From contig NZ_JACGWT010000002.1 in assembly GCF_014137855.1 (NCBI RefSeq), forward strand, positions 1 through 64,000: a stretch of DNA of 64,000 bases, read 5' to 3'. Shown one piece after another: positions 1-64,000 of the stretch. Made by a program: the position numbers and the translations under genes. Origin of the DNA: Microlunatus kandeliicorticis. GTDB lineage: Bacteria; Actinomycetota; Actinomycetes; Propionibacteriales; Propionibacteriaceae. The notes under the pieces were generated by a model. That model saw nothing but the letters and a program-made list of their open reading frames with translations. It ran no database searches and was not told where the DNA came from. The number at the start of each line of letters is the position of its first letter. The stretch's first letter is position 1.

Positions 1-920
1 GCCGGATCGACGCGGAGACCCACGACGCCCGGCTGCGTGAGGAGATCGCCCGGGTGGTGGCGCTGCAGGAACGGCTCGGTCTCGACGTCCTCGTGCACGG
101 CGAACCCGAGCGGCACGACATGGTGCAGTACTTCGCCGAGCAGCTCGACGGGGTGATCAGCACCGAGCACGGCTGGGTGCAGAGCTACGGCAGCCGCTGC
201 GTCCGGCCGCCGGTGGTCGTCGGCGACGTCAGCCGCCCGCGGCCGATGACGGTGGCCTGGTCGACCTGGGCCGCCTCGCTGACCGAGCGTCCGATGAAGG
301 CGATGCTGACCGGTCCGGTCACCATCCTGGCCTGGTCCTTCGTCCGCGACGACCTGCCGGCCGGCGAGGTGGCCCGGCAGGTCGCGCTCGCGCTCCGCGA
401 CGAGGTGGCCGACCTGGAGGCGGCCGGGCTGCCGATCGTCCAGGTCGACGAGCCGGCCCTGCGCGAGCTGCTCCCGCTGCGGGCGGACGACCAGGACGAC
501 TACCTGACCTGGGCGACCGAGGCGTTCCGGCTGGCCACCGGCTGCGCGGCCGCGACCACCCAGGTGCACACCCACATGTGTTACGTCGAGTTCGGTGCGG
601 TGGCCGCGGCCATCGCCGCGCTCGACGCCGACGTGATCAGCCTCGAGGCGTCCCGGTCCCGGATGGAGGTGGTCGGTCAGCTGGCCGGCTCGGGCTACCC
701 GAGCGCGGTGGGCCCCGGGGTGTGGGACATCCACGCCGTCCGGGTGCCCGGGGTCGAGGAGATCGCCGAGCGGCTGCGGCTGGCGCTGGCCGTCTTCCCG
801 GCCGACCGGCTCTGGGTCAACCCGGACTGCGGGCTCAAGACCCGCGGCTACGCCGAGACCGAGGCGGCGCTGGCCCACCTGGTCGCCGCGGCCCGGACGG
901 TCCGCGCCGAGCTCGACTGA
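1..920 (+). CDS. metE: Cobalamin-independent methionine synthase MetE, 3' part
   Basis: C-terminal catalytic half of the zinc enzyme that transfers a methyl group from methyl-tetrahydrofolate to homocysteine, the last step of methionine synthesis in the cytosol. The reading frame enters at base 3, so the 5' end lies outside the window and about 305 residues are visible. Recognisable blocks in order are [47 protein letters not shown] and NPDCGLKTR. The His and Cys of HTHMCY and the Cys of NPDCGLKTR are the expected zinc ligands, so this half looks intact. The stop is followed by an opposite-strand gene, so metE is the last gene of its transcript. Confidence 0.96.
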
Positions 921-959
921 CCCCGCCCCTCCCGCACCGGTGCTGAGTGCCGGAGTGCG

Positions 960-1865
960 TCAGCCGACGTCGAGCTGGGCCAGGGCCTTTCGCGCCGGGT
1001 CGACCAGCTGCGGGGCGGTGTCGGGGATCGAGGCGTAGAACAGGCCGTCCTCGCCGCCGCCGACGTCGACCACGGCGACGATCAGCAGCTCGCCCTTGGC
1101 CTTGACGTCGGGGATGTCGTAGCGGAGGTGCGACTCGATCAGCCAGCCGGGGTGGCCGTCGATCGCGTACGACCGGTTCACGCGGTCGTCCCGCTTCACC
1201 TCGGCGTCGCCGTAGAACCGGCCGAGGATGCAGGAGGTGACGATCATCGCCCCCTGCTGCGGACCGAAGAAGCCGTCGCCGGCGAGCAGCCGGGCGATCA
1301 GCACGCTGGCCTCCCAGCTCGGCCGGCCGTCGCGGGTCTCGAGGATCACCACCTGGTCGCGGACGTCCCGCCCGAACGGCACCCGGCTGTCGCTGATCGG
1401 CGCGCTCCACGGCCGGCCGAGCGCCGGGTAGGACAGCTTGCCGCTCACCACCCGGCCCCGGCCGTCGACCGCCGACCCGCTGCTGCTCACCTGGGTGCCC
1501 GGACACGGCGAGGCGCTCGTCGCCGGAGCGGTGGGCGGCGGGGCGTCGACCGGCGCGGACGCGGTCAGCGACCGCACGACCAGCACCAGGGCGAGCACCA
1601 CGACCCCGAGCACGGCCACCGCACCCACCACCAGCCCGACCACGCCGGCCCGACGTCGTCCGGTGCCCGCGGCGGGGCCGGTGGCGCCAGGCACGCCGAC
1701 CGCGCCGGGAACACCGGTGCTGGGCGGCCCGAACGGCGCCGCCGCTCCGGACGGCGGGGCTGCGGTCGGGGTGGTCGCGGTGACCGCCGACCAGGCGCGG
1801 CCGTCCCAGTACCGGTACGCCGCCTGGCCGCCCGGATCCGGGTACCACCCCGGTGCTGCGCTCAC
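960..1865 (-). CDS. DUF2510-domain membrane-anchored protein
   Basis: 301 residues with a GTG start. The N-terminus (PGWYPDP..YRYWDG..W) is a DUF2510 motif, common in actinobacterial membrane proteins. An Ala/Gly/Pro-rich linker and one transmembrane segment near residues 75-100 follow. The remaining ~190 residues should be outside the membrane and begin with a low-complexity Ala/Thr/Ser/Pro stretch. The C-terminal domain has no motif I recognise. A TACCCT hexamer lies 8 nt before the GTG, so the transcript may be leaderless. It converges on metE. Function unknown. Confidence 0.85.
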   Translation of the reverse strand: MSAAPGWYPDPGGQAAYRYWDGRAWSAVTATTPTAAPPSGAAAPFGPPSTGVPGAVGVPGATGPAAGTGRRRAGVVGLVVGAVAVLGVVVLALVLVVRSLTASAPVDAPPPTAPATSASPCPGTQVSSSGSAVDGRGRVVSGKLSYPALGRPWSAPISDSRVPFGRDVRDQVVILETRDGRPSWEASVLIARLLAGDGFFGPQQGAMIVTSCILGRFYGDAEVKRDDRVNRSYAIDGHPGWLIESHLRYDIPDVKAKGELLIVAVVDVGGGEDGLFYASIPDTAPQLVDPARKALAQLDVG

Positions 1866-1873
1866 AGCCGTCG

Positions 1874-1879
1874 AGGGTA
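1874..1879 (-). promoter_or_regulatory. Candidate -10 element of the DUF2510 gene
   Basis: Minus-strand TACCCT separated by 8 nt from the GTG start. No Shine-Dalgarno sequence is present in between, which suggests a leaderless or nearly leaderless mRNA. Confidence 0.45.
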
Positions 1880-1908
1880 GGTGCCGGTGGGGTCGGTCCG
1901 GGCCGACC

Positions 1909-2862
1909 TCAGACGGTGCCGCCGGTGATCTCGATCAGCTCCGCCAGGTCGCCCGGCTCGGGCTCCCACAGGCCGGCCTCGACGTTGGCCTCGATCTGCT
2001 CGACCTTGGTCGCCCCGGCGATCACCGACCCGACGGTCGGCATCGCCGCGAGCCCGCCCATCGCCACCGCGAGCAGGCTGACCCCGCGGTCGGCGGCGAA
2101 CTTCTCCAGCGCCTCGATCTGGTCGAAGTCGGCGGCCGCCAGCCGGTCGCCCATCCCGGCGAGCCGGGTGCCCTCGGGGGCGTCGGCGCCGCGCTTGTAC
2201 TTGCCGGTGAGCAGACCGCTGGCCAGCGGGAAGTACGGCAGCATCCCCTGGCCGGTGTGCTCGAGGGCCGGGACCAGCTCCTTCTCGACGCCCCGCTTGA
2301 GCCAGGAGTACTCGTTCTGGGCCGAGACGAACGGCTCGTAGCCGCCGGTCCGGGCGGTCCAGTCGGCGTCGACGACCTGCCAGCCGGCGAAGTTCGACGA
2401 GCCGATGTAGCGCACCTTGCCCTCGTGGACCAGGTCGGTCAGCACCGAGAGGGTCTCCTCGATCGGCGTGGCCGGGTCGGGGGCGTGCATCTGGTAGAGG
2501 TCGATCCAGTCGGTCTGCAGCCGGCGCAGGCTGGCCTCGACGGCGAGCCGGATGTAGCGCCGCGAACCGCGGACGCCCCAGTCGGGACCGTTGGTGCCGC
2601 GCATGTCCATGCCGAACTTGCTGGCCAGCACCACCCGGTCGCGCTTCCCCTGGAGCGCCTTGCCGAGCAGGGTCTCCGACCCGCCGGCGTTGCCGTAGAT
2701 GTCGGCGGTGTCGAACAGCGTGATGCCGTGGTCGATCGCAGCGTCGACCACCCGGGTCGCCTGCTCGTCGTCGATGCGCCCGCCGAAGTTGTTGCAGCCG
2801 AGGCCCACGGTCGAGACCGTCAGTCCCGAGTTCCCCAGCTGGCGAAAGGTCATGTCCGTCAT
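1909..2862 (-). CDS. Aldo/keto reductase
   Basis: About 317 residues of an NADPH-dependent (beta/alpha)8-barrel oxidoreductase. The catalytic tetrad is visible: Asp and Tyr in DTADIYGN, Lys in LASKFG, and His in YQMHAPDP. The C-terminal PTVGSVIAGATKVEQIEAN block is the usual cofactor-binding region. It looks like the AKR subfamily related to potassium-channel beta subunits. Start choice is uncertain: GTG 2871, ATG 2862 and ATG 2853 are all in frame with no clear ribosome site, and I chose ATG 2862. Physiological substrate unknown. LemA lies just upstream on the same strand. Confidence 0.9.
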   Translation of the reverse strand: MTDMTFRQLGNSGLTVSTVGLGCNNFGGRIDDEQATRVVDAAIDHGITLFDTADIYGNAGGSETLLGKALQGKRDRVVLASKFGMDMRGTNGPDWGVRGSRRYIRLAVEASLRRLQTDWIDLYQMHAPDPATPIEETLSVLTDLVHEGKVRYIGSSNFAGWQVVDADWTARTGGYEPFVSAQNEYSWLKRGVEKELVPALEHTGQGMLPYFPLASGLLTGKYKRGADAPEGTRLAGMGDRLAAADFDQIEALEKFAADRGVSLLAVAMGGLAAMPTVGSVIAGATKVEQIEANVEAGLWEPEPGDLAELIEITGGTV

Positions 2863-2889
2863 GCGGCCCACGGTGTCACGGGCCGGGCG

Positions 2890-3657
2890 TCACACCTGAC
2901 CCGGGTCGCGGTACTGCGGCTGCTGCGGCGGCTGGCCCGGCTGCTGCCACTCGCCGGCCCCCGGCTGGGGCTGGCCGGCTCCGAACGGCGGTGCCGACTG
3001 TTGCTGCGGGAGCTGCCCCTGGCCTGGGCCGGTGGGGCCGCCCTGGGCGGGCTGGTCGCCGCGGTAGGCGATCTCGCCAAAGTTCACGCTCGGGGCCTGC
3101 CGGACGGCCGGGTCGTTGACCTCGAAGTAGGTCGCCTTCTCGAAGTGGAAGAGGTTGGCCACCAGGTTGCTCGGCAGGCTCTCGACCTTGGTGTTGTAGT
3201 TGCGGACGTTCGCGTTGTAGTAGCGGCGGCCGTTGGCGATCCGGTCCTCGGTCTCGGCCAGCTGGCGCTGCAGCTCGAGGAAGTTCTGGTTGCTCTTGAG
3301 GTCGGGGTAGGCCTCGACGCTGACGATCAGGTTGCGGACGGCGCCCGACAGCGCGCTCTCCACCTCGGCCCGCTGCTGGCTCGGCAGCGCACCGTCGGAC
3401 TGGCTGAGCGAGGCGGCCTGGTTGCGCAGCCGGGTGACGTCCTCGAGGGTGTTCCGCTCGTGCGCGGCGTAGGCCCGGACGGTCTCGACCAGGTTGGGCA
3501 GCAGCTCGTAACGCCGGTTGAGCTCGACGTCCACCTGCCGCCAGGACTCCTGGATCAGGTTGCGGCCCTTGACGAAGCCGTTGTACGAGCTGGCGAAGAC
3601 GATCGCCAGGATGATCAGGATCACCAGGATGACGATCAGGACGATGACGGCTCCCAC
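2890..3657 (-). CDS. LemA family protein
   Basis: 255 residues, GTG start preceded by GAGGAGG. A single N-terminal hydrophobic segment (residues ~4-23) is followed by the signature N-G-x-VKGRNLIQESWRQVDVEL and RRYELLPNLVETV region, then long amphipathic helices typical of the LemA four-helix bundle. The last ~70 residues are Gln/Pro/Gly-rich and probably disordered. The family forms membrane-anchored helical proteins with the bulk on one face of the membrane; its biochemical role is unclear. It is often paired with a TPM-domain protein, and no such partner is seen here. A TAGGCT hexamer at about 3692-3697 could be the -10. Confidence 0.92.
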   Translation of the reverse strand: MGAVIVLIVILVILIILAIVFASSYNGFVKGRNLIQESWRQVDVELNRRYELLPNLVETVRAYAAHERNTLEDVTRLRNQAASLSQSDGALPSQQRAEVESALSGAVRNLIVSVEAYPDLKSNQNFLELQRQLAETEDRIANGRRYYNANVRNYNTKVESLPSNLVANLFHFEKATYFEVNDPAVRQAPSVNFGEIAYRGDQPAQGGPTGPGQGQLPQQQSAPPFGAGQPQPGAGEWQQPGQPPQQPQYRDPGQV

Positions 3658-3835
3658 GGGGGGCCTCCTCGGTCGACGGTCGGGTCGCGCTCAGCCTAGC
3701 CAAAGCCGGGCCTCTGACCCCTGCCGCGGCGACGGCGCCTCCTCCGCGGAAGAAAGTTCCAACCAAACCGGTCAGAGGTGACTCAGAGCGGGTGAGGGCA
3801 CAACCGGTGCCACTCGACGACGAGGAGGAAGCGCC

Positions 3836-4537
3836 ATGACCATCCCCCGGACCACGGGCCACCCGACCACCGACCCCGGACGCACGGTCGGCCGCCGTCG
3901 GCTCTCCGGCCGCGCCGGGCTCGCCCTGGCCGGGGCCGGTCTGCTGGCCGCCACCGGCCTCGGCGCTCTGGGCCAGGCGACGCCCGCGCAGGCCGCACCG
4001 AGCGCCCCGCTGAGCACCGTCGACCTGCTGCAGAGCACCGACGTCGGCGCGCTCCGGGCAAACCTCGGCGAGCTGAACCAGCAGCAGACCGACCTCTACG
4101 GCGCGCGGACGGTGAGCGCGTGCACCGGGGAGGCGGGGCTCGACAGCGTGACCGGCGACAAGACCCTGGTGAGTCTCGGGTCGACCTGGAGCAACGCCGA
4201 CGGCGAGAACCGGGCGCTGGTCACCGAGGCGGTCGCGCAGGCGAGGACCCCAGCGGCGGCGGCCCGGGCGGCGAACGCCGTGGTCACCGCGCTGCGCGCC
4301 TGCCAGCACGAGCCGAAGGGACACTGGCGCTACGGGCGGGTCTACCACGGTCCGCTGCGCGACGGCGACCACGTCTGGCTGGACGCGATCGACGGCAACG
4401 GCACGGTGAGCGGCGGTGTCGCGGTGATGCTCCGGGGTGACCGGTTCGGCGTGGTCGAGGTGAGCAACGCGGTCGGCGACGGCGACGACGCGATCAAGAA
4501 CACGGTGCTGCCGGCCGAGCAGCGGCTCGGCGGCTGA
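3836..4537 (+). CDS. Secreted protein, possible sensor-type domain
   Basis: 233 residues with GAGGAGGAA five bases before ATG. The N-terminus has an arginine-rich n-region (GRRRLSGR), a hydrophobic stretch and ATPAQAAPSAP, so it is an exported protein and the RR makes Tat export possible. The mature part (residues ~52-233) has two cysteines (SACTGEAG and RACQHEP) that could form a disulfide, and a beta-rich second half (GRVYHGPLRDGDHVWLDA, VAVMLRGDRFGVVEVSN). This resembles the extracellular sensor folds of actinobacterial kinases and lipoproteins only loosely. No enzymatic motif is seen. It stands alone, divergent from LemA. Confidence 0.75.
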   Translation: MTIPRTTGHPTTDPGRTVGRRRLSGRAGLALAGAGLLAATGLGALGQATPAQAAPSAPLSTVDLLQSTDVGALRANLGELNQQQTDLYGARTVSACTGEAGLDSVTGDKTLVSLGSTWSNADGENRALVTEAVAQARTPAAAARAANAVVTALRACQHEPKGHWRYGRVYHGPLRDGDHVWLDAIDGNGTVSGGVAVMLRGDRFGVVEVSNAVGDGDDAIKNTVLPAEQRLGG

Positions 4538-4609
4538 TCAGGCGACTGAGCTGGCGGCCGGGCGGGCGTGCGGACGCCGTCGCGCGGCGTCGCGCGTCGA
4601 CGCCGGGGC

Positions 4610-5176
4610 TCAGCCCAGGCCGAGGTCGGCGGCGCTGACCGCCCAGCGGTACGGCAGACCGGCGGCCTCGATCTTCTCCCGGGCGCCGGTGTCGCGGTCG
4701 ACGATCACCGCCACCCCGACGACCTCGGCGCCGGCGGACCGGAGCGCCTCGACCGCGGTGAGCACCGAGCCGCCGGTGGTCGAGGTGTCCTCCACCGCCA
4801 GCACCCGGCGGCCGGCCACCTCGGTGCCCTCGATCAGCCGTTGCATCCCGTGGCTCTTCTGCTCCTTGCGGACCACGAAGGCGTCGAGCCGCTCCCCGGT
4901 CGCCGCGGCGGCGTGCAGCATCGCGGTGGCCACCGGATCGGCTCCGAGCGTCAGCCCGCCGACCGCGTCGAAGTCCCAGTCGGCGACCAGCTCGCGCATC
5001 ACCCGGCCGACCACCGGCGCGGCCGCCCCGTCGAGGGTGACCCGCCGCATGTCGACGTAGTAGTCGGCCTCGCGGCCGCTGGCCAAAGTCACCCGGCCGT
5101 GCACCACGCCGAGCCGTCGGATGTGCTCGACCAGGGCGGCGCGGTCGTCGGTCGGGGCGGTCTGCTCGGCGGTCAC
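4610..5176 (-). CDS. pyrE: Orotate phosphoribosyltransferase
   Basis: Transfers phosphoribose from PRPP to orotate, giving OMP in pyrimidine synthesis. 188 residues from a GTG at 5176, the usual length. The phosphate-binding loop VLAVEDTSTTGGSV is intact, as are TLASGREADYYVDMRRV and GGLTLGADPVATAM; KEQKSHG supplies the conserved flexible-loop lysine. A longer frame starting at 5209 would overlap the upstream gene, whereas GTG 5176 sits 10 nt after that stop and 7 nt after a TAGGGT hexamer, so I prefer it as a leaderless start. No other pyr genes are nearby. Confidence 0.94.
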   Translation of the reverse strand: MTAEQTAPTDDRAALVEHIRRLGVVHGRVTLASGREADYYVDMRRVTLDGAAAPVVGRVMRELVADWDFDAVGGLTLGADPVATAMLHAAAATGERLDAFVVRKEQKSHGMQRLIEGTEVAGRRVLAVEDTSTTGGSVLTAVEALRSAGAEVVGVAVIVDRDTGAREKIEAAGLPYRWAVSAADLGLG

Positions 5177-5183
5177 GGCGGCC

Positions 5184-5189
5184 ACCCTA
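5184..5189 (-). promoter_or_regulatory. -10 element for leaderless pyrE
   Basis: Minus-strand TAGGGT, 7 nt before the GTG start. Its first three bases are the TAG stop codon of the preceding gene, so promoter and stop overlap. Confidence 0.6.
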
Positions 5190-5837
5190 GCGGGGCGGTC
5201 GGACCGCACCGGCCGGACGGCTCGCGTACCAGCGGCCGACCGCGGGCACCCAGAGGATGGCCACCGCGAGCGCGATGTAGACGGTGGTCGGGACCCAGAA
5301 GGCGAGGTGGTCGCGGAGCCACCAGGCCGACCAGGCGAGCGCGGCGAGGCCGACCGCGGTGTGCGCGATCCGGGCCCAGGGCCGGCGGGCGATGAGCAGG
5401 AAGCCGGTGACCGTCGAGGCCAGCGGGAAGCCGACCAGCGGGAGGGCCAGCCCGTCGGCCAGGTAGAGCTCGAACCGCTCCGCCAGGTGGTAGACGGCGG
5501 CCTCGGGCTGCTGGGTGTAGCTGAACGTCGAGACCACGCTCAGCGCGACCAGCACGCTGAGGGCCAGCAGCACCAGGAACCCAACCGACCCGGTGACCGC
5601 CATGCTGGCCGACATCGCGATCACGGCGGGCCGCTGCCCGGTGGTCACCGCGTACGGGTTCGGCACCGGCACCGGGTAGGCCGGCGCCGGCGGGAAGCCG
5701 GGCGCGTACGTGTCGCCGTAGCCGGCGCTGTGGACGGGATCGACGGTGACCGGTGGCGGCACCGGAGCAGGAGGGACGGCCGGCGGACCGTAGGTGTAGC
5801 CCGGCCCGGGGCCCTGCTGCCACGGCCGCTCGCTCAT
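5187..5837 (-). CDS. Integral membrane protein with proline-rich N-terminus
   Basis: 216 residues. The first ~85 are rich in Pro, Gly and Tyr (YGPPAVPPAPVPPPV and similar), likely disordered and cytoplasmic. About four transmembrane helices follow (ASMAVTGSVGFLVLLALSVL, LALPLVGFPLASTVTGFLLI, IAHTAVGLAALAWSAW, VYIALAVAILWVPAV). This layout is common among uncharacterised actinobacterial membrane proteins. No catalytic motif. The ATG is preceded by TACCCT at 6 nt and no ribosome site. pyrE follows 10 nt downstream on the same strand but has its own promoter. Confidence 0.8.
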   Translation of the reverse strand: MSERPWQQGPGPGYTYGPPAVPPAPVPPPVTVDPVHSAGYGDTYAPGFPPAPAYPVPVPNPYAVTTGQRPAVIAMSASMAVTGSVGFLVLLALSVLVALSVVSTFSYTQQPEAAVYHLAERFELYLADGLALPLVGFPLASTVTGFLLIARRPWARIAHTAVGLAALAWSAWWLRDHLAFWVPTTVYIALAVAILWVPAVGRWYASRPAGAVRPPR

Positions 5838-5843
5838 GCCCCC

Positions 5844-5849
5844 AGGGTA
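5844..5849 (-). promoter_or_regulatory. -10 element, leaderless membrane-protein gene
   Basis: Minus-strand TACCCT followed by the 6-nt spacer GGGGGC and the ATG at 5837. Confidence 0.55.
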
Positions 5850-5894
5850 GGTGCCGCGGGGGTTCGCTCCCCCGGCGCGCAGGGGCCCGGCTGG

Positions 5895-7145
5895 TCAGCC
5901 GGCGAGCAGCACCGACGGGTTGGTGGAGAAGGTGTGGTCGAGCACGAGGCTGGCGGCGCCGACCGCGCCGGCGTGCTCGCCGAGGGCGCTGCCGACCACG
6001 GTGACCTGGTGGACCCGGCGGTTCATGAAGTTGCGGCGCAGGTCCTCGGCGTAGACCTCGCCGAAGAACGGCCGCAGCAGCGGCCAGTGCGGGCCGCCGA
6101 GCACCACGTGGTCGAGGTCGAGCAGGTTGACGATGTCCTGGGCGGCCTTGCCGAGCCGCTCGGCCAGCCGGTCCATGATCGCCCGAGCCACCGGGTCGCC
6201 CTGCACGGCGATGGTGACCAGGTCGACCAGCGCGTCCTCGGTGGCGGTGCGGTTGTCGAGGTCGATCCCGGCCGGCAGCAGCCCGGCCTCGATCGCCTCG
6301 GCGACCACGAACCGTGGCTGGCTGGCGTCCCCGACGCACCCGTCCCGGCCGCAGGCGCAGCCGGGGAGCCCGGACCCCACGGTGATGTGGCCGATCTCGC
6401 CGACGTTGGAGCTGGTCCCGCGGACCACCTCGTCGTCGATCACCAGCCCGGCCCCGAGCCCGGTGCCGAGGTAGAGGAAGACGAAGTTGCGGCTGTTGAC
6501 CCGGCCGGCCCAGCGTTCGCCGGCCGCCGAGGCGAGCACGTCCTTGTCGAGCAGCACCCGCAGTCCGAGCCGGTCGGTGAGCGCGTCCCGGAGCGGTACC
6601 CGCTCCCAGCCCTCGAGCAGCGGCGGGTCGATCACCACGCCGGTCTCGACGTCGACCCGGCCCGGGACCGCGATCCCCACCCCGCTGATCCGGGTCCGCG
6701 GCAGCCGCTGGGTGCTGATCAGCCGCTCGACCTCGCGGCCCATCGCCTCCACCGTGTGCCCGGGGTCGGGCCGGTCCCCGAGCGGACGCCGGACCACGGC
6801 CACGGTGTCGCCGCGGAGGTCGAGCACCACGTAGCTGATCAGTGCCGGGTCGAGGTGGATGCCGATGGCGTACTGGCCGCGCGGGTCGAGGTTGAGCAGG
6901 GTGCGTGGGGCTCCCCGACCGATCTGGGTCCGGCTGCCCTCGCGGATCAGTCCGGCCCCGATCAGGCTGCGGACGATGTTGGTGACCGACTGCGCCGACA
7001 GCCCGGTCACCTCGGCCAGCTCCACCCGGCTGATCCCGTCCCGGCTCTGCCGGATGACGTCGAGGATCACCGTCTGGTTGAAGTCACCCATCCGCAGCTG
7101 GCTGGCCGCACGGCGCTGCGGCGGCCGGGCCTCGAGGCTGCGCAT
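5895..7145 (-). CDS. ROK family transcriptional regulator
   Basis: 416 residues. An N-terminal winged helix-turn-helix (residues ~20-75, FNQTVILDVIRQ..ISRVELAEVTGLSAQSVTNIV) is joined to a ROK domain. The sugar-binding and zinc module is visible as GEIGHITVGSG followed by CACGRDGC, and the family's invariant His lies in IGHI. GVGIAVPGRVD and LGTGLGAGLVIDD form the ATP/sugar pocket, so it is a NagC/XylR-type repressor responding to a sugar. No sugar operon adjoins it, so the ligand cannot be read from context. ATG 7145 is preferred because it sits 6 nt after CATGAT; a longer frame to 7181 lacks support. Confidence 0.9.
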   Translation of the reverse strand: MRSLEARPPQRRAASQLRMGDFNQTVILDVIRQSRDGISRVELAEVTGLSAQSVTNIVRSLIGAGLIREGSRTQIGRGAPRTLLNLDPRGQYAIGIHLDPALISYVVLDLRGDTVAVVRRPLGDRPDPGHTVEAMGREVERLISTQRLPRTRISGVGIAVPGRVDVETGVVIDPPLLEGWERVPLRDALTDRLGLRVLLDKDVLASAAGERWAGRVNSRNFVFLYLGTGLGAGLVIDDEVVRGTSSNVGEIGHITVGSGLPGCACGRDGCVGDASQPRFVVAEAIEAGLLPAGIDLDNRTATEDALVDLVTIAVQGDPVARAIMDRLAERLGKAAQDIVNLLDLDHVVLGGPHWPLLRPFFGEVYAEDLRRNFMNRRVHQVTVVGSALGEHAGAVGAASLVLDHTFSTNPSVLLAG

Positions 7146-7151
7146 CCTCGC

Positions 7152-7157
7152 ATCATG
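7152..7157 (-). promoter_or_regulatory. -10 element, leaderless ROK gene
   Basis: Minus-strand CATGAT, 6 nt (GCGAGG) from ATG 7145. One mismatch to TANNNT. Confidence 0.4.
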
Positions 7158-7214
7158 ACACCGCCGACCGGTCCAGACCACCGGGTCGACGGGCGGCCGA
7201 GACGTGCTCGCGGG

Positions 7215-8054
7215 TCAGCCGACGCCGAAGGTGCGGGCCGGCGGGGTCGGCGAGGTGTCGCTGTCGTCGTCGGTGAACGGGGCGGCGCCACCGATCAGCG
7301 TGTCGAGCGCGGCCCCGGCCACCACCCGGTAGGGGAACGGAGCCGCGCCGGCCTGACGGGCCAGCTGATCGACCGGCAGCGGGGCGCGGGACGCCTCGAG
7401 CACGACATTGCCGAACCGCCGGCCCTTCATCGTCGAGGGCTCGGCGCTGAAGATCACCTGGGGGAACACCGCACGCAGGGCGGCCACCGCCCGGCGGGCG
7501 TAGCCGAACGGCCCGCGGTCGGTGATGTTGATCAAGAAGGTGCCGCCGGCGCGGAGCACCCGGTCGACGTCGGTGAAGAACTCCACCGTGGTCAGCTCGG
7601 CCGGCACCCGGGAGCCGCTGAAGGCGTCGAGCACCACCGCGTCGGCCCAGTCGTCGCGGAACTGCGCGATGCCCTCGCGCCCGCCGACCGGGCGCACCTT
7701 GATCCCACTGCGCTGGGGCAGCGGCAGGTGGGTGCGGACGAAGGCGGTCAGCTCCTCGTCGGGCTCGAGCACCACCTGCGCCGACCGCGGTCGGGTGGCG
7801 GCCAGATAGCGCGGCAGCGTCATCAGCGCACCGCCGACGTGGATGGTGGCCAGCCGCTCACCGGCCGGCGCGGCCAGGTCGAGGCCGGCGGCGATCCGTT
7901 GCACGTAGTCGAACTCGAGCCGGCGCGGGTCGTCGAGATCGACGTGGGACTGGTCCGTGCCGTCGATCCGGAGCATGTACGCGGCCGGCCGGGACAGGTC
8001 CCGGCTCAGCCGGACCGGTCCGGCAGCCCCGTGGTAGAAGAGCGGCTCGACCAC
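7215..8054 (-). CDS. Spermidine synthase-like methyltransferase-fold protein
   Basis: 279 residues, GTG start. The Rossmann core matches the spermine/spermidine synthase family: HVGGALMTLPRYLA (motif I region), VVLEPDEEL (acidic end of strand 2) and WADAVVLDAFSGSRVPAELTT (active-site Asp region). It lacks the N-terminal membrane part found in some bacterial homologues, and the polyamine-specific gate is not evident, so true aminopropyltransferase activity is uncertain. Actinobacteria carry many such proteins of unknown substrate. Preceded by TAGGGT at 6 nt with no ribosome site. Confidence 0.82.
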   Translation of the reverse strand: MVEPLFYHGAAGPVRLSRDLSRPAAYMLRIDGTDQSHVDLDDPRRLEFDYVQRIAAGLDLAAPAGERLATIHVGGALMTLPRYLAATRPRSAQVVLEPDEELTAFVRTHLPLPQRSGIKVRPVGGREGIAQFRDDWADAVVLDAFSGSRVPAELTTVEFFTDVDRVLRAGGTFLINITDRGPFGYARRAVAALRAVFPQVIFSAEPSTMKGRRFGNVVLEASRAPLPVDQLARQAGAAPFPYRVVAGAALDTLIGGAAPFTDDDSDTSPTPPARTFGVG

Positions 8055-8060
8055 CGGATC

Positions 8061-8066
8061 ACCCTA
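8061..8066 (-). promoter_or_regulatory. -10 element, leaderless spermidine-synthase-like gene
   Basis: Minus-strand TAGGGT, then GATCCG, then GTG 8054. Confidence 0.6.
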
Positions 8067-8083
8067 TGTCCCCGCCCCGCAAG

Positions 8084-8187
8084 CACCGTGCCCCGAGGCT
8101 GTCCGCAGGGCACCGTGCCCTGAGCCTGTCGAAGGACACCGTGCCCTGAGCCTGTCGAAGGACACCGTGCCCTGAGCCTGTCGAAGG
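8084..8187. repeat. Tandem repeat, 26-bp period, four units
   Basis: Three near-identical 26-bp units start at 8111, 8137 and 8163, each containing CCTGAGCCTGTCGAAGG. A degenerate fourth unit starts at 8084. The block fills the gap between the 3' end of an aldo/keto reductase and the start of the spermidine-synthase-like gene. The same core recurs, inverted, near 9221 and again at 34.2-34.3 kb. Confidence 0.9.
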
Positions 8188-8196
8188 GGAGGGACC

Positions 8197-9102
8197 TCAG
8201 CGGATGCCGGCGGCACCGAGCCGGCGCTTGGCCTCGGCGTAGACCTCCTCCGACAGCGGACGCGACGCCGCCTCGACGTTGGCCTGCAGGTGGTCCGGGT
8301 TGAGGGTGCCGACGATGTTCGTGTGCATCCCCGGGTGGGCGTTGGTGAACCGGAGCAGGAACTGGGTCGGGGTCTCGCCGTCCTCGAGCAGCTCGTCGAG
8401 CCCGGCCTTCCGCCAGCCCTCCCAGCGGTCGCCGTCGCCCAGGCCGGTGCCGGGCTCGCCACGGGCCACGCCACCGCGGATGATCACGCCGGCGCCGGAG
8501 TCGGCCGCGGCCTGGATCAGCCGCTCGTGCTGGCGCTCGAGCGCCGAGTAGGGGATCTGGAAGGCGTCGAAGACGCCCCACTCGATGTAGGTCTCCAGGT
8601 GCGGCTCGGTCGAGGAGATGCCGATGAACCGGGTCATCCCCTGGTCCCGAATCTCCTGGAGCACCGTGACCAGGTCGTTGCTCTCGGTCTGCTCGACGCT
8701 CGGGTTGTGCAGCTGGAGCAGGTCGACGTGGTCGGTCCGCATCCGCTGCAGGCTCTCCTCGATCCCGCGGAGCAGGTTGTCCCGGGTCCACACGTGCGGG
8801 GTGTCGTCGGTCTCGTCGTCGCGGTGCACCACCGTGCACCCGCACTTGGTGGCCAGCACGTACTCGTCGCGCCGCTCGGCCAGGAACCGGCCGATGAACT
8901 CCTCGCTGCGGCCGTAGTCGTTGGCGGTGTCGACGAAGGTGATGCCGCTGTCGAGGACGGCGTGCAGGATCGTCTCGGCCTGGTCGTCGGTGACCGGCCG
9001 GCCACCCCAGATCCGCGACCCGCGGACCTCCATCGCGCCGTAGCCGAGCGTGGTCACCTCGAGCCCGGTGCGGCCGAGCGTTCGGGTGGGCAGTGCGGTC
9101 AT
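8197..9102 (-). CDS. Aldo/keto reductase
   Basis: 301 residues, ATG preceded by GGAGGAATCGCC. Catalytic residues are in place: Asp and Tyr in DTANDYGRSEEF, Lys in LATKCG, His in LLQLHNPS. TLGRTGLEVTTLGYGAMEVRG is the typical N-terminal strand. Residues VVHRDDETDDTPHVW form an insertion after the lysine strand, likely near the substrate mouth. It shares the fold with the reductase at 1909-2862 but is clearly diverged. Repeat blocks of the same family lie on both sides. Substrate unknown. Confidence 0.92.
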   Translation of the reverse strand: MTALPTRTLGRTGLEVTTLGYGAMEVRGSRIWGGRPVTDDQAETILHAVLDSGITFVDTANDYGRSEEFIGRFLAERRDEYVLATKCGCTVVHRDDETDDTPHVWTRDNLLRGIEESLQRMRTDHVDLLQLHNPSVEQTESNDLVTVLQEIRDQGMTRFIGISSTEPHLETYIEWGVFDAFQIPYSALERQHERLIQAAADSGAGVIIRGGVARGEPGTGLGDGDRWEGWRKAGLDELLEDGETPTQFLLRFTNAHPGMHTNIVGTLNPDHLQANVEAASRPLSEEVYAEAKRRLGAAGIR

Positions 9103-9160
9103 GGCGATTCCTCCGGGTCGGGAGCGGCAACGGTCCGGTGCCGATTCTTCCCCCGACGTG

Positions 9161-9205
9161 CGACAGCCCGTCGGCGCCCCCGCGGGGGGAGCCGACGGGC
9201 TGTCG
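9161..9205 (-). terminator. clpB terminator hairpin
   Basis: Perfect 15-bp inverted repeat, CGACAGCCCGTCGGC (9161-9175) and its complement (9191-9205), with a 15-nt loop that itself contains CCCCCGCGGGGG. It lies 114 nt past the clpB stop. No U-tract follows, as is usual for actinobacterial hairpin terminators. Confidence 0.75.
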
Positions 9206-9220
9206 GTCGTGCGGCCCTTC

Positions 9221-9318
9221 GACAGGCTCAGGGCCCGTGGTGGACAGAGCTCAGGCCCGTGGTGGACAGAGCTCAGGGCCCGTCGTGGGCAGAGCTCAGG
9301 GCCCGTGGTGGGTGGAGC

Positions 9319-9323
<5 letters not shown>
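9221..9323. repeat. Tandem repeat, 22-23-bp period, degenerate
   Basis: About four and a half units starting at 9221, 9243, 9265, 9288 and 9311, each built around GACAGAGCTCAGGGCCCG. The first unit reads CTTCGACAGGCTCAGG across its left border, so the array is a diverged, inverted relative of the 8084-8187 block. The final partial unit extends about 5 nt into the clpB stop region. Confidence 0.8.
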
Positions 9324-11934
<2,611 letters not shown>

Positions 11935-11954
11935 CTGACCTTCCGCCCTAGAAC

Positions 11955-11973
11955 CTGAGCCTGCTCGGCTCAA
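11955..11973 (-). promoter_or_regulatory. HAIR (HspR operator) 1 of clpB
   Basis: On the minus strand TTGAG-N9-CTCAG (one mismatch to TTGAG-N9-CTCAA), directly downstream of the -10 hexamer CATAGT (11973-11978), whose last T is the first T of the operator. The -35 TTGCTG is at 11996-12001 with a 17-nt spacer. Confidence 0.8.
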
Positions 11974-12007
11974 CTATGACGCAGCGCCGAGGCACCAGCA
12001 AGTCAGA

Positions 12008-12028
12008 GTTGAGCACACCTGACTCAAC
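12008..12028. promoter_or_regulatory. HAIR (HspR operator) 2 of clpB
   Basis: Perfect inverted repeat TTGAG (12009-12013)-N9-CTCAA (12023-12027), just upstream of the clpB -35. Its centre is 54 bp from the first site. Confidence 0.88.
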
Positions 12029-12064
12029 CTTGTCGCTCGGACGACTATTCCGGGTCCGTCGACC

Positions 12065-12898
12065 TCATCCGGCCAGCGCCGCGCGCCAGACCTCGACGTG
12101 GGCGCCCACCCAGTCGGTCGTCGCCCGCCAGTGGTCGCCGTGGCCCTCGGAGAACATCCGCCCCCACGGCTGCCGGCCCGTCCGCGCGGACTCCGCGAGC
12201 AGCGCGTACATCGCGCCGGCCCGGCGACCGAGCAGCACCGGGAGCTCCCGGCGGGCGCGGCGGCCGACCGGGTCGTCGGGGTCGGGGGCGTAGCCGTCGA
12301 CGAACGCGCGGAGCCGCTCCGCCGCCACGTCGGTCGGTGTCCCGGGCTCGTTCAGGGCGAACGCCTGCGCGGCGTAGGCGAGGTCCCACCACCGGGTGCT
12401 CGGCCCGGCGCCGTCCCAGTCGATGAAGACCCACCGGTCGGGGCCGAGTACCAGGTTCCACGGCGCCAGATCGTTGTGACAGATCAGATCGGCCGGGCCC
12501 GGCGGGGGCAGCAGCACCGGCCACTCCCCCTCCGGTGCTTGCTCCGGTCCGGGCGCCGGCGAGCTGTCGTGGATCCGCCGGACCATCGCCCCGACCCGAC
12601 GGAGCTCGCCGGTCTCCAGCGGGCCGGCGTCCATCGCGAGCACACCGGGGACGTACTCGACCACCTGCCGACCCTGCTCGTCACGACCGAGCACGGCCGG
12701 GACGTCGACGCCGGCTGCGCGGAGCGTCCGGAGATAGCGGTGCACCGCCGGGGTCTCGGGCAGCCAGGGCTTCCGGGCGGTGTCGCCGACGCGGACGACG
12801 GCGCCGACGGTCGCGTTGCCGCCGGCGAGCGGGGTCTCCCCCGGCCCGGCCGCCGCCGGCGTCCCGTCGGGCGCCCTGTCCGGCGCCTGCTCGCTCAT
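12065..12898 (-). CDS. Phosphotransferase of the APH/choline-kinase fold
   Basis: 277 residues. Kinase-fold landmarks: the catalytic loop LICHNDLAPWNLVLG (His, Asp, Asn in order) and the metal-binding strand WVFIDWDGAGPSTRWWDLA. The N-terminal lobe lacks an obvious glycine loop but has RKPWLPETPAVHRYLRTL, as in actinobacterial APH-like proteins often called phosphotransferases. It probably phosphorylates a small molecule or antibiotic; substrate not inferable. The ATG follows TAGCGT by 6 nt and has no ribosome site. It lies upstream of clpB, separated by the clpB promoter. Confidence 0.86.
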   Translation of the reverse strand: MSEQAPDRAPDGTPAAAGPGETPLAGGNATVGAVVRVGDTARKPWLPETPAVHRYLRTLRAAGVDVPAVLGRDEQGRQVVEYVPGVLAMDAGPLETGELRRVGAMVRRIHDSSPAPGPEQAPEGEWPVLLPPPGPADLICHNDLAPWNLVLGPDRWVFIDWDGAGPSTRWWDLAYAAQAFALNEPGTPTDVAAERLRAFVDGYAPDPDDPVGRRARRELPVLLGRRAGAMYALLAESARTGRQPWGRMFSEGHGDHWRATTDWVGAHVEVWRAALAG

Positions 12899-12904
12899 CC
12901 GGGC

Positions 12905-12910
12905 ACGCTA
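12905..12910 (-). promoter_or_regulatory. -10 element, leaderless APH-fold gene
   Basis: Minus-strand TAGCGT, then GCCCGG, then ATG 12898. Confidence 0.6.
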
Positions 12911-12986
12911 TCCAGTCGGTCCGGGGACGCCGCGACGCGCACCGGGGATCCGGTGCGCGTCGGGCGGAGGACGACGGGTCGAGCGC

Positions 12987-14039
12987 TCAGACTTGCTTGT
13001 AGTGCGCGATCCAGTCGATCGAGATGTTCGAGCTGGTCGGGGTGGCCGAGGACAGGCACTCACCGGTCGACCGGGCGCAGTCCTTGACGCCGGCCTGGAC
13101 ACCCAGCCACATCGGCACCTTCGGGGTGTTCTCGGTCTGCACCGTGCCCCAGACGCGGCCGTCGATGGTGTAGTCGATCTGGTTGGCGCCGATGATCACG
13201 CCGTAGGTGTGCCACTGGGTCATGTCGACCTTGGTCAACCAGCGCTGGATCTGGAAGTTCTGCTGGGCGCTCCCGTAGTGCAGGGTGGCCATGATCGACG
13301 GCCCGCCGAAGGTGCCCTCGGCGAAGTCGACCTCGGGCGGCCAGGCACCGCCGTGCGGGTAGAGCAGGAAGGCGTAGCCGACGCCGTAGGCGCGGTCGAA
13401 CTTGGCCTTGATCACCCACTTGCCGCCGACCGCGCTGAACCCGCGGTCGCTCGACATGCCCGCCGAGCTCCACTGTCCGTTGGCGAAGTGGGTGTTGAGC
13501 TGGAAGATCCCGTCGGTCGGGTTGGTCGGGTTGAGGGTGACGGCGGCGTTGGTGGCGTCGTAGGAGGAGACGGTGCCGGTCGGGGTCCCACCGAAGTACC
13601 GACCCCAGGTCTTGACGTTGAGCGGTCCGTTGAAGTTGTCGACGAAGTCGGCGGTCCAGCCGGGCACGCTGGTCGGCGCGGTCGGCTGGTAGGTGCGGGC
13701 CGCGCTGAACATCGAGGTGACGGCGGCCAGCGAGGTGGTGGTCGAGCCGGCGGCGGTCCCGCTGGTCGGGCTGCTGCTCGAGGTGGCCGTGGCGCTGGGG
13801 CTGGTCGAGGTGGCGGGAGCGGTCGGGCTGGTCGAGGTGGCCGGGGCGGTCGGGCTGGACGAGGGGGTCGGGGCGGCGGTGCTGCTCGCCGAGGCGGTGG
13901 CGCTGGGGCTCGCGGTCGGGGTGGTGACCGGGGTGGTGTCGTCGGCGTGGGCGGCGACGGGGCCGACCCCGGCGAGGACGGCGGCGGGAACGACGGCGGT
14001 GGCGGCCAGGGCCAGCAGGCGACGGGTCGTGGTGATCAT
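12987..14039 (-). CDS. Secreted glycoside hydrolase family 16 protein
   Basis: 350 residues from ATG 14039 (MITTTRRLL..). A signal peptide ends near VAAHAD. Residues ~30-105 are a Thr/Ser/Pro linker with two exact 9-residue repeats (TSTSPTAPA) encoded by a 27-bp duplication at 13801-13854. The rest is a GH16 jelly roll with the catalytic motif E-V-D-F-A-E in PPEVDFAEGTFG, which supplies nucleophile and acid/base. YTIDGRVWGTVQTENTPKVPMWL is the typical strand after it. GH16 enzymes cleave beta-1,3, beta-1,4 or galactan polymers; the specificity loop is not diagnostic here. It is divergent from cardiolipin synthase. Confidence 0.88.
   Translation of the reverse strand: MITTTRRLLALAATAVVPAAVLAGVGPVAAHADDTTPVTTPTASPSATASASSTAAPTPSSSPTAPATSTSPTAPATSTSPSATATSSSSPTSGTAAGSTTTSLAAVTSMFSAARTYQPTAPTSVPGWTADFVDNFNGPLNVKTWGRYFGGTPTGTVSSYDATNAAVTLNPTNPTDGIFQLNTHFANGQWSSAGMSSDRGFSAVGGKWVIKAKFDRAYGVGYAFLLYPHGGAWPPEVDFAEGTFGGPSIMATLHYGSAQQNFQIQRWLTKVDMTQWHTYGVIIGANQIDYTIDGRVWGTVQTENTPKVPMWLGVQAGVKDCARSTGECLSSATPTSSNISIDWIAHYKQV
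13801..13854. repeat. In-frame 27-bp duplication in the GH16 linker
   Basis: Two 27-bp units differing at two bases, each encoding the nine residues TSTSPTAPA in the Ser/Thr/Pro linker, with a third partial copy after 13855. This is slippage-prone sequence that can change linker length. Confidence 0.8.
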
Positions 14040-14167
14040 GATGTGGAGGACTCCGTGATCGCGGTGGATGGTGGTGAGGTGGTCTTCGCCCCCGCGAATC
14101 GGGCCGGTCCTCCCCGGGCCGGTGATCCCATCGTGCCCAGCCGTCCAGGGCCCGGCCAGAGCCACGA

Positions 14168-14227
14168 GTGCACGACACCAGGCATTCCGTGCAGCAGTTC
14201 GTGCACGACGGCCGGACGATCCGTGCA
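14168..14227. promoter_or_regulatory. Phased GTGCA cluster between GH16 gene and cls
   Basis: GTGCA occurs at 14168, 14189, 14201 and 14223, spaced 21, 12 and 22 bp, close to whole helical turns. One copy is a perfect palindrome TCGTGCACGA (14199-14208). The cluster lies in the divergent promoter region, so it could serve either gene. The regulator is unknown. Confidence 0.4.
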
Positions 14228-14296
14228 CTCCGCCGGGATGGGAGAATGGCGGTTCGTCCGCAGCAGGACCGGCACCGGCCGGGAGGGGAGTACGAC

Positions 14297-15763
14297 GTGA
14301 CATTCGACCCCGGCACGGTCGTCACCACCGTGCTGCTGGTCGTCGAGTACGCGGTGAAGATCGTGGCCATCGGGACGGTTCCCGCGAACCGCCGGCCGAG
14401 CTCGGGGCAGGCCTGGCTGCTGTTGATCTTGTTCCTGCCGGTGGTCGGGCTACCGCTGTTCCTGCTGATCGGGTCGCCGTACGTGCACGGGCGCCGGCAC
14501 CGCCTGCAGGGCGAGGCGAACAAGGCGATCGAGGCCTACACGGTGAGCGAGCCGCTGCTGCCGGCCACCGTCCCGTCGACGGCGAGCGCGGGCACCCTGG
14601 TCCGGCTGAACCGGCAGCTGACCTCGATGCCCTGCGTGCTCGGCAACAGCGAGGGCCTGCACGGCGACTACGAGGACTCGATCGCCGCGATCACGGCGGC
14701 GATCCGGGCCGCTCGGCGCTATGTGCACCTGGAGATCTACATCCTGGCCCTCGACCCGACCACCGCCCCGCTGTTCGAGGCGATGGCCGACGCGGTCGAC
14801 CGCGGGGTGAAGGTGCGAGTGCTCTACGACCACCTCGGCTCGCGCAAGTACCCGGGCTACCACGCGATGAACGACCGGCTGACCCGCGACGGCGTGCACT
14901 GGTACCGGATGATGCCGATCGACCTGCTCCGGCGCCGCTGGCGCCGGCCCGACCTGCGCAACCACCGCAAGCTGGTGGTGATCGACGGCATCCGGGCGTT
15001 CATGGGCAGTCAGAACATGATCGACTCCAGCTATCTCAGTCGGCGCAACCTGAGGATCAGTCGGCACTGGGTCGATCTCAACATCGAGCTGAGCGGCGAG
15101 ATCGTCCGGTCCCTCGACGCCGTCTTCGCGACCGACTGGTACGCCGAGTCGGGCCAGCGTCCCGACGACATCGGGCTCGAGCTCGAGACCGGGTCGAGCG
15201 ACCACGACGGCCGGACCGCCTTCCAGCTGGTGCCGTCCGGGCCAGGCTTCCCCACCGAGCCGAACCTGCGGCTGTTCGCCTCGCTGATCTACCTGGCCCA
15301 GGACAACATCCAGATCGTCAGCCCCTACTTCGTGCCCGACGAGTCGCTGATGGCCGCCATCACCACCGCCGCCTACCGCGGCGTCCGGGTGGACCTCTAC
15401 GTCTCGGAGAAGGCCGACCAGTTCATGGTCCACCACGCGCAGCGGTCCTTCTACCACGCTCTGCTCGAGTCGGGGGTGCGGATCCACTGCTACCCGGCGC
15501 CGGACGTGCTGCACACCAAGCTGGTCACCGTCGACGACCGGATCGGGCTGATCGGGTCGAGCAACATGGACATGCGCTCGTTCGCGCTCGACTACGAGAT
15601 CATGCTGCTGGCCCTCGACCCGGAGGTGGCCGCGGACCTCAACCGGATCGTCGAGCGCTACCGCCAGCGGTGCTTCGAGCTCGACCTGGAGACCTGGAAG
15701 ACCCGGCCGCGGCTCGAGCGCTACCTCGACAACGCGCTCCGGCTCACCGCGGCCGTCCAGTGA
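14297..15763 (+). CDS. cls: Cardiolipin synthase (phospholipase D type)
   Basis: Membrane enzyme joining phosphatidyl groups to make cardiolipin. 488 residues from GTG 14297, preceded by GGGAGGGG; a longer frame to 14168 has no support. Two N-terminal transmembrane helices (TVVTTVLLVVEYAVKIV and AWLLLILFLPVVGLPLFLLIG) precede two PLD halves. The HKD motifs are NHRKLVVIDG..GSQN and HTKLVTVDDR..GSSN, both complete. Length and layout match bacterial ClsA. Its last 20 bases overlap the convergent gene at 15744. Confidence 0.95.
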   Translation: MTFDPGTVVTTVLLVVEYAVKIVAIGTVPANRRPSSGQAWLLLILFLPVVGLPLFLLIGSPYVHGRRHRLQGEANKAIEAYTVSEPLLPATVPSTASAGTLVRLNRQLTSMPCVLGNSEGLHGDYEDSIAAITAAIRAARRYVHLEIYILALDPTTAPLFEAMADAVDRGVKVRVLYDHLGSRKYPGYHAMNDRLTRDGVHWYRMMPIDLLRRRWRRPDLRNHRKLVVIDGIRAFMGSQNMIDSSYLSRRNLRISRHWVDLNIELSGEIVRSLDAVFATDWYAESGQRPDDIGLELETGSSDHDGRTAFQLVPSGPGFPTEPNLRLFASLIYLAQDNIQIVSPYFVPDESLMAAITTAAYRGVRVDLYVSEKADQFMVHHAQRSFYHALLESGVRIHCYPAPDVLHTKLVTVDDRIGLIGSSNMDMRSFALDYEIMLLALDPEVAADLNRIVERYRQRCFELDLETWKTRPRLERYLDNALRLTAAVQ

Positions 15764-16304
15764 CCGACGCCGGCCCCACGCGTGGCCGCGCGTTCCGCAG
15801 CCGGATGCCGCTGAACCGCAGGCTGCTCGCGATCACCGCCTCCCACCAGCTCCACAGTTCGGTCACCACCCGCAACTGGATGCCGGCGTCGGCGTGCGCG
15901 GCCACCAGGTCCCCGACCGGGCGCGGCGGGCCGAGCGGCGTCACCCGGTGGTCGGCGACCATCGCGCTCGGCGGTGTGCCGTGCGGGACGAAGTCGGCGG
16001 CGTCGAAGGCGTAGGCCCACAGCTCGACCCGACGGAAGGCCTCCAGCCACCCGTACTCGATCACGTGCACCCGGCGCGCGCCCGGCCCGAGCAGCCGGTC
16101 CGCGTCGACGGCGGTGGTCTGCGGCCCGACCCAGGCCATCGCCCGTGGGCACTGGCGCGGGAACCAGTAGGACGGGACGTTCTCGCCGTCCACCGCCCAG
16201 ACCCACGGGTCCGGCACCTGTGCGGTGCGCGCGACATGCGGCGCGAACGTCCGGATCGTCGGGTCCTCCGAGAAGTGCAGCACGGTGCCGGGGTCGGGTC
16301 GCAC
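15744..16304 (-). CDS. DUF6886-like hypothetical protein
   Basis: 186 residues from GTG 16304. The start RPDPGTVLHFSEDPTIRTFAPHVA, followed by VWAVDGENVPSYWFPRQCPRAMAW and HVIEYGWLEAFR, matches a small uncharacterised family in bacteria. A C-terminal helix (GDLVAAHADAGIQLRVVTELWSWWEAV) is rich in tryptophan. No transmembrane segment and no catalytic motif known to me. It overlaps the end of cls by 20 nt. TACCGT lies 6 nt before the GTG. Confidence 0.75.
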   Translation of the reverse strand: MRPDPGTVLHFSEDPTIRTFAPHVARTAQVPDPWVWAVDGENVPSYWFPRQCPRAMAWVGPQTTAVDADRLLGPGARRVHVIEYGWLEAFRRVELWAYAFDAADFVPHGTPPSAMVADHRVTPLGPPRPVGDLVAAHADAGIQLRVVTELWSWWEAVIASSLRFSGIRLRNARPRVGPASVTGRPR

Positions 16305-16310
16305 GTCATC

Positions 16311-16316
16311 ACGGTA
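16311..16316 (-). promoter_or_regulatory. -10 element, leaderless DUF6886-like gene
   Basis: Minus-strand TACCGT, then GATGAC, then GTG 16304. Confidence 0.55.
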
Positions 16317-16362
16317 GGGCGCCCACGATCCCGCACGGCATCCACGTCGAGTCAGCCTGGTC

Positions 16363-16391
16363 TGGTCAGGTTGGTCAACCACGCGTACGAT
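16363..16391 (+). promoter_or_regulatory. Toxin-antitoxin promoter with embedded operator
   Basis: TGGTCA (16363-16368) and TACGAT (16386-16391) are spaced 17 bp. Between them sits the palindrome GGTTGGTCAACC (16369-16380). The -10 is 6 nt from the antitoxin GTG, so the transcript should be leaderless. Antitoxins of the Phd type usually repress their own promoter, and this palindrome is the obvious candidate site. Confidence 0.6.
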
Positions 16392-16397
16392 CGACCC

Positions 16398-16619
16398 GTG
16401 ACCCAGGTGAACGTCCAGGAGGCGAAGACCCACCTCAGCGACCTGCTCGCGCGCGTCGAACGGGGCGAGGACGTGGTCATCGCCCGCGCCGGGCGGCCGA
16501 TCGCCCGGCTGGTTGGCTGGGAAGGACCCGCGCCGCGGACCTTCGGCGGGTTGCCGCTCGACGTCCCCGACGACTTCGACCAGGCGCTGCCCGAGGAGGA
16601 GCTCCGAGGGTGGGAGTGA
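16398..16619 (+). CDS. Phd/YefM-type antitoxin
   Basis: 73 residues, GTG start. TQVNVQEAKTHLSDLLARVERGEDVVIARAGRPIARLV is the full Phd/YefM DNA-binding N-domain; the tail ([21 protein letters not shown]) is acidic and should wrap the toxin. It neutralises the PIN-domain RNase encoded next and probably represses the pair with it. The toxin GTG overlaps this stop codon (GTGA), coupling translation. The GTG at 16398, 6 nt after TACGAT, fixes the start; a much longer upstream frame is not real. Confidence 0.93.
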   Translation: MTQVNVQEAKTHLSDLLARVERGEDVVIARAGRPIARLVGWEGPAPRTFGGLPLDVPDDFDQALPEEELRGWE

Positions 16620-17005
16620 GGTACCTGCTCGACACCCACGTCCTGCTCTGGTTGCTCGGAACGGTGGACCGGGTGCCGGCCGAGGTGCGGGGCCGGCTGG
16701 CCGACCGGCGCAACGAGCTGCTGGTGTCGGCCGCCTCGGCGCTGGAGATCACCACCAAGGTGCGGATCGGCAAGCTCGACGCCCCGGGCCTGCCCGAGGT
16801 GCTGGCCGCGGAGACCGCACGGATCGGTGCGACCGTCCTGTCGATCAGCCTCGCGCACGCCGGCCTGGCCGGCTCACTGCGCTGGACGCACCGCGACCCG
16901 TTCGACCGGCTGCTGGTGGCGCAGGCGCGGCTCGAGCACGCGACGCTGGTCACCGTCGACGACGCCGTCCGCGAGCTGCCCGATCTCCCGTTGCTGTCCT
17001 GGTGA
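16616..17005 (+). CDS. PIN-domain toxin (VapC family)
   Basis: 129 residues, GTG start overlapping the antitoxin stop by 4 nt. Acidic metal ligands of PIN nucleases are at [28 protein letters not shown] and LVTVDDAV. VapC toxins are magnesium-dependent RNases that stop translation by cutting tRNA or rRNA. The W of VLLWLL and the DPFDR block are typical of the subfamily paired with Phd-type antitoxins. Module length and order are normal, so it is probably active. Confidence 0.93.
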
Positions 17006-17108
17006 CCGCTCGGCGTCGCGTCTCGAGAGCGCGCCGGATCCACTGTGGGCTGTCTGTGAATCGCGTCCGCGGGTGGCTCCGGACTCGCTCCGCGCCTCGG
17101 GACGAGCG

Positions 17109-17114
17109 CAGAAT
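17109..17114 (+). promoter_or_regulatory. Possible -10 of the DUF929-VKOR operon
   Basis: CAGAAT, then CGATCC, then GTG 17121. It fits the 6-nt leaderless geometry but has one mismatch to TANNNT. Confidence 0.35.
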
Positions 17115-17120
17115 CGATCC

Positions 17121-18053
17121 GTGAGTCCCACGACGAAGCGCCGTCCGGTCCCCCCACCCACGAGCGCGGCGGCCCGATCGGCGAAGACCGCGACCGGGAG
17201 CAAGGGCCCGGCCGGCTCCGCGCGGGCGCGGTTGGCCGCCCAGCAGGCCGAGGCCGAGCGCCGCCGCCGACGGCTCACCCTGGTGATCGTCCCGCTGGCC
17301 GTGGTGCTGGTCGCGGTGGCGACGCTGATCGTGGTCCGGCTGACCAGCAACGGCAGCGGCGACCAGAGCGTCGGGGGCGCCGACGTCATCGGCAAGGTGA
17401 CCTCGGTCCCGGCCTCGACGCTGGACCAGGTCGGCGCGGGTGTGGTCACCGCCGCGCCGCGGTCGCTCAACGCGCCGGCGCTGACCGCCGACGGGAAGCC
17501 CAAGGTGCTCTACGTCGGCGCCGAGTACTGCCCCTACTGCGCGGCCGAGCGGTGGGCGATGGTGGTGGCGCTGTCGCGGTTCGGCACCTTCAGCAACCTC
17601 GGTCAGACCCGGTCGTCCTCGACCGACATCTACCCGAGCACGGCGACGCTGACCTTCCACGGCGCGAGCTACCGCAGCGACGTGATCTCGTTCACCGGCA
17701 CCGAGATCGAGGACGGCGAGGGCAAACCGCTCGACAACCTCACCGCCGAGGACCAGAAGCTCTTCGACACCTACGACGCGCCGCCCTACACCAGCAGCGC
17801 CGGCGGCATCCCGTTCGTCGACATCGGCGGCAAGTACGCGGTCTACTCGGCCACCTACGACCCGCAGATCCTGCAGGGCAAGACCCACCAGCAGATCGCC
17901 GACGCACTGGCCGATCCGAGCTCGCCGATCGCCAAGTCCGTCGACGGGGCCGCCAACGCGATCACCGCCGCGATCTGCGCCACCACCGGCAACAAGCCCA
18001 CCGCCGTCTGCACCTCGTCCGGCGTGCAGGCCGCCGCGAAGACGCTGCAGTGA
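17121..18053 (+). CDS. DUF929 thioredoxin-like membrane-anchored protein
   Basis: 310 residues, GTG start. A basic N-terminus and one transmembrane helix (about residues 48-72, [21 protein letters not shown]) anchor a thioredoxin-fold domain outside the cell. The redox centre is C137-P-Y-C140 in [15 protein letters not shown], and [12 protein letters not shown] supplies the cis-proline loop. Two further cysteines near the C-terminus (AAICATTG and AVCTSSG) may form a structural disulfide. VKOR follows with a 4-nt overlap, so this protein is probably its DsbA-like partner that oxidises secreted proteins. The start is chosen where the basic n-region begins. Confidence 0.88.
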
Positions 18054-18538
18054 GCACCCGGACGAGCGCGACCACCGGAGCCGCGGTCGCGCGCGACGGG
18101 TCGGCGGCCCGCCGTTGGCTCACGGCGCCGTTCCTGCTCTCGGTGGTCGGCCTGGCCATCTCGGTCTACCTGACCGTCGAGCACTTCACCACGCCGGCGA
18201 TCCTGGCCTGCCCCGAGGGCGCCACGGTCAACTGCGCCAAGGTGACGTCGAGCCCCTACGCGACGCTGTTCGGCGTCCCGGTCGCGGTGCTCGGGCTGGT
18301 CTTCTTCGTGGCCATGACCGCGCTCACCGTCCCCGCCGCCTGGCGGGTGCCGGCGCTCACCTGGGTCCGGGTCGGTGCCTGCGCCGTCGGCGTGGTGATG
18401 GTGCTCTATCTGGTCTGGGTCGAACTCTTCCGGGTCAACGCGATCTGCCTGTGGTGCACCGGGGTGCACGTGGTGACCGTCGCCCTGCTGGTCGCGGTGC
18501 TGTGGCGGATGACCAGCCGCCCCGTCGACCAGGACTGA
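18050..18538 (+). CDS. Vitamin K epoxide reductase family protein (VKOR)
   Basis: 162 residues, GTG overlapping the DUF929 stop (GTGA). Four or five transmembrane helices. The four catalytic cysteines are present: C54 and C62 ([12 protein letters not shown]) as the shuttle pair, and C133-L-W-C136 as the quinone-facing active site. Bacterial VKOR reoxidises a DsbA-like thioredoxin by passing electrons to menaquinone. With the CPYC protein encoded just upstream, this forms a complete two-gene disulfide-forming module. Confidence 0.93.
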
Positions 18539-18559
18539 CCCGGCCGGCACACCGCGGAC

Positions 18560-19471
18560 TCAGTCGAGCACCCGCGCGTACGCCGGCGTGTCCAGCGCCG
18601 CCTCGAGGCGCGGCTGGTCCTCGCGCCAGGCCTGCAGCACCAGGTGCACGGTCCAGCCGACCGTCCAGGCCACACACCGGTCCACCGACAGCCCGAGCCG
18701 CCGGCCGAGGTCCGCGGCGACGTCGAGCGCACAGCCGGCCGACTGGTCGTGCGCGACCATCCCGACGTCCGCGCACGGGTCCCCGACCTGCGGCATCGGG
18801 TCGATCAGCCGCCAGCCGAACGGACCCCCGGCGTCCGCGAGGACGTTCTTGACCAGCGGGTCACCGTGCAGCAGCACCGGGGTGACGTCGTCGGCCGCCA
18901 GCCCGTGGAGCAGCCGGCGGGCGTCCGGCAACCGGCGCAGGCCCACGGCCGCGCGGCCGGGTTCGCGATGGGTCCGGCGCTCGTGGCTGAGGTCGGCCAG
19001 CGCGACCCGCTCGAGCCGCGGGAGCACCGCGGCCGGCGTCGGGAACCGTCGGCCATCGGGCACACCGCAGCCGTGCAGCCGGCCGAGCAACCCGGCCACC
19101 ACCGCGACCGGCTCCGGGTCGTACGCGCCCGCGCTCGGGTCGACCGTCCGGCCCTCGTCGTGCGGGTCGCCGGCGGCGAGGGGCGCGCAGCGTGGCAGCG
19201 GGGTGCCCGGGCGCAACCGACGCGACAACAGCGCCGCGGAGACCGGGTCGCCCGCGACCGGTTCGAGCGCGGCACCGGTCCCGGCCCAGACCTCGAGCGC
19301 GGACGCCTCCCGCCGGTACTCCTCCGGGCTGGCCAGCAGCTTGAGCACGAGCTCGGCACCGTCGGTGCCGGTGGCCGCGAAGACGTCCGCCCGGAAGCCG
19401 CCGGACAGCCGGTCACCGACGCGCAGCGACCAGAGCGTGCGGCAGCGGTCGATCCGGGCGGTCAGGTCCAC
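18560..19471 (-). CDS. APH(6)/hydroxyurea phosphotransferase family kinase
   Basis: 303 residues. It resembles streptomycin 6-kinase family members: LWSLRVGDRLSGGFRADVF (nucleotide loop region), AELVLKLLASPEEYRREASAL, the catalytic loop VLLHGDPLVKNVLAD and the metal site WRLIDPMPQVGDPCADVGM. These enzymes phosphorylate aminoglycosides or hydroxyurea, but chromosomal copies often have unknown substrates. Its start lies inside the end of cydC, a 59-nt same-strand overlap. The conserved LWSLRVG block is encoded within or next to the overlap, so trimming the start would remove conserved residues. Confidence 0.85.
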   Translation of the reverse strand: MDLTARIDRCRTLWSLRVGDRLSGGFRADVFAATGTDGAELVLKLLASPEEYRREASALEVWAGTGAALEPVAGDPVSAALLSRRLRPGTPLPRCAPLAAGDPHDEGRTVDPSAGAYDPEPVAVVAGLLGRLHGCGVPDGRRFPTPAAVLPRLERVALADLSHERRTHREPGRAAVGLRRLPDARRLLHGLAADDVTPVLLHGDPLVKNVLADAGGPFGWRLIDPMPQVGDPCADVGMVAHDQSAGCALDVAADLGRRLGLSVDRCVAWTVGWTVHLVLQAWREDQPRLEAALDTPAYARVLD

Positions 19472-21122
19472 CGGCCCAGTCTGCGCCGGCGGCCCGCGGC
19501 CACTCCGGACCCACGGCGTGCGCGGTGACGTCGAGCACCGCGTCGCAGCGCGCGAACAACGCGGGGTCGTGGCCGATCACGATCACCGTCCGGCCCCGGG
19601 TGGCGCGGTCGATGGTGTCCAGCAGAGCCCGCGCGGTCGGCGCGTCGAGCTGGTCGGTCGGCTCGTCGAGCACCAGCACCGGGTCGTCGCGGAGCAGCAG
19701 CCGGGCCAGGGCGATCCGCCGGGCCTCGCCGCCGGAGACCTGGACGCCGTGCCGACCGACCAACCGGTCGGGCGGCAGGTCGAGACCGACCGCAGCGAGC
19801 GCGGCGGCGACCGCGGCGTCGTCGGCGTCCCGGCGTCCGATCCGCAGGTTCTCGGCCACCGTGGTGTCGAACAGGTGGGCGTCCTGGGCCAGGTAGCCCA
19901 CCGGGCCGCCGACCGCCGCCGTCCCGGCCAGCGGTGGGGTGAGACCGAGCAGCGTCGCGGCCAGCGTGGACTTGCCCGAGCCGCTCGGACCAATGATCCC
20001 GAGCCGCCGGCCGGGGCCGAGGTCGACGTCCAGACCGGTGAGCACCGGCCGCCCGGACCACCCGACCGTGAGGTCCCGCAGCCGCACCACCCCCGGGTCG
20101 GCCGGCTCGAGCGCACCGGCTCCGCCCGACCGCTCGCCGACGGTCGGGGCGCCGACGGTCGGGGCGAAGGCGTCGGTCCCCCGTCCGATCAGCAGGTCGT
20201 CGACCCGGCCGAGCGCGGCCCGGACCCGCGACCGGGTCTGCCAGGCCGCCGGCAACGTGGCCATCACGTCGTGCAGCCCGAGCGGGAGCAGCACCAGCAG
20301 GGCGAACAGCGGGCCGTCGACCCGACCGGCGGCCAGCGCCCCGGCCCCGATCACCAGCGCACCGGCGACCGCGGCCCCGGTGCTGAGGAACTGGGTCGCG
20401 GCGGCCACCGCGGTCCCGACCGCACGGCGGCGTTCCGCCCGCCGGATCCGGTCGTCCACCGCGGCCAGCCGGGCGAGCACGACGTCGGTGCGTCCGAGCA
20501 CGGCGAGCTCGGCAGCCGCGGTCGCGGTCTCGGCGGCGACCACCGTCGCCTCACCCCGGAGCGCGGCCAGCCCGGCGTCGGCCCGCGCCGACCAGCGTGC
20601 GGACGCCAGCGGCACCAGCACCGCGCCGACCAGCAGGCAGCCGAGCAGCCACAGCCCGGCGACCGGGACGATCGCTGCGGCCAGCAGCACGCCGAGCGCG
20701 AGCGTGACCAGGGCGGCGACCGCGGGCACCAGCACCCGGACCACCCGGTCCTGGACGGCCGCGACGTCGGCCACCACCCGGGCCAGCAGGTCACCACCGC
20801 GCCGTCCGATCCACGAGCGGCGGGTCATCGCCTCCCAGACGTCGACGCGCAGCCGGGCCTGCCGGTCGAGCCCGAGCCGGTGCCCGGTGAGCCGTTCGAG
20901 ATAGCGCAGGACGCCGCGGAACAGCCCGAACGCGCGGACCGCGACCACCGCGACCAGCAGGTAGAGCACCGGCGGGTGCTCGGCGGCGCGGGTGATCAAC
21001 CAGCCGGAGACCGCGAGCAGCGCCACCGCGCAGACCGACGAGCCGATCCCGGCAGCCAGCGGGGCGAGCGGTCCGGGGCGTCGCTCGGGCCCGTCCGGCG
21101 GGCGCCGGCGCACCCCGGTCAC
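19413..21122 (-). CDS. cydC: Glutathione/cysteine ABC exporter subunit CydC
   Basis: 569 residues, GTG start overlapping the cydD stop (GTGA). Six-helix membrane domain (residues ~20-300) then ATPase with Walker A GPSGSGKST, Q-loop YLAQDAHLFDTTV, signature VSGGEARRIALARLL and Walker B VLVLDEPTDQL. CydC pairs with CydD to export thiols needed to assemble cytochrome bd. The ~30-residue C-terminal tail beyond the ATPase is Pro/Arg-rich and runs 59 nt into the downstream kinase gene. A linker holds a short repeat (APTVGAPTVG). Confidence 0.93.
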   Translation of the reverse strand: MTGVRRRPPDGPERRPGPLAPLAAGIGSSVCAVALLAVSGWLITRAAEHPPVLYLLVAVVAVRAFGLFRGVLRYLERLTGHRLGLDRQARLRVDVWEAMTRRSWIGRRGGDLLARVVADVAAVQDRVVRVLVPAVAALVTLALGVLLAAAIVPVAGLWLLGCLLVGAVLVPLASARWSARADAGLAALRGEATVVAAETATAAAELAVLGRTDVVLARLAAVDDRIRRAERRRAVGTAVAAATQFLSTGAAVAGALVIGAGALAAGRVDGPLFALLVLLPLGLHDVMATLPAAWQTRSRVRAALGRVDDLLIGRGTDAFAPTVGAPTVGERSGGAGALEPADPGVVRLRDLTVGWSGRPVLTGLDVDLGPGRRLGIIGPSGSGKSTLAATLLGLTPPLAGTAAVGGPVGYLAQDAHLFDTTVAENLRIGRRDADDAAVAAALAAVGLDLPPDRLVGRHGVQVSGGEARRIALARLLLRDDPVLVLDEPTDQLDAPTARALLDTIDRATRGRTVIVIGHDPALFARCDAVLDVTAHAVGPEWPRAAGADWAGGPDRPDRPLPHALVAARR

Positions 21123-22834
21123 CGGTCGGTCCTGACCACGCGGTCGGCCGCGGCCAGCAGCGCCGGACGGTGGCTGACCACCAGGGCCGCGGCGCCGAGC
21201 GCACGGACCCGGGCGAGCACGGCCTGCTCGCGGGCCGGGTCGAGCCCGGCGGTCGGCTCGTCCATGATCACCAGCTGGGCGCCGGCCGCCTCCACCTGCA
21301 GCAACGCGCGGGCCACCGCGACCCTCCGGCGCTGCCCGGTCGAGAGCCCCTCGCCGCCGGGCAGCACCGGCGAGTCGGGGTGGAGGTCGTCGACCCCCGC
21401 CCCGGCCAGCGCGCTGTGGATGGACGCGTCCGAGGCCGTCGGGACCGCCAGCCGGAGCTGGTCGGCCACCGTGCCGGCCAGCAGGGTCGGCGCCTGCGGC
21501 ACCCAGGCGATCGCGCGACGCCAGCGCTCGGGATCGCGGAGCGGCTGCACCGTCCGCCCGCCCTGCCGGACCAGCACCCGGCCGCGGTCCGGACGCTGGA
21601 GCCCCAGCAGCACCGCGAGCGCGGTGCTCTTCCCCGAGCCGCTGGGCCCGGCCAGCGCGACCAGTTCCCCCGGGCCGACCCGGAGACTGAGTGGCGCGAG
21701 CCGGCCGTCGACCGCGACCCCGTCCAGCGTCAGGGCGTCGACCTGCAGCCGCGGATCGAACGCCTCCTCGGAGCTCGGAACGGCCTGAGCGGTCGGAGAG
21801 GGCAGAGCGGTCGGAGAGGGCAGGGCCGGCGCCTCGGCGATCCGGGCGAACGCGGTCTCGGCGGCGGCCGCCCCGTCGGCCGACTCGTGGAAGTGGGTGC
21901 CGACCTGGCGCAGCGGCAGGAAGGCCTCGGGCGCGAGCAGCAGCACGAAGAGCGCCGTGCCGAGGTCGAGGTGGCCGCCGACCAGCCGCAGCCCGACGGT
22001 GACCGCCACCACCGCCACCGACAGGGTGGCCAGCAGCTCGAGCACCAGCGCGGAGAGGAAGGTGGTGCGGAGCACGGTCATCGTCTCGGACGCGTGCGCG
22101 GTCTCGGTCCGCCGCAAGCCCTCGACCTGCGCGCGGGCCCGGCCGAACACCTGAAGCGTGGGCAGCCCGTCGACGAGGTCGGCGAAGTGGTGGGCCAACC
22201 GGGACTGGACCCGCTGGCGCCGGGCGACCTCGTCGCGGGTGTGCCAGCCGACCAGCACCATGAACACCGGGATCAACGGCAGGGTGAGCGCGAGGATCAG
22301 CGCCGAGAGCGGGTCGGCCGACAGCACCGCGACCCCGACCACCAGCGGCACCACCACGGCGAGCACCAGGGCCGGCAGGTACCGGCCGAAGTAGCCGTCG
22401 AGCCCGTCGAGACCCTCGGTGACCAGGTCGGCCAGCCGGCCGCCGTCGGCGCCGGCGTCGCCCTGCCGGACCCGCGCGGCCAGCAGCTCGGACCGGAGAT
22501 CGGCCTTGACCCGGGTCGCCGCCCCGGCCGCGAGCAGCGGGGTGAGCGCGGCGAGCACCGCCCGCACGGCGAGGACCACGACCACCGGCGGCAGCACGTC
22601 CAGCGCCGCGTCCCACCCGCCGGCGGGAGCGGCGACCAGCCGGGTGACCGCGCGGCTGAGGAACCAGGCCTGCGCCACCACGACCAGCGCGGTGAGCGAG
22701 CCGACGGCCACCAGCCCGGCCAGCCGCAGCCGGGCCGGCCGGCTCCGCGACCACAGCCGCGGGTCGACCGGACCGCGCCGACGGGCCGGCGTCCTCCCGG
22801 TGCCGGGGGCGGCGGTCGGGGCGAGGGCGGCCAT
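21119..22834 (-). CDS. cydD: Glutathione/cysteine ABC exporter subunit CydD
   Basis: 571 residues, ATG overlapping the cydB stop by one base (TGATG). Membrane domain (residues ~30-320), then ATPase with GPSGSGKSTALAVLL, Q-loop WVPQAPTLLAG, signature LSTGQRRRVAVARAL and VIMDEPTAGLDPA. The signature has T for the usual second G (LSTGQ), and CydC shows its own variant (VSGGEA), so both sites can be judged functional but unequal. A linker carries the repeat ALPSPTALPSPT. With CydC it supplies reductant outside the membrane for bd oxidase maturation. Confidence 0.93.
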   Translation of the reverse strand: MAALAPTAAPGTGRTPARRRGPVDPRLWSRSRPARLRLAGLVAVGSLTALVVVAQAWFLSRAVTRLVAAPAGGWDAALDVLPPVVVVLAVRAVLAALTPLLAAGAATRVKADLRSELLAARVRQGDAGADGGRLADLVTEGLDGLDGYFGRYLPALVLAVVVPLVVGVAVLSADPLSALILALTLPLIPVFMVLVGWHTRDEVARRQRVQSRLAHHFADLVDGLPTLQVFGRARAQVEGLRRTETAHASETMTVLRTTFLSALVLELLATLSVAVVAVTVGLRLVGGHLDLGTALFVLLLAPEAFLPLRQVGTHFHESADGAAAAETAFARIAEAPALPSPTALPSPTAQAVPSSEEAFDPRLQVDALTLDGVAVDGRLAPLSLRVGPGELVALAGPSGSGKSTALAVLLGLQRPDRGRVLVRQGGRTVQPLRDPERWRRAIAWVPQAPTLLAGTVADQLRLAVPTASDASIHSALAGAGVDDLHPDSPVLPGGEGLSTGQRRRVAVARALLQVEAAGAQLVIMDEPTAGLDPAREQAVLARVRALGAAALVVSHRPALLAAADRVVRTDR

Positions 22835-23877
22835 CAGTGGTCCACCGGGATCGCCGTGACCCGCAGCCGGCGCCGGAACACCCAGTAGCTCCAGGCCTGG
22901 TAGGCCAGCACGAACGGGGTGGCCACGGCCGCGGCCCAGGTCATGATCGTCAACGTGTAGTCGGTGGACGAGGCGTTGGTCACGGTCAGGCTCCACGCCG
23001 GGTCGAGGGTGCTCGGCAGCACCGCCGGGAACAGCCCGACGAACCAGGCGGCCACCATCGCCCCGACCGTCACCGCGGTGCCGACGAAGGCCCACCCCTC
23101 GCGGCCCCGCCGGTTCGCCAGCAGCGCGCCGGCGAGGGCGAGCACCGCGACCAGGCTGAGCACCAGCGCGGCGAGCAGGCCCGGCGCCGTCCGCCCCTCG
23201 GCGGTCGCCGAGGCGCCACCGGCCCGCAGGGCGACCAGCGAGCCGAGCGTCCCGGCCACCAGCAGCACGACCACCGGGCCGAACCGCCGCGCCAGCCGGG
23301 CGGCCCGGACGCGGACCTCGCCGTCGGTCTTGAGCGCGACGAAGACCGCCCCGTGCAGCACGCAGAGCGCGAACACCGCGAGCCCGCTGAGCAACGGGAA
23401 CGGCCGCAGCAGCGCGCCCGGCGACCCGACCAGCTCGCCGCGGGCGTCGACCGGGACCCCGGCGACGACGTTGCCGAAGGCGATCCCCCAGAGCAGCGCG
23501 GCGGCCGCGGAGCTGACGGTGATCGCGACGTCCCACCGACGCCGCCAGGCCGCCTCGGGCCGCTTGCTGCGGTAGTCGATGCCGACCAGCCGGACGATCA
23601 GCGCGACCAGGATGGCCAGCATCAGCAGGTAGAAGCCGCTGAAGACGGTGGCGTACCAGTCGGGGAAGGCGGCGAACATCGCCCCGGCGGCGACGATCAC
23701 CCACACCTCGTTGGCGTCGAAGTGCGGGCCGATGGTGTTGATCACCTGCCGGCGCTCGCGGTCGTCACGGCCGAGCACGCCGACCAGCGTGCCGACCCCG
23801 AAGTCGAAGCCCTCGAGGACGAAGTACCCGGTCCACAGGAACGCGATCAACGCGAACCAGACGGTGTGGAGCTCCAT
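22834..23877 (-). CDS. cydB: Cytochrome bd ubiquinol/menaquinol oxidase subunit II
   Basis: 347 residues, about nine transmembrane helices. The family N-terminus is clear (ELHTVWFALIAFLWTGYFVLEGFDFGVGTL), as is the NEVWVIVAAGAMFAAFPDWYATVFSGFYL block. It forms the second half of the bd oxidase with CydA. It lies 24 nt downstream of cydA and one base over cydD, so all four cyd genes form one transcript. Confidence 0.96.
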   Translation of the reverse strand: MELHTVWFALIAFLWTGYFVLEGFDFGVGTLVGVLGRDDRERRQVINTIGPHFDANEVWVIVAAGAMFAAFPDWYATVFSGFYLLMLAILVALIVRLVGIDYRSKRPEAAWRRRWDVAITVSSAAAALLWGIAFGNVVAGVPVDARGELVGSPGALLRPFPLLSGLAVFALCVLHGAVFVALKTDGEVRVRAARLARRFGPVVVLLVAGTLGSLVALRAGGASATAEGRTAPGLLAALVLSLVAVLALAGALLANRRGREGWAFVGTAVTVGAMVAAWFVGLFPAVLPSTLDPAWSLTVTNASSTDYTLTIMTWAAAVATPFVLAYQAWSYWVFRRRLRVTAIPVDH

Positions 23878-23901
23878 CGCGATCTCTCCTCGTCCTTCGG
23901 C

Positions 23902-25410
23902 TCAGTAGGCGAACTCGAGCGGACGGTCGGTCACGTCGACCGCCCTGGACGCGCCCCCGGCGGCGTCGTCCCCGGCGTTCCCGCCGCCGGCCTGCTCGTC
24001 GGTCACCGCGGCCGGCAGCCCGGCCCGGATGTAGCGGAGCAGCAGCCGCACCTCGACCACCGCGAGGACGCCGTAGAGCAGCGTGAACACCCCGAGCGAG
24101 ATCAGCACCTCGGCCACCCTGGTGCTCGGCGAGACGCCGTCGGCGGTCTTGAGCAGCCCGAAGACCAGCCAGGGCTGCCGCCCCGTCTCGGTGAAGATCC
24201 AGCCGATCGAGTTGGCGAACAGCGGCAGCAGCGGCAGCGCGACCAGCAGCGGGCGCCACCAGCGGCTGACGATCGGGCGACCGGTGGCCGCCCGCGACCG
24301 GCGGACCGACCACAGCAGCAGGGCACCGACGGCCATCCCGGCCACCCCGAGCGCGATCATCCAGCGGAAGGTCCAGTAGGTCAGCGGGATGTACGGCGCG
24401 TACTCCCCCGGGCCGTAGGCGGCGGCGTACTGGGCCTGCAGGTCGTTGATCCCCGACACCCGGCCGTCGAAGGTGCCGGTGGCCAGGAAGGAGAGCAGCC
24501 GCGGCACGGTGATCGCCCACAGCTCGTGCCGTCCGTCGGGAGTGCCGATGGTCAGCACCGAGAACGACGCCGGCTGTTCGGTGCGGTAGAGCGCCTCGGC
24601 GGCGGCCATCTTCATCGGCTGCACCCGGGTCATCACCTTGCCCTGCAGGTCACCGGAGACGAGCACGCCGAGCCCGGCGACCAGCAGCGTGGTGGCGCCG
24701 ACCCGCACCGAGGTCAGCCAGGCGGCGACGTCGCGGCCCGGGCCCTCGGCGGGCGTCGTGCCGCGGGCCGCGCGGAGCAGGTGCCAGCCGCCGACCGCGG
24801 CGAGGAACGCACCGCCGACCATGAAGCAGCCGAAGATCTGGTGCGGGAAGGTGACCAGCACCACCGGGTTGGTGAACACCGCGCCGATGTCGGTGAGCTC
24901 GGCCCGGCCGCTGACCGGGTCGATCCGGTAGCCGACCGGGTGCTGCATGAACGAGTTGGCGGCCAGGATGAAGTAGGCGCTGAGCACGGTGCCGATCGCC
25001 GCGGCCCAGATGGTGGCCAGGTGCAGCCGCTTCGGCAGCCGACCCCAGCCGAACACCCACAGCCCGAGGAAGGTCGACTCGAGGAAGAAGGCCAGCAGCC
25101 CCTCGAGCGCGAGCGGGGCGCCGAAGACGTCACCGACGAACCGGGAGTAGGCGCTCCAGTTCATCCCGAACTGGAACTCCTGGACGATGCCGGTCACCAC
25201 GCCGAGGGCGAAGTTGATCAGGAACAGCTTGCCGAAGAACTTGGTCAACCGGAGGAAGCGGTCCGACCCGGTCCGCACCCAGGCGGTCTGCAGCCCGGCG
25301 ACCAGTCCGGCCAGACCGATGGTCATCGGGACGAAGAAGAAGTGGTAGACGGTGGTGATGGCGAACTGCCACCGCGACAGCGTGACCGGGTTCAGGAATT
25401 CCGGGCCCAT
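23902..25410 (-). CDS. cydA: Cytochrome bd oxidase subunit I
   Basis: 502 residues from ATG 25410, preceded by GGAGGAG; a frame reaching 25503 is rejected because it would cross the promoter. Subunit I carries hemes b558, b595 and d: the N-terminal SRWQFAITTVYHFFFVPMTIG holds one heme histidine and the signature GRQPWLVFGLLKT is present near residue 400. The quinol (Q) loop is the short version expected in actinobacteria. The enzyme reduces oxygen with high affinity without pumping protons. First gene of cydABDC; the promoter carries two dyads facing blaI. Confidence 0.97.
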   Translation of the reverse strand: MGPEFLNPVTLSRWQFAITTVYHFFFVPMTIGLAGLVAGLQTAWVRTGSDRFLRLTKFFGKLFLINFALGVVTGIVQEFQFGMNWSAYSRFVGDVFGAPLALEGLLAFFLESTFLGLWVFGWGRLPKRLHLATIWAAAIGTVLSAYFILAANSFMQHPVGYRIDPVSGRAELTDIGAVFTNPVVLVTFPHQIFGCFMVGGAFLAAVGGWHLLRAARGTTPAEGPGRDVAAWLTSVRVGATTLLVAGLGVLVSGDLQGKVMTRVQPMKMAAAEALYRTEQPASFSVLTIGTPDGRHELWAITVPRLLSFLATGTFDGRVSGINDLQAQYAAAYGPGEYAPYIPLTYWTFRWMIALGVAGMAVGALLLWSVRRSRAATGRPIVSRWWRPLLVALPLLPLFANSIGWIFTETGRQPWLVFGLLKTADGVSPSTRVAEVLISLGVFTLLYGVLAVVEVRLLLRYIRAGLPAAVTDEQAGGGNAGDDAAGGASRAVDVTDRPLEFAY

Positions 25411-25430
25411 CTCGAGCTCCTCCGCTTGAC

Positions 25431-25476
25431 TACTACAGAGCCTAGTACGTGCGCATCCGTACGTCTCTGTGTAGTA
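25431..25476. promoter_or_regulatory. BlaI-type operator pair in the cydA-blaI divergent promoter
   Basis: Two 17-bp dyads: TACTA-N7-TAGTA at 25431-25447 and TACGT-N7-TAGTA at 25460-25476, 29 bp apart. The left dyad overlaps a possible cydA -10 (minus-strand TAGGCT, 25439-25444). BlaI/MecI/CopY repressors bind dyads containing TACTA/TAGTA or TACA/TGTA half-sites, and a BlaI gene starts 44 bp away. Confidence 0.7.
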
Positions 25477-25507
25477 CGTCACCTCGCGTAGTCGCCGGTC
25501 CACCGCC

Positions 25508-25513
25508 TAGGCT
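25508..25513 (+). promoter_or_regulatory. -10 element, leaderless blaI-type gene
   Basis: TAGGCT, then GGACGC, then GTG 25520. Confidence 0.6.
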
Positions 25514-25519
25514 GGACGC

Positions 25520-25894
25520 GTGAACGCGCTCGGAGACCTCGAACGGCAGGTGATGGACCGGCTGTGGGCCGACCCGGCGCCGCAGTCCGTCCGCGAGGTC
25601 CACCAGGCGCTCAGCCGGGACCGCGAGCTCGCCTACACCACGGTGATGACCGTGCTCGACCGGCTGGCCAAGAAGGGGCTGGTCCGCCGCGAGCGGGACG
25701 GCCGCGCCTACCGCTACCAGGCCGGACAGACCCGCGACGAGCTGGTCGCCGAGCTGATGCACAGCACGCTGGCCGACGAGCTCTCCGACCGCGAGGACGA
25801 CCGGACGGCCGCACTGGTGGCCTTCGTCGGCCGCGTGAGCCCGGACGAGGCGGCCGCCATGCGCGCCGCCCTGGACCGGCTCGAGGGACGATGA
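25520..25894 (+). CDS. BlaI/MecI/CopY family repressor
   Basis: 124 residues, GTG start. Winged helix domain at residues 1-75 (LGDLERQVMDRLW..SVREVHQAL..AYTTVMTVLDRLAKKGLVRRERDGRAYRYQ), then a dimerisation helix region. Members repress beta-lactamase, copper or respiratory genes and are inactivated by proteolysis from an M56 membrane protease. Such a protease is encoded 70 nt downstream. BlaI cleavage normally falls between helix and dimer domain; the matching stretch (YQAGQTRDELVAELMH) is present. The likely targets are its own promoter and cydABDC. Confidence 0.92.
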   Translation: MNALGDLERQVMDRLWADPAPQSVREVHQALSRDRELAYTTVMTVLDRLAKKGLVRRERDGRAYRYQAGQTRDELVAELMHSTLADELSDREDDRTAALVAFVGRVSPDEAAAMRAALDRLEGR

Positions 25895-25964
25895 CCCACC
25901 CGCCGGCACGCTGACCTGCCCTCGGGCGTGGTGATGACGTGGCATCGACGAGCGAGGGTGTGAC

Positions 25965-26930
25965 GTGACCCCGGCGCCGCTGCGGGACCTCCTGCTCGGC
26001 ACGGTCCCCGAGACGACGGCGCTCGCCCTCGGCCTGCTCACGCTGGTGCTGGTCGGGCCCGGTCCGCTCTGGGTCCGGCGCTGGCCCTTCCTGCCCCGGG
26101 TCCCCCGGGCCGCGGTCACCCTGTGGCAGGCGGGCACCGTCGCCTCCCTGGTCGCGGTCACGCTGGCCGGCGCCGTCGCGGTGCGGGCCGCGCTCGCCGG
26201 CGACCGACCGCGGGGGACGCTCGGGGCGGCGCTGATCGCCCTGGACACCGTGATCGCCCTCTTCGCGGTGCTGGTGCTGGCCCGGCTCGCCTGGTCGCTG
26301 GTCACCGTGGCCCGTCGCACCCGGGCACGCCGGGCCCGGCACCGGGCGGCGGTCGACCTGCTCGGCCAGGTCGACGAGCGCGCCGCGCTGCCCGGGCTCC
26401 GCGTGGTGGCCGGTTCGTTCCCGCTCGCCTACTGCCTGCCCTCGCTCCGCGCCTCGCGGGTGGTGGTGAGCTCGGCGACCCTGGCCGCGCTCGACGCCGA
26501 CGAGCTGCGCGCGGTGCTCGCCCACGAGGAGGCGCACCTGCGGGCTCGGCACGACGTCGTGCTCGACACCTTCACCGCCCTGCACCAGGCGTTCCCGCAC
26601 CTGGTCCGCAGCGAGATCCCGGCCGAGCAGTGCCGGCTGCTGGTCGAGATGCTCGCCGACGACGCGGCCGTCCGGCGGGTCGGGCGACTGCCGCTCGCCC
26701 ACGCGCTGGTCGCACTGGCCGGCGCCCCGGTCCCCCGTGAGGCCCTGGCCGCCGGGCGGCACGCGGTGGCCGAGCGGGTCGACCGGCTCGGCCGCCCGGT
26801 CACCCGGCGGACCCGAGCGCTGGCCGGTGCGCTCTACCTGCTCGCGGTCTCGCTGGTGGCCAGCGGACCGCTGGTGCTCGTCGTCGTGCCGAGCATGCTC
26901 CGCGCTGTTGCCAACATGTTGTCAATATGA
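25965..26930 (+). CDS. M56 family membrane metallopeptidase
   Basis: 321 residues, GTG start with GAGGG upstream. Membrane helices lie near residues 15-35, 50-75, 88-110 and 290-315. The zinc site is H187-E-E-A-H191 (LAHEEAHLRARHD) with a likely third ligand at E228 (LVEMLADDA). It lacks the C-terminal penicillin-binding sensor domain of BlaR1/MecR1, so its signal is not a beta-lactam bound there. It probably cleaves the neighbouring BlaI repressor to induce its targets. The stop codon lies inside the palindromic element that precedes the next gene. Confidence 0.9.
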   Translation: MTPAPLRDLLLGTVPETTALALGLLTLVLVGPGPLWVRRWPFLPRVPRAAVTLWQAGTVASLVAVTLAGAVAVRAALAGDRPRGTLGAALIALDTVIALFAVLVLARLAWSLVTVARRTRARRARHRAAVDLLGQVDERAALPGLRVVAGSFPLAYCLPSLRASRVVVSSATLAALDADELRAVLAHEEAHLRARHDVVLDTFTALHQAFPHLVRSEIPAEQCRLLVEMLADDAAVRRVGRLPLAHALVALAGAPVPREALAAGRHAVAERVDRLGRPVTRRTRALAGALYLLAVSLVASGPLVLVVVPSMLRAVANMLSI

Positions 26931-26945
26931 CAACATGTTGTCAAT
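26912..26945 (+). promoter_or_regulatory. Operator array before the PfpI-MarR operon
   Basis: The 15-mer CAACATGTTGTCAAT is repeated exactly at 26912-26926 and 26931-26945 (19-bp period). Each copy contains the palindrome CAACATGTTG, and the junction forms TTGTCA-ATA-TGACAA. It spans the M56 stop codon and the first start codons of the next gene, and is conspicuously AT-rich for this genome. This is a typical MarR-type site, and a MarR regulator is the second gene of the operon. Confidence 0.75.
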
Positions 26946-27546
26946 GAAGGCGATCCTCGCGGTCTACGACACCCTCGCCGACTGGGAGGTCGGCTACCTG
27001 AGCGTCGAGCTCCGGACCGGCCGCTTCACCGGCACCCCGGTCGAGGTGGTCACCGTGGCCGAGCACCCGGGCCCGGTCACCACGATGGGTGGATTGACCG
27101 TGACGCCGACCCTCACGCTCGAGCGGCTCGACGCCGGCCCGGACGACCTGCTGGTGCTCGCCGGTGCGGGTTTCTGGGACCGCGACCCGGCCGCGGGAAC
27201 GGTGTGGACCGCCCTGGCGGCCGACTTCCTGGCCGCCGGCCGCCCGGTGGCCGCGATCTGCGGGGCAACCGCCGGACTCGCCCGGGCCGGGCTGCTCGAC
27301 GAACGCGACCACACCAGCGCGGCCCGGGAGTACCTGGCCGCCACCGGCTACCGCGGCACCGACCGCTACCGCGACGAGCGCGCGGTGGTCGACGGCGATC
27401 TGGTCACCGCCGGCCCGCAGTCGCCCGCCCACTTCGCCGCCGTCACCCTCGGCCGCCTCGGTCTGATGAACGCCGACCGCCGCCGCGCCTACCTGGGCGT
27501 GTTCGTCGACGGCGACGCCCGGCACTACGCCGGGCTGACCGCGTGA
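26935..27546 (+). CDS. DJ-1/PfpI family protein
   Basis: 203 residues from ATG 26935 (or 200 from ATG 26944). The DJ-1/PfpI fold is evident: the strand KAILAVYDTLADWE, DDLLVLAGAGFW, and the nucleophile elbow RPVAAICGATAGLARAGLLD with its cysteine. An acidic partner residue sits in YDTLADWEVGYL. Members act as glyoxalases, deglycases, amidases or isonitrile hydratases, and the precise activity is not inferable. The following MarR gene overlaps by 4 nt. The start region lies inside the operator, so repressor binding would also block transcription start. Confidence 0.88.
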   Translation: MLSMKAILAVYDTLADWEVGYLSVELRTGRFTGTPVEVVTVAEHPGPVTTMGGLTVTPTLTLERLDAGPDDLLVLAGAGFWDRDPAAGTVWTALAADFLAAGRPVAAICGATAGLARAGLLDERDHTSAAREYLAATGYRGTDRYRDERAVVDGDLVTAGPQSPAHFAAVTLGRLGLMNADRRRAYLGVFVDGDARHYAGLTA

Positions 27547-28091
27547 GCACGCCGGGCACCCCGGGCGCCGCCGGCACGGGCGGGGTGCCCGACCGCGACC
27601 GCTGGCCGGAGCCGCCGGGGCACAGCCGAGCCGGTACCGCGGTGACCGAGCTGATCATCGCGACCTTCCGGCTCAACGGGCTTTTGCTCGAGTCGGCCCA
27701 AACGCTGGCCGCCCGCGGCGGGCTGACCGCGGCCTGGTGGCAGGTGCTCGGCGGCGTGCTCGACGAGCCGCGGACGGTCGCGGAGATCGGCCGCCGGATG
27801 GGCCTGAGCCGGCAGGCGGTCCAGCGGGTGGCCGACGTGCTGGCCGGCCGCGGACTGGCCGAGTACCGGGACAACCCGGCGCACCGGCGGGCCCGGCTAC
27901 TCGCCTGCACCGAGGCGGGCTACTGGGCGGTCCGGCAGATCACCCTGGCCCAGCACCCGTGGACCAACGCGCTGGGTGCCTCGGTCGACCTCGAGACCCT
28001 GCGCGCCGCGGTGGCCACCCTCGACCGGATGGCCGACCTGGTCGAGCAGAACCCGCCCGACTCGTCCTCGAAGCCGGACGCCGGTCAGTAG
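27543..28091 (+). CDS. MarR family transcriptional regulator
   Basis: 182 residues, GTG start overlapping the PfpI stop (GTGA). A ~35-residue Pro/Gly-rich N-terminus precedes the winged helix domain (VLGGVLDEPRTVAEIGRRMGLSRQAVQRVADVLAGRGLAEYRDNPAHRRARLLACTEAG), so it is a MarR dimer. The likely target is the CAACATGTTG array 600 bp upstream, giving autoregulation of the pair. MarR regulators usually sense phenolics, oxidants or reactive carbonyls, which fits a DJ-1 partner. Its last 7 nt overlap a convergent gene. Confidence 0.9.
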   Translation: MSTPGTPGAAGTGGVPDRDRWPEPPGHSRAGTAVTELIIATFRLNGLLLESAQTLAARGGLTAAWWQVLGGVLDEPRTVAEIGRRMGLSRQAVQRVADVLAGRGLAEYRDNPAHRRARLLACTEAGYWAVRQITLAQHPWTNALGASVDLETLRAAVATLDRMADLVEQNPPDSSSKPDAGQ

Positions 28092-28777
28092 AGGCCGCTG
28101 ATCCGGCAGATCTGTCGGCCCTCGTACCGGTCGCTCTCGAGGTCGCAGGCCACCGTCGGCTGGTAGCGGGCGTAGGCGTGGGTGATCGTGCCGCCGTCGG
28201 TCATCCGGAACCGCTGGCAGGACGCGTCCCAGACGTCGGCGAACGGGTCGTCGTACACCTCGCAGGAGAACCGACCACCGGTCGCGGTCAGCTTCTGCGG
28301 CGGAGCGTCGGGGTAGAACTCGCCGTCGTAGCGAGTCGTCCGGCCGCAGGTCGGAACGCCGCCGAACCTGCCGTCGTTCGCCCCACCGCGGGCGAAGACC
28401 GCGTTGACCCAGCCCCAGGTGTGCTGGTCGGACAGCGTGTAGGCCCAGGTGTCGTTGTAGCTCCGGCCGTAGTGCACGGTCTCGCCGACCGCCTGGCAGA
28501 GCACCCAGTTGGTGCCGCCGTGGATGGTGCCCACCTTGCCCTGCAGGTGGTGCGGGCCACTGAAGACGGTGGTCTTGAGGTAGAAGACGCAGTCGTACTC
28601 GCGGTGACCGTTCTTCGTGTGGTGGGTGGCCGAGCACGGCACGGTCGCCGGCGCCGCGTCGGCGGGCGAGGCGCCCAGCACCGGGGCGATCAGCCCGGCG
28701 GCCACGACGGTCAGCGCGAGCAGCAATCGCGACACCGGCCCGACCGGACGACCAGAACGGCGAACGCGAGCGACCAT
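28085..28777 (-). CDS. Secreted cysteine-containing protein of unknown function
   Basis: 230 residues, ATG preceded by GGAGGTG. A basic N-terminus, a hydrophobic core (RLLLALTVVAAGLIAPVLG) and the likely cleavage site ADAAPATV make a Sec signal peptide. The mature protein has eight cysteines spaced for several disulfides (PCSAT, DCVFYL, LCQAVG, TCGRTT, SCEVYDD, SCQRFRM, ACDLES, ICRISG) and many aromatic residues. No family recognised. It would be a natural client of the DUF929-VKOR disulfide pathway in this window. It converges on marR. Confidence 0.78.
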   Translation of the reverse strand: MVARVRRSGRPVGPVSRLLLALTVVAAGLIAPVLGASPADAAPATVPCSATHHTKNGHREYDCVFYLKTTVFSGPHHLQGKVGTIHGGTNWVLCQAVGETVHYGRSYNDTWAYTLSDQHTWGWVNAVFARGGANDGRFGGVPTCGRTTRYDGEFYPDAPPQKLTATGGRFSCEVYDDPFADVWDASCQRFRMTDGGTITHAYARYQPTVACDLESDRYEGRQICRISGLY

Positions 28778-28886
28778 GCTGCACCTCCGGTGACCGGCCC
28801 CCCCCCTCGGGACCGCGACGTGGCGAGGACGCTAGGACGCGGCGAGGTCAGCCGACGCTCGGGACCGGTCGGCTTTCAGCGGGCGC

Positions 28887-29675
28887 TCAGCGACCGGTCC
28901 AGCGCGGCTCGCGGTGCTCGCGGAACGCCGCCACGCCCTCCCGCAGGTCGTCGGTGGTCTGCGCGATGGCCAGCTGGGCCTGCAGATAGGGCAGCGCGTC
29001 GGCCACTCCGAGGTCGCGGGTGGCGTGCAGCGCGTCCTTGCCGAGCCGCATCAGCAGCGGCGACCGGGAGGCGAGCTGACCGGCCCACCCGGCGACCACG
29101 TCGGCGAACCGCACCGGCGGGACGACCGCGTTGACGATGTGCAGGTGCGCCGCCTCGTCGGCGGTCATCAACCGACCGAGCAGCATCAGCTCGTTCGCCA
29201 CCGCGCGCGGCACGCTGCGGTAGATCAGCGCCGAGATCATGAACGGGAACACCCCGACGGTGATCTCCGGGCAGCCGAACCGGACCCCCTCGCGGGCGAT
29301 CACCAGATCGCAGGCCAGGGCCAGCCCGAACGCGCCGGCGAGCACGTCGCCGTTGGCGGCGCAGATGCTCGGCTTGCCCAGCCCGGCCAGCAGCTCGAAC
29401 ACGCGCGGGAACCGGTCGAGCCCGGCCAGTTTCTCGGTGATCGGCCGGTCGTCGGCGAAGGCCTTGAGGTCGCCGCCGCTGGAGAAGACCCGGTCACCGG
29501 TCGAGGTGATCACCACCACCCGGACCGCCTCGTCGTCGCGCGCCTGCTCGAGCCGGGCGATCAGCTGGTCGAGCATCCGTTCGCCGAGCGCGTTGCGGGT
29601 GTCCGGGTCGTCGAGGGTGAGCGTGGCCACGCCCCGGTCGTCCACGGCACAGGCGACGAGCTGTCGGTCGGTCAT
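28887..29675 (-). CDS. Enoyl-CoA hydratase/isomerase family protein
   Basis: 262 residues from ATG 29675. Crotonase fold: TLDDPDTRNALGERM, the oxyanion loop SSGGDLKAFAD, ICAANGDVLAGAFGLALACDLVIA and VRFGCPEITVGVFPFM. Active-site glutamate in CPEI is present; the first glutamate position in the GAFGLALA helix is not, so hydratase activity is uncertain and another CoA reaction (isomerase or decarboxylase type) is possible. CAGGAT lies 6 nt before the ATG. It is divergent from the EamA gene. Confidence 0.88.
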   Translation of the reverse strand: MTDRQLVACAVDDRGVATLTLDDPDTRNALGERMLDQLIARLEQARDDEAVRVVVITSTGDRVFSSGGDLKAFADDRPITEKLAGLDRFPRVFELLAGLGKPSICAANGDVLAGAFGLALACDLVIAREGVRFGCPEITVGVFPFMISALIYRSVPRAVANELMLLGRLMTADEAAHLHIVNAVVPPVRFADVVAGWAGQLASRSPLLMRLGKDALHATRDLGVADALPYLQAQLAIAQTTDDLREGVAAFREHREPRWTGR

Positions 29676-29681
29676 GGCAGC

Positions 29682-29687
29682 ATCCTG
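29682..29687 (-). promoter_or_regulatory. Possible -10, leaderless crotonase gene
   Basis: Minus-strand CAGGAT, then GCTGCC, then ATG 29675. The same hexamer serves the gene at 57968. Confidence 0.35.
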
Positions 29688-29754
29688 CCCGGCGGGACCG
29701 TTCCCGTCTGCGTGGTCCCTCGACGGCGGGACGCGCCGGAGCGAGGGAGGCACC

Positions 29755-30642
29755 GTGACCCGCCGCGGCTGGCTGCTCTTCGTCGCGCTGGGGATCGCCT
29801 GGGGCATCCCCTACCTGTTCATCCGGATCGCCGTCGCCGACCTCGACCCGCTGATCGTGGCCGCCGGCCGAACCGCTCTGGGCACGCTGTTGCTGCTCCC
29901 GTTCGCGCTCCGCCGCCGGGCGATCGTCCCGGTGCTCCGCCGCTGGCGCTGGTTGGCCGTCTACACCGCGGTCGAGATCGTCGCGCCCTGGTTGCTGCTC
30001 GGCCACGCCGAGACCCGACTGGCCAGCTCGACCACCGGGCTGGTCATCGCCGCCGTCCCGATCGTCGCCGCGATCGTGCTCACCGCGACCGGCCAGGACC
30101 GGCTCGGCCCGCGCCGGGTGGCCGGCCTGGTGCTCGGGCTGGCCGGGGTGGGCCTGCTGGTCGGGCTCGACCTCAGGGCGGACGACCTGGTGGCCTTCCT
30201 CCAGCTGCTCGGGGTGGTCGTCGGCTACGCGATCGGGCCGATCATCGTCAGCCGGAAGCTCTCCGACCTGCCCTCGATCGGGGTGGTCACCTGCTCACTG
30301 GGGCTGGCCGCGGTGCTCTACCTGCCGTTCACCCCGTGGGTCCGGCCCACCCGGGTGACCCCCTCGGCGATCGGCTCGGTCCTGGTGCTGGCGGTGGTCT
30401 GCACCGCGACGGCGTTCCTGCTGATGTTCGCGCTGATCGCCGAGGCCGGACCGGCCCGGATGACCTTGATCACCTACGTCAACCCGGCCGTCGCCGTCCT
30501 GCTGGGCGCCGCCCTGCTGGGCGAGCCGCTGACCCTGGGACTGGCCGCGGGGTTCCCGCTGATCATCCTCGGCTCGGTGCTCGGCACCTGGCGGTCGCGC
30601 TCGGTCGACCGGGTCACCGCCGCCGACGCGCCCCTCGGCTGA
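29755..30642 (+). CDS. EamA/DMT family transporter
   Basis: 295 residues, GTG preceded by GAGGGAGG. Ten transmembrane helices in two EamA repeats; first repeat WLLFVALGIAWGIPYLFIRIAV..LIVAAGRTALGTLLLLPFAL, second beginning at VVVGYAIGPIIVSRKL. The GMPYLFI/WGxxY block and the NPAVAVLLGAALLGEPLT motif are family hallmarks. Likely exports or exchanges small metabolites. It converges on the MFS gene with only 3 nt between stops. Confidence 0.9.
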   Translation: MTRRGWLLFVALGIAWGIPYLFIRIAVADLDPLIVAAGRTALGTLLLLPFALRRRAIVPVLRRWRWLAVYTAVEIVAPWLLLGHAETRLASSTTGLVIAAVPIVAAIVLTATGQDRLGPRRVAGLVLGLAGVGLLVGLDLRADDLVAFLQLLGVVVGYAIGPIIVSRKLSDLPSIGVVTCSLGLAAVLYLPFTPWVRPTRVTPSAIGSVLVLAVVCTATAFLLMFALIAEAGPARMTLITYVNPAVAVLLGAALLGEPLTLGLAAGFPLIILGSVLGTWRSRSVDRVTAADAPLG

Positions 30643-30645
30643 GGG

Positions 30646-31959
30646 TCAGGCGGCCAGCCGGTCGGCGGGCCGGTCGCTCGCCGCCGGGTCGTGGTGGTCG
30701 GGTGAGGGACGCAGCGTCATGGCCCGCCGCCAGCGCGGACGGGCACCGAAGGCGATCAACGACGACAGCGCGGCGAACACCGCGGCCCCACCGAAGCTGA
30801 AGGTGAGCCCGTAGCCGTCGATCAGCAGCCCGGCGAGCGCGGTGCCCGCGGCGGCGCCGGTGGTGTTCGAGGCGGACAGGAACGCCTGCGCCTCGTTCAG
30901 CCGGTGCCCCGGGGCCAGGTGGTCCAGCAGCGCCTGCTGCATGATCAACGTCGGCGCGATGCTGAGACCGGTGCAGAAGAGCAGCGGCAGCAGCACGCCG
31001 AGGCCGGCGTGGCCGGTGGAGAGCAACAGGGCCATCGCGCCCAGGCAGATCGCGAAGGTGCCGAGCAGCACCGGCACGGCGATCCGCTCGTCGACCTTCC
31101 AGTCGCGCGCGCCGTAGACCAGGCCGCCGATGGTGCTGCCGCCGGCGATGAAGGCGAACAGGATGCCGACGTGGTCGGAGCCGCCGAGCAGCTCGCCCGC
31201 GGTCGCGGCCATCGAGGTGTCCAGCTGGCCGAAGCCGACGCTGAGCGCGAGCATCACCAGCAGCACCGCGCCGACGCCGGAGGCGAAGACGACCGACTTC
31301 GGGCCGTGGGCGGTCGCGGCCTGCGCCACGTCGTGGCGGCTCGAGGCACCGCGGGCGGCGGAGGTGCGGCAGTAGGCACCCACGCCGCCGATCATCAGCG
31401 CCGCGGTGACGATCAGCGGCACCACCGGCGGCAGCAGCGCGAGCAGCGCGGAGAGCAGCAGCGGGCCGCCGACGAAGATCATCTCGACCGAGGTGGCGTC
31501 GAGGGCGAAGGCGACCTTGCGCGAGGCCGGGTCGCGGAACACCACCCGCCAGGCGGCCCGGATCGCCGGGCTGACCGGGGGGTAGGCGAGGCCGGCACCG
31601 GCGGCCAGCGCGACCAGCCCGACCGGGTGCACGCCGCCGACGGTGGCCACGGCGAGCGCGATCATCAACCCGCCGCTGACCAGGGCGGTCGGCAGCAGCA
31701 CGCGGATCTGGCCGTGCCGGTCCATCAACCGGCCCCAGAGCGGTGTGCCGAGCGCGCAGCCGATCGCGTAGGCACCGGTCACCACGCCGGCGATCGCGTA
31801 GGCCGAGCGGGCGTGCTGCACCAGCACCAGCATCCCGATCGGGGCCATCGCCAACGGCAGCCGGGCGATGATCGCGGCGAGGAAGGGACGGGCGGCCGGG
31901 CCGTGCCGGAGGAGCCGGAGGTAGGCGCGCGGACCGGTCCCGATCGCGACCTCCGCCAC
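30646..31959 (-). CDS. MFS transporter
   Basis: 437 residues from GTG 31959, which has AGGGGAG upstream. Twelve predicted helices; the helix 2-3 loop carries GTPLWGRLMDRHGQIRVLL, the MFS motif A. The C-terminal ~25 residues are polar. Members of this branch export drugs or small metabolites. Upstream, an AT-rich palindromic TCAAGCTTAA site (32042-32051) may bind its regulator, but no regulator gene adjoins it. Confidence 0.88.
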   Translation of the reverse strand: MAEVAIGTGPRAYLRLLRHGPAARPFLAAIIARLPLAMAPIGMLVLVQHARSAYAIAGVVTGAYAIGCALGTPLWGRLMDRHGQIRVLLPTALVSGGLMIALAVATVGGVHPVGLVALAAGAGLAYPPVSPAIRAAWRVVFRDPASRKVAFALDATSVEMIFVGGPLLLSALLALLPPVVPLIVTAALMIGGVGAYCRTSAARGASSRHDVAQAATAHGPKSVVFASGVGAVLLVMLALSVGFGQLDTSMAATAGELLGGSDHVGILFAFIAGGSTIGGLVYGARDWKVDERIAVPVLLGTFAICLGAMALLLSTGHAGLGVLLPLLFCTGLSIAPTLIMQQALLDHLAPGHRLNEAQAFLSASNTTGAAAGTALAGLLIDGYGLTFSFGGAAVFAALSSLIAFGARPRWRRAMTLRPSPDHHDPAASDRPADRLAA

Positions 31960-32041
31960 CGTGCTCCCCTGCTTCCTGCCGACCCGCGGCCCTCGTGCGT
32001 GCGCGGGCTGGACCTGCGAATGGGTGCCCCGACTATGCGTA

Positions 32042-32051
32042 TCAAGCTTAA
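32042..32051. promoter_or_regulatory. AT-rich palindrome upstream of the MFS gene
   Basis: TCAAGCTTAA, nearly perfect about AAGCTT, in a local AT-rich patch (32035-32055) 83 nt upstream of the MFS start. A minus-strand CATAGT hexamer lies next to it (about 32032-32037). Probable operator/promoter. Confidence 0.4.
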
Positions 32052-32187
32052 ACGATCCAGACGCTCGTCCGAGACCGAGTTTTCCGGCGCGGGCTGGTCC
32101 GGATCGTGCATCGTCGTCCGGTGTCGGTGGTCCGCGGTAGGACGGAACCAGCCGTCCGGGACCGCCGGACCGACGAGGGAGGTGACG

Positions 32188-32604
32188 ATGCCGGGCATCC
32201 AGGTGGCGTTCGACGCCGCCGACCCGCACGCTCTGGCCGCGTTCTGGGCCGCGCTGCTCCACTACCGGGTCGAGGACCACAGCGCACTGGTCGACCAGCT
32301 GGTCGCGGCCGGGCAGATGCCGGAGTCCGACCGGGTCGTCCACGACGGCCGGTCGGCGTTCGCCGACGTGGCCACCGCGGTCGACCCCACCGGCGCCGGC
32401 CCGCGGCTGTTCTTCCAACGGGTCCCCGAGCCGAAGACCGCGAAGAACCGCGTGCACCTCGACGTGCCGGCCGGCGACGACGTCGACGCCGAGGTGGCCC
32501 GCGCGCTGGCGCTGGGCGCCCGCGCGCTCTGGGTGACCAGCGACCGCGGCCCGGTCACCCACACCCTCGCCGACCCCGAGGGGAACGAGTTCTGCCTGCA
32601 CTGA
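32188..32604 (+). CDS. VOC family (glyoxalase-like) protein
   Basis: 138 residues, ATG with GGGAGG upstream. Begins IQVAFDAADPHALAAFWAALLHYRVED and ends THTLADPEGNEFCLH, the typical beta-alpha-beta-beta-beta module; VHLDVPAGDDVDAEVARAL is the second half. Members bind metals and small substrates or act in resistance; this fused pseudo-dimeric form is widespread in Actinomycetota with unknown substrate. It is divergent from the MFS gene, and the glycosyltransferase that follows has its own promoter. Confidence 0.88.
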   Translation: MPGIQVAFDAADPHALAAFWAALLHYRVEDHSALVDQLVAAGQMPESDRVVHDGRSAFADVATAVDPTGAGPRLFFQRVPEPKTAKNRVHLDVPAGDDVDAEVARALALGARALWVTSDRGPVTHTLADPEGNEFCLH

Positions 32605-32689
32605 CCGGCCGGGATGTCCACGGACACCGCGCCGGCGGGGGTACGGCCGGTTGCGGCCTCGCCTCGGCGGCCGCGTCGGCCCGCGCCCC

Positions 32690-32695
32690 TACGAT
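32690..32695 (+). promoter_or_regulatory. -10 element, leaderless glycosyltransferase gene
   Basis: TACGAT, then GCGCGG, then GTG 32702. Confidence 0.6.
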
Positions 32696-32701
32696 GCGCG
32701 G

Positions 32702-34060
32702 GTGGACCGGCGGATCCTGATCCTCAGCGCGAGCGTCGGCTCGGGCCACACCATCGCGGCGCGGGCGCTCGAGGAGTCGTTGCGCAACCGGCTCGGGATC
32801 GAGCGGGTCCGCACCCTCGACGTGCTCGAGACCACCCCCGAGCTCTACCGGACCTTCTACGACGACGCCTACTTCGGTCTGGTGGAGGCGGTCCCCTGGC
32901 TGGTCGGCTGGGGCTACGACGCCAACAACCCGCCGTTCAAGCTCGGCGGGTCGATCTCGCTCTGGGACCGGATCAACACCACCAGCACCGTCCGGTCGAT
33001 CCGCGAGTTCCGGCCCGACATCGTGCTGTGCACCCACTTCCTGCCCGCCCGGCTGGTCTCGCTGATGCTGACCCGCGGCAGCTTCAGCACCCGGCTGGCG
33101 GTGATCACCACCGACTACGACTTCCAGGGCCTGTGGCTCAGCAACACCTTCAACCACTTCTACACCGCGCGCGAGGAGACCCGGGCGCACCTGATCGGGC
33201 TCGGGCTGCCGGCGGACCGGTTGACCGCCTCCGGGATCCCGGTGCGGGCCGAGCTCGGACGGCCGCTCGACGACGACGCCCGCGCCGCGGTCCGCGCCCG
33301 CTACGGGCTCGAGGACGGGGTGCCGACCCTGCTGATCTCCGCCGGCGCCGCGGGAGGCGGCTATGCGCTGGGCATCGTCCGGCAGGTCCGCGAGCTGACC
33401 GCCGACTTCCGCGCGGTGGTGGTGTGCGGCCGCAACGCCCAGCTCGAGCACGCGGTGCGCCAGCTGGTCGACGGCCACGACCGGCGGTTCCGGGTGCTCG
33501 GCTACACCACCGAGATGCCCGAGCTGATGCGGGTGGCCGACCTGTTCGTCGGCAAGCCGGGCGGGCTGTCGGCCTCGGAGGCGATGGCCGCCGGGCTGCC
33601 GATGGTGTTGATCAAGCCCATCCCGGGGCAGGAGGAGCGCAACAGCGACTTCCTGCTCGAGGAGGGCGCGGCCATCCGGTGCAACTACGACACGACCGTC
33701 GGGTGGAAGATCGACCGGCTGCTCGCCGAGCCGGGTCGGCTGGCCGCGATGGCCGAGCACGCCCGCCGGATCGGACGTCCGCACGCCGCCGGCGAGATCA
33801 CCTCGGCGGTGCTCGCCGACACCCGCGAGCAGCTGTGGATCAGCCACGCCGCGCAGCGCTCGATCCTGGCCTCGAGCGAGCGCGGGATCGCCCCGTCCGA
33901 CCTCCAGGCCGACCGGCGGATCCGGACCCTGGTGGACACCGGCACCGGCCGTTCGGTCGGGTTGATCACCGAGGCCCAGCGCCGGACCGTGGCCAAGGGT
34001 CAGCGCCGGCAAGTGGATCTCGGCCGTGGAGGACGACACCCGGCTCACCGTGAGCACTGA
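32702..34060 (+). CDS. MGDG synthase/UgtP-type glycosyltransferase
   Basis: 452 residues from GTG 32702. The N-terminal domain (ILILSASVGSGHTIAARALEESL, then PDIVLCTHFLPARL) is the MGDG_synth fold, and the C-terminal GT28 domain has LLISAGAAGGG and VGKPGGLSASEAMAAGLPMVLIKPIPGQEERN, the UDP-sugar site. Such enzymes add sugars to diacylglycerol to make membrane glycolipids, an anchor for lipoglycans. The last ~60 residues, after the GT28 domain, are Arg/Gln-rich and poorly conserved-looking. It may act on the inner face of the membrane. Followed by repeats and convergent hspR. Confidence 0.9.
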   Translation: MDRRILILSASVGSGHTIAARALEESLRNRLGIERVRTLDVLETTPELYRTFYDDAYFGLVEAVPWLVGWGYDANNPPFKLGGSISLWDRINTTSTVRSIREFRPDIVLCTHFLPARLVSLMLTRGSFSTRLAVITTDYDFQGLWLSNTFNHFYTAREETRAHLIGLGLPADRLTASGIPVRAELGRPLDDDARAAVRARYGLEDGVPTLLISAGAAGGGYALGIVRQVRELTADFRAVVVCGRNAQLEHAVRQLVDGHDRRFRVLGYTTEMPELMRVADLFVGKPGGLSASEAMAAGLPMVLIKPIPGQEERNSDFLLEEGAAIRCNYDTTVGWKIDRLLAEPGRLAAMAEHARRIGRPHAAGEITSAVLADTREQLWISHAAQRSILASSERGIAPSDLQADRRIRTLVDTGTGRSVGLITEAQRRTVAKGQRRQVDLGRGGRHPAHREH

Positions 34061-34166
34061 GGCCCTGTCACGTCTCCGCCGCCGCCGGATCGACCCGTTC
34101 CTGCTGCTCACCCTGCGCAACATCCTCGGCCCGTACACCGAGCTGACCTTCGACGTCCGCGGCTGA
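34026..34166 (+). CDS. Possible small protein, 38-46 residues
   Basis: An open frame overlapping the end of the glycosyltransferase in another frame, with starts at GTG 34026 or GTG 34050, ending TGA 34164-34166. It encodes RRRRIDPFLLLTLRNILGPY and a short tail. A GGAGGA lies at 34029-34034, far from GTG 34050. It could be a small protein, or the glycosyltransferase may really continue in this frame after a shift near 34010. No homologue recognised. Confidence 0.3.
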   Translation: MEDDTRLTVSTEALSRLRRRRIDPFLLLTLRNILGPYTELTFDVRG

Positions 34167-34195
34167 CGCGGTCGCGCACGCTGTGCCTCACGCAC

Positions 34196-34311
34196 GCTGA
34201 GCCTGTCGAGCGCACCCGCCCGCGCTGAGCTCGTCGAAGCGCACCCACGCACGCTGAGCCCATCGACGCACGCTGAGCCTGTCGAAGCGCCATGGCCTTC
34301 GACAGGCTCAG
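34196..34311. repeat. Repeat cluster of the CCTGAGCCTGTCGAAG family
   Basis: Four diverged copies of GCTGAGCCTGTCGAAG at about 34196, 34223, 34253 and 34272, followed by one inverted copy ending at 34311. It fills the gap between the glycosyltransferase and hspR. The family also occurs at 8.1 and 9.2 kb. Confidence 0.85.
34273..34311. terminator. Bidirectional hairpin from inverted repeat copies
   Basis: CTGAGCCTGTCGAAG (34273-34287) and its exact complement (34297-34311) form a 15-bp stem with the loop CGCCATGGC. Convergent genes end on both sides, so it probably terminates both transcripts. Confidence 0.65.
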
Positions 34312-34351
34312 GGCACGGTGATCGGGCCCTTCGCGGGCTCGGTGAGCTGGG

Positions 34352-34789
34352 TCAGCGGGCCGGCGGGCCCGGGAGCGCGCGCTGCGGCTGCCAGGTCGGG
34401 CGGGCCCGGCCACCGAGGTGGACGGCCCCGCTCTGCTCGGCGGTGAACACCCGCGAGGCGGGCGGTGCGGCCCGGCCGGCGCGCACCAGTTCGGCGAGCT
34501 CGGCCACCTGCACCCGCAGCTGCTCGATCTCGGTCTGCATGGCCAGGATCCGCCGGATCCCCTCGAGGTTGACCCCCTCGTCCTGGCTGAGCTGCTGGAT
34601 CAGCCGCAGCCGGGCGACGTCGCGGCGCGAGTAGCGCCGGCCGCGACCGGCGGTCCGCCGCGGCGAGACCAGCCCGATCCGGTCGTAGGTCCGCAGCGTC
34701 TGCGGGTGCATGCCGGCCAGCTGCGCCGCCACCGAGATCACGAACAACGGCGCGTCGGCGTCGATCGGCTGGGGCAGCCGGCCGGACAT
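34352..34789 (-). CDS. hspR: Heat-shock repressor HspR
   Basis: 145 residues, ATG overlapping the dnaJ stop by one base (TGATG). MerR-type helix-turn-helix at residues ~10-75 (FVISVAAQLAGMHPQTLRTYDRIGLVSPRRTAGRGRRYSRRDVARL), then a dimer helix and a basic tail. HspR binds HAIR inverted repeats and uses DnaK as co-repressor; in heat shock DnaK is titrated by misfolded protein and repression ends. Three HAIR sites precede dnaK and two precede clpB here. Last gene of the dnaK operon. Confidence 0.96.
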   Translation of the reverse strand: MSGRLPQPIDADAPLFVISVAAQLAGMHPQTLRTYDRIGLVSPRRTAGRGRRYSRRDVARLRLIQQLSQDEGVNLEGIRRILAMQTEIEQLRVQVAELAELVRAGRAAPPASRVFTAEQSGAVHLGGRARPTWQPQRALPGPPAR

Positions 34790-35970
34790 CAGGCGCTACC
34801 CGACCGGGCGTTCGCGAACAGCCCGAGCCGCGGGTTGCTGGTGCCGGCCGCGGCGGCGTACGCGTCGAGCGCCTGCTTGGCCTCGTCGGTCAGCTGGTCG
34901 GGGACGACCACCTCGACGCTGACCAGGAGGTCGCCCGGAGTGCCGTCGCGTCGTGCCACGCCCTTGCCGCGGACCCGGAAGGTACGGCCGTTCGGCGTCC
35001 CCGCCGGGATCTTGAGCCGGACCGACGGACCGTCGAGGGTGGGCACGTCGATGCTCGCGCCGAGCGCCGCCTCGGTGAAGGTCACCGGCGCGGTCAGCGT
35101 CAGGTTGTCGCCCTTGCGGCCGAACACCGGGTGCGGACGCACGTGGACGATCACGTAGAGGTCGCCGGCCGCGCCGCCGTTCTCGCCGGCGCCGCCCTTG
35201 CCCTTGAGCCGGATCCGCTGGCCGTCGGTGACCCCGGCGGGGATCCGGACCTGCATGGTCCGGGTCGACCGGCCGCGGCCGGACCCGCCGCAGGTCGGGC
35301 ACGGGTCGTCGACCACCATGCCGCGGCCGCGGCACTCCGTGCACGGCTCGGTCACCGCGAACACGCCGCCCGAGGTCGAGGTCTGCATGCCGCTGCCCTC
35401 GCACTTGGGACAGACGTGCGGGACGGTGCCCGCCTTGGCCCCGGTGCCCTGACAGGTCGGGCAGGCCGCTTCCGAGACCATCTGCATCGGGACGGTGGTG
35501 CCGTTCACCGACGCGGTGAAGTCGATGGTGGCCTCACCCTCGATGTCACTGCCGCGGCGCGGGCCCCGCCCGGTGGCACTGGTCCGAGTCCGGTTGGCCC
35601 CACCGAAGAGACCGCCGAAGAGGTCGCCGAAGCCGTCGCCGGCCTGGGTGGCCTGGCGGAACAGGTCGTCGACCGAGCCGGTGCCGGGCTGACCGGTGCG
35701 ACCGCCGGCCCCGGGGAACCGGAACCCGCCGGCCCCGAACAGCCGCCGCGCCTCGTCGTACTCCTTGCGCTTGGCCGGGCTCGACAGCACGTCATGGGCC
35801 TCGGAGACGTCCTTGAACCGGCGCTCGGCCTCCGGGTTGTTCGGGTTGGCGTCCGGGTGGTTCGCCCGGGCCAGCTTCCGGTAGGCCTTCTTGATGTCGT
35901 CCGGGCTCGCGTCCTTGGAGACGCCGAGCACCTTGTAGTAGTCCTTCTCGATGTAGTCCTTGGTGCTCAC
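34789..35970 (-). CDS. dnaJ: Chaperone DnaJ
   Basis: 393 residues. J-domain with HPD in [11 protein letters not shown] (stimulates DnaK ATPase), Gly/Phe region ([16 protein letters not shown]), four zinc repeats [24 protein letters not shown] and CPTCGGSG, then two substrate-binding beta domains ending near [10 protein letters not shown]. This is the DnaJ2-type with the full zinc finger, delivering clients to DnaK. Operon partner of hspR, which begins at its stop. Confidence 0.97.
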
Positions 35971-36106
35971 CGGCGCCTCCTCCCGTTCCGTTCCTGTGTC
36001 GGCCTGCCGGACCCGGTGGCCCGGTCGGCCCGTGTGCGAGGCAGCGCCCGGCCCGGCCGCGAGGGCCGGGACGGACGCTGTCGATCATCCCTCACCGGGG
36101 TGAGGT

Positions 36107-36798
36107 TCACTCGCCCTCCGCGGGCGACGCGCCCTCGGCCGCCGGGGCAGCCGCGCCGTCGCCGTCGGGCTCGGCCACCGCCACCCGGGCCGGGCGGACG
36201 ACCCGGTCCTTGATCGTGTAGCCGCGCTGGAGCACCGCCACGCAGGTCGGACCGGTGATCGGCTCGCCGTTCACCTCGGTCGCGTGGCTGTGCATCAGCG
36301 CCTCGTGCACGTGCGGGTCGAACGCGTCCCCCACCTGCCCGAAGGGCACCAGCCCGAGCTTCGCCGTGACCCGTTCGAGGTCGTCGGCCACCGCCCGGAA
36401 GCCGGCCGACAGCTCCTCGTGCTCACGCGCCGCGGACACGTTGTCGAGCGTGGTCAACAGCTCGCGGAGCACCGCCTCGATGCCGCTCTGCCGGGCCTGG
36501 TCACGGTCCCGGTCGACCCGGCGCTTGTAGTTGACGTACTCGGCCTGCAGCCGCTGCAGGTCGGAGGTCCGGTCGGCGAGCGCAGCCTGGAGGGCCGTCA
36601 CCTCGTCGTTCGCACCCGCGGCCTCCGGGGCGGACGCGCCGCCCGGGGCGGGCGCGCCCGCCGCAGTCTCCTGCGTCGGGCGCACCTGGCCGGTCTCCGG
36701 GTCGATCCGCCGTCGGTCGCGCACGGTCGGTCCGGTCTGCTCCTGCTCGGCCTCGGAGGCGGCGTGACGGGCTTCGGTCGGACGGTCGGAGCCGTCGC

Positions 36799-36802
<4 letters not shown>
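36107..36802 (-). CDS. grpE: Nucleotide exchange factor GrpE
   Basis: 231 residues, GTG overlapping the dnaK stop (GTGA). A long charged N-terminus (~75 residues) is followed by the coiled-coil [21 protein letters not shown] and the beta domain with [19 protein letters not shown] and [20 protein letters not shown]. GrpE releases ADP from DnaK. The acidic/Ala-rich tail ([21 protein letters not shown]) is disordered. A gap of 136 nt separates it from dnaJ. Confidence 0.96.
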
Positions 36803-38682
<1,880 letters not shown>

Positions 38683-38763
38683 GTGTCTGTTTCCTCCAGA
38701 GAAGTACGGGATGCTGACGGGTTGTCCTGCGTGGTCCTGCCACTCGGGTCAACCGGGCCGACA

Positions 38764-38782
38764 TTGAGTGTATTCCGCTCAA
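38764..38782. promoter_or_regulatory. HAIR (HspR operator), dnaK-proximal
   Basis: Perfect TTGAG-N9-CTCAA, within the dnaK leader, downstream of the inferred start point. Confidence 0.88.
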
Positions 38783-38791
38783 CTTCGGGTC

Positions 38792-38810
38792 TTGAGTGAC
38801 CCGTGCTCAA
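38792..38810. promoter_or_regulatory. HAIR (HspR operator) overlapping the dnaK -10
   Basis: Perfect TTGAG-N9-CTCAA; its outer base is shared with the minus-strand -10 CATAGT. Centre 28 bp from the dnaK-proximal site. Confidence 0.9.
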
Positions 38811-38845
38811 CTATGCACCATCGCTCCGCGCGCGTTCAAGCGGGG

Positions 38846-38864
38846 TTGAGTCGACCTCGCTCAG
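38846..38864. promoter_or_regulatory. HAIR (HspR operator), upstream of the dnaK -35
   Basis: TTGAG-N9-CTCAG with one mismatch, in the shared region toward DoxX. Confidence 0.7.
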
Positions 38865-38990
38865 CTTGCTCACCGGCCGTTTCGGCCCGCCCTGGCGGCG
38901 TGGTGACGTCCCGCCGCGTCGACCGCTCACTAGGGTCGGCGTCGAGGTCGAGGCGCGGCCGGGAGTCGGCGGGTGAGGGGACGGGATCGG

Positions 38991-39491
<501 letters not shown>

Positions 39492-39540
39492 ACCCGACCC
39501 CGGCCGAGCGCCACGACACCGAGCCCCACGGCGCCCAGCC

Positions 39541-39583
39541 TCACAGCGAAGTCATAGGTCGGACACAGACCGTCGCTCACAGC
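39541..39583 (+). promoter_or_regulatory. PhoP-box-like direct repeats upstream of the PhoP-like regulator
   Basis: Heptamers TCACAGC (39541), TCATAGG (39552) and ACACAGA (39563) are spaced exactly 11 bp, and a further TCACAGC lies at 39577. TCACAGC-N4-TCACAGC is the known box of mycobacterial PhoP. It lies 19-61 nt before the regulator's ATG, so autoregulation is likely. Confidence 0.6.
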
Positions 39584-39601
39584 CGGTGCCAAGCTGAGGT
39601 C

Positions 39602-40339
39602 ATGGCCCGACCCGCAGCAGCCCCGACCCTGACCCGCGCCGACGGGTCGCCGATCCGCGTCCTCACCGTCGACGACGAAGCCAGCCTGACCGAGCTGCTC
39701 TCGATGGCGATGCGCTACGAGGGCTGGCAGGTCAGCACCGCGGCCACCGGCACCGAGGCGGTGAAGGTGGCCCGTGAGGTGCGACCCGACGCCATCGTGC
39801 TGGACATGATGCTGCCCGACTTCGACGGGCTCGAGGTGATGCGGCGGATCCGCACCGAGGACCCCGACGTCCCGGTGATCTTCCTGACCGCCCGGGACGC
39901 GGTCGAGGACCGGATCGGCGGGCTGACCGCCGGCGGCGATGACTACGTCACCAAGCCGTTCAGCCTCGAGGAGGTGATCGCCCGGCTCCGCGGGCTGCTC
40001 CGGCGCACCGGGGTGGCCGAGAACCGCAGCGACTCGACCCTGGTGGTCGGCGACCTCCGGCTCGACGAGGACAGCCACGAGGTCTTCCGCGGCGACGACG
40101 AGATTCACCTGACCGCCACCGAGTTCGAGCTGCTGCGCTATCTGATGCGCAACCCGCGCCGGGTCCTCAGCAAGGCCCAGATCCTCGACCGGGTCTGGAA
40201 CTACGACTTCGGCGGGCAGGCCAACGTGGTCGAGCTCTACATCTCCTACCTGCGCAAGAAGATCGACGCCGAGCGGCCGCCGATGATCCACACCATGCGC
40301 GGGGCCGGCTACGTGTTGCGGCCGGCCGCGCCGACGTGA
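39602..40339 (+). CDS. OmpR/PhoP-family response regulator
   Basis: 245 residues. Receiver domain with VDDEAS, phosphorylation site D68 in IVLDMMLPDFDG, the T/K of IFLTARD and YVTKPF, then the winged-helix output domain (LTATEFELLRYLMRNPRRVLSKAQILDRVWNYDFGGQANVVELYISYLRKKID). The receiver-output signature GGDDYVTKPFSLEEVIARLR and YDFGG..NVVE closely resemble mycobacterial PhoP. The sensor kinase gene overlaps by 4 nt. Direct repeats before it suggest autoregulation. Confidence 0.95.
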   Translation: MARPAAAPTLTRADGSPIRVLTVDDEASLTELLSMAMRYEGWQVSTAATGTEAVKVAREVRPDAIVLDMMLPDFDGLEVMRRIRTEDPDVPVIFLTARDAVEDRIGGLTAGGDDYVTKPFSLEEVIARLRGLLRRTGVAENRSDSTLVVGDLRLDEDSHEVFRGDDEIHLTATEFELLRYLMRNPRRVLSKAQILDRVWNYDFGGQANVVELYISYLRKKIDAERPPMIHTMRGAGYVLRPAAPT

Positions 40340-42102
40340 TCCGGCTGCGGCTCCGACCGCGGGGATCCGGACGCCGAGCCAGCAGCGAGCAGGGCGGGCA
40401 TCCACAGGGCGTTCCCGGCGGTTCCCCGGCCGGGCCGGGGTTCGCGCCGCCCGGGGGGCCGGAGGTGCTGGTCACCGGCCAGCCGTCGTCGACAGCCCCG
40501 TCAGCAGCCCGGTCAGCAGCCCGGTCAGAAGCGCAGCCGGCTCCCTCGTCGGCAGCGGGGACCTCTCCGGATCCGGGCCCGGGCGTCCCCCCGCCCGGTC
40601 CAGGCGGTGCCGTCGCGGCGCAGCCCACCCCGCTGGGTCGGGGCACGCTGGGCCGCAAGCTGGTGCTCCGGGTGGTCGCGCTGGTGGCCCTGGCCGCGGT
40701 GCTGCTCAGCGGCGCCTCGGCCCTGGCCACCCGGCAGCTGCTGCTGCACAACGTCGACACCCAGCTGCAGTACTCGACCTCGCGGATCCGCAACGACTCC
40801 GGTCCGGGTGGCGATCCCGGCGGCGGGCTGTTCCAGCCCGGCCAGGTGATCGGCACCTTCGTGGCCGTCTACACCACGTCCGGCCAGGCGCTGTTCAACG
40901 TCGTGCAGGGCGACGGCCGCCAGCAGTACCGGATGCCCGCGGTCGCCGTCTCCGAGCTCTACGCGACCCAGCCGACCTCCGACATCACCTCGGTGACCCT
41001 CACCGGTCTCGGGCACTACCGGGTCGTCTCGTACACCCGGACGCTGGTCGACCAGAACGGCGACACCATCCAGGCGGTGATCGTCACCGGTGTGCCGCTG
41101 GCCCAGGTCGACCACACCCTGGTCTCGCTGCTGATCATGCAGGGGCTGTTGTCGGTGCTGGCCATCGGCGGGGCGGCGATCGGCGCCCGGACCCTGGTGA
41201 TCCGCAGCCTGCGGCCGCTCAACCGGGTGGCCGGGATCGCCCAGCAGGTGTCACGGCTGCCGCTCGACCGCGGTGAGGTCGCGCTGGCGGTCCGGGTCGC
41301 TCCCGCCGACGCCGACCCCTCCTCCGAGGTCGGCCGGGTCGGTCAGGCGATCAACCACATGCTGGCCAACGTCGACGGCGCGCTGGCCGCCCGGCAGGCC
41401 AGCGAGATGAAGGTGCGCCAGTTCGTCGCCGACGCCTCGCACGAGCTGCGGAACCCGCTGGCCTCGATCCGCGGGTACGCGGAGCTGACCCGGCGGGGGC
41501 GGGACGAACTGCCGCCCGACGCGGCGTACGCGATGACCCGGGTCGAGTCCGAGGCCGCGCGGATGTCCAAGCTGGTCGAGGACCTGCTGCTGCTCGCCCG
41601 CCTCGACTCCGGACCCGACATGCAGGTCCGCCCCATCGACCTGGCCCCGCTGGTGATCGACGCGGTCAGCGACGCGCGGGCGGCCGGCCCCGACCACCAG
41701 TGGGCGCTCGAGCTGCCCGACGAGCCGGTGGTCGCCCTCGGTGAGCCGAACCGGGTGCTCCAGGTGCTCACCAACCTGCTCGCCAACGCCCGCAACCACA
41801 CGCCCGAGGGCACCCGGGTGGAGGTCGGGCTCGGTCACGCCGCCGACGGCCGGGCGCTGATCACGGTCACCGACGACGGTCCGGGGATCCCGGACTCGCT
41901 GCAAGCCAGCGTCTTCGAGCGTTTCACCCGTGCCGACAGCTCGCGGGCGCGCTCGCTCAACGGGACGCCGGTGACCAGCACCGGGCTGGGACTGGCCATC
42001 GTGGCCGCGGTGGTCGAGGCGCACCACGGCGAGGTGCGGGTGGAGAGCCGACCGGGCCGGACCCGCTTCAGCGTGTTCCTGCCCGCGGTCACCGCCTCCT
42101 GA
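40336..42102 (+). CDS. Sensor histidine kinase, partner of the PhoP-like regulator
   Basis: 588 residues, GTG overlapping the regulator stop. The first ~105 residues are an unusual Ala/Pro/Gly/Ser-rich extension with a short repeat (SAARSAARSEAQ). Then TM1 (LVLRVVALVALAAVLLSG), an extracellular sensor of ~140 residues, TM2 near LLIMQGLLSVLAIGGAAIG, HAMP (LRPLNRVAGIAQQ), HisKA with H369 in DASHELRNPLASI, and HATPase with NLLANARNHTP, DDGPGIP and GLGLAIV. It probably phosphorylates D68. The signal is unknown. If a later start applies, the extension is not translated. Confidence 0.93.
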   Translation: MIRLRLRPRGSGRRASSEQGGHPQGVPGGSPAGPGFAPPGGPEVLVTGQPSSTAPSAARSAARSEAQPAPSSAAGTSPDPGPGVPPPGPGGAVAAQPTPLGRGTLGRKLVLRVVALVALAAVLLSGASALATRQLLLHNVDTQLQYSTSRIRNDSGPGGDPGGGLFQPGQVIGTFVAVYTTSGQALFNVVQGDGRQQYRMPAVAVSELYATQPTSDITSVTLTGLGHYRVVSYTRTLVDQNGDTIQAVIVTGVPLAQVDHTLVSLLIMQGLLSVLAIGGAAIGARTLVIRSLRPLNRVAGIAQQVSRLPLDRGEVALAVRVAPADADPSSEVGRVGQAINHMLANVDGALAARQASEMKVRQFVADASHELRNPLASIRGYAELTRRGRDELPPDAAYAMTRVESEAARMSKLVEDLLLLARLDSGPDMQVRPIDLAPLVIDAVSDARAAGPDHQWALELPDEPVVALGEPNRVLQVLTNLLANARNHTPEGTRVEVGLGHAADGRALITVTDDGPGIPDSLQASVFERFTRADSSRARSLNGTPVTSTGLGLAIVAAVVEAHHGEVRVESRPGRTRFSVFLPAVTAS

Positions 42103-42140
42103 CGGCGCCGGACGCGCCCGGGAACGCCGGGAAGGTGCGC

Positions 42141-42191
42141 CGCGCCCGGCCGGGGTGCCAGGCCCCGGCGCCGGGCACCTGGCCGGGCGCG
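42141..42191. terminator. Bidirectional terminator hairpin
   Basis: CGCGCCCGGCC (42141-42151) pairs perfectly with GGCCGGGCGCG (42181-42191); inside, GGTGCC pairs with GGCACC. It sits between the histidine kinase and the convergent secreted-protein gene. Confidence 0.75.
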
Positions 42192-42225
42192 GAATCGGTG
42201 GGCCCGCGGAGCGGGCGGTCGCTCG

Positions 42226-42594
42226 CTACAGCGAGGCGTTCATCCAGGCGACGCGGTTGCGGCCGCAGGAGACGCCGCGCCAGCTCGACCAGCTGCCGAG
42301 GTGCGGGACGGCGTACGGGCCGCCGGTGACGTAGCGGCGGTTGGAGCAGCCCGCGGTCACGTAGAAGGTGGCGAAGAAGTTCATCCCGCGGCAGCGGGCC
42401 TGGGCCTGGTAGTTGCCGCCGACCTTGACCGTGCGGGTCTCGCAGGAGATCCGCTTGGACATCCGGACCTGGTGGGCGGCGGTGACGCTCTGCTGCGGTG
42501 CGGCGTCGGCGGTGAGGGGGCTGGAGCCGAGTGACCCGATCACGCCGGCGGCACCGAGGCCGAGGGCGAGACAGGTCCTGAGGGGCTTGTTCAT
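42226..42594 (-). CDS. Small secreted cysteine-rich protein
   Basis: 122 residues from ATG 42594 with GGAG upstream. Signal peptide MNKPLRTCLALGLGAAGVIG..LTADAAPQQ. The mature ~88 residues hold four cysteines (SCETRTV, RCRGMNF, GCSNRRY, SCGRNRV), enough for two disulfides, and are basic and aromatic (FFATFYVTAGCSNRRY, GSWSSWRG). No family recognised; it could be a cell-wall or antagonistic peptide, but there is no immunity partner. The promoter region has an 11-bp direct repeat of the PhoP-box type. Confidence 0.75.
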   Translation of the reverse strand: MNKPLRTCLALGLGAAGVIGSLGSSPLTADAAPQQSVTAAHQVRMSKRISCETRTVKVGGNYQAQARCRGMNFFATFYVTAGCSNRRYVTGGPYAVPHLGSWSSWRGVSCGRNRVAWMNASL

Positions 42595-42663
42595 GCTGAA
42601 CTCCGGGGGGAAAGGAGGTCGAGGCAAGACGAAACACTTGCGCGATCAACTATCCGGACCAGG

Positions 42664-42681
42664 TCACAGCCAGGTCAACGC
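42664..42681. promoter_or_regulatory. 11-bp direct repeat upstream of the small secreted protein
   Basis: Plus strand TCACAGC (42664)-CAGG-TCAACGC (42675); on the gene's own strand it reads as two TGACCTGG units 11 bp apart. It lies 70-87 nt upstream of the ATG, and a minus-strand GGATAGTT sequence at 42650-42657 could be the -10. Confidence 0.45.
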
Positions 42682-42743
42682 GGGAGACGTCGGCTGAGGA
42701 GATTCTTGGCCAACCCTTCGGCGTGTCCGAGCCGGCGTCGGGC

Positions 42744-44459
42744 TCAGGCGGCCTCGTCGTAGGACTCGACCGTCCGGACGTCGAGGGCGAACTCGACCGG
42801 CCGGGAGCCGAAGAGCATCCGCCCGGCCTGCGCGGCCGCGTCGGCGATCGCCACCTCCACCTGCGCGGCCAGCCCGGCCGGGGTGTGCACCAGCACCTCG
42901 TCGTGCAGGAAGTAGACGAGGTGCGGCCGGCCCAGTCCCGGCCCCGGTCCCTCGGTCCCGAGCTCGCGCAGGGCGGTCCGCAACGCGCCCATCCAGCACA
43001 GCGCCCACTCCGCCGCCGTCCCCTGGACCACGAAGTTGCGGGTGAACCGCCCCCAGTCCCGGGACTGGCGGCGGCTGCGCTGGGCGTCCGCGACATCCGC
43101 CTCGCCCTCCACCAGCCGGCGGTGCAGCTCGCGCCAGCTCTCCGGGGCCTCGGGCGAGCAGCGCCCCAGCCAGGTGCTGACCCGTCGGTAGGCCTCGCCG
43201 TCGCGGGCCGCCTGCTCGACCAGCCCGATCGCCTCCGGGTAGGCGCGGGTCAACCGCGGCATCAGCTGTCCGGAGGTCCCGCTGGTCGCGCCGTACAGCG
43301 CGCCGAGCATCGCCACCTTGGCCTGCGACCGCTCGGCGACCACGCCCTGCCCGACCAGGGCGGCGTACAGGTCGGCCCCCTGCGCGGCGGCCGCCATCGC
43401 CCGGTCCCCCGCCATCGCCGCCAGCACCCGCGGCTCGAGCTGCGCGGCGTCGGCCACCACCAGCCGCCAGCCGGGGTCGGCACGGACCGCGCCGCGGATC
43501 TGCTTGGGCAGCTGGAGCGCGCCGCCGCCGCGGGTGGCCCAGCGCCCGGTGACCACGCCGCCGGGCAGGTACTCCGGCCGCAGCCGGCCGTCGACCACCC
43601 AGCTGTCCATCCAGGCCCAACCGTTCGCGGCGAGCAGCCGGGAGAGCTTCTTGTACTCCAGCAGCGCCGGGATCACCGGGTGGTCGAGCTGCTCGAGCTC
43701 GTGCTGGCGGGTGCTGCCGGCCTCGAGCCCGGCCCGGCGGAGCGCCGGGAGCAGCTCGGTCGGTGAATCGGGGTTGAGCGTGGGGGCGTCGAGTGCGGCG
43801 CGGATCCGGTCCGCCAGGGTCTCGAGCACGACCGGACGCCCGCCGAACCGCGGGCGCGGGCCGAGCAGCCGGGTCAGCGTCGCGTCGTGCGTCCCGACGT
43901 CCCAGGGCAGCCCGTCGTGGCGGAGCTCGGCGGCGATCAGCGCCCCGACCGACTCGGCCGCGACCAGCAGCCGCAGCCGCGCGGCCCGCGAGGAAGTCTC
44001 CACCGCACGCCACTGTCGCCCGAACTCGGCGACCACCGCAGACAGGTCGGGTTCGTCGCGGCCCGCCACCGTCCCCTCGAGCTCCTCCAGCGCGTCGAGC
44101 AGGTCGGGCTCACCCGGCTCGGTCGGCGCGGCCACCGCGAACGGGTCGGGGGCCGCGGGATCGCCGCCGTCCGGCGCAGCCGGCGCGAGCTCGGCGTGCA
44201 GGTTGTCGGTGAGGATCGCCCGGACCAGCCGCAGGTCGTGGCAGCGCCGGACCCGGACGCCGGCGTCGAGCAGCACCGGATAGACCCGTGCGGTGTCGGC
44301 CCACACCCAGCGCAGGCCGTCGGGCTGACCGCGCTCGCGCTCGGCCACCCAGGCCGGCAACCGGTCCGGGCTGACGGTGTGCTCGGCGATGGGACGGCCT
44401 CCGGCGTCGAGCTCGGCCAGTCGCACCGAGGGCCCGTCGCGGGCCAGGGCGATCAGCAT
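42744..44459 (-). CDS. Family A DNA polymerase without 5'-nuclease domain
   Basis: 571 residues. The C-terminal polymerase domain keeps motif A (VVADAAQLEPRVLA, catalytic Asp retained in a changed D-x-x-Q-L-E-x-R context), motif B (RSQAKVAMLGALYG) and motif C (VYFLHDEVLV with HDE). The N-terminal ~200 residues replace the 3'-5' exonuclease; I do not see DEDD residues, so proofreading is doubtful. No 5' flap nuclease. It resembles the short bifunctional exonuclease/DNA polymerases of Actinomycetota, probably used in repair alongside full PolA. ATG follows TACGCT at 6 nt. Confidence 0.9.
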   Translation of the reverse strand: MLIALARDGPSVRLAELDAGGRPIAEHTVSPDRLPAWVAERERGQPDGLRWVWADTARVYPVLLDAGVRVRRCHDLRLVRAILTDNLHAELAPAAPDGGDPAAPDPFAVAAPTEPGEPDLLDALEELEGTVAGRDEPDLSAVVAEFGRQWRAVETSSRAARLRLLVAAESVGALIAAELRHDGLPWDVGTHDATLTRLLGPRPRFGGRPVVLETLADRIRAALDAPTLNPDSPTELLPALRRAGLEAGSTRQHELEQLDHPVIPALLEYKKLSRLLAANGWAWMDSWVVDGRLRPEYLPGGVVTGRWATRGGGALQLPKQIRGAVRADPGWRLVVADAAQLEPRVLAAMAGDRAMAAAAQGADLYAALVGQGVVAERSQAKVAMLGALYGATSGTSGQLMPRLTRAYPEAIGLVEQAARDGEAYRRVSTWLGRCSPEAPESWRELHRRLVEGEADVADAQRSRRQSRDWGRFTRNFVVQGTAAEWALCWMGALRTALRELGTEGPGPGLGRPHLVYFLHDEVLVHTPAGLAAQVEVAIADAAAQAGRMLFGSRPVEFALDVRTVESYDEAA

Positions 44460-44465
44460 GGCCGG

Positions 44466-44471
44466 AGCGTA
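44466..44471 (-). promoter_or_regulatory. -10 element, leaderless DNA polymerase gene
   Basis: Minus-strand TACGCT, then CCGGCC, then ATG 44459. Confidence 0.6.
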
Positions 44472-44537
44472 CGGCCGCCTCCCGACAGCCGCCGCCGCGA
44501 GCGGGCCGCTGAGCCCGCGCTCAGCCGTCTCGGTGCT

Positions 44538-44577
44538 TCACAGCAGCCTGATAGCCGTGCCCGACGGGGGCCACAGC
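44538..44577 (+). promoter_or_regulatory. PhoP-box-like direct repeats upstream of the ArnT-type gene
   Basis: TCACAGC (44538), then TGATAGC (44549) with exactly 4 nt between, and CCACAGC at 44571, 33 bp from the first copy. It matches the arrangement before the PhoP-like regulator and lies 23-62 nt upstream of the glycosyltransferase ATG. Confidence 0.55.
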
Positions 44578-44599
44578 GCCCGGGCCGAGGGTCGGGGTC

Positions 44600-46705
44600 A
44601 TGAGCTTCGCCACCCTCGACCAGCACCCGGTCCGGGACTCGCACGCCCCCACCGACCGCGGCACCGCCCAGCCCTCCGACGACCGGGCGCAGCGTCCCGG
44701 CGACCGCTCCGACGGTCCGGGTCCGGAGGCGGCGGAGACCGAGCGCCGCCGCTACGCCCGACGGGCCTCGGTCGCCGCCCTGCTGGTCGGCACCGGCGTC
44801 CTTTACCTGTGGGACCTGGCGGCCTCCGGCTGGGCGAACGCCTTCTACGCCGCCGCCGCGCAGGCCGGGTCGCAGAGCTGGAAGGCGTTCCTGTTCGGCT
44901 CGCTCGACGCCTCGAACGCGATCACCGTCGACAAGCCGCCGGCCTCGCTGTGGCTGATGGCGCTGTCGATCCGGCTGTTCGGGCTGAGCTCCTGGAGCCT
45001 GCTCGTCCCGCAGGCGCTGTGCGGGGTGGCCACCGTCGCCGTCCTCTACGCCGCCGTCCGGCGGACCAGCGGACACCGGGCCGGGCTGGCCGCCGGCGTC
45101 GCGCTCGCGCTCACTCCGGTGGCCGCGCTGATGTTCCGCTTCGACAACCCGGACGCGCTGCTGGTGCTGCTGGTCACCGCCGCCTGCGCGGTCACCCTCC
45201 GCGCCGCCGAGCGTGCGTCGAAGGGGTGGCTGGCGCTGGCCGGGGTGCTGATCGGGTTCGCCTTCCTGACCAAGATGCTGCAGGCGTTCCTGGTGCTCCC
45301 GGTGCTGGTGCTGGTCTATCTGCTGGTCGCCCCCACGACGCTGCGCCGCCGGCTCGGTCACCTGCTGCTGGCCTTCGCGACCATGATCGTCTCGCTCGGC
45401 TGGTGGGTGGCCATCGTCGAGCTGGTGCCGGCGTCGATGCGGCCCTACGTGGGCGGCTCGACCGACGACTCGGTGCTCGAGCTGGTCTTCGGCTACAACG
45501 GCCTCGGCCGGATCCTCGGTCAGAGCCACGGCGGCACCGGTGCGCCCGGAGGGGCGATGGCCGGCGGCTTTCCCGGTGGCGGTGGGTTCGGCGGCTTCGG
45601 CGGTCAGACCGGGATCACCCGGCTGTTCACCGGGGTCTCGGGCGGCATGATCAGCTGGCTGCTGCCGGCCGCGCTGCTGCTGGCCGTCGTCGCGGTGGTG
45701 CTCCGCGGCCGCGCCCCCCGCACGGACCGGTCGCGCGCGACCGTCCTGCTCTGGGCCGGGGCGATGCTCCTCACCGGTCTGGTCTTCTCGTTCATGGCCG
45801 GGATCTACCACGACTACTACACGATCGCGCTGGCGCCGCTGGTCGCCGCCACCCTGGCCACCGCCGGCACCCAGGTCTGGGCCGAGCGGCACCGCCGGGG
45901 CCCGCGGATCGCCCTGGCCGCGGCGTCGGCCGTCACTGCGGTCTGGGGCTTCGTCCTGCTCGGCCAGGCCACCGGGCAGCCGTACGCGACCCTCCGCTGG
46001 CTGGTGCTGGTCGTCGGGATCGCGGCGGCCTTCGGGCTGCTCGTCGCCGACCGGCTGCCACGGGTGCTGGCCGGGACGGCGCTGACGCTGGCCCTCGCCT
46101 CCGGGCTGACCGGCCCGGCCGCGTACACCGTGCAGACCGTCGGGACGCCGCACGAGGGCTCGATCCCCACCGCGGGACCGGTGACCGAGCGTGGGGGGTT
46201 CGGCGCCGGCGCCCGCTTCGGCGGCCGGTTCGGTGATCGCTTCGGTGACCGGTTCGGTGATCGCATCCCGGGGCAGGGCGGTCTCGGGGGCACGGCGCCG
46301 AACGGCGGCACCACCGGCCGGACGGGCGCGGGGGCCGGTGGCTTCGGCGATCAGAACGCCTCGGTGGGGAGCTCGCTGCTGGCCCTGCTGCGGTCGTCCG
46401 GCAGCTACACCTGGGCCGCGGCCACGACCGGTTCGACGAGTGCGGCCCGCTACCAGCTGGCCGGCGGGCTGCCGGTGATGGCGATCGGCGGGTTCAGCGG
46501 CAGCGACCCCGCGCCGACCTTGGCGCAGTTCCAGGCCGACGTCGCCGCCGGACGGATCCACTACTACCTGAGCGGCGGCGAGGGCGACCGGATGGGCGGC
46601 CGCGACAGCAGCTCCGAGGCCGCGCAGATCGCCGCCTGGGTCGCCCAGCACTACACCGCGCGCACCGTCGACGGCGTCACCGTCTACGACCTGACCGCCG
46701 GCTGA
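44600..46705 (+). CDS. ArnT/PMT-type membrane glycosyltransferase
   Basis: 701 residues, ATG. A charged ~55-residue N-terminus, then 11 or more transmembrane helices. The first external loop carries the acidic block AITVDKPPASLW typical of PMT_2/ArnT enzymes, which transfer a sugar from a polyprenyl phosphate to a lipid or protein outside the membrane. A Gly-rich loop (PGGGGFGGFGGQTG) and a large C-terminal external domain follow. That domain includes a fourfold FG-D/G-R repeat (residues ~540-555) and ends HYTARTVDGVTVYDL. The GT2-GtrA gene follows 28 nt later, probably making its lipid-linked sugar donor. Confidence 0.88.
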   Translation: MSFATLDQHPVRDSHAPTDRGTAQPSDDRAQRPGDRSDGPGPEAAETERRRYARRASVAALLVGTGVLYLWDLAASGWANAFYAAAAQAGSQSWKAFLFGSLDASNAITVDKPPASLWLMALSIRLFGLSSWSLLVPQALCGVATVAVLYAAVRRTSGHRAGLAAGVALALTPVAALMFRFDNPDALLVLLVTAACAVTLRAAERASKGWLALAGVLIGFAFLTKMLQAFLVLPVLVLVYLLVAPTTLRRRLGHLLLAFATMIVSLGWWVAIVELVPASMRPYVGGSTDDSVLELVFGYNGLGRILGQSHGGTGAPGGAMAGGFPGGGGFGGFGGQTGITRLFTGVSGGMISWLLPAALLLAVVAVVLRGRAPRTDRSRATVLLWAGAMLLTGLVFSFMAGIYHDYYTIALAPLVAATLATAGTQVWAERHRRGPRIALAAASAVTAVWGFVLLGQATGQPYATLRWLVLVVGIAAAFGLLVADRLPRVLAGTALTLALASGLTGPAAYTVQTVGTPHEGSIPTAGPVTERGGFGAGARFGGRFGDRFGDRFGDRIPGQGGLGGTAPNGGTTGRTGAGAGGFGDQNASVGSSLLALLRSSGSYTWAAATTGSTSAARYQLAGGLPVMAIGGFSGSDPAPTLAQFQADVAAGRIHYYLSGGEGDRMGGRDSSSEAAQIAAWVAQHYTARTVDGVTVYDLTAG
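46217..46264 (+). repeat. In-frame 12-bp tandem repeat, four units
   Basis: Units at 46217, 46229, 46241 and 46253 begin TTCGG and encode FGGR-FGDR-FGDR-FGDR in the external domain of the ArnT-type protein. Likely variable in copy number between strains. Confidence 0.8.
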
Positions 46706-46733
46706 CCCACCCCGGACAGCGAGCGGACCAGCC

Positions 46734-48128
46734 GTGACCAGCCCCGAGCCCGACCCGCCCGCGGACCGGCGAGCCGACGCCGCACCGCCGAGCACCCCGA
46801 CCACCGCTCAGACCCACGAGAACAGGACCCTGATGACCGTCATCACCACGGAGCCCGGACCGGGCTCCCGCTCCGCCGCCGGGACGGCCTCGCTGACCGT
46901 CGTGGACCACCACCCGCACCAGGCCGTCGTCGTCGACCTGGTCGTCCCGGTCTACAACGAAGAGGTCGACCTCGGGCCGTCGGTGACCCGGCTGCGCGGG
47001 TTCCTCGACGCCGGCTTCCCGTTCCCGACCCGGGTGACCATCGCCGACAACGCCAGCACCGACGGCACCTGGCGGCTGGCCTGCACGCTGGCGCGCGAGC
47101 TCGAGGGGGTGCGCGCGGTCCGGCTCGAGCAGAAGGGCCGCGGGCGGGCGCTCAAGGCGGCCTGGTCGCTGAGCGACGCGGAGGTGGTCGCCTACCTGGA
47201 CGTCGACCTCTCGACCGACCTGTCCGCGCTGCTCCCGCTGGTGGCGCCGCTGATCTCCGGGCACTCCGACCTGGCCATCGGCACCCGGCTGTCGCGCACC
47301 AGCCGGGTGGTGCGCGGACCGAAGCGCGAGTTCATCTCGCGGAGCTACAACCTGTTGCTGCACGGGGCGTTGGCGGTGTCGTTCAGCGACGCCCAGTGCG
47401 GGTTCAAGGCGGTCCGTCGGGTGGTGGCCACCGAGCTGCTGCCGCTGGTCGAGGACGACAACTGGTTCTTCGACACCGAGCTGCTGGTGCTGGCGCAACG
47501 GGCCGGGCTGCGGATCCACGAGGTGCCGGTCGACTGGGTCGACGATCCGGACAGCCGGGTGGACATCGTCCGGACCGCGACCGAGGACCTGCGCGGGATC
47601 GCCCGGATGGCCCGCGGGCTGTTCACCGGCAGCATCCCGGTCGAGCGGGTGGCCGCGGAGCTGGCCCCGCGCCGGGTCGGCGGGACGGCCCGGGACGCCG
47701 ACCTGCCGTCCCCGGTGGCCGGCGTGCCGGGCGGCCTGCTCGGCCAGCTGCTCCGGTTCGGGGTGATCGGGGTGCTGAGCACGCTGGCCTACTTCGTGAT
47801 CTACCTCGGGCTGCGCGACCACACCGGGGCGCAGGCGGCCAACCTGGTCGCGCTGCTGGTGACCGCGGTGGCCAACACCGCCGCCAACCGCCGGATGACC
47901 TTCGGCGTGACCGGGTCGCGCGGGGTGCTGCGGCACCACGCCGGCGGGCTGATCGCCTTCGGGATCGGGCTGGCGCTGACCAGCGGCTCGCTGTGGGCGG
48001 TGCACCATCTGGTCGCCGCGCCGAGCCGGACGCTCGAGGTCGCCGTGCTGGTGGTGGCCAACGCCGCCGCCACGGTGATCCGGTTCCTCGCCCTGCGCCA
48101 GCTGATGGCCCACCGCCGCAGCCGCTGA
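46734..48128 (+). CDS. GT2 glycosyltransferase fused to GtrA-type membrane domain
   Basis: 464 residues from GTG 46734 (ATG 46833 is the alternative and would remove a 33-residue low-complexity start). The GT2 domain has VVDLVVPVYNEEVDLG, TIADNASTDGTW, AYLDVDLSTDL (DxD metal site), DAQCGFKAVRR and VDWVDDPDSRVD, as in dolichyl/polyprenyl-phosphate sugar synthases. The last ~130 residues hold four GtrA helices (LLRFGVIGVLSTLAYFVIYL..). It should make or flip a polyprenyl-phosphate sugar used by the ArnT-type enzyme just upstream. Confidence 0.92.
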   Translation: MTSPEPDPPADRRADAAPPSTPTTAQTHENRTLMTVITTEPGPGSRSAAGTASLTVVDHHPHQAVVVDLVVPVYNEEVDLGPSVTRLRGFLDAGFPFPTRVTIADNASTDGTWRLACTLARELEGVRAVRLEQKGRGRALKAAWSLSDAEVVAYLDVDLSTDLSALLPLVAPLISGHSDLAIGTRLSRTSRVVRGPKREFISRSYNLLLHGALAVSFSDAQCGFKAVRRVVATELLPLVEDDNWFFDTELLVLAQRAGLRIHEVPVDWVDDPDSRVDIVRTATEDLRGIARMARGLFTGSIPVERVAAELAPRRVGGTARDADLPSPVAGVPGGLLGQLLRFGVIGVLSTLAYFVIYLGLRDHTGAQAANLVALLVTAVANTAANRRMTFGVTGSRGVLRHHAGGLIAFGIGLALTSGSLWAVHHLVAAPSRTLEVAVLVVANAAATVIRFLALRQLMAHRRSR

Positions 48129-48216
48129 CCGTGGGCCGGCGGCGCCGAGCGGCCTGCCACAATCGTTCGCGACCAGCGACGGGGCGGCCGGCACCCCGCG
48201 CGGAAGGGTGGAGGAC

Positions 48217-49821
48217 GTGGCGGACACGACGCGCGAGCAGACGGCACAGCTGATCGAGCAGGGCGAGGCGGTGCTCGGCCTCGAGCTCGGCTCGACCCGG
48301 ATCAAGGCGGTGCTGATCGGCCCGGACCACCAGCCGCTGGCCTCGGGCAGCCACAGCTGGGAGAACCAGCTGGTCGACGACCTGTGGACCTACGCGATCG
48401 ACGACGTCTGGTCGGGGCTCCAGGACTGCTACGCCGCGCTGGCCGCCGACGTCCGCGAGCAGTACGGGGTCGAGCTGACCAGGCTCCGGGCGCTGGGCGT
48501 CTCGGCCATGATGCACGGCTACCTGGCCCTCGACGCCGACGGTGAGCTGCTGGTCCCGTTCCGCACCTGGCGCAACACCCACACCGGCGCGGCGGTGGAG
48601 GCGCTGAGCGAGGCGTTCGCGGTCAACATCCCGCACCGCTGGAGCGTCGCGCACCTCTTCCAGGCGATCCTCGACGAGGAGGACCACGTGAGCAGGGTGG
48701 CGCAGCTGACCACGCTGGCCGGCTACGTCCACTGGAAGCTGACCGGACGCCGGGTGCTCGGCGTCGGCGACGCCAGCGGGATGTTCCCGATCGACAGCGA
48801 GGCCCGCGACTACGACGCCGGGCTGCTCGAGCGCTTCGACGCGATGGCCGCCGAGCGCGGAGCCGCGCTGCACCTGGCCGAGCTGCTGCCCGAGGTGCTG
48901 GTCGCCGGGGCCGAGGCCGGCACCCTCACCGCCGACGGCGCGGCCCTGCTCGACCCGGACGGCCGGCTCGCCGAGGCCGTCCCGCTCTGCCCGCCCGAGG
49001 GCGACGCCGGGACCGGGATGGTGGCCACCAACTCGGTCGCCGTGCGCACCGGCAACGTCAGCGCCGGGACCAGCATCTTCGCCATGGTGGTGCTCGAGGG
49101 TCCGCTGTCCCGGCCGCACCACGAGCTCGACCTGGTCACCACCCCGGCCGGCGACCCGGTGGCGATGGTGCACTGCAACAACGGGGCCAGCGAGCTCAAC
49201 GCCTGGGTCGGGTTGTTCGCCGAGTTCGCGGCCGCCGTCGACCTCGACCTCGACCGGGCGGCGGTGTTCCGGGCGCTGTTCGGTGCGGCGCTGGACGGCG
49301 CAGCCGACGGCGGCGGGCTGATGGCCTTCAACTACCTGGCCGGCGAACCGATCACCGGGCTCGACCAGGGGCGGCCGCTGTTCTTCCGCCGACCCGACAG
49401 CGACTTCAGCCTGGCCACCTTCTTCCGGACCCAGCTGTACGCCGCGTTCGGCACCCTGCGGATCGGCATGGACGTGCTGCACGAGGAGGGCGTCCGGCTC
49501 GACCGGATGTTCGCCCACGGCGGCATCTTCACCACCAAGGGGGTCGCGCAACGCTTCCTGGCCGCGGCCGTCGAGACCCCGGTCGCCGTGGGCGACGTTG
49601 CCGCCGAGGGTGGTGCCTGGGGCATCGCCGTGCTCGCCGCCTACCTCAGCCGGGCCGCGGACGGCGCCAGCCTGCAGGAGTTCCTCGACCGCGACGTCTT
49701 CGCCGACGTCGAGCTGAGCGTGCTCGACCCGCAGCCGGACGACGTCGACGGCTTCGCCGCGTTCATGGAGCGCTACCGCGAGGCCGTCCCGGTGGTGGCC
49801 GCGGCCGCCCAGCACTCCTGA
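48217..49821 (+). CDS. FGGY-family carbohydrate kinase
   Basis: 534 residues from GTG 48217, which has GGAAGGG eight bases upstream; GTG 48208 is the alternative. The actin-fold ATPase has VLGLELGSTRIKAVLIG (phosphate loop), ALGVSAMMHGYLALD, the linker GNVSAGTSIFAMVV, and the second phosphate site FAHGGIFTTKGVAQRFLA with GGAWGIAVLAAY. The family phosphorylates pentoses, pentitols, glycerol or gluconate. The MMHG block resembles xylulo/ribulokinases but I cannot assign the sugar. No sugar isomerase adjoins it; its neighbour is a secreted sugar dehydrogenase homologue, convergent with a 22-nt gap. Confidence 0.9.
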   Translation: MADTTREQTAQLIEQGEAVLGLELGSTRIKAVLIGPDHQPLASGSHSWENQLVDDLWTYAIDDVWSGLQDCYAALAADVREQYGVELTRLRALGVSAMMHGYLALDADGELLVPFRTWRNTHTGAAVEALSEAFAVNIPHRWSVAHLFQAILDEEDHVSRVAQLTTLAGYVHWKLTGRRVLGVGDASGMFPIDSEARDYDAGLLERFDAMAAERGAALHLAELLPEVLVAGAEAGTLTADGAALLDPDGRLAEAVPLCPPEGDAGTGMVATNSVAVRTGNVSAGTSIFAMVVLEGPLSRPHHELDLVTTPAGDPVAMVHCNNGASELNAWVGLFAEFAAAVDLDLDRAAVFRALFGAALDGAADGGGLMAFNYLAGEPITGLDQGRPLFFRRPDSDFSLATFFRTQLYAAFGTLRIGMDVLHEEGVRLDRMFAHGGIFTTKGVAQRFLAAAVETPVAVGDVAAEGGAWGIAVLAAYLSRAADGASLQEFLDRDVFADVELSVLDPQPDDVDGFAAFMERYREAVPVVAAAAQHS

Positions 49822-49843
49822 CGACAGCCGGTCGCGGACCCGG

Positions 49844-51067
49844 TCAGCGCGGCGTGATCTTGCCGATCACGTCGTTCGAGCCGTCGGAGGTGGTGAAGTA
49901 GAGGGCGCCGTCCGGGCCGAGCTGGACGGTGCGGATCCGGTGCCGGCCCTTGAGGGCTGTGATGATCTTGACGGTGCTGGCCGAGCCGGAGCTGTTGATC
50001 TTCATGATCCGGATCTGCTCGTCCTTGAGGACGCCGACCACCAGGGCGCCGTTCCAGCTCTTCCACCGGCTGCCACTGAGGAAGGTCGCGCCGCAGGTGG
50101 CGATGGTCGGGTCGCCCGAGCGCCAGGCCGCCCGGATCGCCTTCGGGTACTTCCGGGTGTCGGTCATCGGCACGCTCTCGTTGTAGGTGCCGGGCAGCGG
50201 GTTGTAGCCGTAGTTGCCGCCCTGGACCACTCGGTTGACCTCGTCGTCGCGGTAGGTGCCCTGCTCGACCGACCACAGGTCGTTGGTGCCGGGCCGCAGC
50301 GCCAGGCCCTGGACGTTGCGGTGCCCGTAGTTCCAGACGTAGCGGGCGTTCCCGCCCCGGGAGTAGAACGGGTTGCTCGGCGGGATCGAGCCGTCCCGGC
50401 GGATCCGTAGGATCTTCCCGCCGAGCGACTGCAGGTTCTGCGGGTTGCGCCCCTCGGCGGCGTCCCCGGTGCCGACGTAGAGCATGTCGTACTTGCTGAA
50501 CCGGAGCCGGCAGCCGGAGTGCCGGCCGCTGCTGATCGGCAGTCCCTTGATCATCGTCTTGCTCAGGGTGGCGTGGGTGTCGCTGTCGAGCTTCCACCGC
50601 AGCACCCGGACGTCGAGCGGCCGGCCACGGCTGTCGGCGACGGCCTGGCAGCTGTAGAACCACCGGGTGCTGGAGAACTTCGGGTCGGCGACCAGGCCGA
50701 GCATCCCGGCCTCGCTGCCGACGAAGAGCCGCGGCCCCTTGGCCAGGGTGATCCGCTTGGGCTTGGCGCTGCCGCGCTTGCCGTAGAGCCCGCCGCCGCG
50801 CAGGTCGTACATCATCATGGAGCCGGCCCAGGTGAGGTCCCAGGGCAGCCGCAGACCGGAGACCACCGTGCCGACGGTGTACGACGGCGCCGCGGCCGTC
50901 CGGGCCGCCGCCGGTGCCGACGGGGCAGCCGGAGCCGCGGTGGCGCTGGGGGTCGAGCCCAACAGGGCATCGGAGACGACGAGCGCGAGCGTCGCCGTTC
51001 CGGTCAGCAGGGTGCGAGCCGACCGCGACCGGGACGACCGGCGCGTCGAGGGTGTGGAGGCGACCAT
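49844..51067 (-). CDS. Secreted PQQ-dependent sugar dehydrogenase-like beta-propeller
   Basis: 407 residues. A long Ser/Arg-rich n-region and hydrophobic stretch end at PSATAAPAAPSAP (signal peptide). The mature six-bladed propeller has SGLRLPWDLTWA, GPRLFVGSEAGMLGLVADPKF, SGCRLRFSKYDMLYVGTGDAAEGRNPQNLQSLGGKILRI, NYGHRNVQGLALRP and GGNYGYNPL, the GSDH/sorbosone dehydrogenase pattern. Many such proteins bind PQQ or calcium; no PQQ genes are nearby. It probably oxidises sugars or acts in recognition outside the cell. Confidence 0.88.
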   Translation of the reverse strand: MVASTPSTRRSSRSRSARTLLTGTATLALVVSDALLGSTPSATAAPAAPSAPAAARTAAAPSYTVGTVVSGLRLPWDLTWAGSMMMYDLRGGGLYGKRGSAKPKRITLAKGPRLFVGSEAGMLGLVADPKFSSTRWFYSCQAVADSRGRPLDVRVLRWKLDSDTHATLSKTMIKGLPISSGRHSGCRLRFSKYDMLYVGTGDAAEGRNPQNLQSLGGKILRIRRDGSIPPSNPFYSRGGNARYVWNYGHRNVQGLALRPGTNDLWSVEQGTYRDDEVNRVVQGGNYGYNPLPGTYNESVPMTDTRKYPKAIRAAWRSGDPTIATCGATFLSGSRWKSWNGALVVGVLKDEQIRIMKINSSGSASTVKIITALKGRHRIRTVQLGPDGALYFTTSDGSNDVIGKITPR

Positions 51068-51183
51068 CGGTGGACCTTTCCAGGTGTCCCCCGACGCTGG
51101 CAGATGTCCGTCACCCTACGTCGCGCCGGCCGCCCGTGCGCCGGTGTGCGGAGATCCGCCCACCGACGCCCGGAGCGCTCGGG

Positions 51184-52125
51184 TCAGACCAGCTGCTTGC
51201 TCTGCAGCCACGCCTTGGCGACGTCGGCCGGGTCCTGCCGGTCGCTGTCGACCTTCTTGTTGAGCGCGAGCAGGTCGTCGGTGGTGAGCGCCTTCTGCAC
51301 CGCGTTGAGCGCCGCCGTCGCGGTCGAGTTCGACGCCACCGCGCTGCTCACCAGCGGGATCACCTGCTGGGGCAGGATCAGCGTCTTCGGGTCGGCGAGC
51401 TTGACCAGGTTGTTGTCGGCGATCGCGCTCTCGGTGGTGAAGAAGTCGGCGATGTCGACCTTGCCGTCCTGCAGGTCCTTCACCTTGACCGCGGTCGAGG
51501 AGTAGGCCTTGAAGCTGGCGGTGGTCGCCCCGTAGACCGACTTGAGCCCGGGAGGCCCGTAGTCGCGCTGCTGGAGCTCCGGCGGTCCGCCGACCGACAG
51601 GTTCTGCACCTTGCTCAGGTCGGCCAGCGAAGTGACGCCGTTCTTCTGCGACCACTCCTGGGTGCAGCAGTAGACGTCCTGGTCGACGGCCTGCGAGGCG
51701 TCGAGCACCTTGAGCGAGCCGATCGCCTTCGGCAGCGCGGCGATGACCTCCTCGGAGGTCTTGGCCGTCGCGTTCTTGTCGAAGTAGAGCAGCAGGTTGC
51801 CGGTGTACTCGGGGAAGGCCGAGACCGACCCGTCCTGCAGCGCCTTGATGTAGACCTCACGCGAGTTGAGGTTGGCCTTGACGGACGACTGGACGCCCTT
51901 GGCCACCAGCGCCTGCGAGTAGATCTGCCCCAGGATGGCCGACTCGGTGAAGTTGCCCGAGCCCACCACGATGCTGCCCGCAGCCGCGGAACCGCTGCTG
52001 CCACCGGCCGGCGAGGCCGAACCGCCCGCGAGCGGGTCGGAGTTGCTGCCGCCACAGGCGCCCAGGGTGAGCGCACCGGCACCGGCGGCCATCACCCCGA
52101 GGAACCGTCGTCGGTCGAAGTTCAT
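51184..52125 (-). CDS. Osmoprotectant ABC transporter substrate-binding lipoprotein
   Basis: 313 residues. The N-terminus MNFDRRRFLGVMAAGAGALTLGACGGS has twin arginines and a lipobox (LGAC), so it is an anchored lipoprotein. GSGNFTESAILGQIYSQALVAKG and VFTVEYTGNLLLYF-type block (AFPEYTGNLLLYFDKN) are the ProX/OpuCC family signature for glycine betaine, choline or related quaternary amines. It delivers ligand to the two permeases encoded just upstream. Ribosome site GAGGAGAACGAC precedes ATG. Confidence 0.94.
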   Translation of the reverse strand: MNFDRRRFLGVMAAGAGALTLGACGGSNSDPLAGGSASPAGGSSGSAAAGSIVVGSGNFTESAILGQIYSQALVAKGVQSSVKANLNSREVYIKALQDGSVSAFPEYTGNLLLYFDKNATAKTSEEVIAALPKAIGSLKVLDASQAVDQDVYCCTQEWSQKNGVTSLADLSKVQNLSVGGPPELQQRDYGPPGLKSVYGATTASFKAYSSTAVKVKDLQDGKVDIADFFTTESAIADNNLVKLADPKTLILPQQVIPLVSSAVASNSTATAALNAVQKALTTDDLLALNKKVDSDRQDPADVAKAWLQSKQLV

Positions 52126-52258
52126 GTCGTTCTCCTCGTTCTGGCGGCATTCCCTACCGCGAGGCTAGGTTATCGGTCTGGATCGGGCGTCTGGACACGG
52201 TCTCTGCTTGCCGTGCCCCGGCTCTGGACGGAAGGAGTCGGGCGGACCCGCTCGTGGC

Positions 52259-52951
52259 TCAGGCCGCGGCCGACACCTCGACCGCCACCCTGCGGTCGGA
52301 GGTCGGTCGCGCGCGGCGGCGGAGCCCGGCGACCACGGCGCCGAGCAGGATGTCGAGCACGATCGCCAGCAGCGCGACGAGCAGCGCGCCGGCGAACATC
52401 TGCGGGTAGTCCTGACTGGCCAGACCGTCGACGATGAAGCGGCCGAGCCCGCCCGCGCTGGCGTAGGCGGCGACGGTCGCAGTGGCCACCACCTGCAGGG
52501 TGGCACTGCGGACGCCGGAGAGGACCAGCGGGAGCGCCAGCGGCCACTCCACCTTGCTGATCACCTGTCCGGGCGTCATGCCGAGCGCACGGGCGGCGTG
52601 CACCGCGTTGCTGTCCGCCCCCGCGACGCCCGCCGCGGTGGCGGTCAGGATCGGGGGCAGCGCCAGCACCGCCAGCACGATCAGCACCGGGACGGCCCCG
52701 GAGCTCAGCAGCAGCACCATCAGGATCACGAACCCGAGGGTCGGGATCGCCCGGGCCGCGTTGGTGAAGCCGATGATCACGAAGTTCCCGCGACCGGTGT
52801 GCCCGACCAGGATGCCGAGCGGGATGCCGATCACCGCGGCGATCGCCACCGAGACCACGGTGTAGAAGAGGTGCTCGCCGAGCCGGTACGGGATCGCGCC
52901 GCTGGCGGTGGTCCAGTTCTGCGCGTTCTCGAGGAAGCTGAAGAGGTTCAC
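52259..52951 (-). CDS. Osmoprotectant ABC transporter permease
   Basis: 230 residues, GTG overlapping the upstream permease stop (GTGA). Five or six helices; AIPYRLGEHLFYTVVSVAIAAVIGIPLGILVGH and the EAA-loop region (VHAARALGMTPGQVISKVEWPLALPLVLSGVRSA) match OpuCB/ProW-type permeases. It pairs with the other permease of the operon to import compatible solutes. The binding-protein gene lies 133 nt downstream on the same strand. Confidence 0.93.
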   Translation of the reverse strand: MNLFSFLENAQNWTTASGAIPYRLGEHLFYTVVSVAIAAVIGIPLGILVGHTGRGNFVIIGFTNAARAIPTLGFVILMVLLLSSGAVPVLIVLAVLALPPILTATAAGVAGADSNAVHAARALGMTPGQVISKVEWPLALPLVLSGVRSATLQVVATATVAAYASAGGLGRFIVDGLASQDYPQMFAGALLVALLAIVLDILLGAVVAGLRRRARPTSDRRVAVEVSAAA

Positions 52952-53604
52952 GCGGTCCGCACCCCCTTCGACCAGGGCAGCAGCCCGCGTTGCAGCAGCA
53001 GGATGACCGCGTCGGCCACCAGCGCGAGGACCACCACCAGCACGATGCCGGTCAGCACCGGCGTGTAGAAGGCCGAGTTGAACCCGTAGGTCAGCAGGTC
53101 GCCCAGCGCGCCCAGGCCGATCAGCGCGCCGACGGTGACCAGCGAGATCGTCGAGACCGTGACCACCCGCAGACCGGCGAAGATCACCGGCATGGCCAGC
53201 GGGAGCTCGACCCGCAGCAACCGCCGGGTCGAGCCGTAGCCGAGCGCGGTGGCGGACTGCTTGACCTCGGCCGGCACCGAACGGAGACCGTCGACCACGC
53301 TGCGGACCAGCAGCGCGAGCGCGTAGACCGCCAGGGCGGCGACCACGTTGACCGGGTCGAGGATCTTGGTGCCGAGGATCGACGGCATCGCGACGAACAG
53401 CGCCAGCGAGGGGATCGCGTAGATGATGCCCCAGACGGCGAGGATCGCGTTGGCCAGCGGACCGCACCGGCTGACCAGGTACCCGATCGGGATGGCCAGC
53501 ACCAGACCGATGAGCACCGGGAGCACCGAGAGGACGACGTGCAGTCCGAGCAGCCGGAGGATCATCCCGGTGTTGCGGGCCAGCCAGTCCCAGTCAGGGC
53601 TCAT
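52948..53604 (-). CDS. Osmoprotectant ABC transporter permease
   Basis: 218 residues, ATG overlapping the ATPase stop (ATGA). Begins DWDWLARNTGMILRLLGLHVVLSVLPVLIGLVLAIPIG and has the EAA loop VKQSATALGYGSTRRLLRVELPLAMPVIFAGLRVVT. Second membrane subunit of the importer. Together with the ATPase and binding protein it forms a complete OpuC/ProU-type system for glycine betaine or carnitine-like solutes. Confidence 0.93.
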   Translation of the reverse strand: MSPDWDWLARNTGMILRLLGLHVVLSVLPVLIGLVLAIPIGYLVSRCGPLANAILAVWGIIYAIPSLALFVAMPSILGTKILDPVNVVAALAVYALALLVRSVVDGLRSVPAEVKQSATALGYGSTRRLLRVELPLAMPVIFAGLRVVTVSTISLVTVGALIGLGALGDLLTYGFNSAFYTPVLTGIVLVVVLALVADAVILLLQRGLLPWSKGVRTA

Positions 53605-55268
53605 CGGATGCCCTCGCCGTGCTCAGGTTCGCGGGCGCGGCCCTCCGGGGCCGTCGGCTCCTCGACCGGAGCGCGGATCAGGGTCGGCTCGCCCTGTTCC
53701 CCCGGGTCGGCCTCCTCGTCCGGGGCCGGCTGCTCCGCGGGCGCAGCCCGGTCGGCGTGCTCGGGATCGTGCCGCTCGCCGCCGGCGGGTTCGGTGGTCG
53801 GATCGGGCACGTGCTCGACCTGGTCGGACTGGGTCTCGCCCAGCCCACGCCGTTCCTCGGCCTGTTCCTCCGGAGGCAGCACCGCACCGTCGGGCTGGTC
53901 GTCGCTCACAGCGTCTCCTCCGTGATCGGTCGTCGACGTCCCCTGGTCGACGTCATGGTCGACGCCACGGTCGACGTCCGGGTCAGCACTCGAATCGACA
54001 CCCGGGTCGACGGCCGGCTCGGTCGACTCAGCGGTCGGTCCGGACCCGTCGGCCCTCTCGTCGGTGGCCAGGCCCTCCTGGTCACCGAACCCGAGCGCCG
54101 CGAGCCCGCCCGCGGCCGTCGCCCCGCTCGCCCCCTGCTCGTCGGCCCCGCCGGCCTGGCTGCCGTCGGGGCCACTCTGCTGCCGGTCCGAGATCTGCTC
54201 GGCGATGTCGGCCCGACCCTGGGTGATCTGGCTGAGGATGTCGGACGCGGAGACGACACCGAGGTAGCGCCCGCCGCTCTCGTGGCTCACTGCGACGGCC
54301 AGCCCGACCGGCGAGGTCAGCGCCGAGTCCAGGGCCGCCCGCAGGGTGTCGGCCTCGGGGTCGAAGGTGGCGCCCAGCCCGAGCACCTGCCCGGGGCGAC
54401 GGTGGTCGAGCCAGCCGATCGGCCGGGCGTCGCCGTCCACCACCAGCACCGGCTCGTCCCCGGCGGCGCCGTCGGTGTCGCGCACCACCCGGACGCGGTC
54501 GAGGTGCAGGCTCGCCGCCGACTCGAACGACAGGGCCCGGTAACCGCGGTCGCGACCGATGAAGCCCTCGACGAAGCCGTCGGCGGGCTCGTCGAGCAGC
54601 TGCTGCGGGGTGCCGAACTGGGCGAGCTTGCCGCCGACCCGCAGGATCGCGACCTGGTCGCCGAGCTTGATCGCCTCGTCGATGTCGTGGGTGATCATCA
54701 CGATGGTCTTGCTCAGCTCACCCTGCAGACCGAGCAGCAGCTCGTGCAGGTCGGCGCGCACGACCGGGTCGACCGCCGAGAACGGCTCGTCCATCAGCAG
54801 CACGATCGGGTCCGCCGCGAGCGCGCGGGCCACCCCGACCCGTTGCTGCTGGCCGCCCGAGAGCTGCGCCGGGAACCGGTGGTAGAGCTTGGGGTCCAGG
54901 CCGACGGCGTTCAGCAGCTCGAGGGCCCGCTTGCGCGACTTGTTCCGGTCCCAGCCGAGCAGCCCGGGCACCGTCGTCACGTTGTCGATCACCGTCCGGT
55001 GCGGGAACAGCCCACCGTTCTGGATCACGTAGCCCATCTGCCGACGCAGCGTGGTCTTGCGCTGCGACTTCATCGGCTTGCCGTCCCAGAGCACCCGACC
55101 ACGCGACGGTTCGAGCATCCGGTTGACCATCCGCAGCGTGGTGGTCTTGCCGCAACCCGACGGGCCGACGATCACGGTCACCTTGTCCGAGGGGATCTGG
55201 AGACTCAGGTCCTCGACGGCGGTGGTGCCGTCCCGGTAGGTCTTGCTGACTGACTCGAACTCGATCAC
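53601..55268 (-). CDS. Osmoprotectant ABC transporter ATPase with CBS domains and long acidic tail
   Basis: 555 residues from GTG 55268. ATPase domain: Walker A GPSGCGKTTT, Q-loop YVIQNGGLFPHRT, signature LSGGQQQRVGVARAL, Walker B VLLMDEPFSAVDP and His switch TIVMITHDIDEAI. Residues ~270-355 hold tandem CBS motifs (VLVVDGDARPIGWLDHR, GRYLGVVSASDILSQI), which sense ionic strength in OpuA-type importers. Residues ~360-555, about 195, are an acidic disordered tail with VD.GVD repeats, not seen in typical homologues. First gene of the importer operon; start chosen because the ATPase begins VIEFESVSK. Confidence 0.93.
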   Translation of the reverse strand: MIEFESVSKTYRDGTTAVEDLSLQIPSDKVTVIVGPSGCGKTTTLRMVNRMLEPSRGRVLWDGKPMKSQRKTTLRRQMGYVIQNGGLFPHRTVIDNVTTVPGLLGWDRNKSRKRALELLNAVGLDPKLYHRFPAQLSGGQQQRVGVARALAADPIVLLMDEPFSAVDPVVRADLHELLLGLQGELSKTIVMITHDIDEAIKLGDQVAILRVGGKLAQFGTPQQLLDEPADGFVEGFIGRDRGYRALSFESAASLHLDRVRVVRDTDGAAGDEPVLVVDGDARPIGWLDHRRPGQVLGLGATFDPEADTLRAALDSALTSPVGLAVAVSHESGGRYLGVVSASDILSQITQGRADIAEQISDRQQSGPDGSQAGGADEQGASGATAAGGLAALGFGDQEGLATDERADGSGPTAESTEPAVDPGVDSSADPDVDRGVDHDVDQGTSTTDHGGDAVSDDQPDGAVLPPEEQAEERRGLGETQSDQVEHVPDPTTEPAGGERHDPEHADRAAPAEQPAPDEEADPGEQGEPTLIRAPVEEPTAPEGRAREPEHGEGIR

Positions 55269-55380
55269 GCCCAACCTCGCAAGCGTCCGCTGTCTTCGGA
55301 ACCCGGCCGGTCGTGGTCGACCCGCCCCGTTGGCACTGCGCGCCGGTCGGCACGTCGTGCGTTCGACCCTAGCCAATCCC

Positions 55381-55396
55381 TCAGACAAATGTCCGA
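55381..55396. promoter_or_regulatory. 16-bp palindrome at the importer promoter
   Basis: TCAGACA-AA-TGTCCGA, symmetric except at the centre and one arm position, placed to block the -35 of the osmoprotectant importer. Candidate repressor operator; regulator unknown. Confidence 0.5.
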
Positions 55397-55483
55397 CCGC
55401 TCACGGCGTGGCCCTGCGCACGGGCCGCCCGGGCATGCGGGCGACCGGCAGGGGCCGACGGCCGTCGGTGGTGGCCGCCGGTG

Positions 55484-55499
55484 GTTACCCACGAGTAAC
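55484..55499. promoter_or_regulatory. 16-bp palindrome GTTAC-N6-GTAAC upstream of etfD
   Basis: Perfect 5-bp arms with a 6-bp core, 125 bp before the etfD start. Palindromes of this GTTAC/GTAAC type are typical of TetR-family repressors of fatty-acid catabolism in Actinomycetota, which fits etfD. Confidence 0.5.
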
Positions 55500-55624
55500 A
55501 TCGAGCCGTCCGGCCGGCCGGCTGCGGTGTCGTCCCCGACATCGGCCCGGGTGTCAGGGGTCCCGGGCAGACTGTGGCCGAGCGGAGACCGACACCGGTG
55601 TCCGCGGATGTGGAGGGACAGCCC

Positions 55625-57895
55625 GTGCAGGTCGTCGCCGTCGTGATCGCGTTGGCCGTCTCCGTGGTCGGCGTCGCGCTGTTCGCGCGCGCCGCCGCCT
55701 CGATCGTCGGTGTGGTCCGGCTCGGCCGACCGGCGCCGGGACGTTCCGACCGCCCCGCGGACCGGTGGAAGCACCTGCTCGCCGAGACCATCGGACACAC
55801 CCGGATGCTCCAGTGGAACGCCGTCGGCGCCGCCCACTGGTTCGTGTTCGTCGCCTTCGGTGCCCTGTTCCTCACCCTGATCACCGCCTACGGCCAGCTG
55901 TTCGACCCGGCCTTCGCACTGCCGGTGATCGGGCACTGGGTGGTCTACGAGTGGGCCGCCGAGCTGATCGCCTGGCTCGGGCTGGCCTCGATCCTCTTCC
56001 TGATGGTGCTGCGGCTCCGGCAACGCGGACGCGGGCGCTCCTCCCGGTTCCTCGGCTCGACCCAGTGGCAGGCCGTCTACGTCGAGCTCACCATCCTCGG
56101 CATCGTGCTCTGCGTGCTCGCGCTGCGGGCGATGGAGTACCAGCTGCTGGGGTCGGCGACCAGCCGCTGGCACTTCCCGTTCACGAACTTCCTGCTGCCG
56201 CAGGGGATCAGCATCGCCTCGCTGCAGACCGGCATCGTCCTGGTCGCCGCGCTCAAGATCGTCATCTCGATGGCCTGGTTCGTCGTGCTCGGCCTGCACA
56301 CCACGATGGGCGTCGCCTGGCACCGGTTCACGGTCTGGCCGAACATCTGGTTCAAGCGCGAGGCGTCCGGTCGGCCGGCCCTCGGTGCGCTCCCGCCGAT
56401 CCTGGTCGAGGGCAAGCCGCTGGACTTCGAGCAGCTCGAGGACCTCGACCTCGAGGCCACCCCGCTCGGCGTGGGCAAGGTCGAGGACTTCAGCTGGAAG
56501 GGACTGCTCGACTTCACCTCGTGCACCGAGTGCGGGCGCTGCCAGAGCCAGTGCCCGGCCTGGAACACCGAGAAGCCGCTCTCGCCGAAGCTGCTGATCA
56601 CCTCGCTGCGGGACCACGCCTACGCCAAGGCGCCCTGGCTGCAGGCGGCCGAGGAGGCCCGAGCGGGCCTGCCCGACGAGGTCCGACGCGAGGCCGAGCG
56701 GCCGCTGGTCGGGGCCACGGCCGGCGGGTACGGCGCCGGCCCGGCCGCGCTGCTCGACACCCGCGCGCCGTCGCCGGCCGAGGTCGCGCACGCCGGCCCG
56801 ATCGCCGTCACCGACGGGGCGGTCGGGGTGATCGACCCCGACGTCCTCTGGTCGTGCACCAGCTGCGGCGCGTGCGTCCAGCAGTGCCCGGTCGACATCG
56901 AGCACGTCGACCACATCATGGAGCTGCGTCGGCACCAGGTGCTGCTCGCCGAGGAGTTCCCGAAGGAGCTCACCGGGCTGTTCAAGGGGCTGGAGAGCAA
57001 GGGCAACCCGTGGAACATGAGCCCGCGCAAGCGGATGGACTGGGCCAAGGGTCTGCCCTTCGACGTCCCGGTGGTGGGCGAGGACGTCGAGGACCTGACC
57101 GGGGTGGACTACCTCTTCTGGGTCGGCTGCGCCGGCGCGTTCGAGGACCGCGCGGTCAAGGTCACCCAGGCCGTCGCCGAGCTGCTGCACACCGCGGGCG
57201 TCACCTACGCGGTGCTCGGCAACGGCGAGACCTGCACCGGCGACCCGGCCCGACGGGCCGGGAACGAGTTCGTCTTCCAGCAGCTGGCGATGGAGAACGC
57301 GGCCACGCTCACCGAGGCGCGGGCGACCAAGATCGTGACCAGCTGTGCGCACTGCCTCAACAGCCTCCGGAACGAGTACCCGCAGCTGGGCGTCACCGTC
57401 GAGGTCGTCCACCACACCCAGCTGCTCAACCGATTGGTCCGCGAGGGCCGGCTGACCCCGGTGGCCCCGCCGGAGGGTTCCGTCGCCGGGCGCACCATCA
57501 CCTACCACGACCCGTGCTACCTGGGCCGTCACAACGAGGTCTACGACCCCCCGCGCGACCTGCTCGGCGCCCTGCCCGGCAGCACCGTCACCGAGCTGCC
57601 ACGCAACCGGCAGCGGTCGTTCTGCTGCGGCGCGGGCGGAGCCCGGATGTGGATGGAGGAGAACCTCGGCACCCGGATCAACCTCAACCGCACCGACGAG
57701 GCGCTCGAGACGTTGCGTCCGGCCGGCGACGGCCCGGCGGCGATCGCCACCGGTTGCCCGTTCTGCCGGGTCATGCTCTCCGACGGGGTGACCGCACGGC
57801 AGGCCGACGGCGGCGCGCCGGCGTCGGTCGAGGTGCTCGACGTCTCGCAGCTGCTGCTCGAGTCGGTGCGCCGCGGCTCCACGCCGACCGCCTGA
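55625..57895 (+). CDS. etfD: Membrane FeS oxidoreductase, EtfD-like ETF dehydrogenase
   Basis: 756 residues from GTG 55625 with GGAGGGAC upstream. About five transmembrane helices in the first 240 residues with a NarI-like heme-type helix bundle. Two 4Fe-4S sites follow: C300-T-E-C-G-R-C..CP and C411-T-S-C-G-A-C..CP. The C-terminal half has two CCG-type cysteine domains (VGCAGAFEDR, CAHCLNSL; HDPCYLGRHN, C667-C-G-A-G-G). This layout matches mycobacterial EtfD, which passes electrons from ETF, produced in beta-oxidation, to menaquinone. etfAB are not in the window. Confidence 0.9.
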   Translation: MQVVAVVIALAVSVVGVALFARAAASIVGVVRLGRPAPGRSDRPADRWKHLLAETIGHTRMLQWNAVGAAHWFVFVAFGALFLTLITAYGQLFDPAFALPVIGHWVVYEWAAELIAWLGLASILFLMVLRLRQRGRGRSSRFLGSTQWQAVYVELTILGIVLCVLALRAMEYQLLGSATSRWHFPFTNFLLPQGISIASLQTGIVLVAALKIVISMAWFVVLGLHTTMGVAWHRFTVWPNIWFKREASGRPALGALPPILVEGKPLDFEQLEDLDLEATPLGVGKVEDFSWKGLLDFTSCTECGRCQSQCPAWNTEKPLSPKLLITSLRDHAYAKAPWLQAAEEARAGLPDEVRREAERPLVGATAGGYGAGPAALLDTRAPSPAEVAHAGPIAVTDGAVGVIDPDVLWSCTSCGACVQQCPVDIEHVDHIMELRRHQVLLAEEFPKELTGLFKGLESKGNPWNMSPRKRMDWAKGLPFDVPVVGEDVEDLTGVDYLFWVGCAGAFEDRAVKVTQAVAELLHTAGVTYAVLGNGETCTGDPARRAGNEFVFQQLAMENAATLTEARATKIVTSCAHCLNSLRNEYPQLGVTVEVVHHTQLLNRLVREGRLTPVAPPEGSVAGRTITYHDPCYLGRHNEVYDPPRDLLGALPGSTVTELPRNRQRSFCCGAGGARMWMEENLGTRINLNRTDEALETLRPAGDGPAAIATGCPFCRVMLSDGVTARQADGGAPASVEVLDVSQLLLESVRRGSTPTA

Positions 57896-57955
57896 ACCGG
57901 TCACCGAGCGCGGGGCGGCGGTTGACCGGGCGGTGACACTGTCGGTGGCACCGGG

Positions 57956-57961
57956 CAGGAT
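57956..57961 (+). promoter_or_regulatory. Possible -10, leaderless oxidoreductase gene
   Basis: CAGGAT, then CGGGCC, then ATG 57968. Same hexamer as before the gene starting at 29675. Confidence 0.4.
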
Positions 57962-57967
57962 CGGGCC

Positions 57968-58876
57968 ATGACGACGCCACCGCCCGACACCACGACCCAG
58001 ACCCCGGCGGTGCCCGGCCGCCCGAAGCTGGGGGTCTGCTTCGTCCCCACCATGGCGCCCACCCAGCTGGTCCCGCTGGCCCGCGCGGTCGAGGAAGCCG
58101 AACTCGACGACCTGTGGGTCTGGGAGGACTGCTTCAAGGAGAGCGGGGTCGCCTCGGCCGGGATCGCCCTGGCCAGCACCGAGCGGATCACCGTCGGGAT
58201 CGGCCTGCTGCCCACCCCGCTGCGCAACGTCGCGCTGACCGCGATGGAGTTCGCCACCCTGGAGGGGGCGTTCCCCGGTCGGCTGATCGCGGGCATCGGC
58301 CACGGCGTCCAGGACTGGATGGCCCAGGTCGGCGCCCGCGCCGCCTCCCCGTTGACGCTGCTCGAGGAGTACGCGACCGCGCTCCGCGCCCTGCTCGGCG
58401 GTGAGACCGTCACCACGAGCGGCCGGTACGTCACCCTCGACGGGGTCGCGCTCGACTGGCCGCCGTCGCCGCCTCCGCCGCTGATGATCGGCGGCCAGGG
58501 GCCGCGGGCGATGGCTCAGGCCGGGCGTCTCGGCGACGGCTTGCTGCTCGCCGCCGACCTCAGCTACGACCAGGTCCGCGAGGCGTGCGACATCGCCCAC
58601 CGCGAGGGCGGCGCCGACCGCCCCGTGGTCAGCAGCCTGATCGTCGCCACCGGCGCCGGCGCCGAGCAGCGGGCCGAGGACGAGGTGCGGCGGTGGTTCA
58701 ACGAGCCGGCACCCGGTCGGTCGGCGGCTGGTGACGCCGACACCGTCGCCACGACCGTCCGCACCCTGCACGGCTTCGGGGTGACCCGGGTGGTCTTCCA
58801 GCCGACCCAGGACGAGCCTGACCTTCCCGGCCTGGTCCGGTTCCTCGGCCAGGAGGTGGCACCGCTACTCGGCTGA
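57968..58876 (+). CDS. LLM-class flavin or F420-dependent oxidoreductase
   Basis: 302 residues. Bacterial luciferase-like TIM barrel: KLGVCFVPTMAPTQLVPLARAVEEAELDDLWVWEDCF, IGIGLLPTPLRNVALTAMEFATLEGAFPGRLIAGIGHG and LMIGGQGPRAMAQAGRLGDGLLL, the usual cofactor-binding segments. The IGHGVQDWM segment is typical of F420-binding members. Substrate unknown. It follows etfD by 72 nt but has its own CAGGAT hexamer. Confidence 0.9.
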   Translation: MTTPPPDTTTQTPAVPGRPKLGVCFVPTMAPTQLVPLARAVEEAELDDLWVWEDCFKESGVASAGIALASTERITVGIGLLPTPLRNVALTAMEFATLEGAFPGRLIAGIGHGVQDWMAQVGARAASPLTLLEEYATALRALLGGETVTTSGRYVTLDGVALDWPPSPPPPLMIGGQGPRAMAQAGRLGDGLLLAADLSYDQVREACDIAHREGGADRPVVSSLIVATGAGAEQRAEDEVRRWFNEPAPGRSAAGDADTVATTVRTLHGFGVTRVVFQPTQDEPDLPGLVRFLGQEVAPLLG

Positions 58877-58895
58877 GCACTGCGTGGCGTCGCTC

Positions 58896-58957
58896 TGACG
58901 TCATGAATCTGCGAGTGTGACGTCACAGGCTCTTGTCATGACGTCATCGTGATGTCA
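58896..58957. promoter_or_regulatory. Phased TGACGTCA operator array before the RHH gene
   Basis: Perfect 8-bp palindromes TGACGTCA at 58896, 58918 and 58939 and a near copy TGATGTCA at 58950. Spacings are 22, 21 and 11 bp, so all sites lie on one face of the helix. The array ends 11 bp before the ATG of a ribbon-helix-helix protein, and the last site overlaps its likely -10 (CACAGT, 58956-58961). Confidence 0.8.
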
Positions 58958-58967
58958 CAGTAGTGCC

Positions 58968-59663
58968 ATGCAGCTCTCCACTTATGTCGACGCGGTTCAC
59001 GACGGCGTCACCAGCGCGGCCAGCCTGGCCGATGACCACACCCGACAGATCGCCGGTCGCCTGGCCGACGCGGTCGATTCCTCCACCCGGCTGGCGCTGA
59101 TCCGAGCGCTCTCCGACGCCGCCGCCGAGATCAGCACCGAACTGGCCCCCGGGTCCGTTCAGGTCCGGGTCACCGACGGCGAACCCACGTTCGTCGTCGA
59201 CCAGCCGCGCGAGCGCGCCGAGGCGACCATCCTCACCGCCCCCGCCGCCCCGCAGGGCGAGGCCGACGACGACCAGTCCGAGCCCGAGAGCGACGCCGAC
59301 GAACCGACCGCGCGGATCAGCCTGCGGCTGCCGGTCTCGGTCAAGGAGAAGGTCGACCGGGCCGCCGACGAGGCCGGGGTGTCGACGAACACCTGGCTCA
59401 CCCAGGCGGTGCTGAGCCACCTGGCCATGACGAAGGGGCAGGCCGCCTGGACCCGCGGGCTCGGTCAGGTCGCACAGCTGGCCGAGGCCGGCGGGGTGTT
59501 CGGCCGGCACGGCGTCTTCGGCCCGCACGGGCCCTTCGGGGAGGCCGGCCCGCACCGCGGCCCGCGTCCCCCGAAGCCCCCGAAGCCGCCGAAGCCCGGC
59601 CGCTTCCCCGGTGAGGACGGTCCGCACAGCGACGGCGGCCGGGTCCAGGGGTGGGTCCGATGA
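58968..59663 (+). CDS. RHH-domain regulator (HicB-like)
   Basis: 231 residues. Residues 1-75 are helical with no motif I recognise; then an acidic linker (EADDDQSEPESDADE), and residues ~112-150 form a ribbon-helix-helix (ARISLRLPVSVKEKVDRAADEAGVSTNTWLTQAVLSHLA), as in HicB/Arc-type antitoxins. The C-terminal ~75 residues are Gly/Pro/His-rich (GRHGVFGPHGPFGEAGPHRGPRPPKPPKPPKP). The next gene, a DUF4097 protein, overlaps by 4 nt (ATGA). It most likely binds the TGACGTCA array upstream. A long non-toxin partner makes a classical toxin-antitoxin role doubtful. Confidence 0.82.
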   Translation: MQLSTYVDAVHDGVTSAASLADDHTRQIAGRLADAVDSSTRLALIRALSDAAAEISTELAPGSVQVRVTDGEPTFVVDQPRERAEATILTAPAAPQGEADDDQSEPESDADEPTARISLRLPVSVKEKVDRAADEAGVSTNTWLTQAVLSHLAMTKGQAAWTRGLGQVAQLAEAGGVFGRHGVFGPHGPFGEAGPHRGPRPPKPPKPPKPGRFPGEDGPHSDGGRVQGWVR

Positions 59664-60424
59664 GCCTGGATCTCGACTACGCCGGGATCCGGCACCTGGT
59701 CATCGACCGGTTCGGGGCGGGCGCGGTGACCGTGCTGCCCGGCAGCGACGACGTGGTCCGCGGCACCCTCGACTCCACCGACGACACTCTGCTGTCCGAG
59801 ACCGAGATCCGGCCGGTCCACGACCAGCTGCGGATCGTCCTGCCGCGGAGTTGGGGGCGGACCGCCGAGGCGTTCCTCGAACTGCACGTCCCCGACGGGC
59901 TGGAGTACACGGTGACCACCGGCTCGGCGGACGTCCGGATCGAGCCGTCCGCCGCGCGGGTCCGGCTGACCACCGGGTCCGGCGACCTCGGGGTCGGTCA
60001 GGTCGACGAGCTGACCTGCACCAGCGGGTCGGGCGACATCGTCGTCGGCCACCTCCGCGGCCGGGAAGCCCGGCTGACCACCGGGTCGGGCGACATCGTG
60101 GTCGAGCAGGCGGACTTCCAGGTGCAGGCCAAGTCGGCGTCCGGCGACATCCGGGTCGACACGCTCAGCGGCGGCCTGACCGCGAACACTGCGTCCGGCG
60201 ACATCACGGTGCCGTCGACCACCGGTTCGGTGGACCTGCGCAGCGCCTCGGGCGACCTGACCGTCGGGGTCGCCGACGGGCTGCCGGTCTGGCTCGACCT
60301 GAGCGCAGTCTCCGGGAGCATCGACATCGGCCTGGACGCCGACGCCGGTCCCGAGGCCGGCGACGCCTACCTCACCGTCCGGGCCCGGACGGCCAGCGGC
60401 GACATCACCGTCCACCGCGCCTGA
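59660..60424 (+). CDS. DUF4097 beta-strand repeat protein
   Basis: 254 residues, ATG overlapping the RHH stop. Repeats of S/T-G-S-G-D-I/L (TTGSGDLGV, TSGSGDIVV, TTGSGDIVV, SASGDIRV, TASGDITV, RSASGDLTV, ARTASGDITV) give a right-handed beta-solenoid, each turn ending in an Asp at a fixed position. No signal peptide, so it is cytosolic. Function of the family is unknown. Tight coupling to a DNA-binding RHH protein is common in Actinomycetota and suggests the two work together. Confidence 0.9.
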   Translation: MSLDLDYAGIRHLVIDRFGAGAVTVLPGSDDVVRGTLDSTDDTLLSETEIRPVHDQLRIVLPRSWGRTAEAFLELHVPDGLEYTVTTGSADVRIEPSAARVRLTTGSGDLGVGQVDELTCTSGSGDIVVGHLRGREARLTTGSGDIVVEQADFQVQAKSASGDIRVDTLSGGLTANTASGDITVPSTTGSVDLRSASGDLTVGVADGLPVWLDLSAVSGSIDIGLDADAGPEAGDAYLTVRARTASGDITVHRA

Positions 60425-60785
60425 GGCCCGGCACGCTCGACCCGCGAGTCCCGGCCGGCGTCCCCGCCCCGCCTCGGCCAGCCCGAATCCGACCTCGCAC
60501 CCCTCCGGACCACGTCGCACCACGTCTACACGGTGCGAGGTGACCCGGAGGGGTGCGACGTCGTGCAGGCAAGGGCCCCGGGAACACGTCGCATGACGGC
60601 CCCACCGGTGCGAGGTGGGCCGGAAGGGGTGCGACGTCGTGCAGGAGAGGGCCGCGGAGCACGTCGCACCACGCCCTCCACGGTGCGAGGTGGACCGGAG
60701 GGGTGCGACGTCGGCAAGAGAGAGCCCGTGGGAGCAGGAGCCGCGCCGGTGAGGGGACCCGAAGGTCTACGAGCCGAACGCTCGG
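60425..60785. repeat. Hairpin repeat array between convergent genes
   Basis: About 75-bp units begin at 60511, 60585 and 60660, each holding one inverted CACGTCGCACC and two direct copies (GGTGCGAGGTG, GGTGCGACGTC). A further inverted arm at 60492-60521 pairs with 60532-60562 in a ~30-nt near-perfect stem with a ~10-nt loop. Ten copies of one 11-mer are present overall (60493-60712). Coding of a PEGCDV peptide repeat across it is coincidental. No gene is supported in the remaining 60713-60785. Confidence 0.85.
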
Positions 60786-61361
60786 TCAGATCCGGGTGCG
60801 GTGGAAGTTGAGCGCCGACCGGCTCGGCGTCGGACCGCGCTGACCCTGGTAGCGCGAGCCGTACCCGGTCGACCCGTAGGGCTGCTCGGTCGCTGACGAC
60901 AGCCGGAAGAAGCAGAACTGGCCGATCTTCATCCCCGGCCAGAGCTTGATCGGCAGCGTGGCCACGTTGGAGAACTCCAACGTCACGTGCCCCGAGAAGC
61001 CGGGGTCGATGAAGCCGGCGGTCGAGTGGGTCAGCAGTCCGAGCCGGCCCAGCGACGACTTGCCCTCGAGCCGGGCGGCCACCTGGTCACCCAGGGTGAT
61101 GACCTCGTAGGTCGACCCGAGCACGAACTCGCCGGGATGCAGGATGAACGGGTCGTCGCCCTCCGGCTCGACCAACCGGGTCAGCTCAGGCTGCTCCTCG
61201 GCCGGGTCGATGTGCGGATAGCGGTGGTTCTCGAAGACCCGGAAGAAGCGGTCGAGCCGGATGTCGATGCTGGCCGGCTGCACCATGTCGGGGGCGTACG
61301 GGTCGAGGGCGATCTGCCCCGACTCGATCCCGGCGCGGATGTCCCGGTCCGAAAGCAGCAT
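60786..61361 (-). CDS. dcd: dCTP deaminase
   Basis: 191 residues. Deaminates dCTP on the route to dTTP; the actinobacterial form can also hydrolyse dUTP. Motifs: [76 protein letters not shown] (active-site loop with the catalytic Glu) and [16 protein letters not shown]. Length is normal. ATG follows TAAGGT at 6 nt with no ribosome site. It converges on the DUF4097 gene across the hairpin array. Confidence 0.97.
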
Positions 61362-61367
61362 GAGCAG

Positions 61368-61373
61368 ACCTTA
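61368..61373 (-). promoter_or_regulatory. -10 element, leaderless dcd
   Basis: Minus-strand TAAGGT, then CTGCTC, then ATG 61361. Confidence 0.65.
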
Positions 61374-61423
61374 GTGGGACGCGACCCGTCGCCCGCGGTC
61401 GTCCAGGGCCGGGTCGGTCGCGC

Positions 61424-62935
61424 TCAGCCGTCGGCGCGGACGGTGATCCGGTGGTCGCCGAAGGCGATCACGTCGCCGGGCGCCAGCCGCCGGCGGACCT
61501 CGGGCGTCAGCAGGTGATAGCTGCCGTCGGCGGTGGTGACCGCCGACCCGTTGGTCGACTCGCGGTCCACGACGTAGCTCCCGGTCGCGTCGACGACGAT
61601 CGCCAGATGGAGCTTGGACACGGTCCGGGCCTGGTCGCGCACCTTGACCACCACGGCATCCGCCTCGTCCGGCCCGGGCTGCGGGTTGCGGCCGAGCAGG
61701 GTCAGCGGGCTCGGCTCGAGCGGACGATCGTCGTCGAGCACCAACCGCAGCGGGCCGGTGGGGGTCGTCTCCCGCTCGTCCGGCACGGCGGCGACCGGCC
61801 CCGGAGTGACCGGCTCCTCCTCCGGCGAGGAGCGGACGTCGTCGGGTGCGGGGGCGCCGACGACCGCAGCGGGTTCTGCGGGAGGCGCAAGAAGCTCGTC
61901 GGCGGCAGGGTCCGGTGCCTCGTCCGCCGGACGCTCGTCCTCGTCCGCACCTGGCCCCTCGGCCGGTCCGGCGTCTGCCGGGACCTCGAGATCGCCCGGC
62001 TCCTGCTCGCCCGGCTCCTGCTCGACCCGGTAGGGTTCCGAGACGTCGGGCTCCGCCGGTCCGGTCGGCCCCGGCACCACGGCCGGCACCGGCGTTTCCG
62101 CCGCGGCGTCCTGCTCCTCGGGTGCGTGCTCGTCCGTGGTTGATGCCGGTCCGGGCTGGTCGACCACCTCGGCGTCACGATCGAACGCGTCCGGCTCGGA
62201 CCGGGTCGCGTCCGAGTCGGGCGCACTTCCGCCCCGGCCCTGGGCGGTGCCGGACTCTGCCGACTCCCCCGTGGGCACCGCCGGCTCCGGACGGTCGACG
62301 TCGTCCTCGGTGAGCAGGACGCCGGTGGTGGTCACGGAGCGTGGTTCGTCCTCGACCGCGGGGTGCACGGCGGTCGGAGCCGGGCTGTCCGGCTCGGGCG
62401 CTGCCTCGCGCTCAGGCTCGTCCCCCGGTTCACCCGCCGCCTGGGGCGCGGTCGCCGTGCGGCCGTGCGGCCGCCGCGGAGCGAGCGCGCGCCGGACGAT
62501 CACCACCGAGCCGGCCACCAGGTCGTGCCAGCCCTGACGCCGACGCTGCTGGACCAGCTGGAAGACCATGATCAGCAGTCCGACCACGGTGACGGTCAGT
62601 CCGAGCAGCACCAGGCTGCGGAGCAGGAACCGGCCGAAGGTCAGGGGGCGTCCGTTGCGCAGCGCCACCACCTGCAGCCCGAGCACCAGCATCCCGGGTC
62701 CCGCAGCCCGGCTGGTGAACAACGACGCGCAGACCAGCCACCACGCCACCGACAGCGCGCCGGCCACCAACCAGACCAGCGGCGAACCGACCACCAGCGC
62801 CACCACCAGCAGCACGACGGGCAGCGCGAGGTCGATGCCGAAGGCAGCAGCCCGGCGGCCGAGGTCACCGAGCAGCACCCCCGGGGGAAGTCCGACCGCG
62901 GCGCCGCCGCGGGCCTGCGCCACCGGGACGCTCAC
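61424..62935 (-). CDS. RDD membrane protein fused to FHA domain
   Basis: 503 residues, GTG overlapping the upstream stop (GTGA). N-terminal RDD domain (residues ~20-150) with the Arg and Asp of LGRRAAAFGIDLALP and the Asp of GWHDLVAGSVVIV, four membrane helices. Residues ~160-395 are an acidic Glu/Asp/Pro/Ala-rich disordered linker. The C-terminal FHA domain (LTLLGRNPQPG, TVSKLHLAIVV, VVDRESTNGSAV) binds phosphothreonine. The linker probably offers kinase sites. The neighbouring FHA protein suggests a Ser/Thr kinase signalling cluster beyond the window. Confidence 0.93.
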   Translation of the reverse strand: MSVPVAQARGGAAVGLPPGVLLGDLGRRAAAFGIDLALPVVLLVVALVVGSPLVWLVAGALSVAWWLVCASLFTSRAAGPGMLVLGLQVVALRNGRPLTFGRFLLRSLVLLGLTVTVVGLLIMVFQLVQQRRRQGWHDLVAGSVVIVRRALAPRRPHGRTATAPQAAGEPGDEPEREAAPEPDSPAPTAVHPAVEDEPRSVTTTGVLLTEDDVDRPEPAVPTGESAESGTAQGRGGSAPDSDATRSEPDAFDRDAEVVDQPGPASTTDEHAPEEQDAAAETPVPAVVPGPTGPAEPDVSEPYRVEQEPGEQEPGDLEVPADAGPAEGPGADEDERPADEAPDPAADELLAPPAEPAAVVGAPAPDDVRSSPEEEPVTPGPVAAVPDERETTPTGPLRLVLDDDRPLEPSPLTLLGRNPQPGPDEADAVVVKVRDQARTVSKLHLAIVVDATGSYVVDRESTNGSAVTTADGSYHLLTPEVRRRLAPGDVIAFGDHRITVRADG

Positions 62936-64000
62936 CGGTCTGCGCCGCCGTCCAGAGCCTCGGTCGGCGCGGGCTCGACCACGATCGTCACGCCGTCGCC
63001 GAGATCGATCACCGCACCCGGGTCGAGCGGCTCCGGCGCACTCGGCTCCAGGGTCAGCCGGCGGCCGTCGGCGGTGGTGACCAGCGTCCCGTTGGTCGAG
63101 TTCATGTCGGTGACCAGCACCTGGCCGTCACCCGGGGCGACCTGGAGGTGGGTGCGGCTGATGTCGTGGCTGGGGCTCGGCACGGTCAGCAGCCGCGGCA
63201 GCTGACCGCCGGACACCCGGTTCGCCGACGGCGCCCGGCCGATCAGCACCGGCCGGTCGACCTCGACCTGGCCGCCGCTCGACGGGCGGAGCACCGCGAC
63301 GACCCGGCGGGGTGCCGGAGTGGGCGGGAGCATCGGGCCACCCGGCAGGTTCGGTGCGAGCAGGGTGTGACCGTGCTCGTCGTCGTCCTCAGCGGTGGGC
63401 GCGGGATAGGCCGCGGTCGGCACCGCCAGCGGACCGGGCGCTGCGGGAGCGCCGGGCAGCGACGGGGCGATGATCGTGTGCCCCTCCTCCGCCAGCCGGT
63501 CCTCGGACGACGGCTCGGCGGACGACGGATCGGCGGACGAGGGCTCCTCGGCGGGCGGCAGGGCAGCAGTCGGCAGCGCGGCGGTCCGTGCGCTCGGGTC
63601 GGTCTCCGGCGCGACGCTCGCACCCACCGCCTGGTCGGCGCTGGTCCGCACCGGCACCGGTTCGGGGTGGGGCTCCGCCGGCGCGGCCTCCGCGACGGCG
63701 CCCTGCCGGGTGCCGACCTGGCGCTGGGGGCCGGTCTCGACGATCACCTCCGAGACGGCCGCGGCTCCGATCAGCAAGGGCAGCTCGAGCGCGGGGTCGG
63801 CCGTGGGGCCGGCCCCGGTGGTGATCCGCACCCGGGTGCTGCTGCGCAGCGACGCCTCGGTCCAGGTCTGCACCCCGGCGCCGTCGAGCAGGACGTCGCC
63901 GGTGTCGGCGTCGACCAACCGGATCGCCCCGCGGGCCAGCGACCGCACTCCGTCCGGACCCCAGAACAGCGCGGCGAAGCTCGGCATCCCCTCCAGCCGG
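62932..64000 (-). CDS. FHA-domain protein, 5' end outside window
   Basis: At least 351 residues are visible. The frame stays open to the window edge (RLEG precedes the Met at 63987), and PSFAALFWGPDGVRSLARGAI looks like an internal start of a known N-terminal domain of actinobacterial FHA proteins, so the gene is probably cut by the edge. An Asp/Ser/Pro/Glu linker (SSADPSSAEPSSEDRLAEEG) leads to the FHA domain (VLIGRAPSANR, HDISRTHLQVA, VTDMNSTNGTLVT), which reads phosphothreonine. It is coupled to the RDD-FHA gene by a GTGA overlap. Confidence 0.88.
   Translation of the reverse strand, partial: RLEGMPSFAALFWGPDGVRSLARGAIRLVDADTGDVLLDGAGVQTWTEASLRSSTRVRITTGAGPTADPALELPLLIGAAAVSEVIVETGPQRQVGTRQGAVAEAAPAEPHPEPVPVRTSADQAVGASVAPETDPSARTAALPTAALPPAEEPSSADPSSAEPSSEDRLAEEGHTIIAPSLPGAPAAPGPLAVPTAAYPAPTAEDDDEHGHTLLAPNLPGGPMLPPTPAPRRVVAVLRPSSGGQVEVDRPVLIGRAPSANRVSGGQLPRLLTVPSPSHDISRTHLQVAPGDGQVLVTDMNSTNGTLVTTADGRRLTLEPSAPEPLDPGAVIDLGDGVTIVVEPAPTEALDGGADR

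What the first reader, a model, noticed from the sequence alone, without database searches (positions are those of the whole stretch)
25411..26930. BlaI-M56 proteolytic switch placed to control cytochrome bd
A BlaI-type repressor and an M56 protease that lacks any penicillin-binding sensor domain sit divergent to cydABDC. The 109-bp gap between the two starts holds two BlaI-like TACTA/TAGTA dyads, one overlapping the likely cydA -10. This suggests an M56 protease sensing a membrane or redox signal, cleaving BlaI and inducing the bd oxidase together with the thiol exporter. Seen: gene order, HEEAH zinc site, absence of the sensor domain, dyads. Known: BlaI/BlaR1 logic. Inferred: cyd as target and the signal.
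Basis: partly seen in the sequence, partly recalled or inferred. Interest (0 to 1): 0.75.

Follow-up and report, generated by a model that had tools for sequence, protein, structure and literature searches.

The report
BlaI-protease switch guarding cytochrome bd
A repressor and its membrane protease, named after the penicillin-resistance pair of Staphylococcus, sit back to back with the genes for a backup respiratory oxidase in a soil bacterium, and the same wiring and DNA-binding site recur in many related bacteria, so the pair is probably a respiration switch rather than an antibiotic sensor.

Summary
A Microlunatus-type genome carries blaI (25520-25894) and a sensor-less M56/M48-like membrane metalloprotease (25965-26930) divergent to cydABDC, with a 109-bp gap. 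The gap holds one good operator (25431-25447, overlapping the likely cydA -10) and one weak one (25460-25476). Of 38 genomes with both genes, 29 keep the divergent pair and 8 more keep it within 6 kb. A dyad, TACKACR-N3-YGTMGTA, sits at these promoters. It stays at both where the pair is split (G038, G047) and at cydA where the pair lies elsewhere (15 of 15 Mycobacteriales-type genomes examined). It was not found at cydA in 33 genomes without a BlaI match or at 6 second cydA copies. BlaI keeps the phenylalanine at the known BlaI cleavage site; the protease keeps its zinc site and has no outside domain. The link is not wholly new: BlaI of M. tuberculosis is reported to bind the cyd promoter, and its BlaR also lacks the sensor. 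What is added: cyd looks like the conserved, perhaps ancestral target. Binding, cleavage and the signal remain untested.

The parts
25520..25894 (+). blaI, GTG start, BlaI/MecI-type winged-helix repressor, 124 aa, no cysteine
   Evidence: PF03965 E 6.8e-28; best PDB match 2g9w, E 1.4e-32
25965..26930 (+). M56/M48-like integral membrane zinc metalloprotease, 321 aa, four membrane helices, no extracytoplasmic sensor domain
   Evidence: HEEAH at 26523-26537, third ligand E228 (codon at 26646)
23902..25410 (-). cydA
   Evidence: PF01654 E 1.5e-159
22834..23877 (-). cydB
   Evidence: PF02322 E 6e-103, TIGR00203 300.3 bits
21119..22834 (-). cydD
   Evidence: TIGR02857 522.5 bits
19413..21110 (-). 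cydC (start codon not fixed; a few codons may be missing at the 5' end)
   Evidence: TIGR02868 451.7 bits
25431..25447 (.). operator dyad 1, TACTACA-GAG-CCTAGTA, overlaps the likely cydA -10
   Evidence: 1 mismatch; only site that good in the genome; dyads conserved in relatives
25460..25476 (.). operator dyad 2 (weak left arm), TACGTCT-CTG-TGTAGTA
   Evidence: 2 mismatches to TACKACRNNNYGTMGTA
25487..25493 (.). lone half-site CGTAGTC in the blaI promoter
   Evidence: read; several relatives have a GTAGTA there
25439..25444 (-). likely cydA -10 (TAGGCT), inside dyad 1
   Evidence: read; rule recalled; not found by the scan
25508..25513 (+). likely blaI -10 (TAGGCT), 6 bases before the GTG start, so probably a leaderless transcript
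   Evidence: read; similar spacing in several same-genus relatives; rule recalled; not found by the scan

Best explanation
BlaI is a dedicated repressor of cydABDC and of its own operon. A dimer binds TACTACR-N3-YGTAGTA dyads in the shared promoter region and blocks both promoters, one dyad covering the cydA -10. The partner, a four-helix membrane metalloprotease whose active site should face the cytoplasm, is switched on by a change in the membrane or respiratory state and cuts BlaI just before Phe102, so the bd oxidase, its CydDC exporter and the switch itself are induced together. Shown here: the genes, the dyads, their conservation and co-occurrence with BlaI, the intact zinc site, the missing sensor domain, the conserved cleavage-site Phe. 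Inferred: binding, repression, cleavage, the signal.
For: Divergent adjacency in 29 of 38 genomes with both genes (own included), 8 more within 6 kb. 23 of the 80 best named BlaI loci have adjacent cydA, all 23 with a dyad at one mismatch or fewer. In 26 chosen genomes 31 of 48 exact dyads lie at cydA or blaI promoters; the other 17 are about the 16 of the reversed-pattern control. Split pairs keep a dyad at each promoter (G038, G047). Unlinked: 15 of 15 Mycobacteriales-type cydA promoters examined, and G035. Absent: 0 of 33 BlaI-less genomes checked, 0 of 6 second cydA copies. In G102 the order is cydABDC-blaI-protease on one strand. Phe102 invariant in 22 of 22 BlaI rows and aligned with Phe102 of S. 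aureus BlaI, cut there by BlaR1 (PMC9834060 passages). Zinc ligands invariant in 41 of 41 aligned proteases.
Against: No binding, transcription or cleavage data. One good dyad in the window, modest against local shuffles (26 of 5000). Three of the 26 genomes, two of them same-genus relatives with the divergent pair (G006, G018), have no exact dyad at all. Of 39 genomes with a more distant BlaI, 27 had no dyad at one mismatch or fewer at cydA; 10 of these 27 have a two-mismatch variant. 16 of 57 unlinked named blaI loci have no dyad at one mismatch or fewer upstream. Sampled genomes are related and the sets overlap, so counts are not independent. In M. tuberculosis cydAB is also placed under SenX3-RegX3 (PMC5874750, PMC7924339 passages).
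Confidence: 0.72

Rival explanations
1. The pair is an envelope or beta-lactam stress switch, as in Staphylococcus, and cyd is a secondary target.
For: Homology to BlaI/BlaR1; in M. tuberculosis BlaI is reported to control blaC, and amoxicillin-clavulanate raises blaI-blaR and cydAB together (PMC5473688 passages). The own genome does hold a beta-lactamase-like gene (PF13354, 116.4 bits, G000:C4:148143).
Against: No sensor domain in the protease. The two PF13354 matches lie on other contigs (C4, C3) and none of the dyad sites with two mismatches or fewer is near them. In 26 genomes the exact dyads in excess of the control sit at cydA and blaI.
Confidence: 0.12
2. BlaI is released by a small ligand rather than by proteolysis, as argued for B. 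licheniformis BlaI and a peptidoglycan dipeptide; the protease has another role.
For: Ligand release described in PMC3305447 (passages); no cleavage shown here.
Against: A protease gene follows blaI in 79 of 80 named loci, with zinc ligands invariant in 41 of 41 aligned and an invariant P1' Phe in 22 of 22 BlaI rows. No CopY-like cysteines: the window BlaI has none and 21 of 22 rows have none.
Confidence: 0.1
3. Adjacency is incidental: BlaI controls only itself, and cyd answers to other regulators.
For: Other cyd regulators are reported in actinomycetes (SenX3-RegX3, PMC5874750 passages). Rex of Streptomyces is another candidate (PMC5355995, seen only in the listing).
Against: Dyads stay at cydA where blaI is far away and were not found where BlaI is absent.
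Confidence: 0.06

Closest known systems
M. tuberculosis BlaI/BlaR (Rv1846c/Rv1845c)
   Same: Best PDB match to the window BlaI is 2g9w (that this entry is Rv1846c is recalled). Mycobacteriales BlaI rows nest among the cyd-linked ones, with weak support. BlaR is reported to lack the sensor domain and BlaI to bind cyd and ATP synthase promoters (PMC5473688 passages).
   Different: There blaI-blaR is not next to cyd (recalled from the locus numbers; in the Mycobacteriales loci no cydA lies in the stretch held), and blaC is a reported target. In the window the pair is divergent to cydABDC.
S. aureus BlaR1/BlaI and MecR1/MecI
   Same: Repressor family (1sd4, 1okr), cleavage-site Phe, membrane zinc protease with a distant structural match (8exq, 8exp), divergent layout (recalled).
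   Different: Penicillin-binding sensor domain absent; target is an oxidase, not a beta-lactamase; operator spacer 3 bases instead of 2 (the 2 is recalled).
M48 proteases ZMPSTE24/Ste24p, HtpX
   Same: Top structural matches (4aw6, 4il3) and M48 Pfam score.
   Different: Small four-helix protein paired with a repressor; prenyl-protein processing not expected.

Membership tests
Actinomycete BlaI/BlaR (Rv1846c/Rv1845c type) | BlaI most similar to Rv1846c among BlaI proteins of known structure | tested here: met
   2g9w E 1.4e-32 against 1p6r 2.4e-4; identity of 2g9w with Rv1846c recalled
Actinomycete BlaI/BlaR (Rv1846c/Rv1845c type) | protease gene directly after blaI, without sensor domain | tested here: met
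Actinomycete BlaI/BlaR (Rv1846c/Rv1845c type) | TACKACR-N3-YGTMGTA dyads at blaI and cydA | tested here: met
   the blaI side in the window is weak; no dyad of M. tuberculosis itself was looked at
Actinomycete BlaI/BlaR (Rv1846c/Rv1845c type) | BlaI binds the cyd promoter | not testable with these tools
   needs a binding assay
BlaR1/MecR1 beta-lactam receptors | extracellular penicillin-binding sensor domain | tested here: not met
   protein ends after the fourth helix; 6 residues between helices 2 and 3
BlaR1/MecR1 beta-lactam receptors | HExxH plus third glutamate zinc site | tested here: met
   H187, E188, H191, E228 invariant in 41 rows
Peptidase M56 (PF05569) | score over the Pfam cut-off | tested here: not met
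   21.9 bits, cut-off 31; M48 39 bits, cut-off 20.3
CopY/TcrY copper repressors | C-terminal metal-binding cysteines (recalled) | tested here: not met
   no cysteine in the window BlaI; TIGR02698 46.3 bits, cut-off 121.95

The most novel reading that the evidence does not exclude
A dedicated respiratory switch across Actinomycetes: a sensor-less membrane metalloprotease reads the state of the membrane or respiratory chain directly, in the manner of mitochondrial OMA1 (comparison recalled), perhaps gated by the invariant cysteine beside its active site, and destroys BlaI to induce cytochrome bd. The mycobacterial 'beta-lactamase' BlaI/BlaR would be an offshoot of this ancestral cyd switch.
Probability: 0.35. 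Interest if true: 0.75.

Novelty: new member of a known kind. Interest (0 to 1): 0.55.

Why it matters
Cytochrome bd helps actinomycetes, mycobacteria among them, at low oxygen and under respiratory poisons. PMC5473688 (passages) calls it unknown how M. tuberculosis responds to beta-lactams when its BlaR has no sensor domain. A strain with the whole switch beside its target, and one clear operator, makes the question of what such a BlaR detects directly testable outside pathogens, and suggests that BlaI in this group is first a respiratory regulator.

Tried and rejected
Copper-type (CopY) sensing: rejected, no metal-binding cysteines. A wider regulon in the own genome: not supported; no further site with at most one mismatch, and the three-mismatch count (115 sites) is below the reversed-pattern control (363); the five sites with two mismatches (L036-L040) were not examined further. 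ATP synthase as a target in this genome was not looked at separately. The cysteine in the AYC[LIV]P motif as a mark of the cyd-linked protease: it is in all 107 distinct proteases collected but also in several less related ones, so it is only a lead. The structural match to BlaR1 is weak (Foldseek E 0.04, low TM-score). The BlaI tree has few columns and many open forks; rows labelled 'par' there include unlinked BlaI that may be orthologues (f20, f40), and some f4 rows labelled unlinked only have cydA beyond the stretch held. The f22 genomes, which I take for Streptomyces from size alone, showed no dyad at cydA in the 5 sampled. The dyad pattern was drawn up from the same relatives in which adjacent gaps were then counted; the unlinked, split and BlaI-less genomes are the fairer test.

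Group labels f1-f46 and g1 are the tool's; family and order names other than those printed are recalled or guessed, and a notebook guess that f23 is Micromonosporaceae is probably wrong (a row of f23, L067, has the same protease as Phytoactinopolyspora L166 by its length and first 30 residues). In some searches one protein (26931-27543) was scanned in a wrong frame; the right frame was scanned. A query named PfpI was also out of frame and was not used.

Full report
What is there. On the minus strand lie cydA (25410-23902), cydB, cydD and cydC (to about 19413); on the plus strand blaI (25520-25894) and a 321-residue membrane metalloprotease (25965-26930). The gap is 109 bp. Families were checked. 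The genome belongs to the tool's genus g1. G008 of that genus has a contig of 7,240,126 bases, the length of the Microlunatus parietis record, and the matched stretch is the same, so the window is from a Microlunatus-type bacterium.

The operator. The cydA-blaI gaps of relatives show repeated dyads of the form TACTACR-N3-YGTAGTA, in places with TACGAC. The window has TACTACA-GAG-CCTAGTA at 25431-25447 and a weaker copy at 25460-25476. In dinucleotide shuffles of the gap, 26 of 5000 do as well as the first. Over the 4.3-Mb genome no other site has one mismatch or fewer to TACTACRNNNYGTAGTA. TAGGCT on the minus strand at 25444-25439, the likely cydA -10, lies inside the dyad. TAGGCT at 25508-25513 stands 6 bases before the blaI GTG, so that transcript is probably leaderless. 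Both promoter rules are recalled, and the sigma-70 scan found nothing.

Conserved gene order. Of 57 genomes searched (own included), 40 have a BlaI match and 47 a CydA match at E 1e-30. Leaving out three genomes whose only CydA match is weak (G001, G015, G016), 44 have CydA and 38 have both; 29 of these are divergent with 61-205 bp between the matches, 8 more lie 1.3-6 kb apart, and 1 (G035) is unlinked. In a class-wide draw of 246 genomes at least 25 further genomes outside that set have the divergent pair, and G145 is another; the tables were cut, so this is a lower bound. Among the 80 best named BlaI loci, 23 have adjacent divergent cydA: Microlunatus, Desertihabitans, Candidatus Avipropionibacterium, Kribbella (5, and one labelled Streptomyces sp. 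SID13031 that groups with them), Aeromicrobium (2), Nocardioides (2), Actinomycetospora (2), Kineococcus (2), Kineosporia, Phytoactinopolyspora, Actinoplanes, Paractinoplanes, Candidatus Ruania and one unnamed Actinomycetes bin. All 23 carry a dyad at one mismatch or fewer. The other 57 have no cydA in the stretch held and are, by their titles, Mycobacteriales but for one labelled Bifidobacterium; 41 of them carry such a dyad upstream of blaI and 16 do not. In G145 (f39) the divergent pair has a variant dyad, TTCTACACACCGTAGAA. In G102 (f36) the order is cydA, cydB, cydD, cydC, blaI, protease on one strand.

Operator without adjacency. This is the fairer test, since the pattern came from adjacent pairs. 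In 15 of 15 f7 genomes examined, of 19 f7 genomes in the draw with BlaI, the cydA upstream stretch has the dyad, 13 exact and 2 with one mismatch; of the other four, three had no listed CydA place and one no CydA at E 1e-70. The f7 BlaI rows group with named Mycobacteriales. Two f40 genomes and G102 (f36) have it too, as do G226 (f36), G024 (6 kb apart) and G035 (unlinked). In G038 an acyltransferase gene (PF01757) lies between blaI and cydA, and in G047 there are about 2 kb between them; in each, both promoters have an exact dyad. Over 26 chosen genomes, 24 with BlaI-linked or candidate cyd control and 2 without (G204, G230), the exact pattern occurs 48 times; 31 are within 200 bases of a cydA or blaI start and 17 elsewhere, against 16 for the reversed pattern; G006, G018 and G167 have none. 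Of 153 genomes of the draw with CydA, 36 have no BlaI match at E 1e-14. For 33 of these 36 the cydA upstream stretch was read, and none has a dyad at two mismatches or fewer; the other three had no listed place. Six second cydA copies in genomes that have BlaI have none. In 39 genomes with a more distant BlaI, 12 have one mismatch or fewer, 10 have a two-mismatch variant 75-98 bases from the end of the stretch, and 17 have four or more mismatches. None of 1580 base-shuffled stretches reached one mismatch.

The protease. Forty-one sequences align with invariant H187, E188, H191, E228 and D232, the gluzincin zinc site. The AlphaFold2 model is confident (mean pLDDT 90.5, pTM 0.86): helices 14-30, 47-78, 85-133, a protease domain 145-275, and a last helix 281-319, with six residues between helices 2 and 3 and nothing after the last helix. 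There is thus no place for a penicillin-binding domain. Foldseek's nine best matches are ZMPSTE24/Ste24p and S. aureus BlaR1 (probability 0.97-1.00, but E 0.007 to 0.07 and low TM-scores). All 119 protease reading frames collected, 107 of them distinct, have a cysteine in an AYC motif before the zinc site; less related ones vary, some with and some without it.

BlaI. Its best solved match is 2g9w, which I recall as Rv1846c. With the alignment as query, S. aureus BlaI and MecI are found, and residue F102 of the window protein lies opposite Phe102 of S. aureus BlaI, the P1' residue at which BlaR1 cuts (PMC9834060 passages). It is invariant in 22 of 22 rows. In the BlaI tree the Mycobacteriales rows form one group (100/99) nested among cyd-linked rows, as if linkage had been lost once there; support for the nesting is weak (91/64 and 85/79).

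Mechanism. Most likely BlaI represses cydABDC and itself, and the protease relieves this by cutting BlaI when the membrane or respiratory chain is disturbed. Binding, repression, cleavage and signal are inferred. In M. tuberculosis drugs that inhibit respiration raise cydAB (PMC5874750 passages), and amoxicillin-clavulanate raises blaI-blaR and cydAB while some ATP synthase genes fall (PMC5473688 passages); the last does not fit a simple release of BlaI from the ATP synthase operon. A beta-lactam role is not favoured: the own genome has two PF13354 matches, one strong, on other contigs, and none of the six dyad sites with two mismatches or fewer is near them.

What is known. PMC5473688 states, citing Sala et al. 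2009, that BlaI of M. [quoted passage not shown] The 2009 paper is not held, so I did not see it. PMC12565901 (passages) reports BlaI binding upstream of Rv1303, next to the ATP synthase genes. In PMC8265638 the terms cyd, cytochrome and motif were not found. PMC11561320 (passages) lists blaI among regulators raised in a katG mutant. Searches for BlaI with cytochrome bd, cydA, cydABDC, cydAB or regulon showed only the top 3-20 papers each, and none of those, by title and abstract start, describes the divergent cyd arrangement or the operator across actinomycetes; most subscription papers are not held. So I file the system as a new member of a known kind, and the new part is the evidence that cyd is its conserved target.

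Noticed in passing
26907-26949: A perfect 16-bp palindrome TGACAACATGTTGTCA (26928-26943) and a second partial copy (from 26910) overlap the end of the protease gene and lie just before a DJ-1/PfpI-family gene (26944-27546), which is followed by a MarR-family gene (about 27543-28091); it looks like a MarR operator.
   Followed up: partly
G000:C1:535094-536310 (L002, L004): A second BlaI and M56-like pair in the same genome, BlaI 45% identical, no CydA match in the 3.3 kb held; its protease has valine where the cyd-linked ones have the motif cysteine.
   Followed up: partly
L018-L021, L023, L024 (f4 genomes): An acyltransferase gene between blaI and cydA (identified in L020 only; six f4 genomes have a similar gap of 1.3-1.5 kb), with an operator kept at each promoter in G038.
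   Followed up: partly
17552-18538 and 18560-19471: Beside cydC lie an open frame with a VKOR-like stretch (89 bits, below the model's cut-off of 120) and an APH-type phosphotransferase gene (PF01636).
   Followed up: no
L078-L092: The cydA promoters of f7 genomes carry a nearly fixed dyad, in most of them TACTACACTNYGTCGTA-like; in the four f7 genomes with exact sites placed it lies 28-47 bases before the CydA match.
   Followed up: yes
G000:C4:148143-148796 (L321): A beta-lactamase-like (PF13354) stretch in a 661-residue frame of the own genome, unlinked to either blaI.
   Followed up: no
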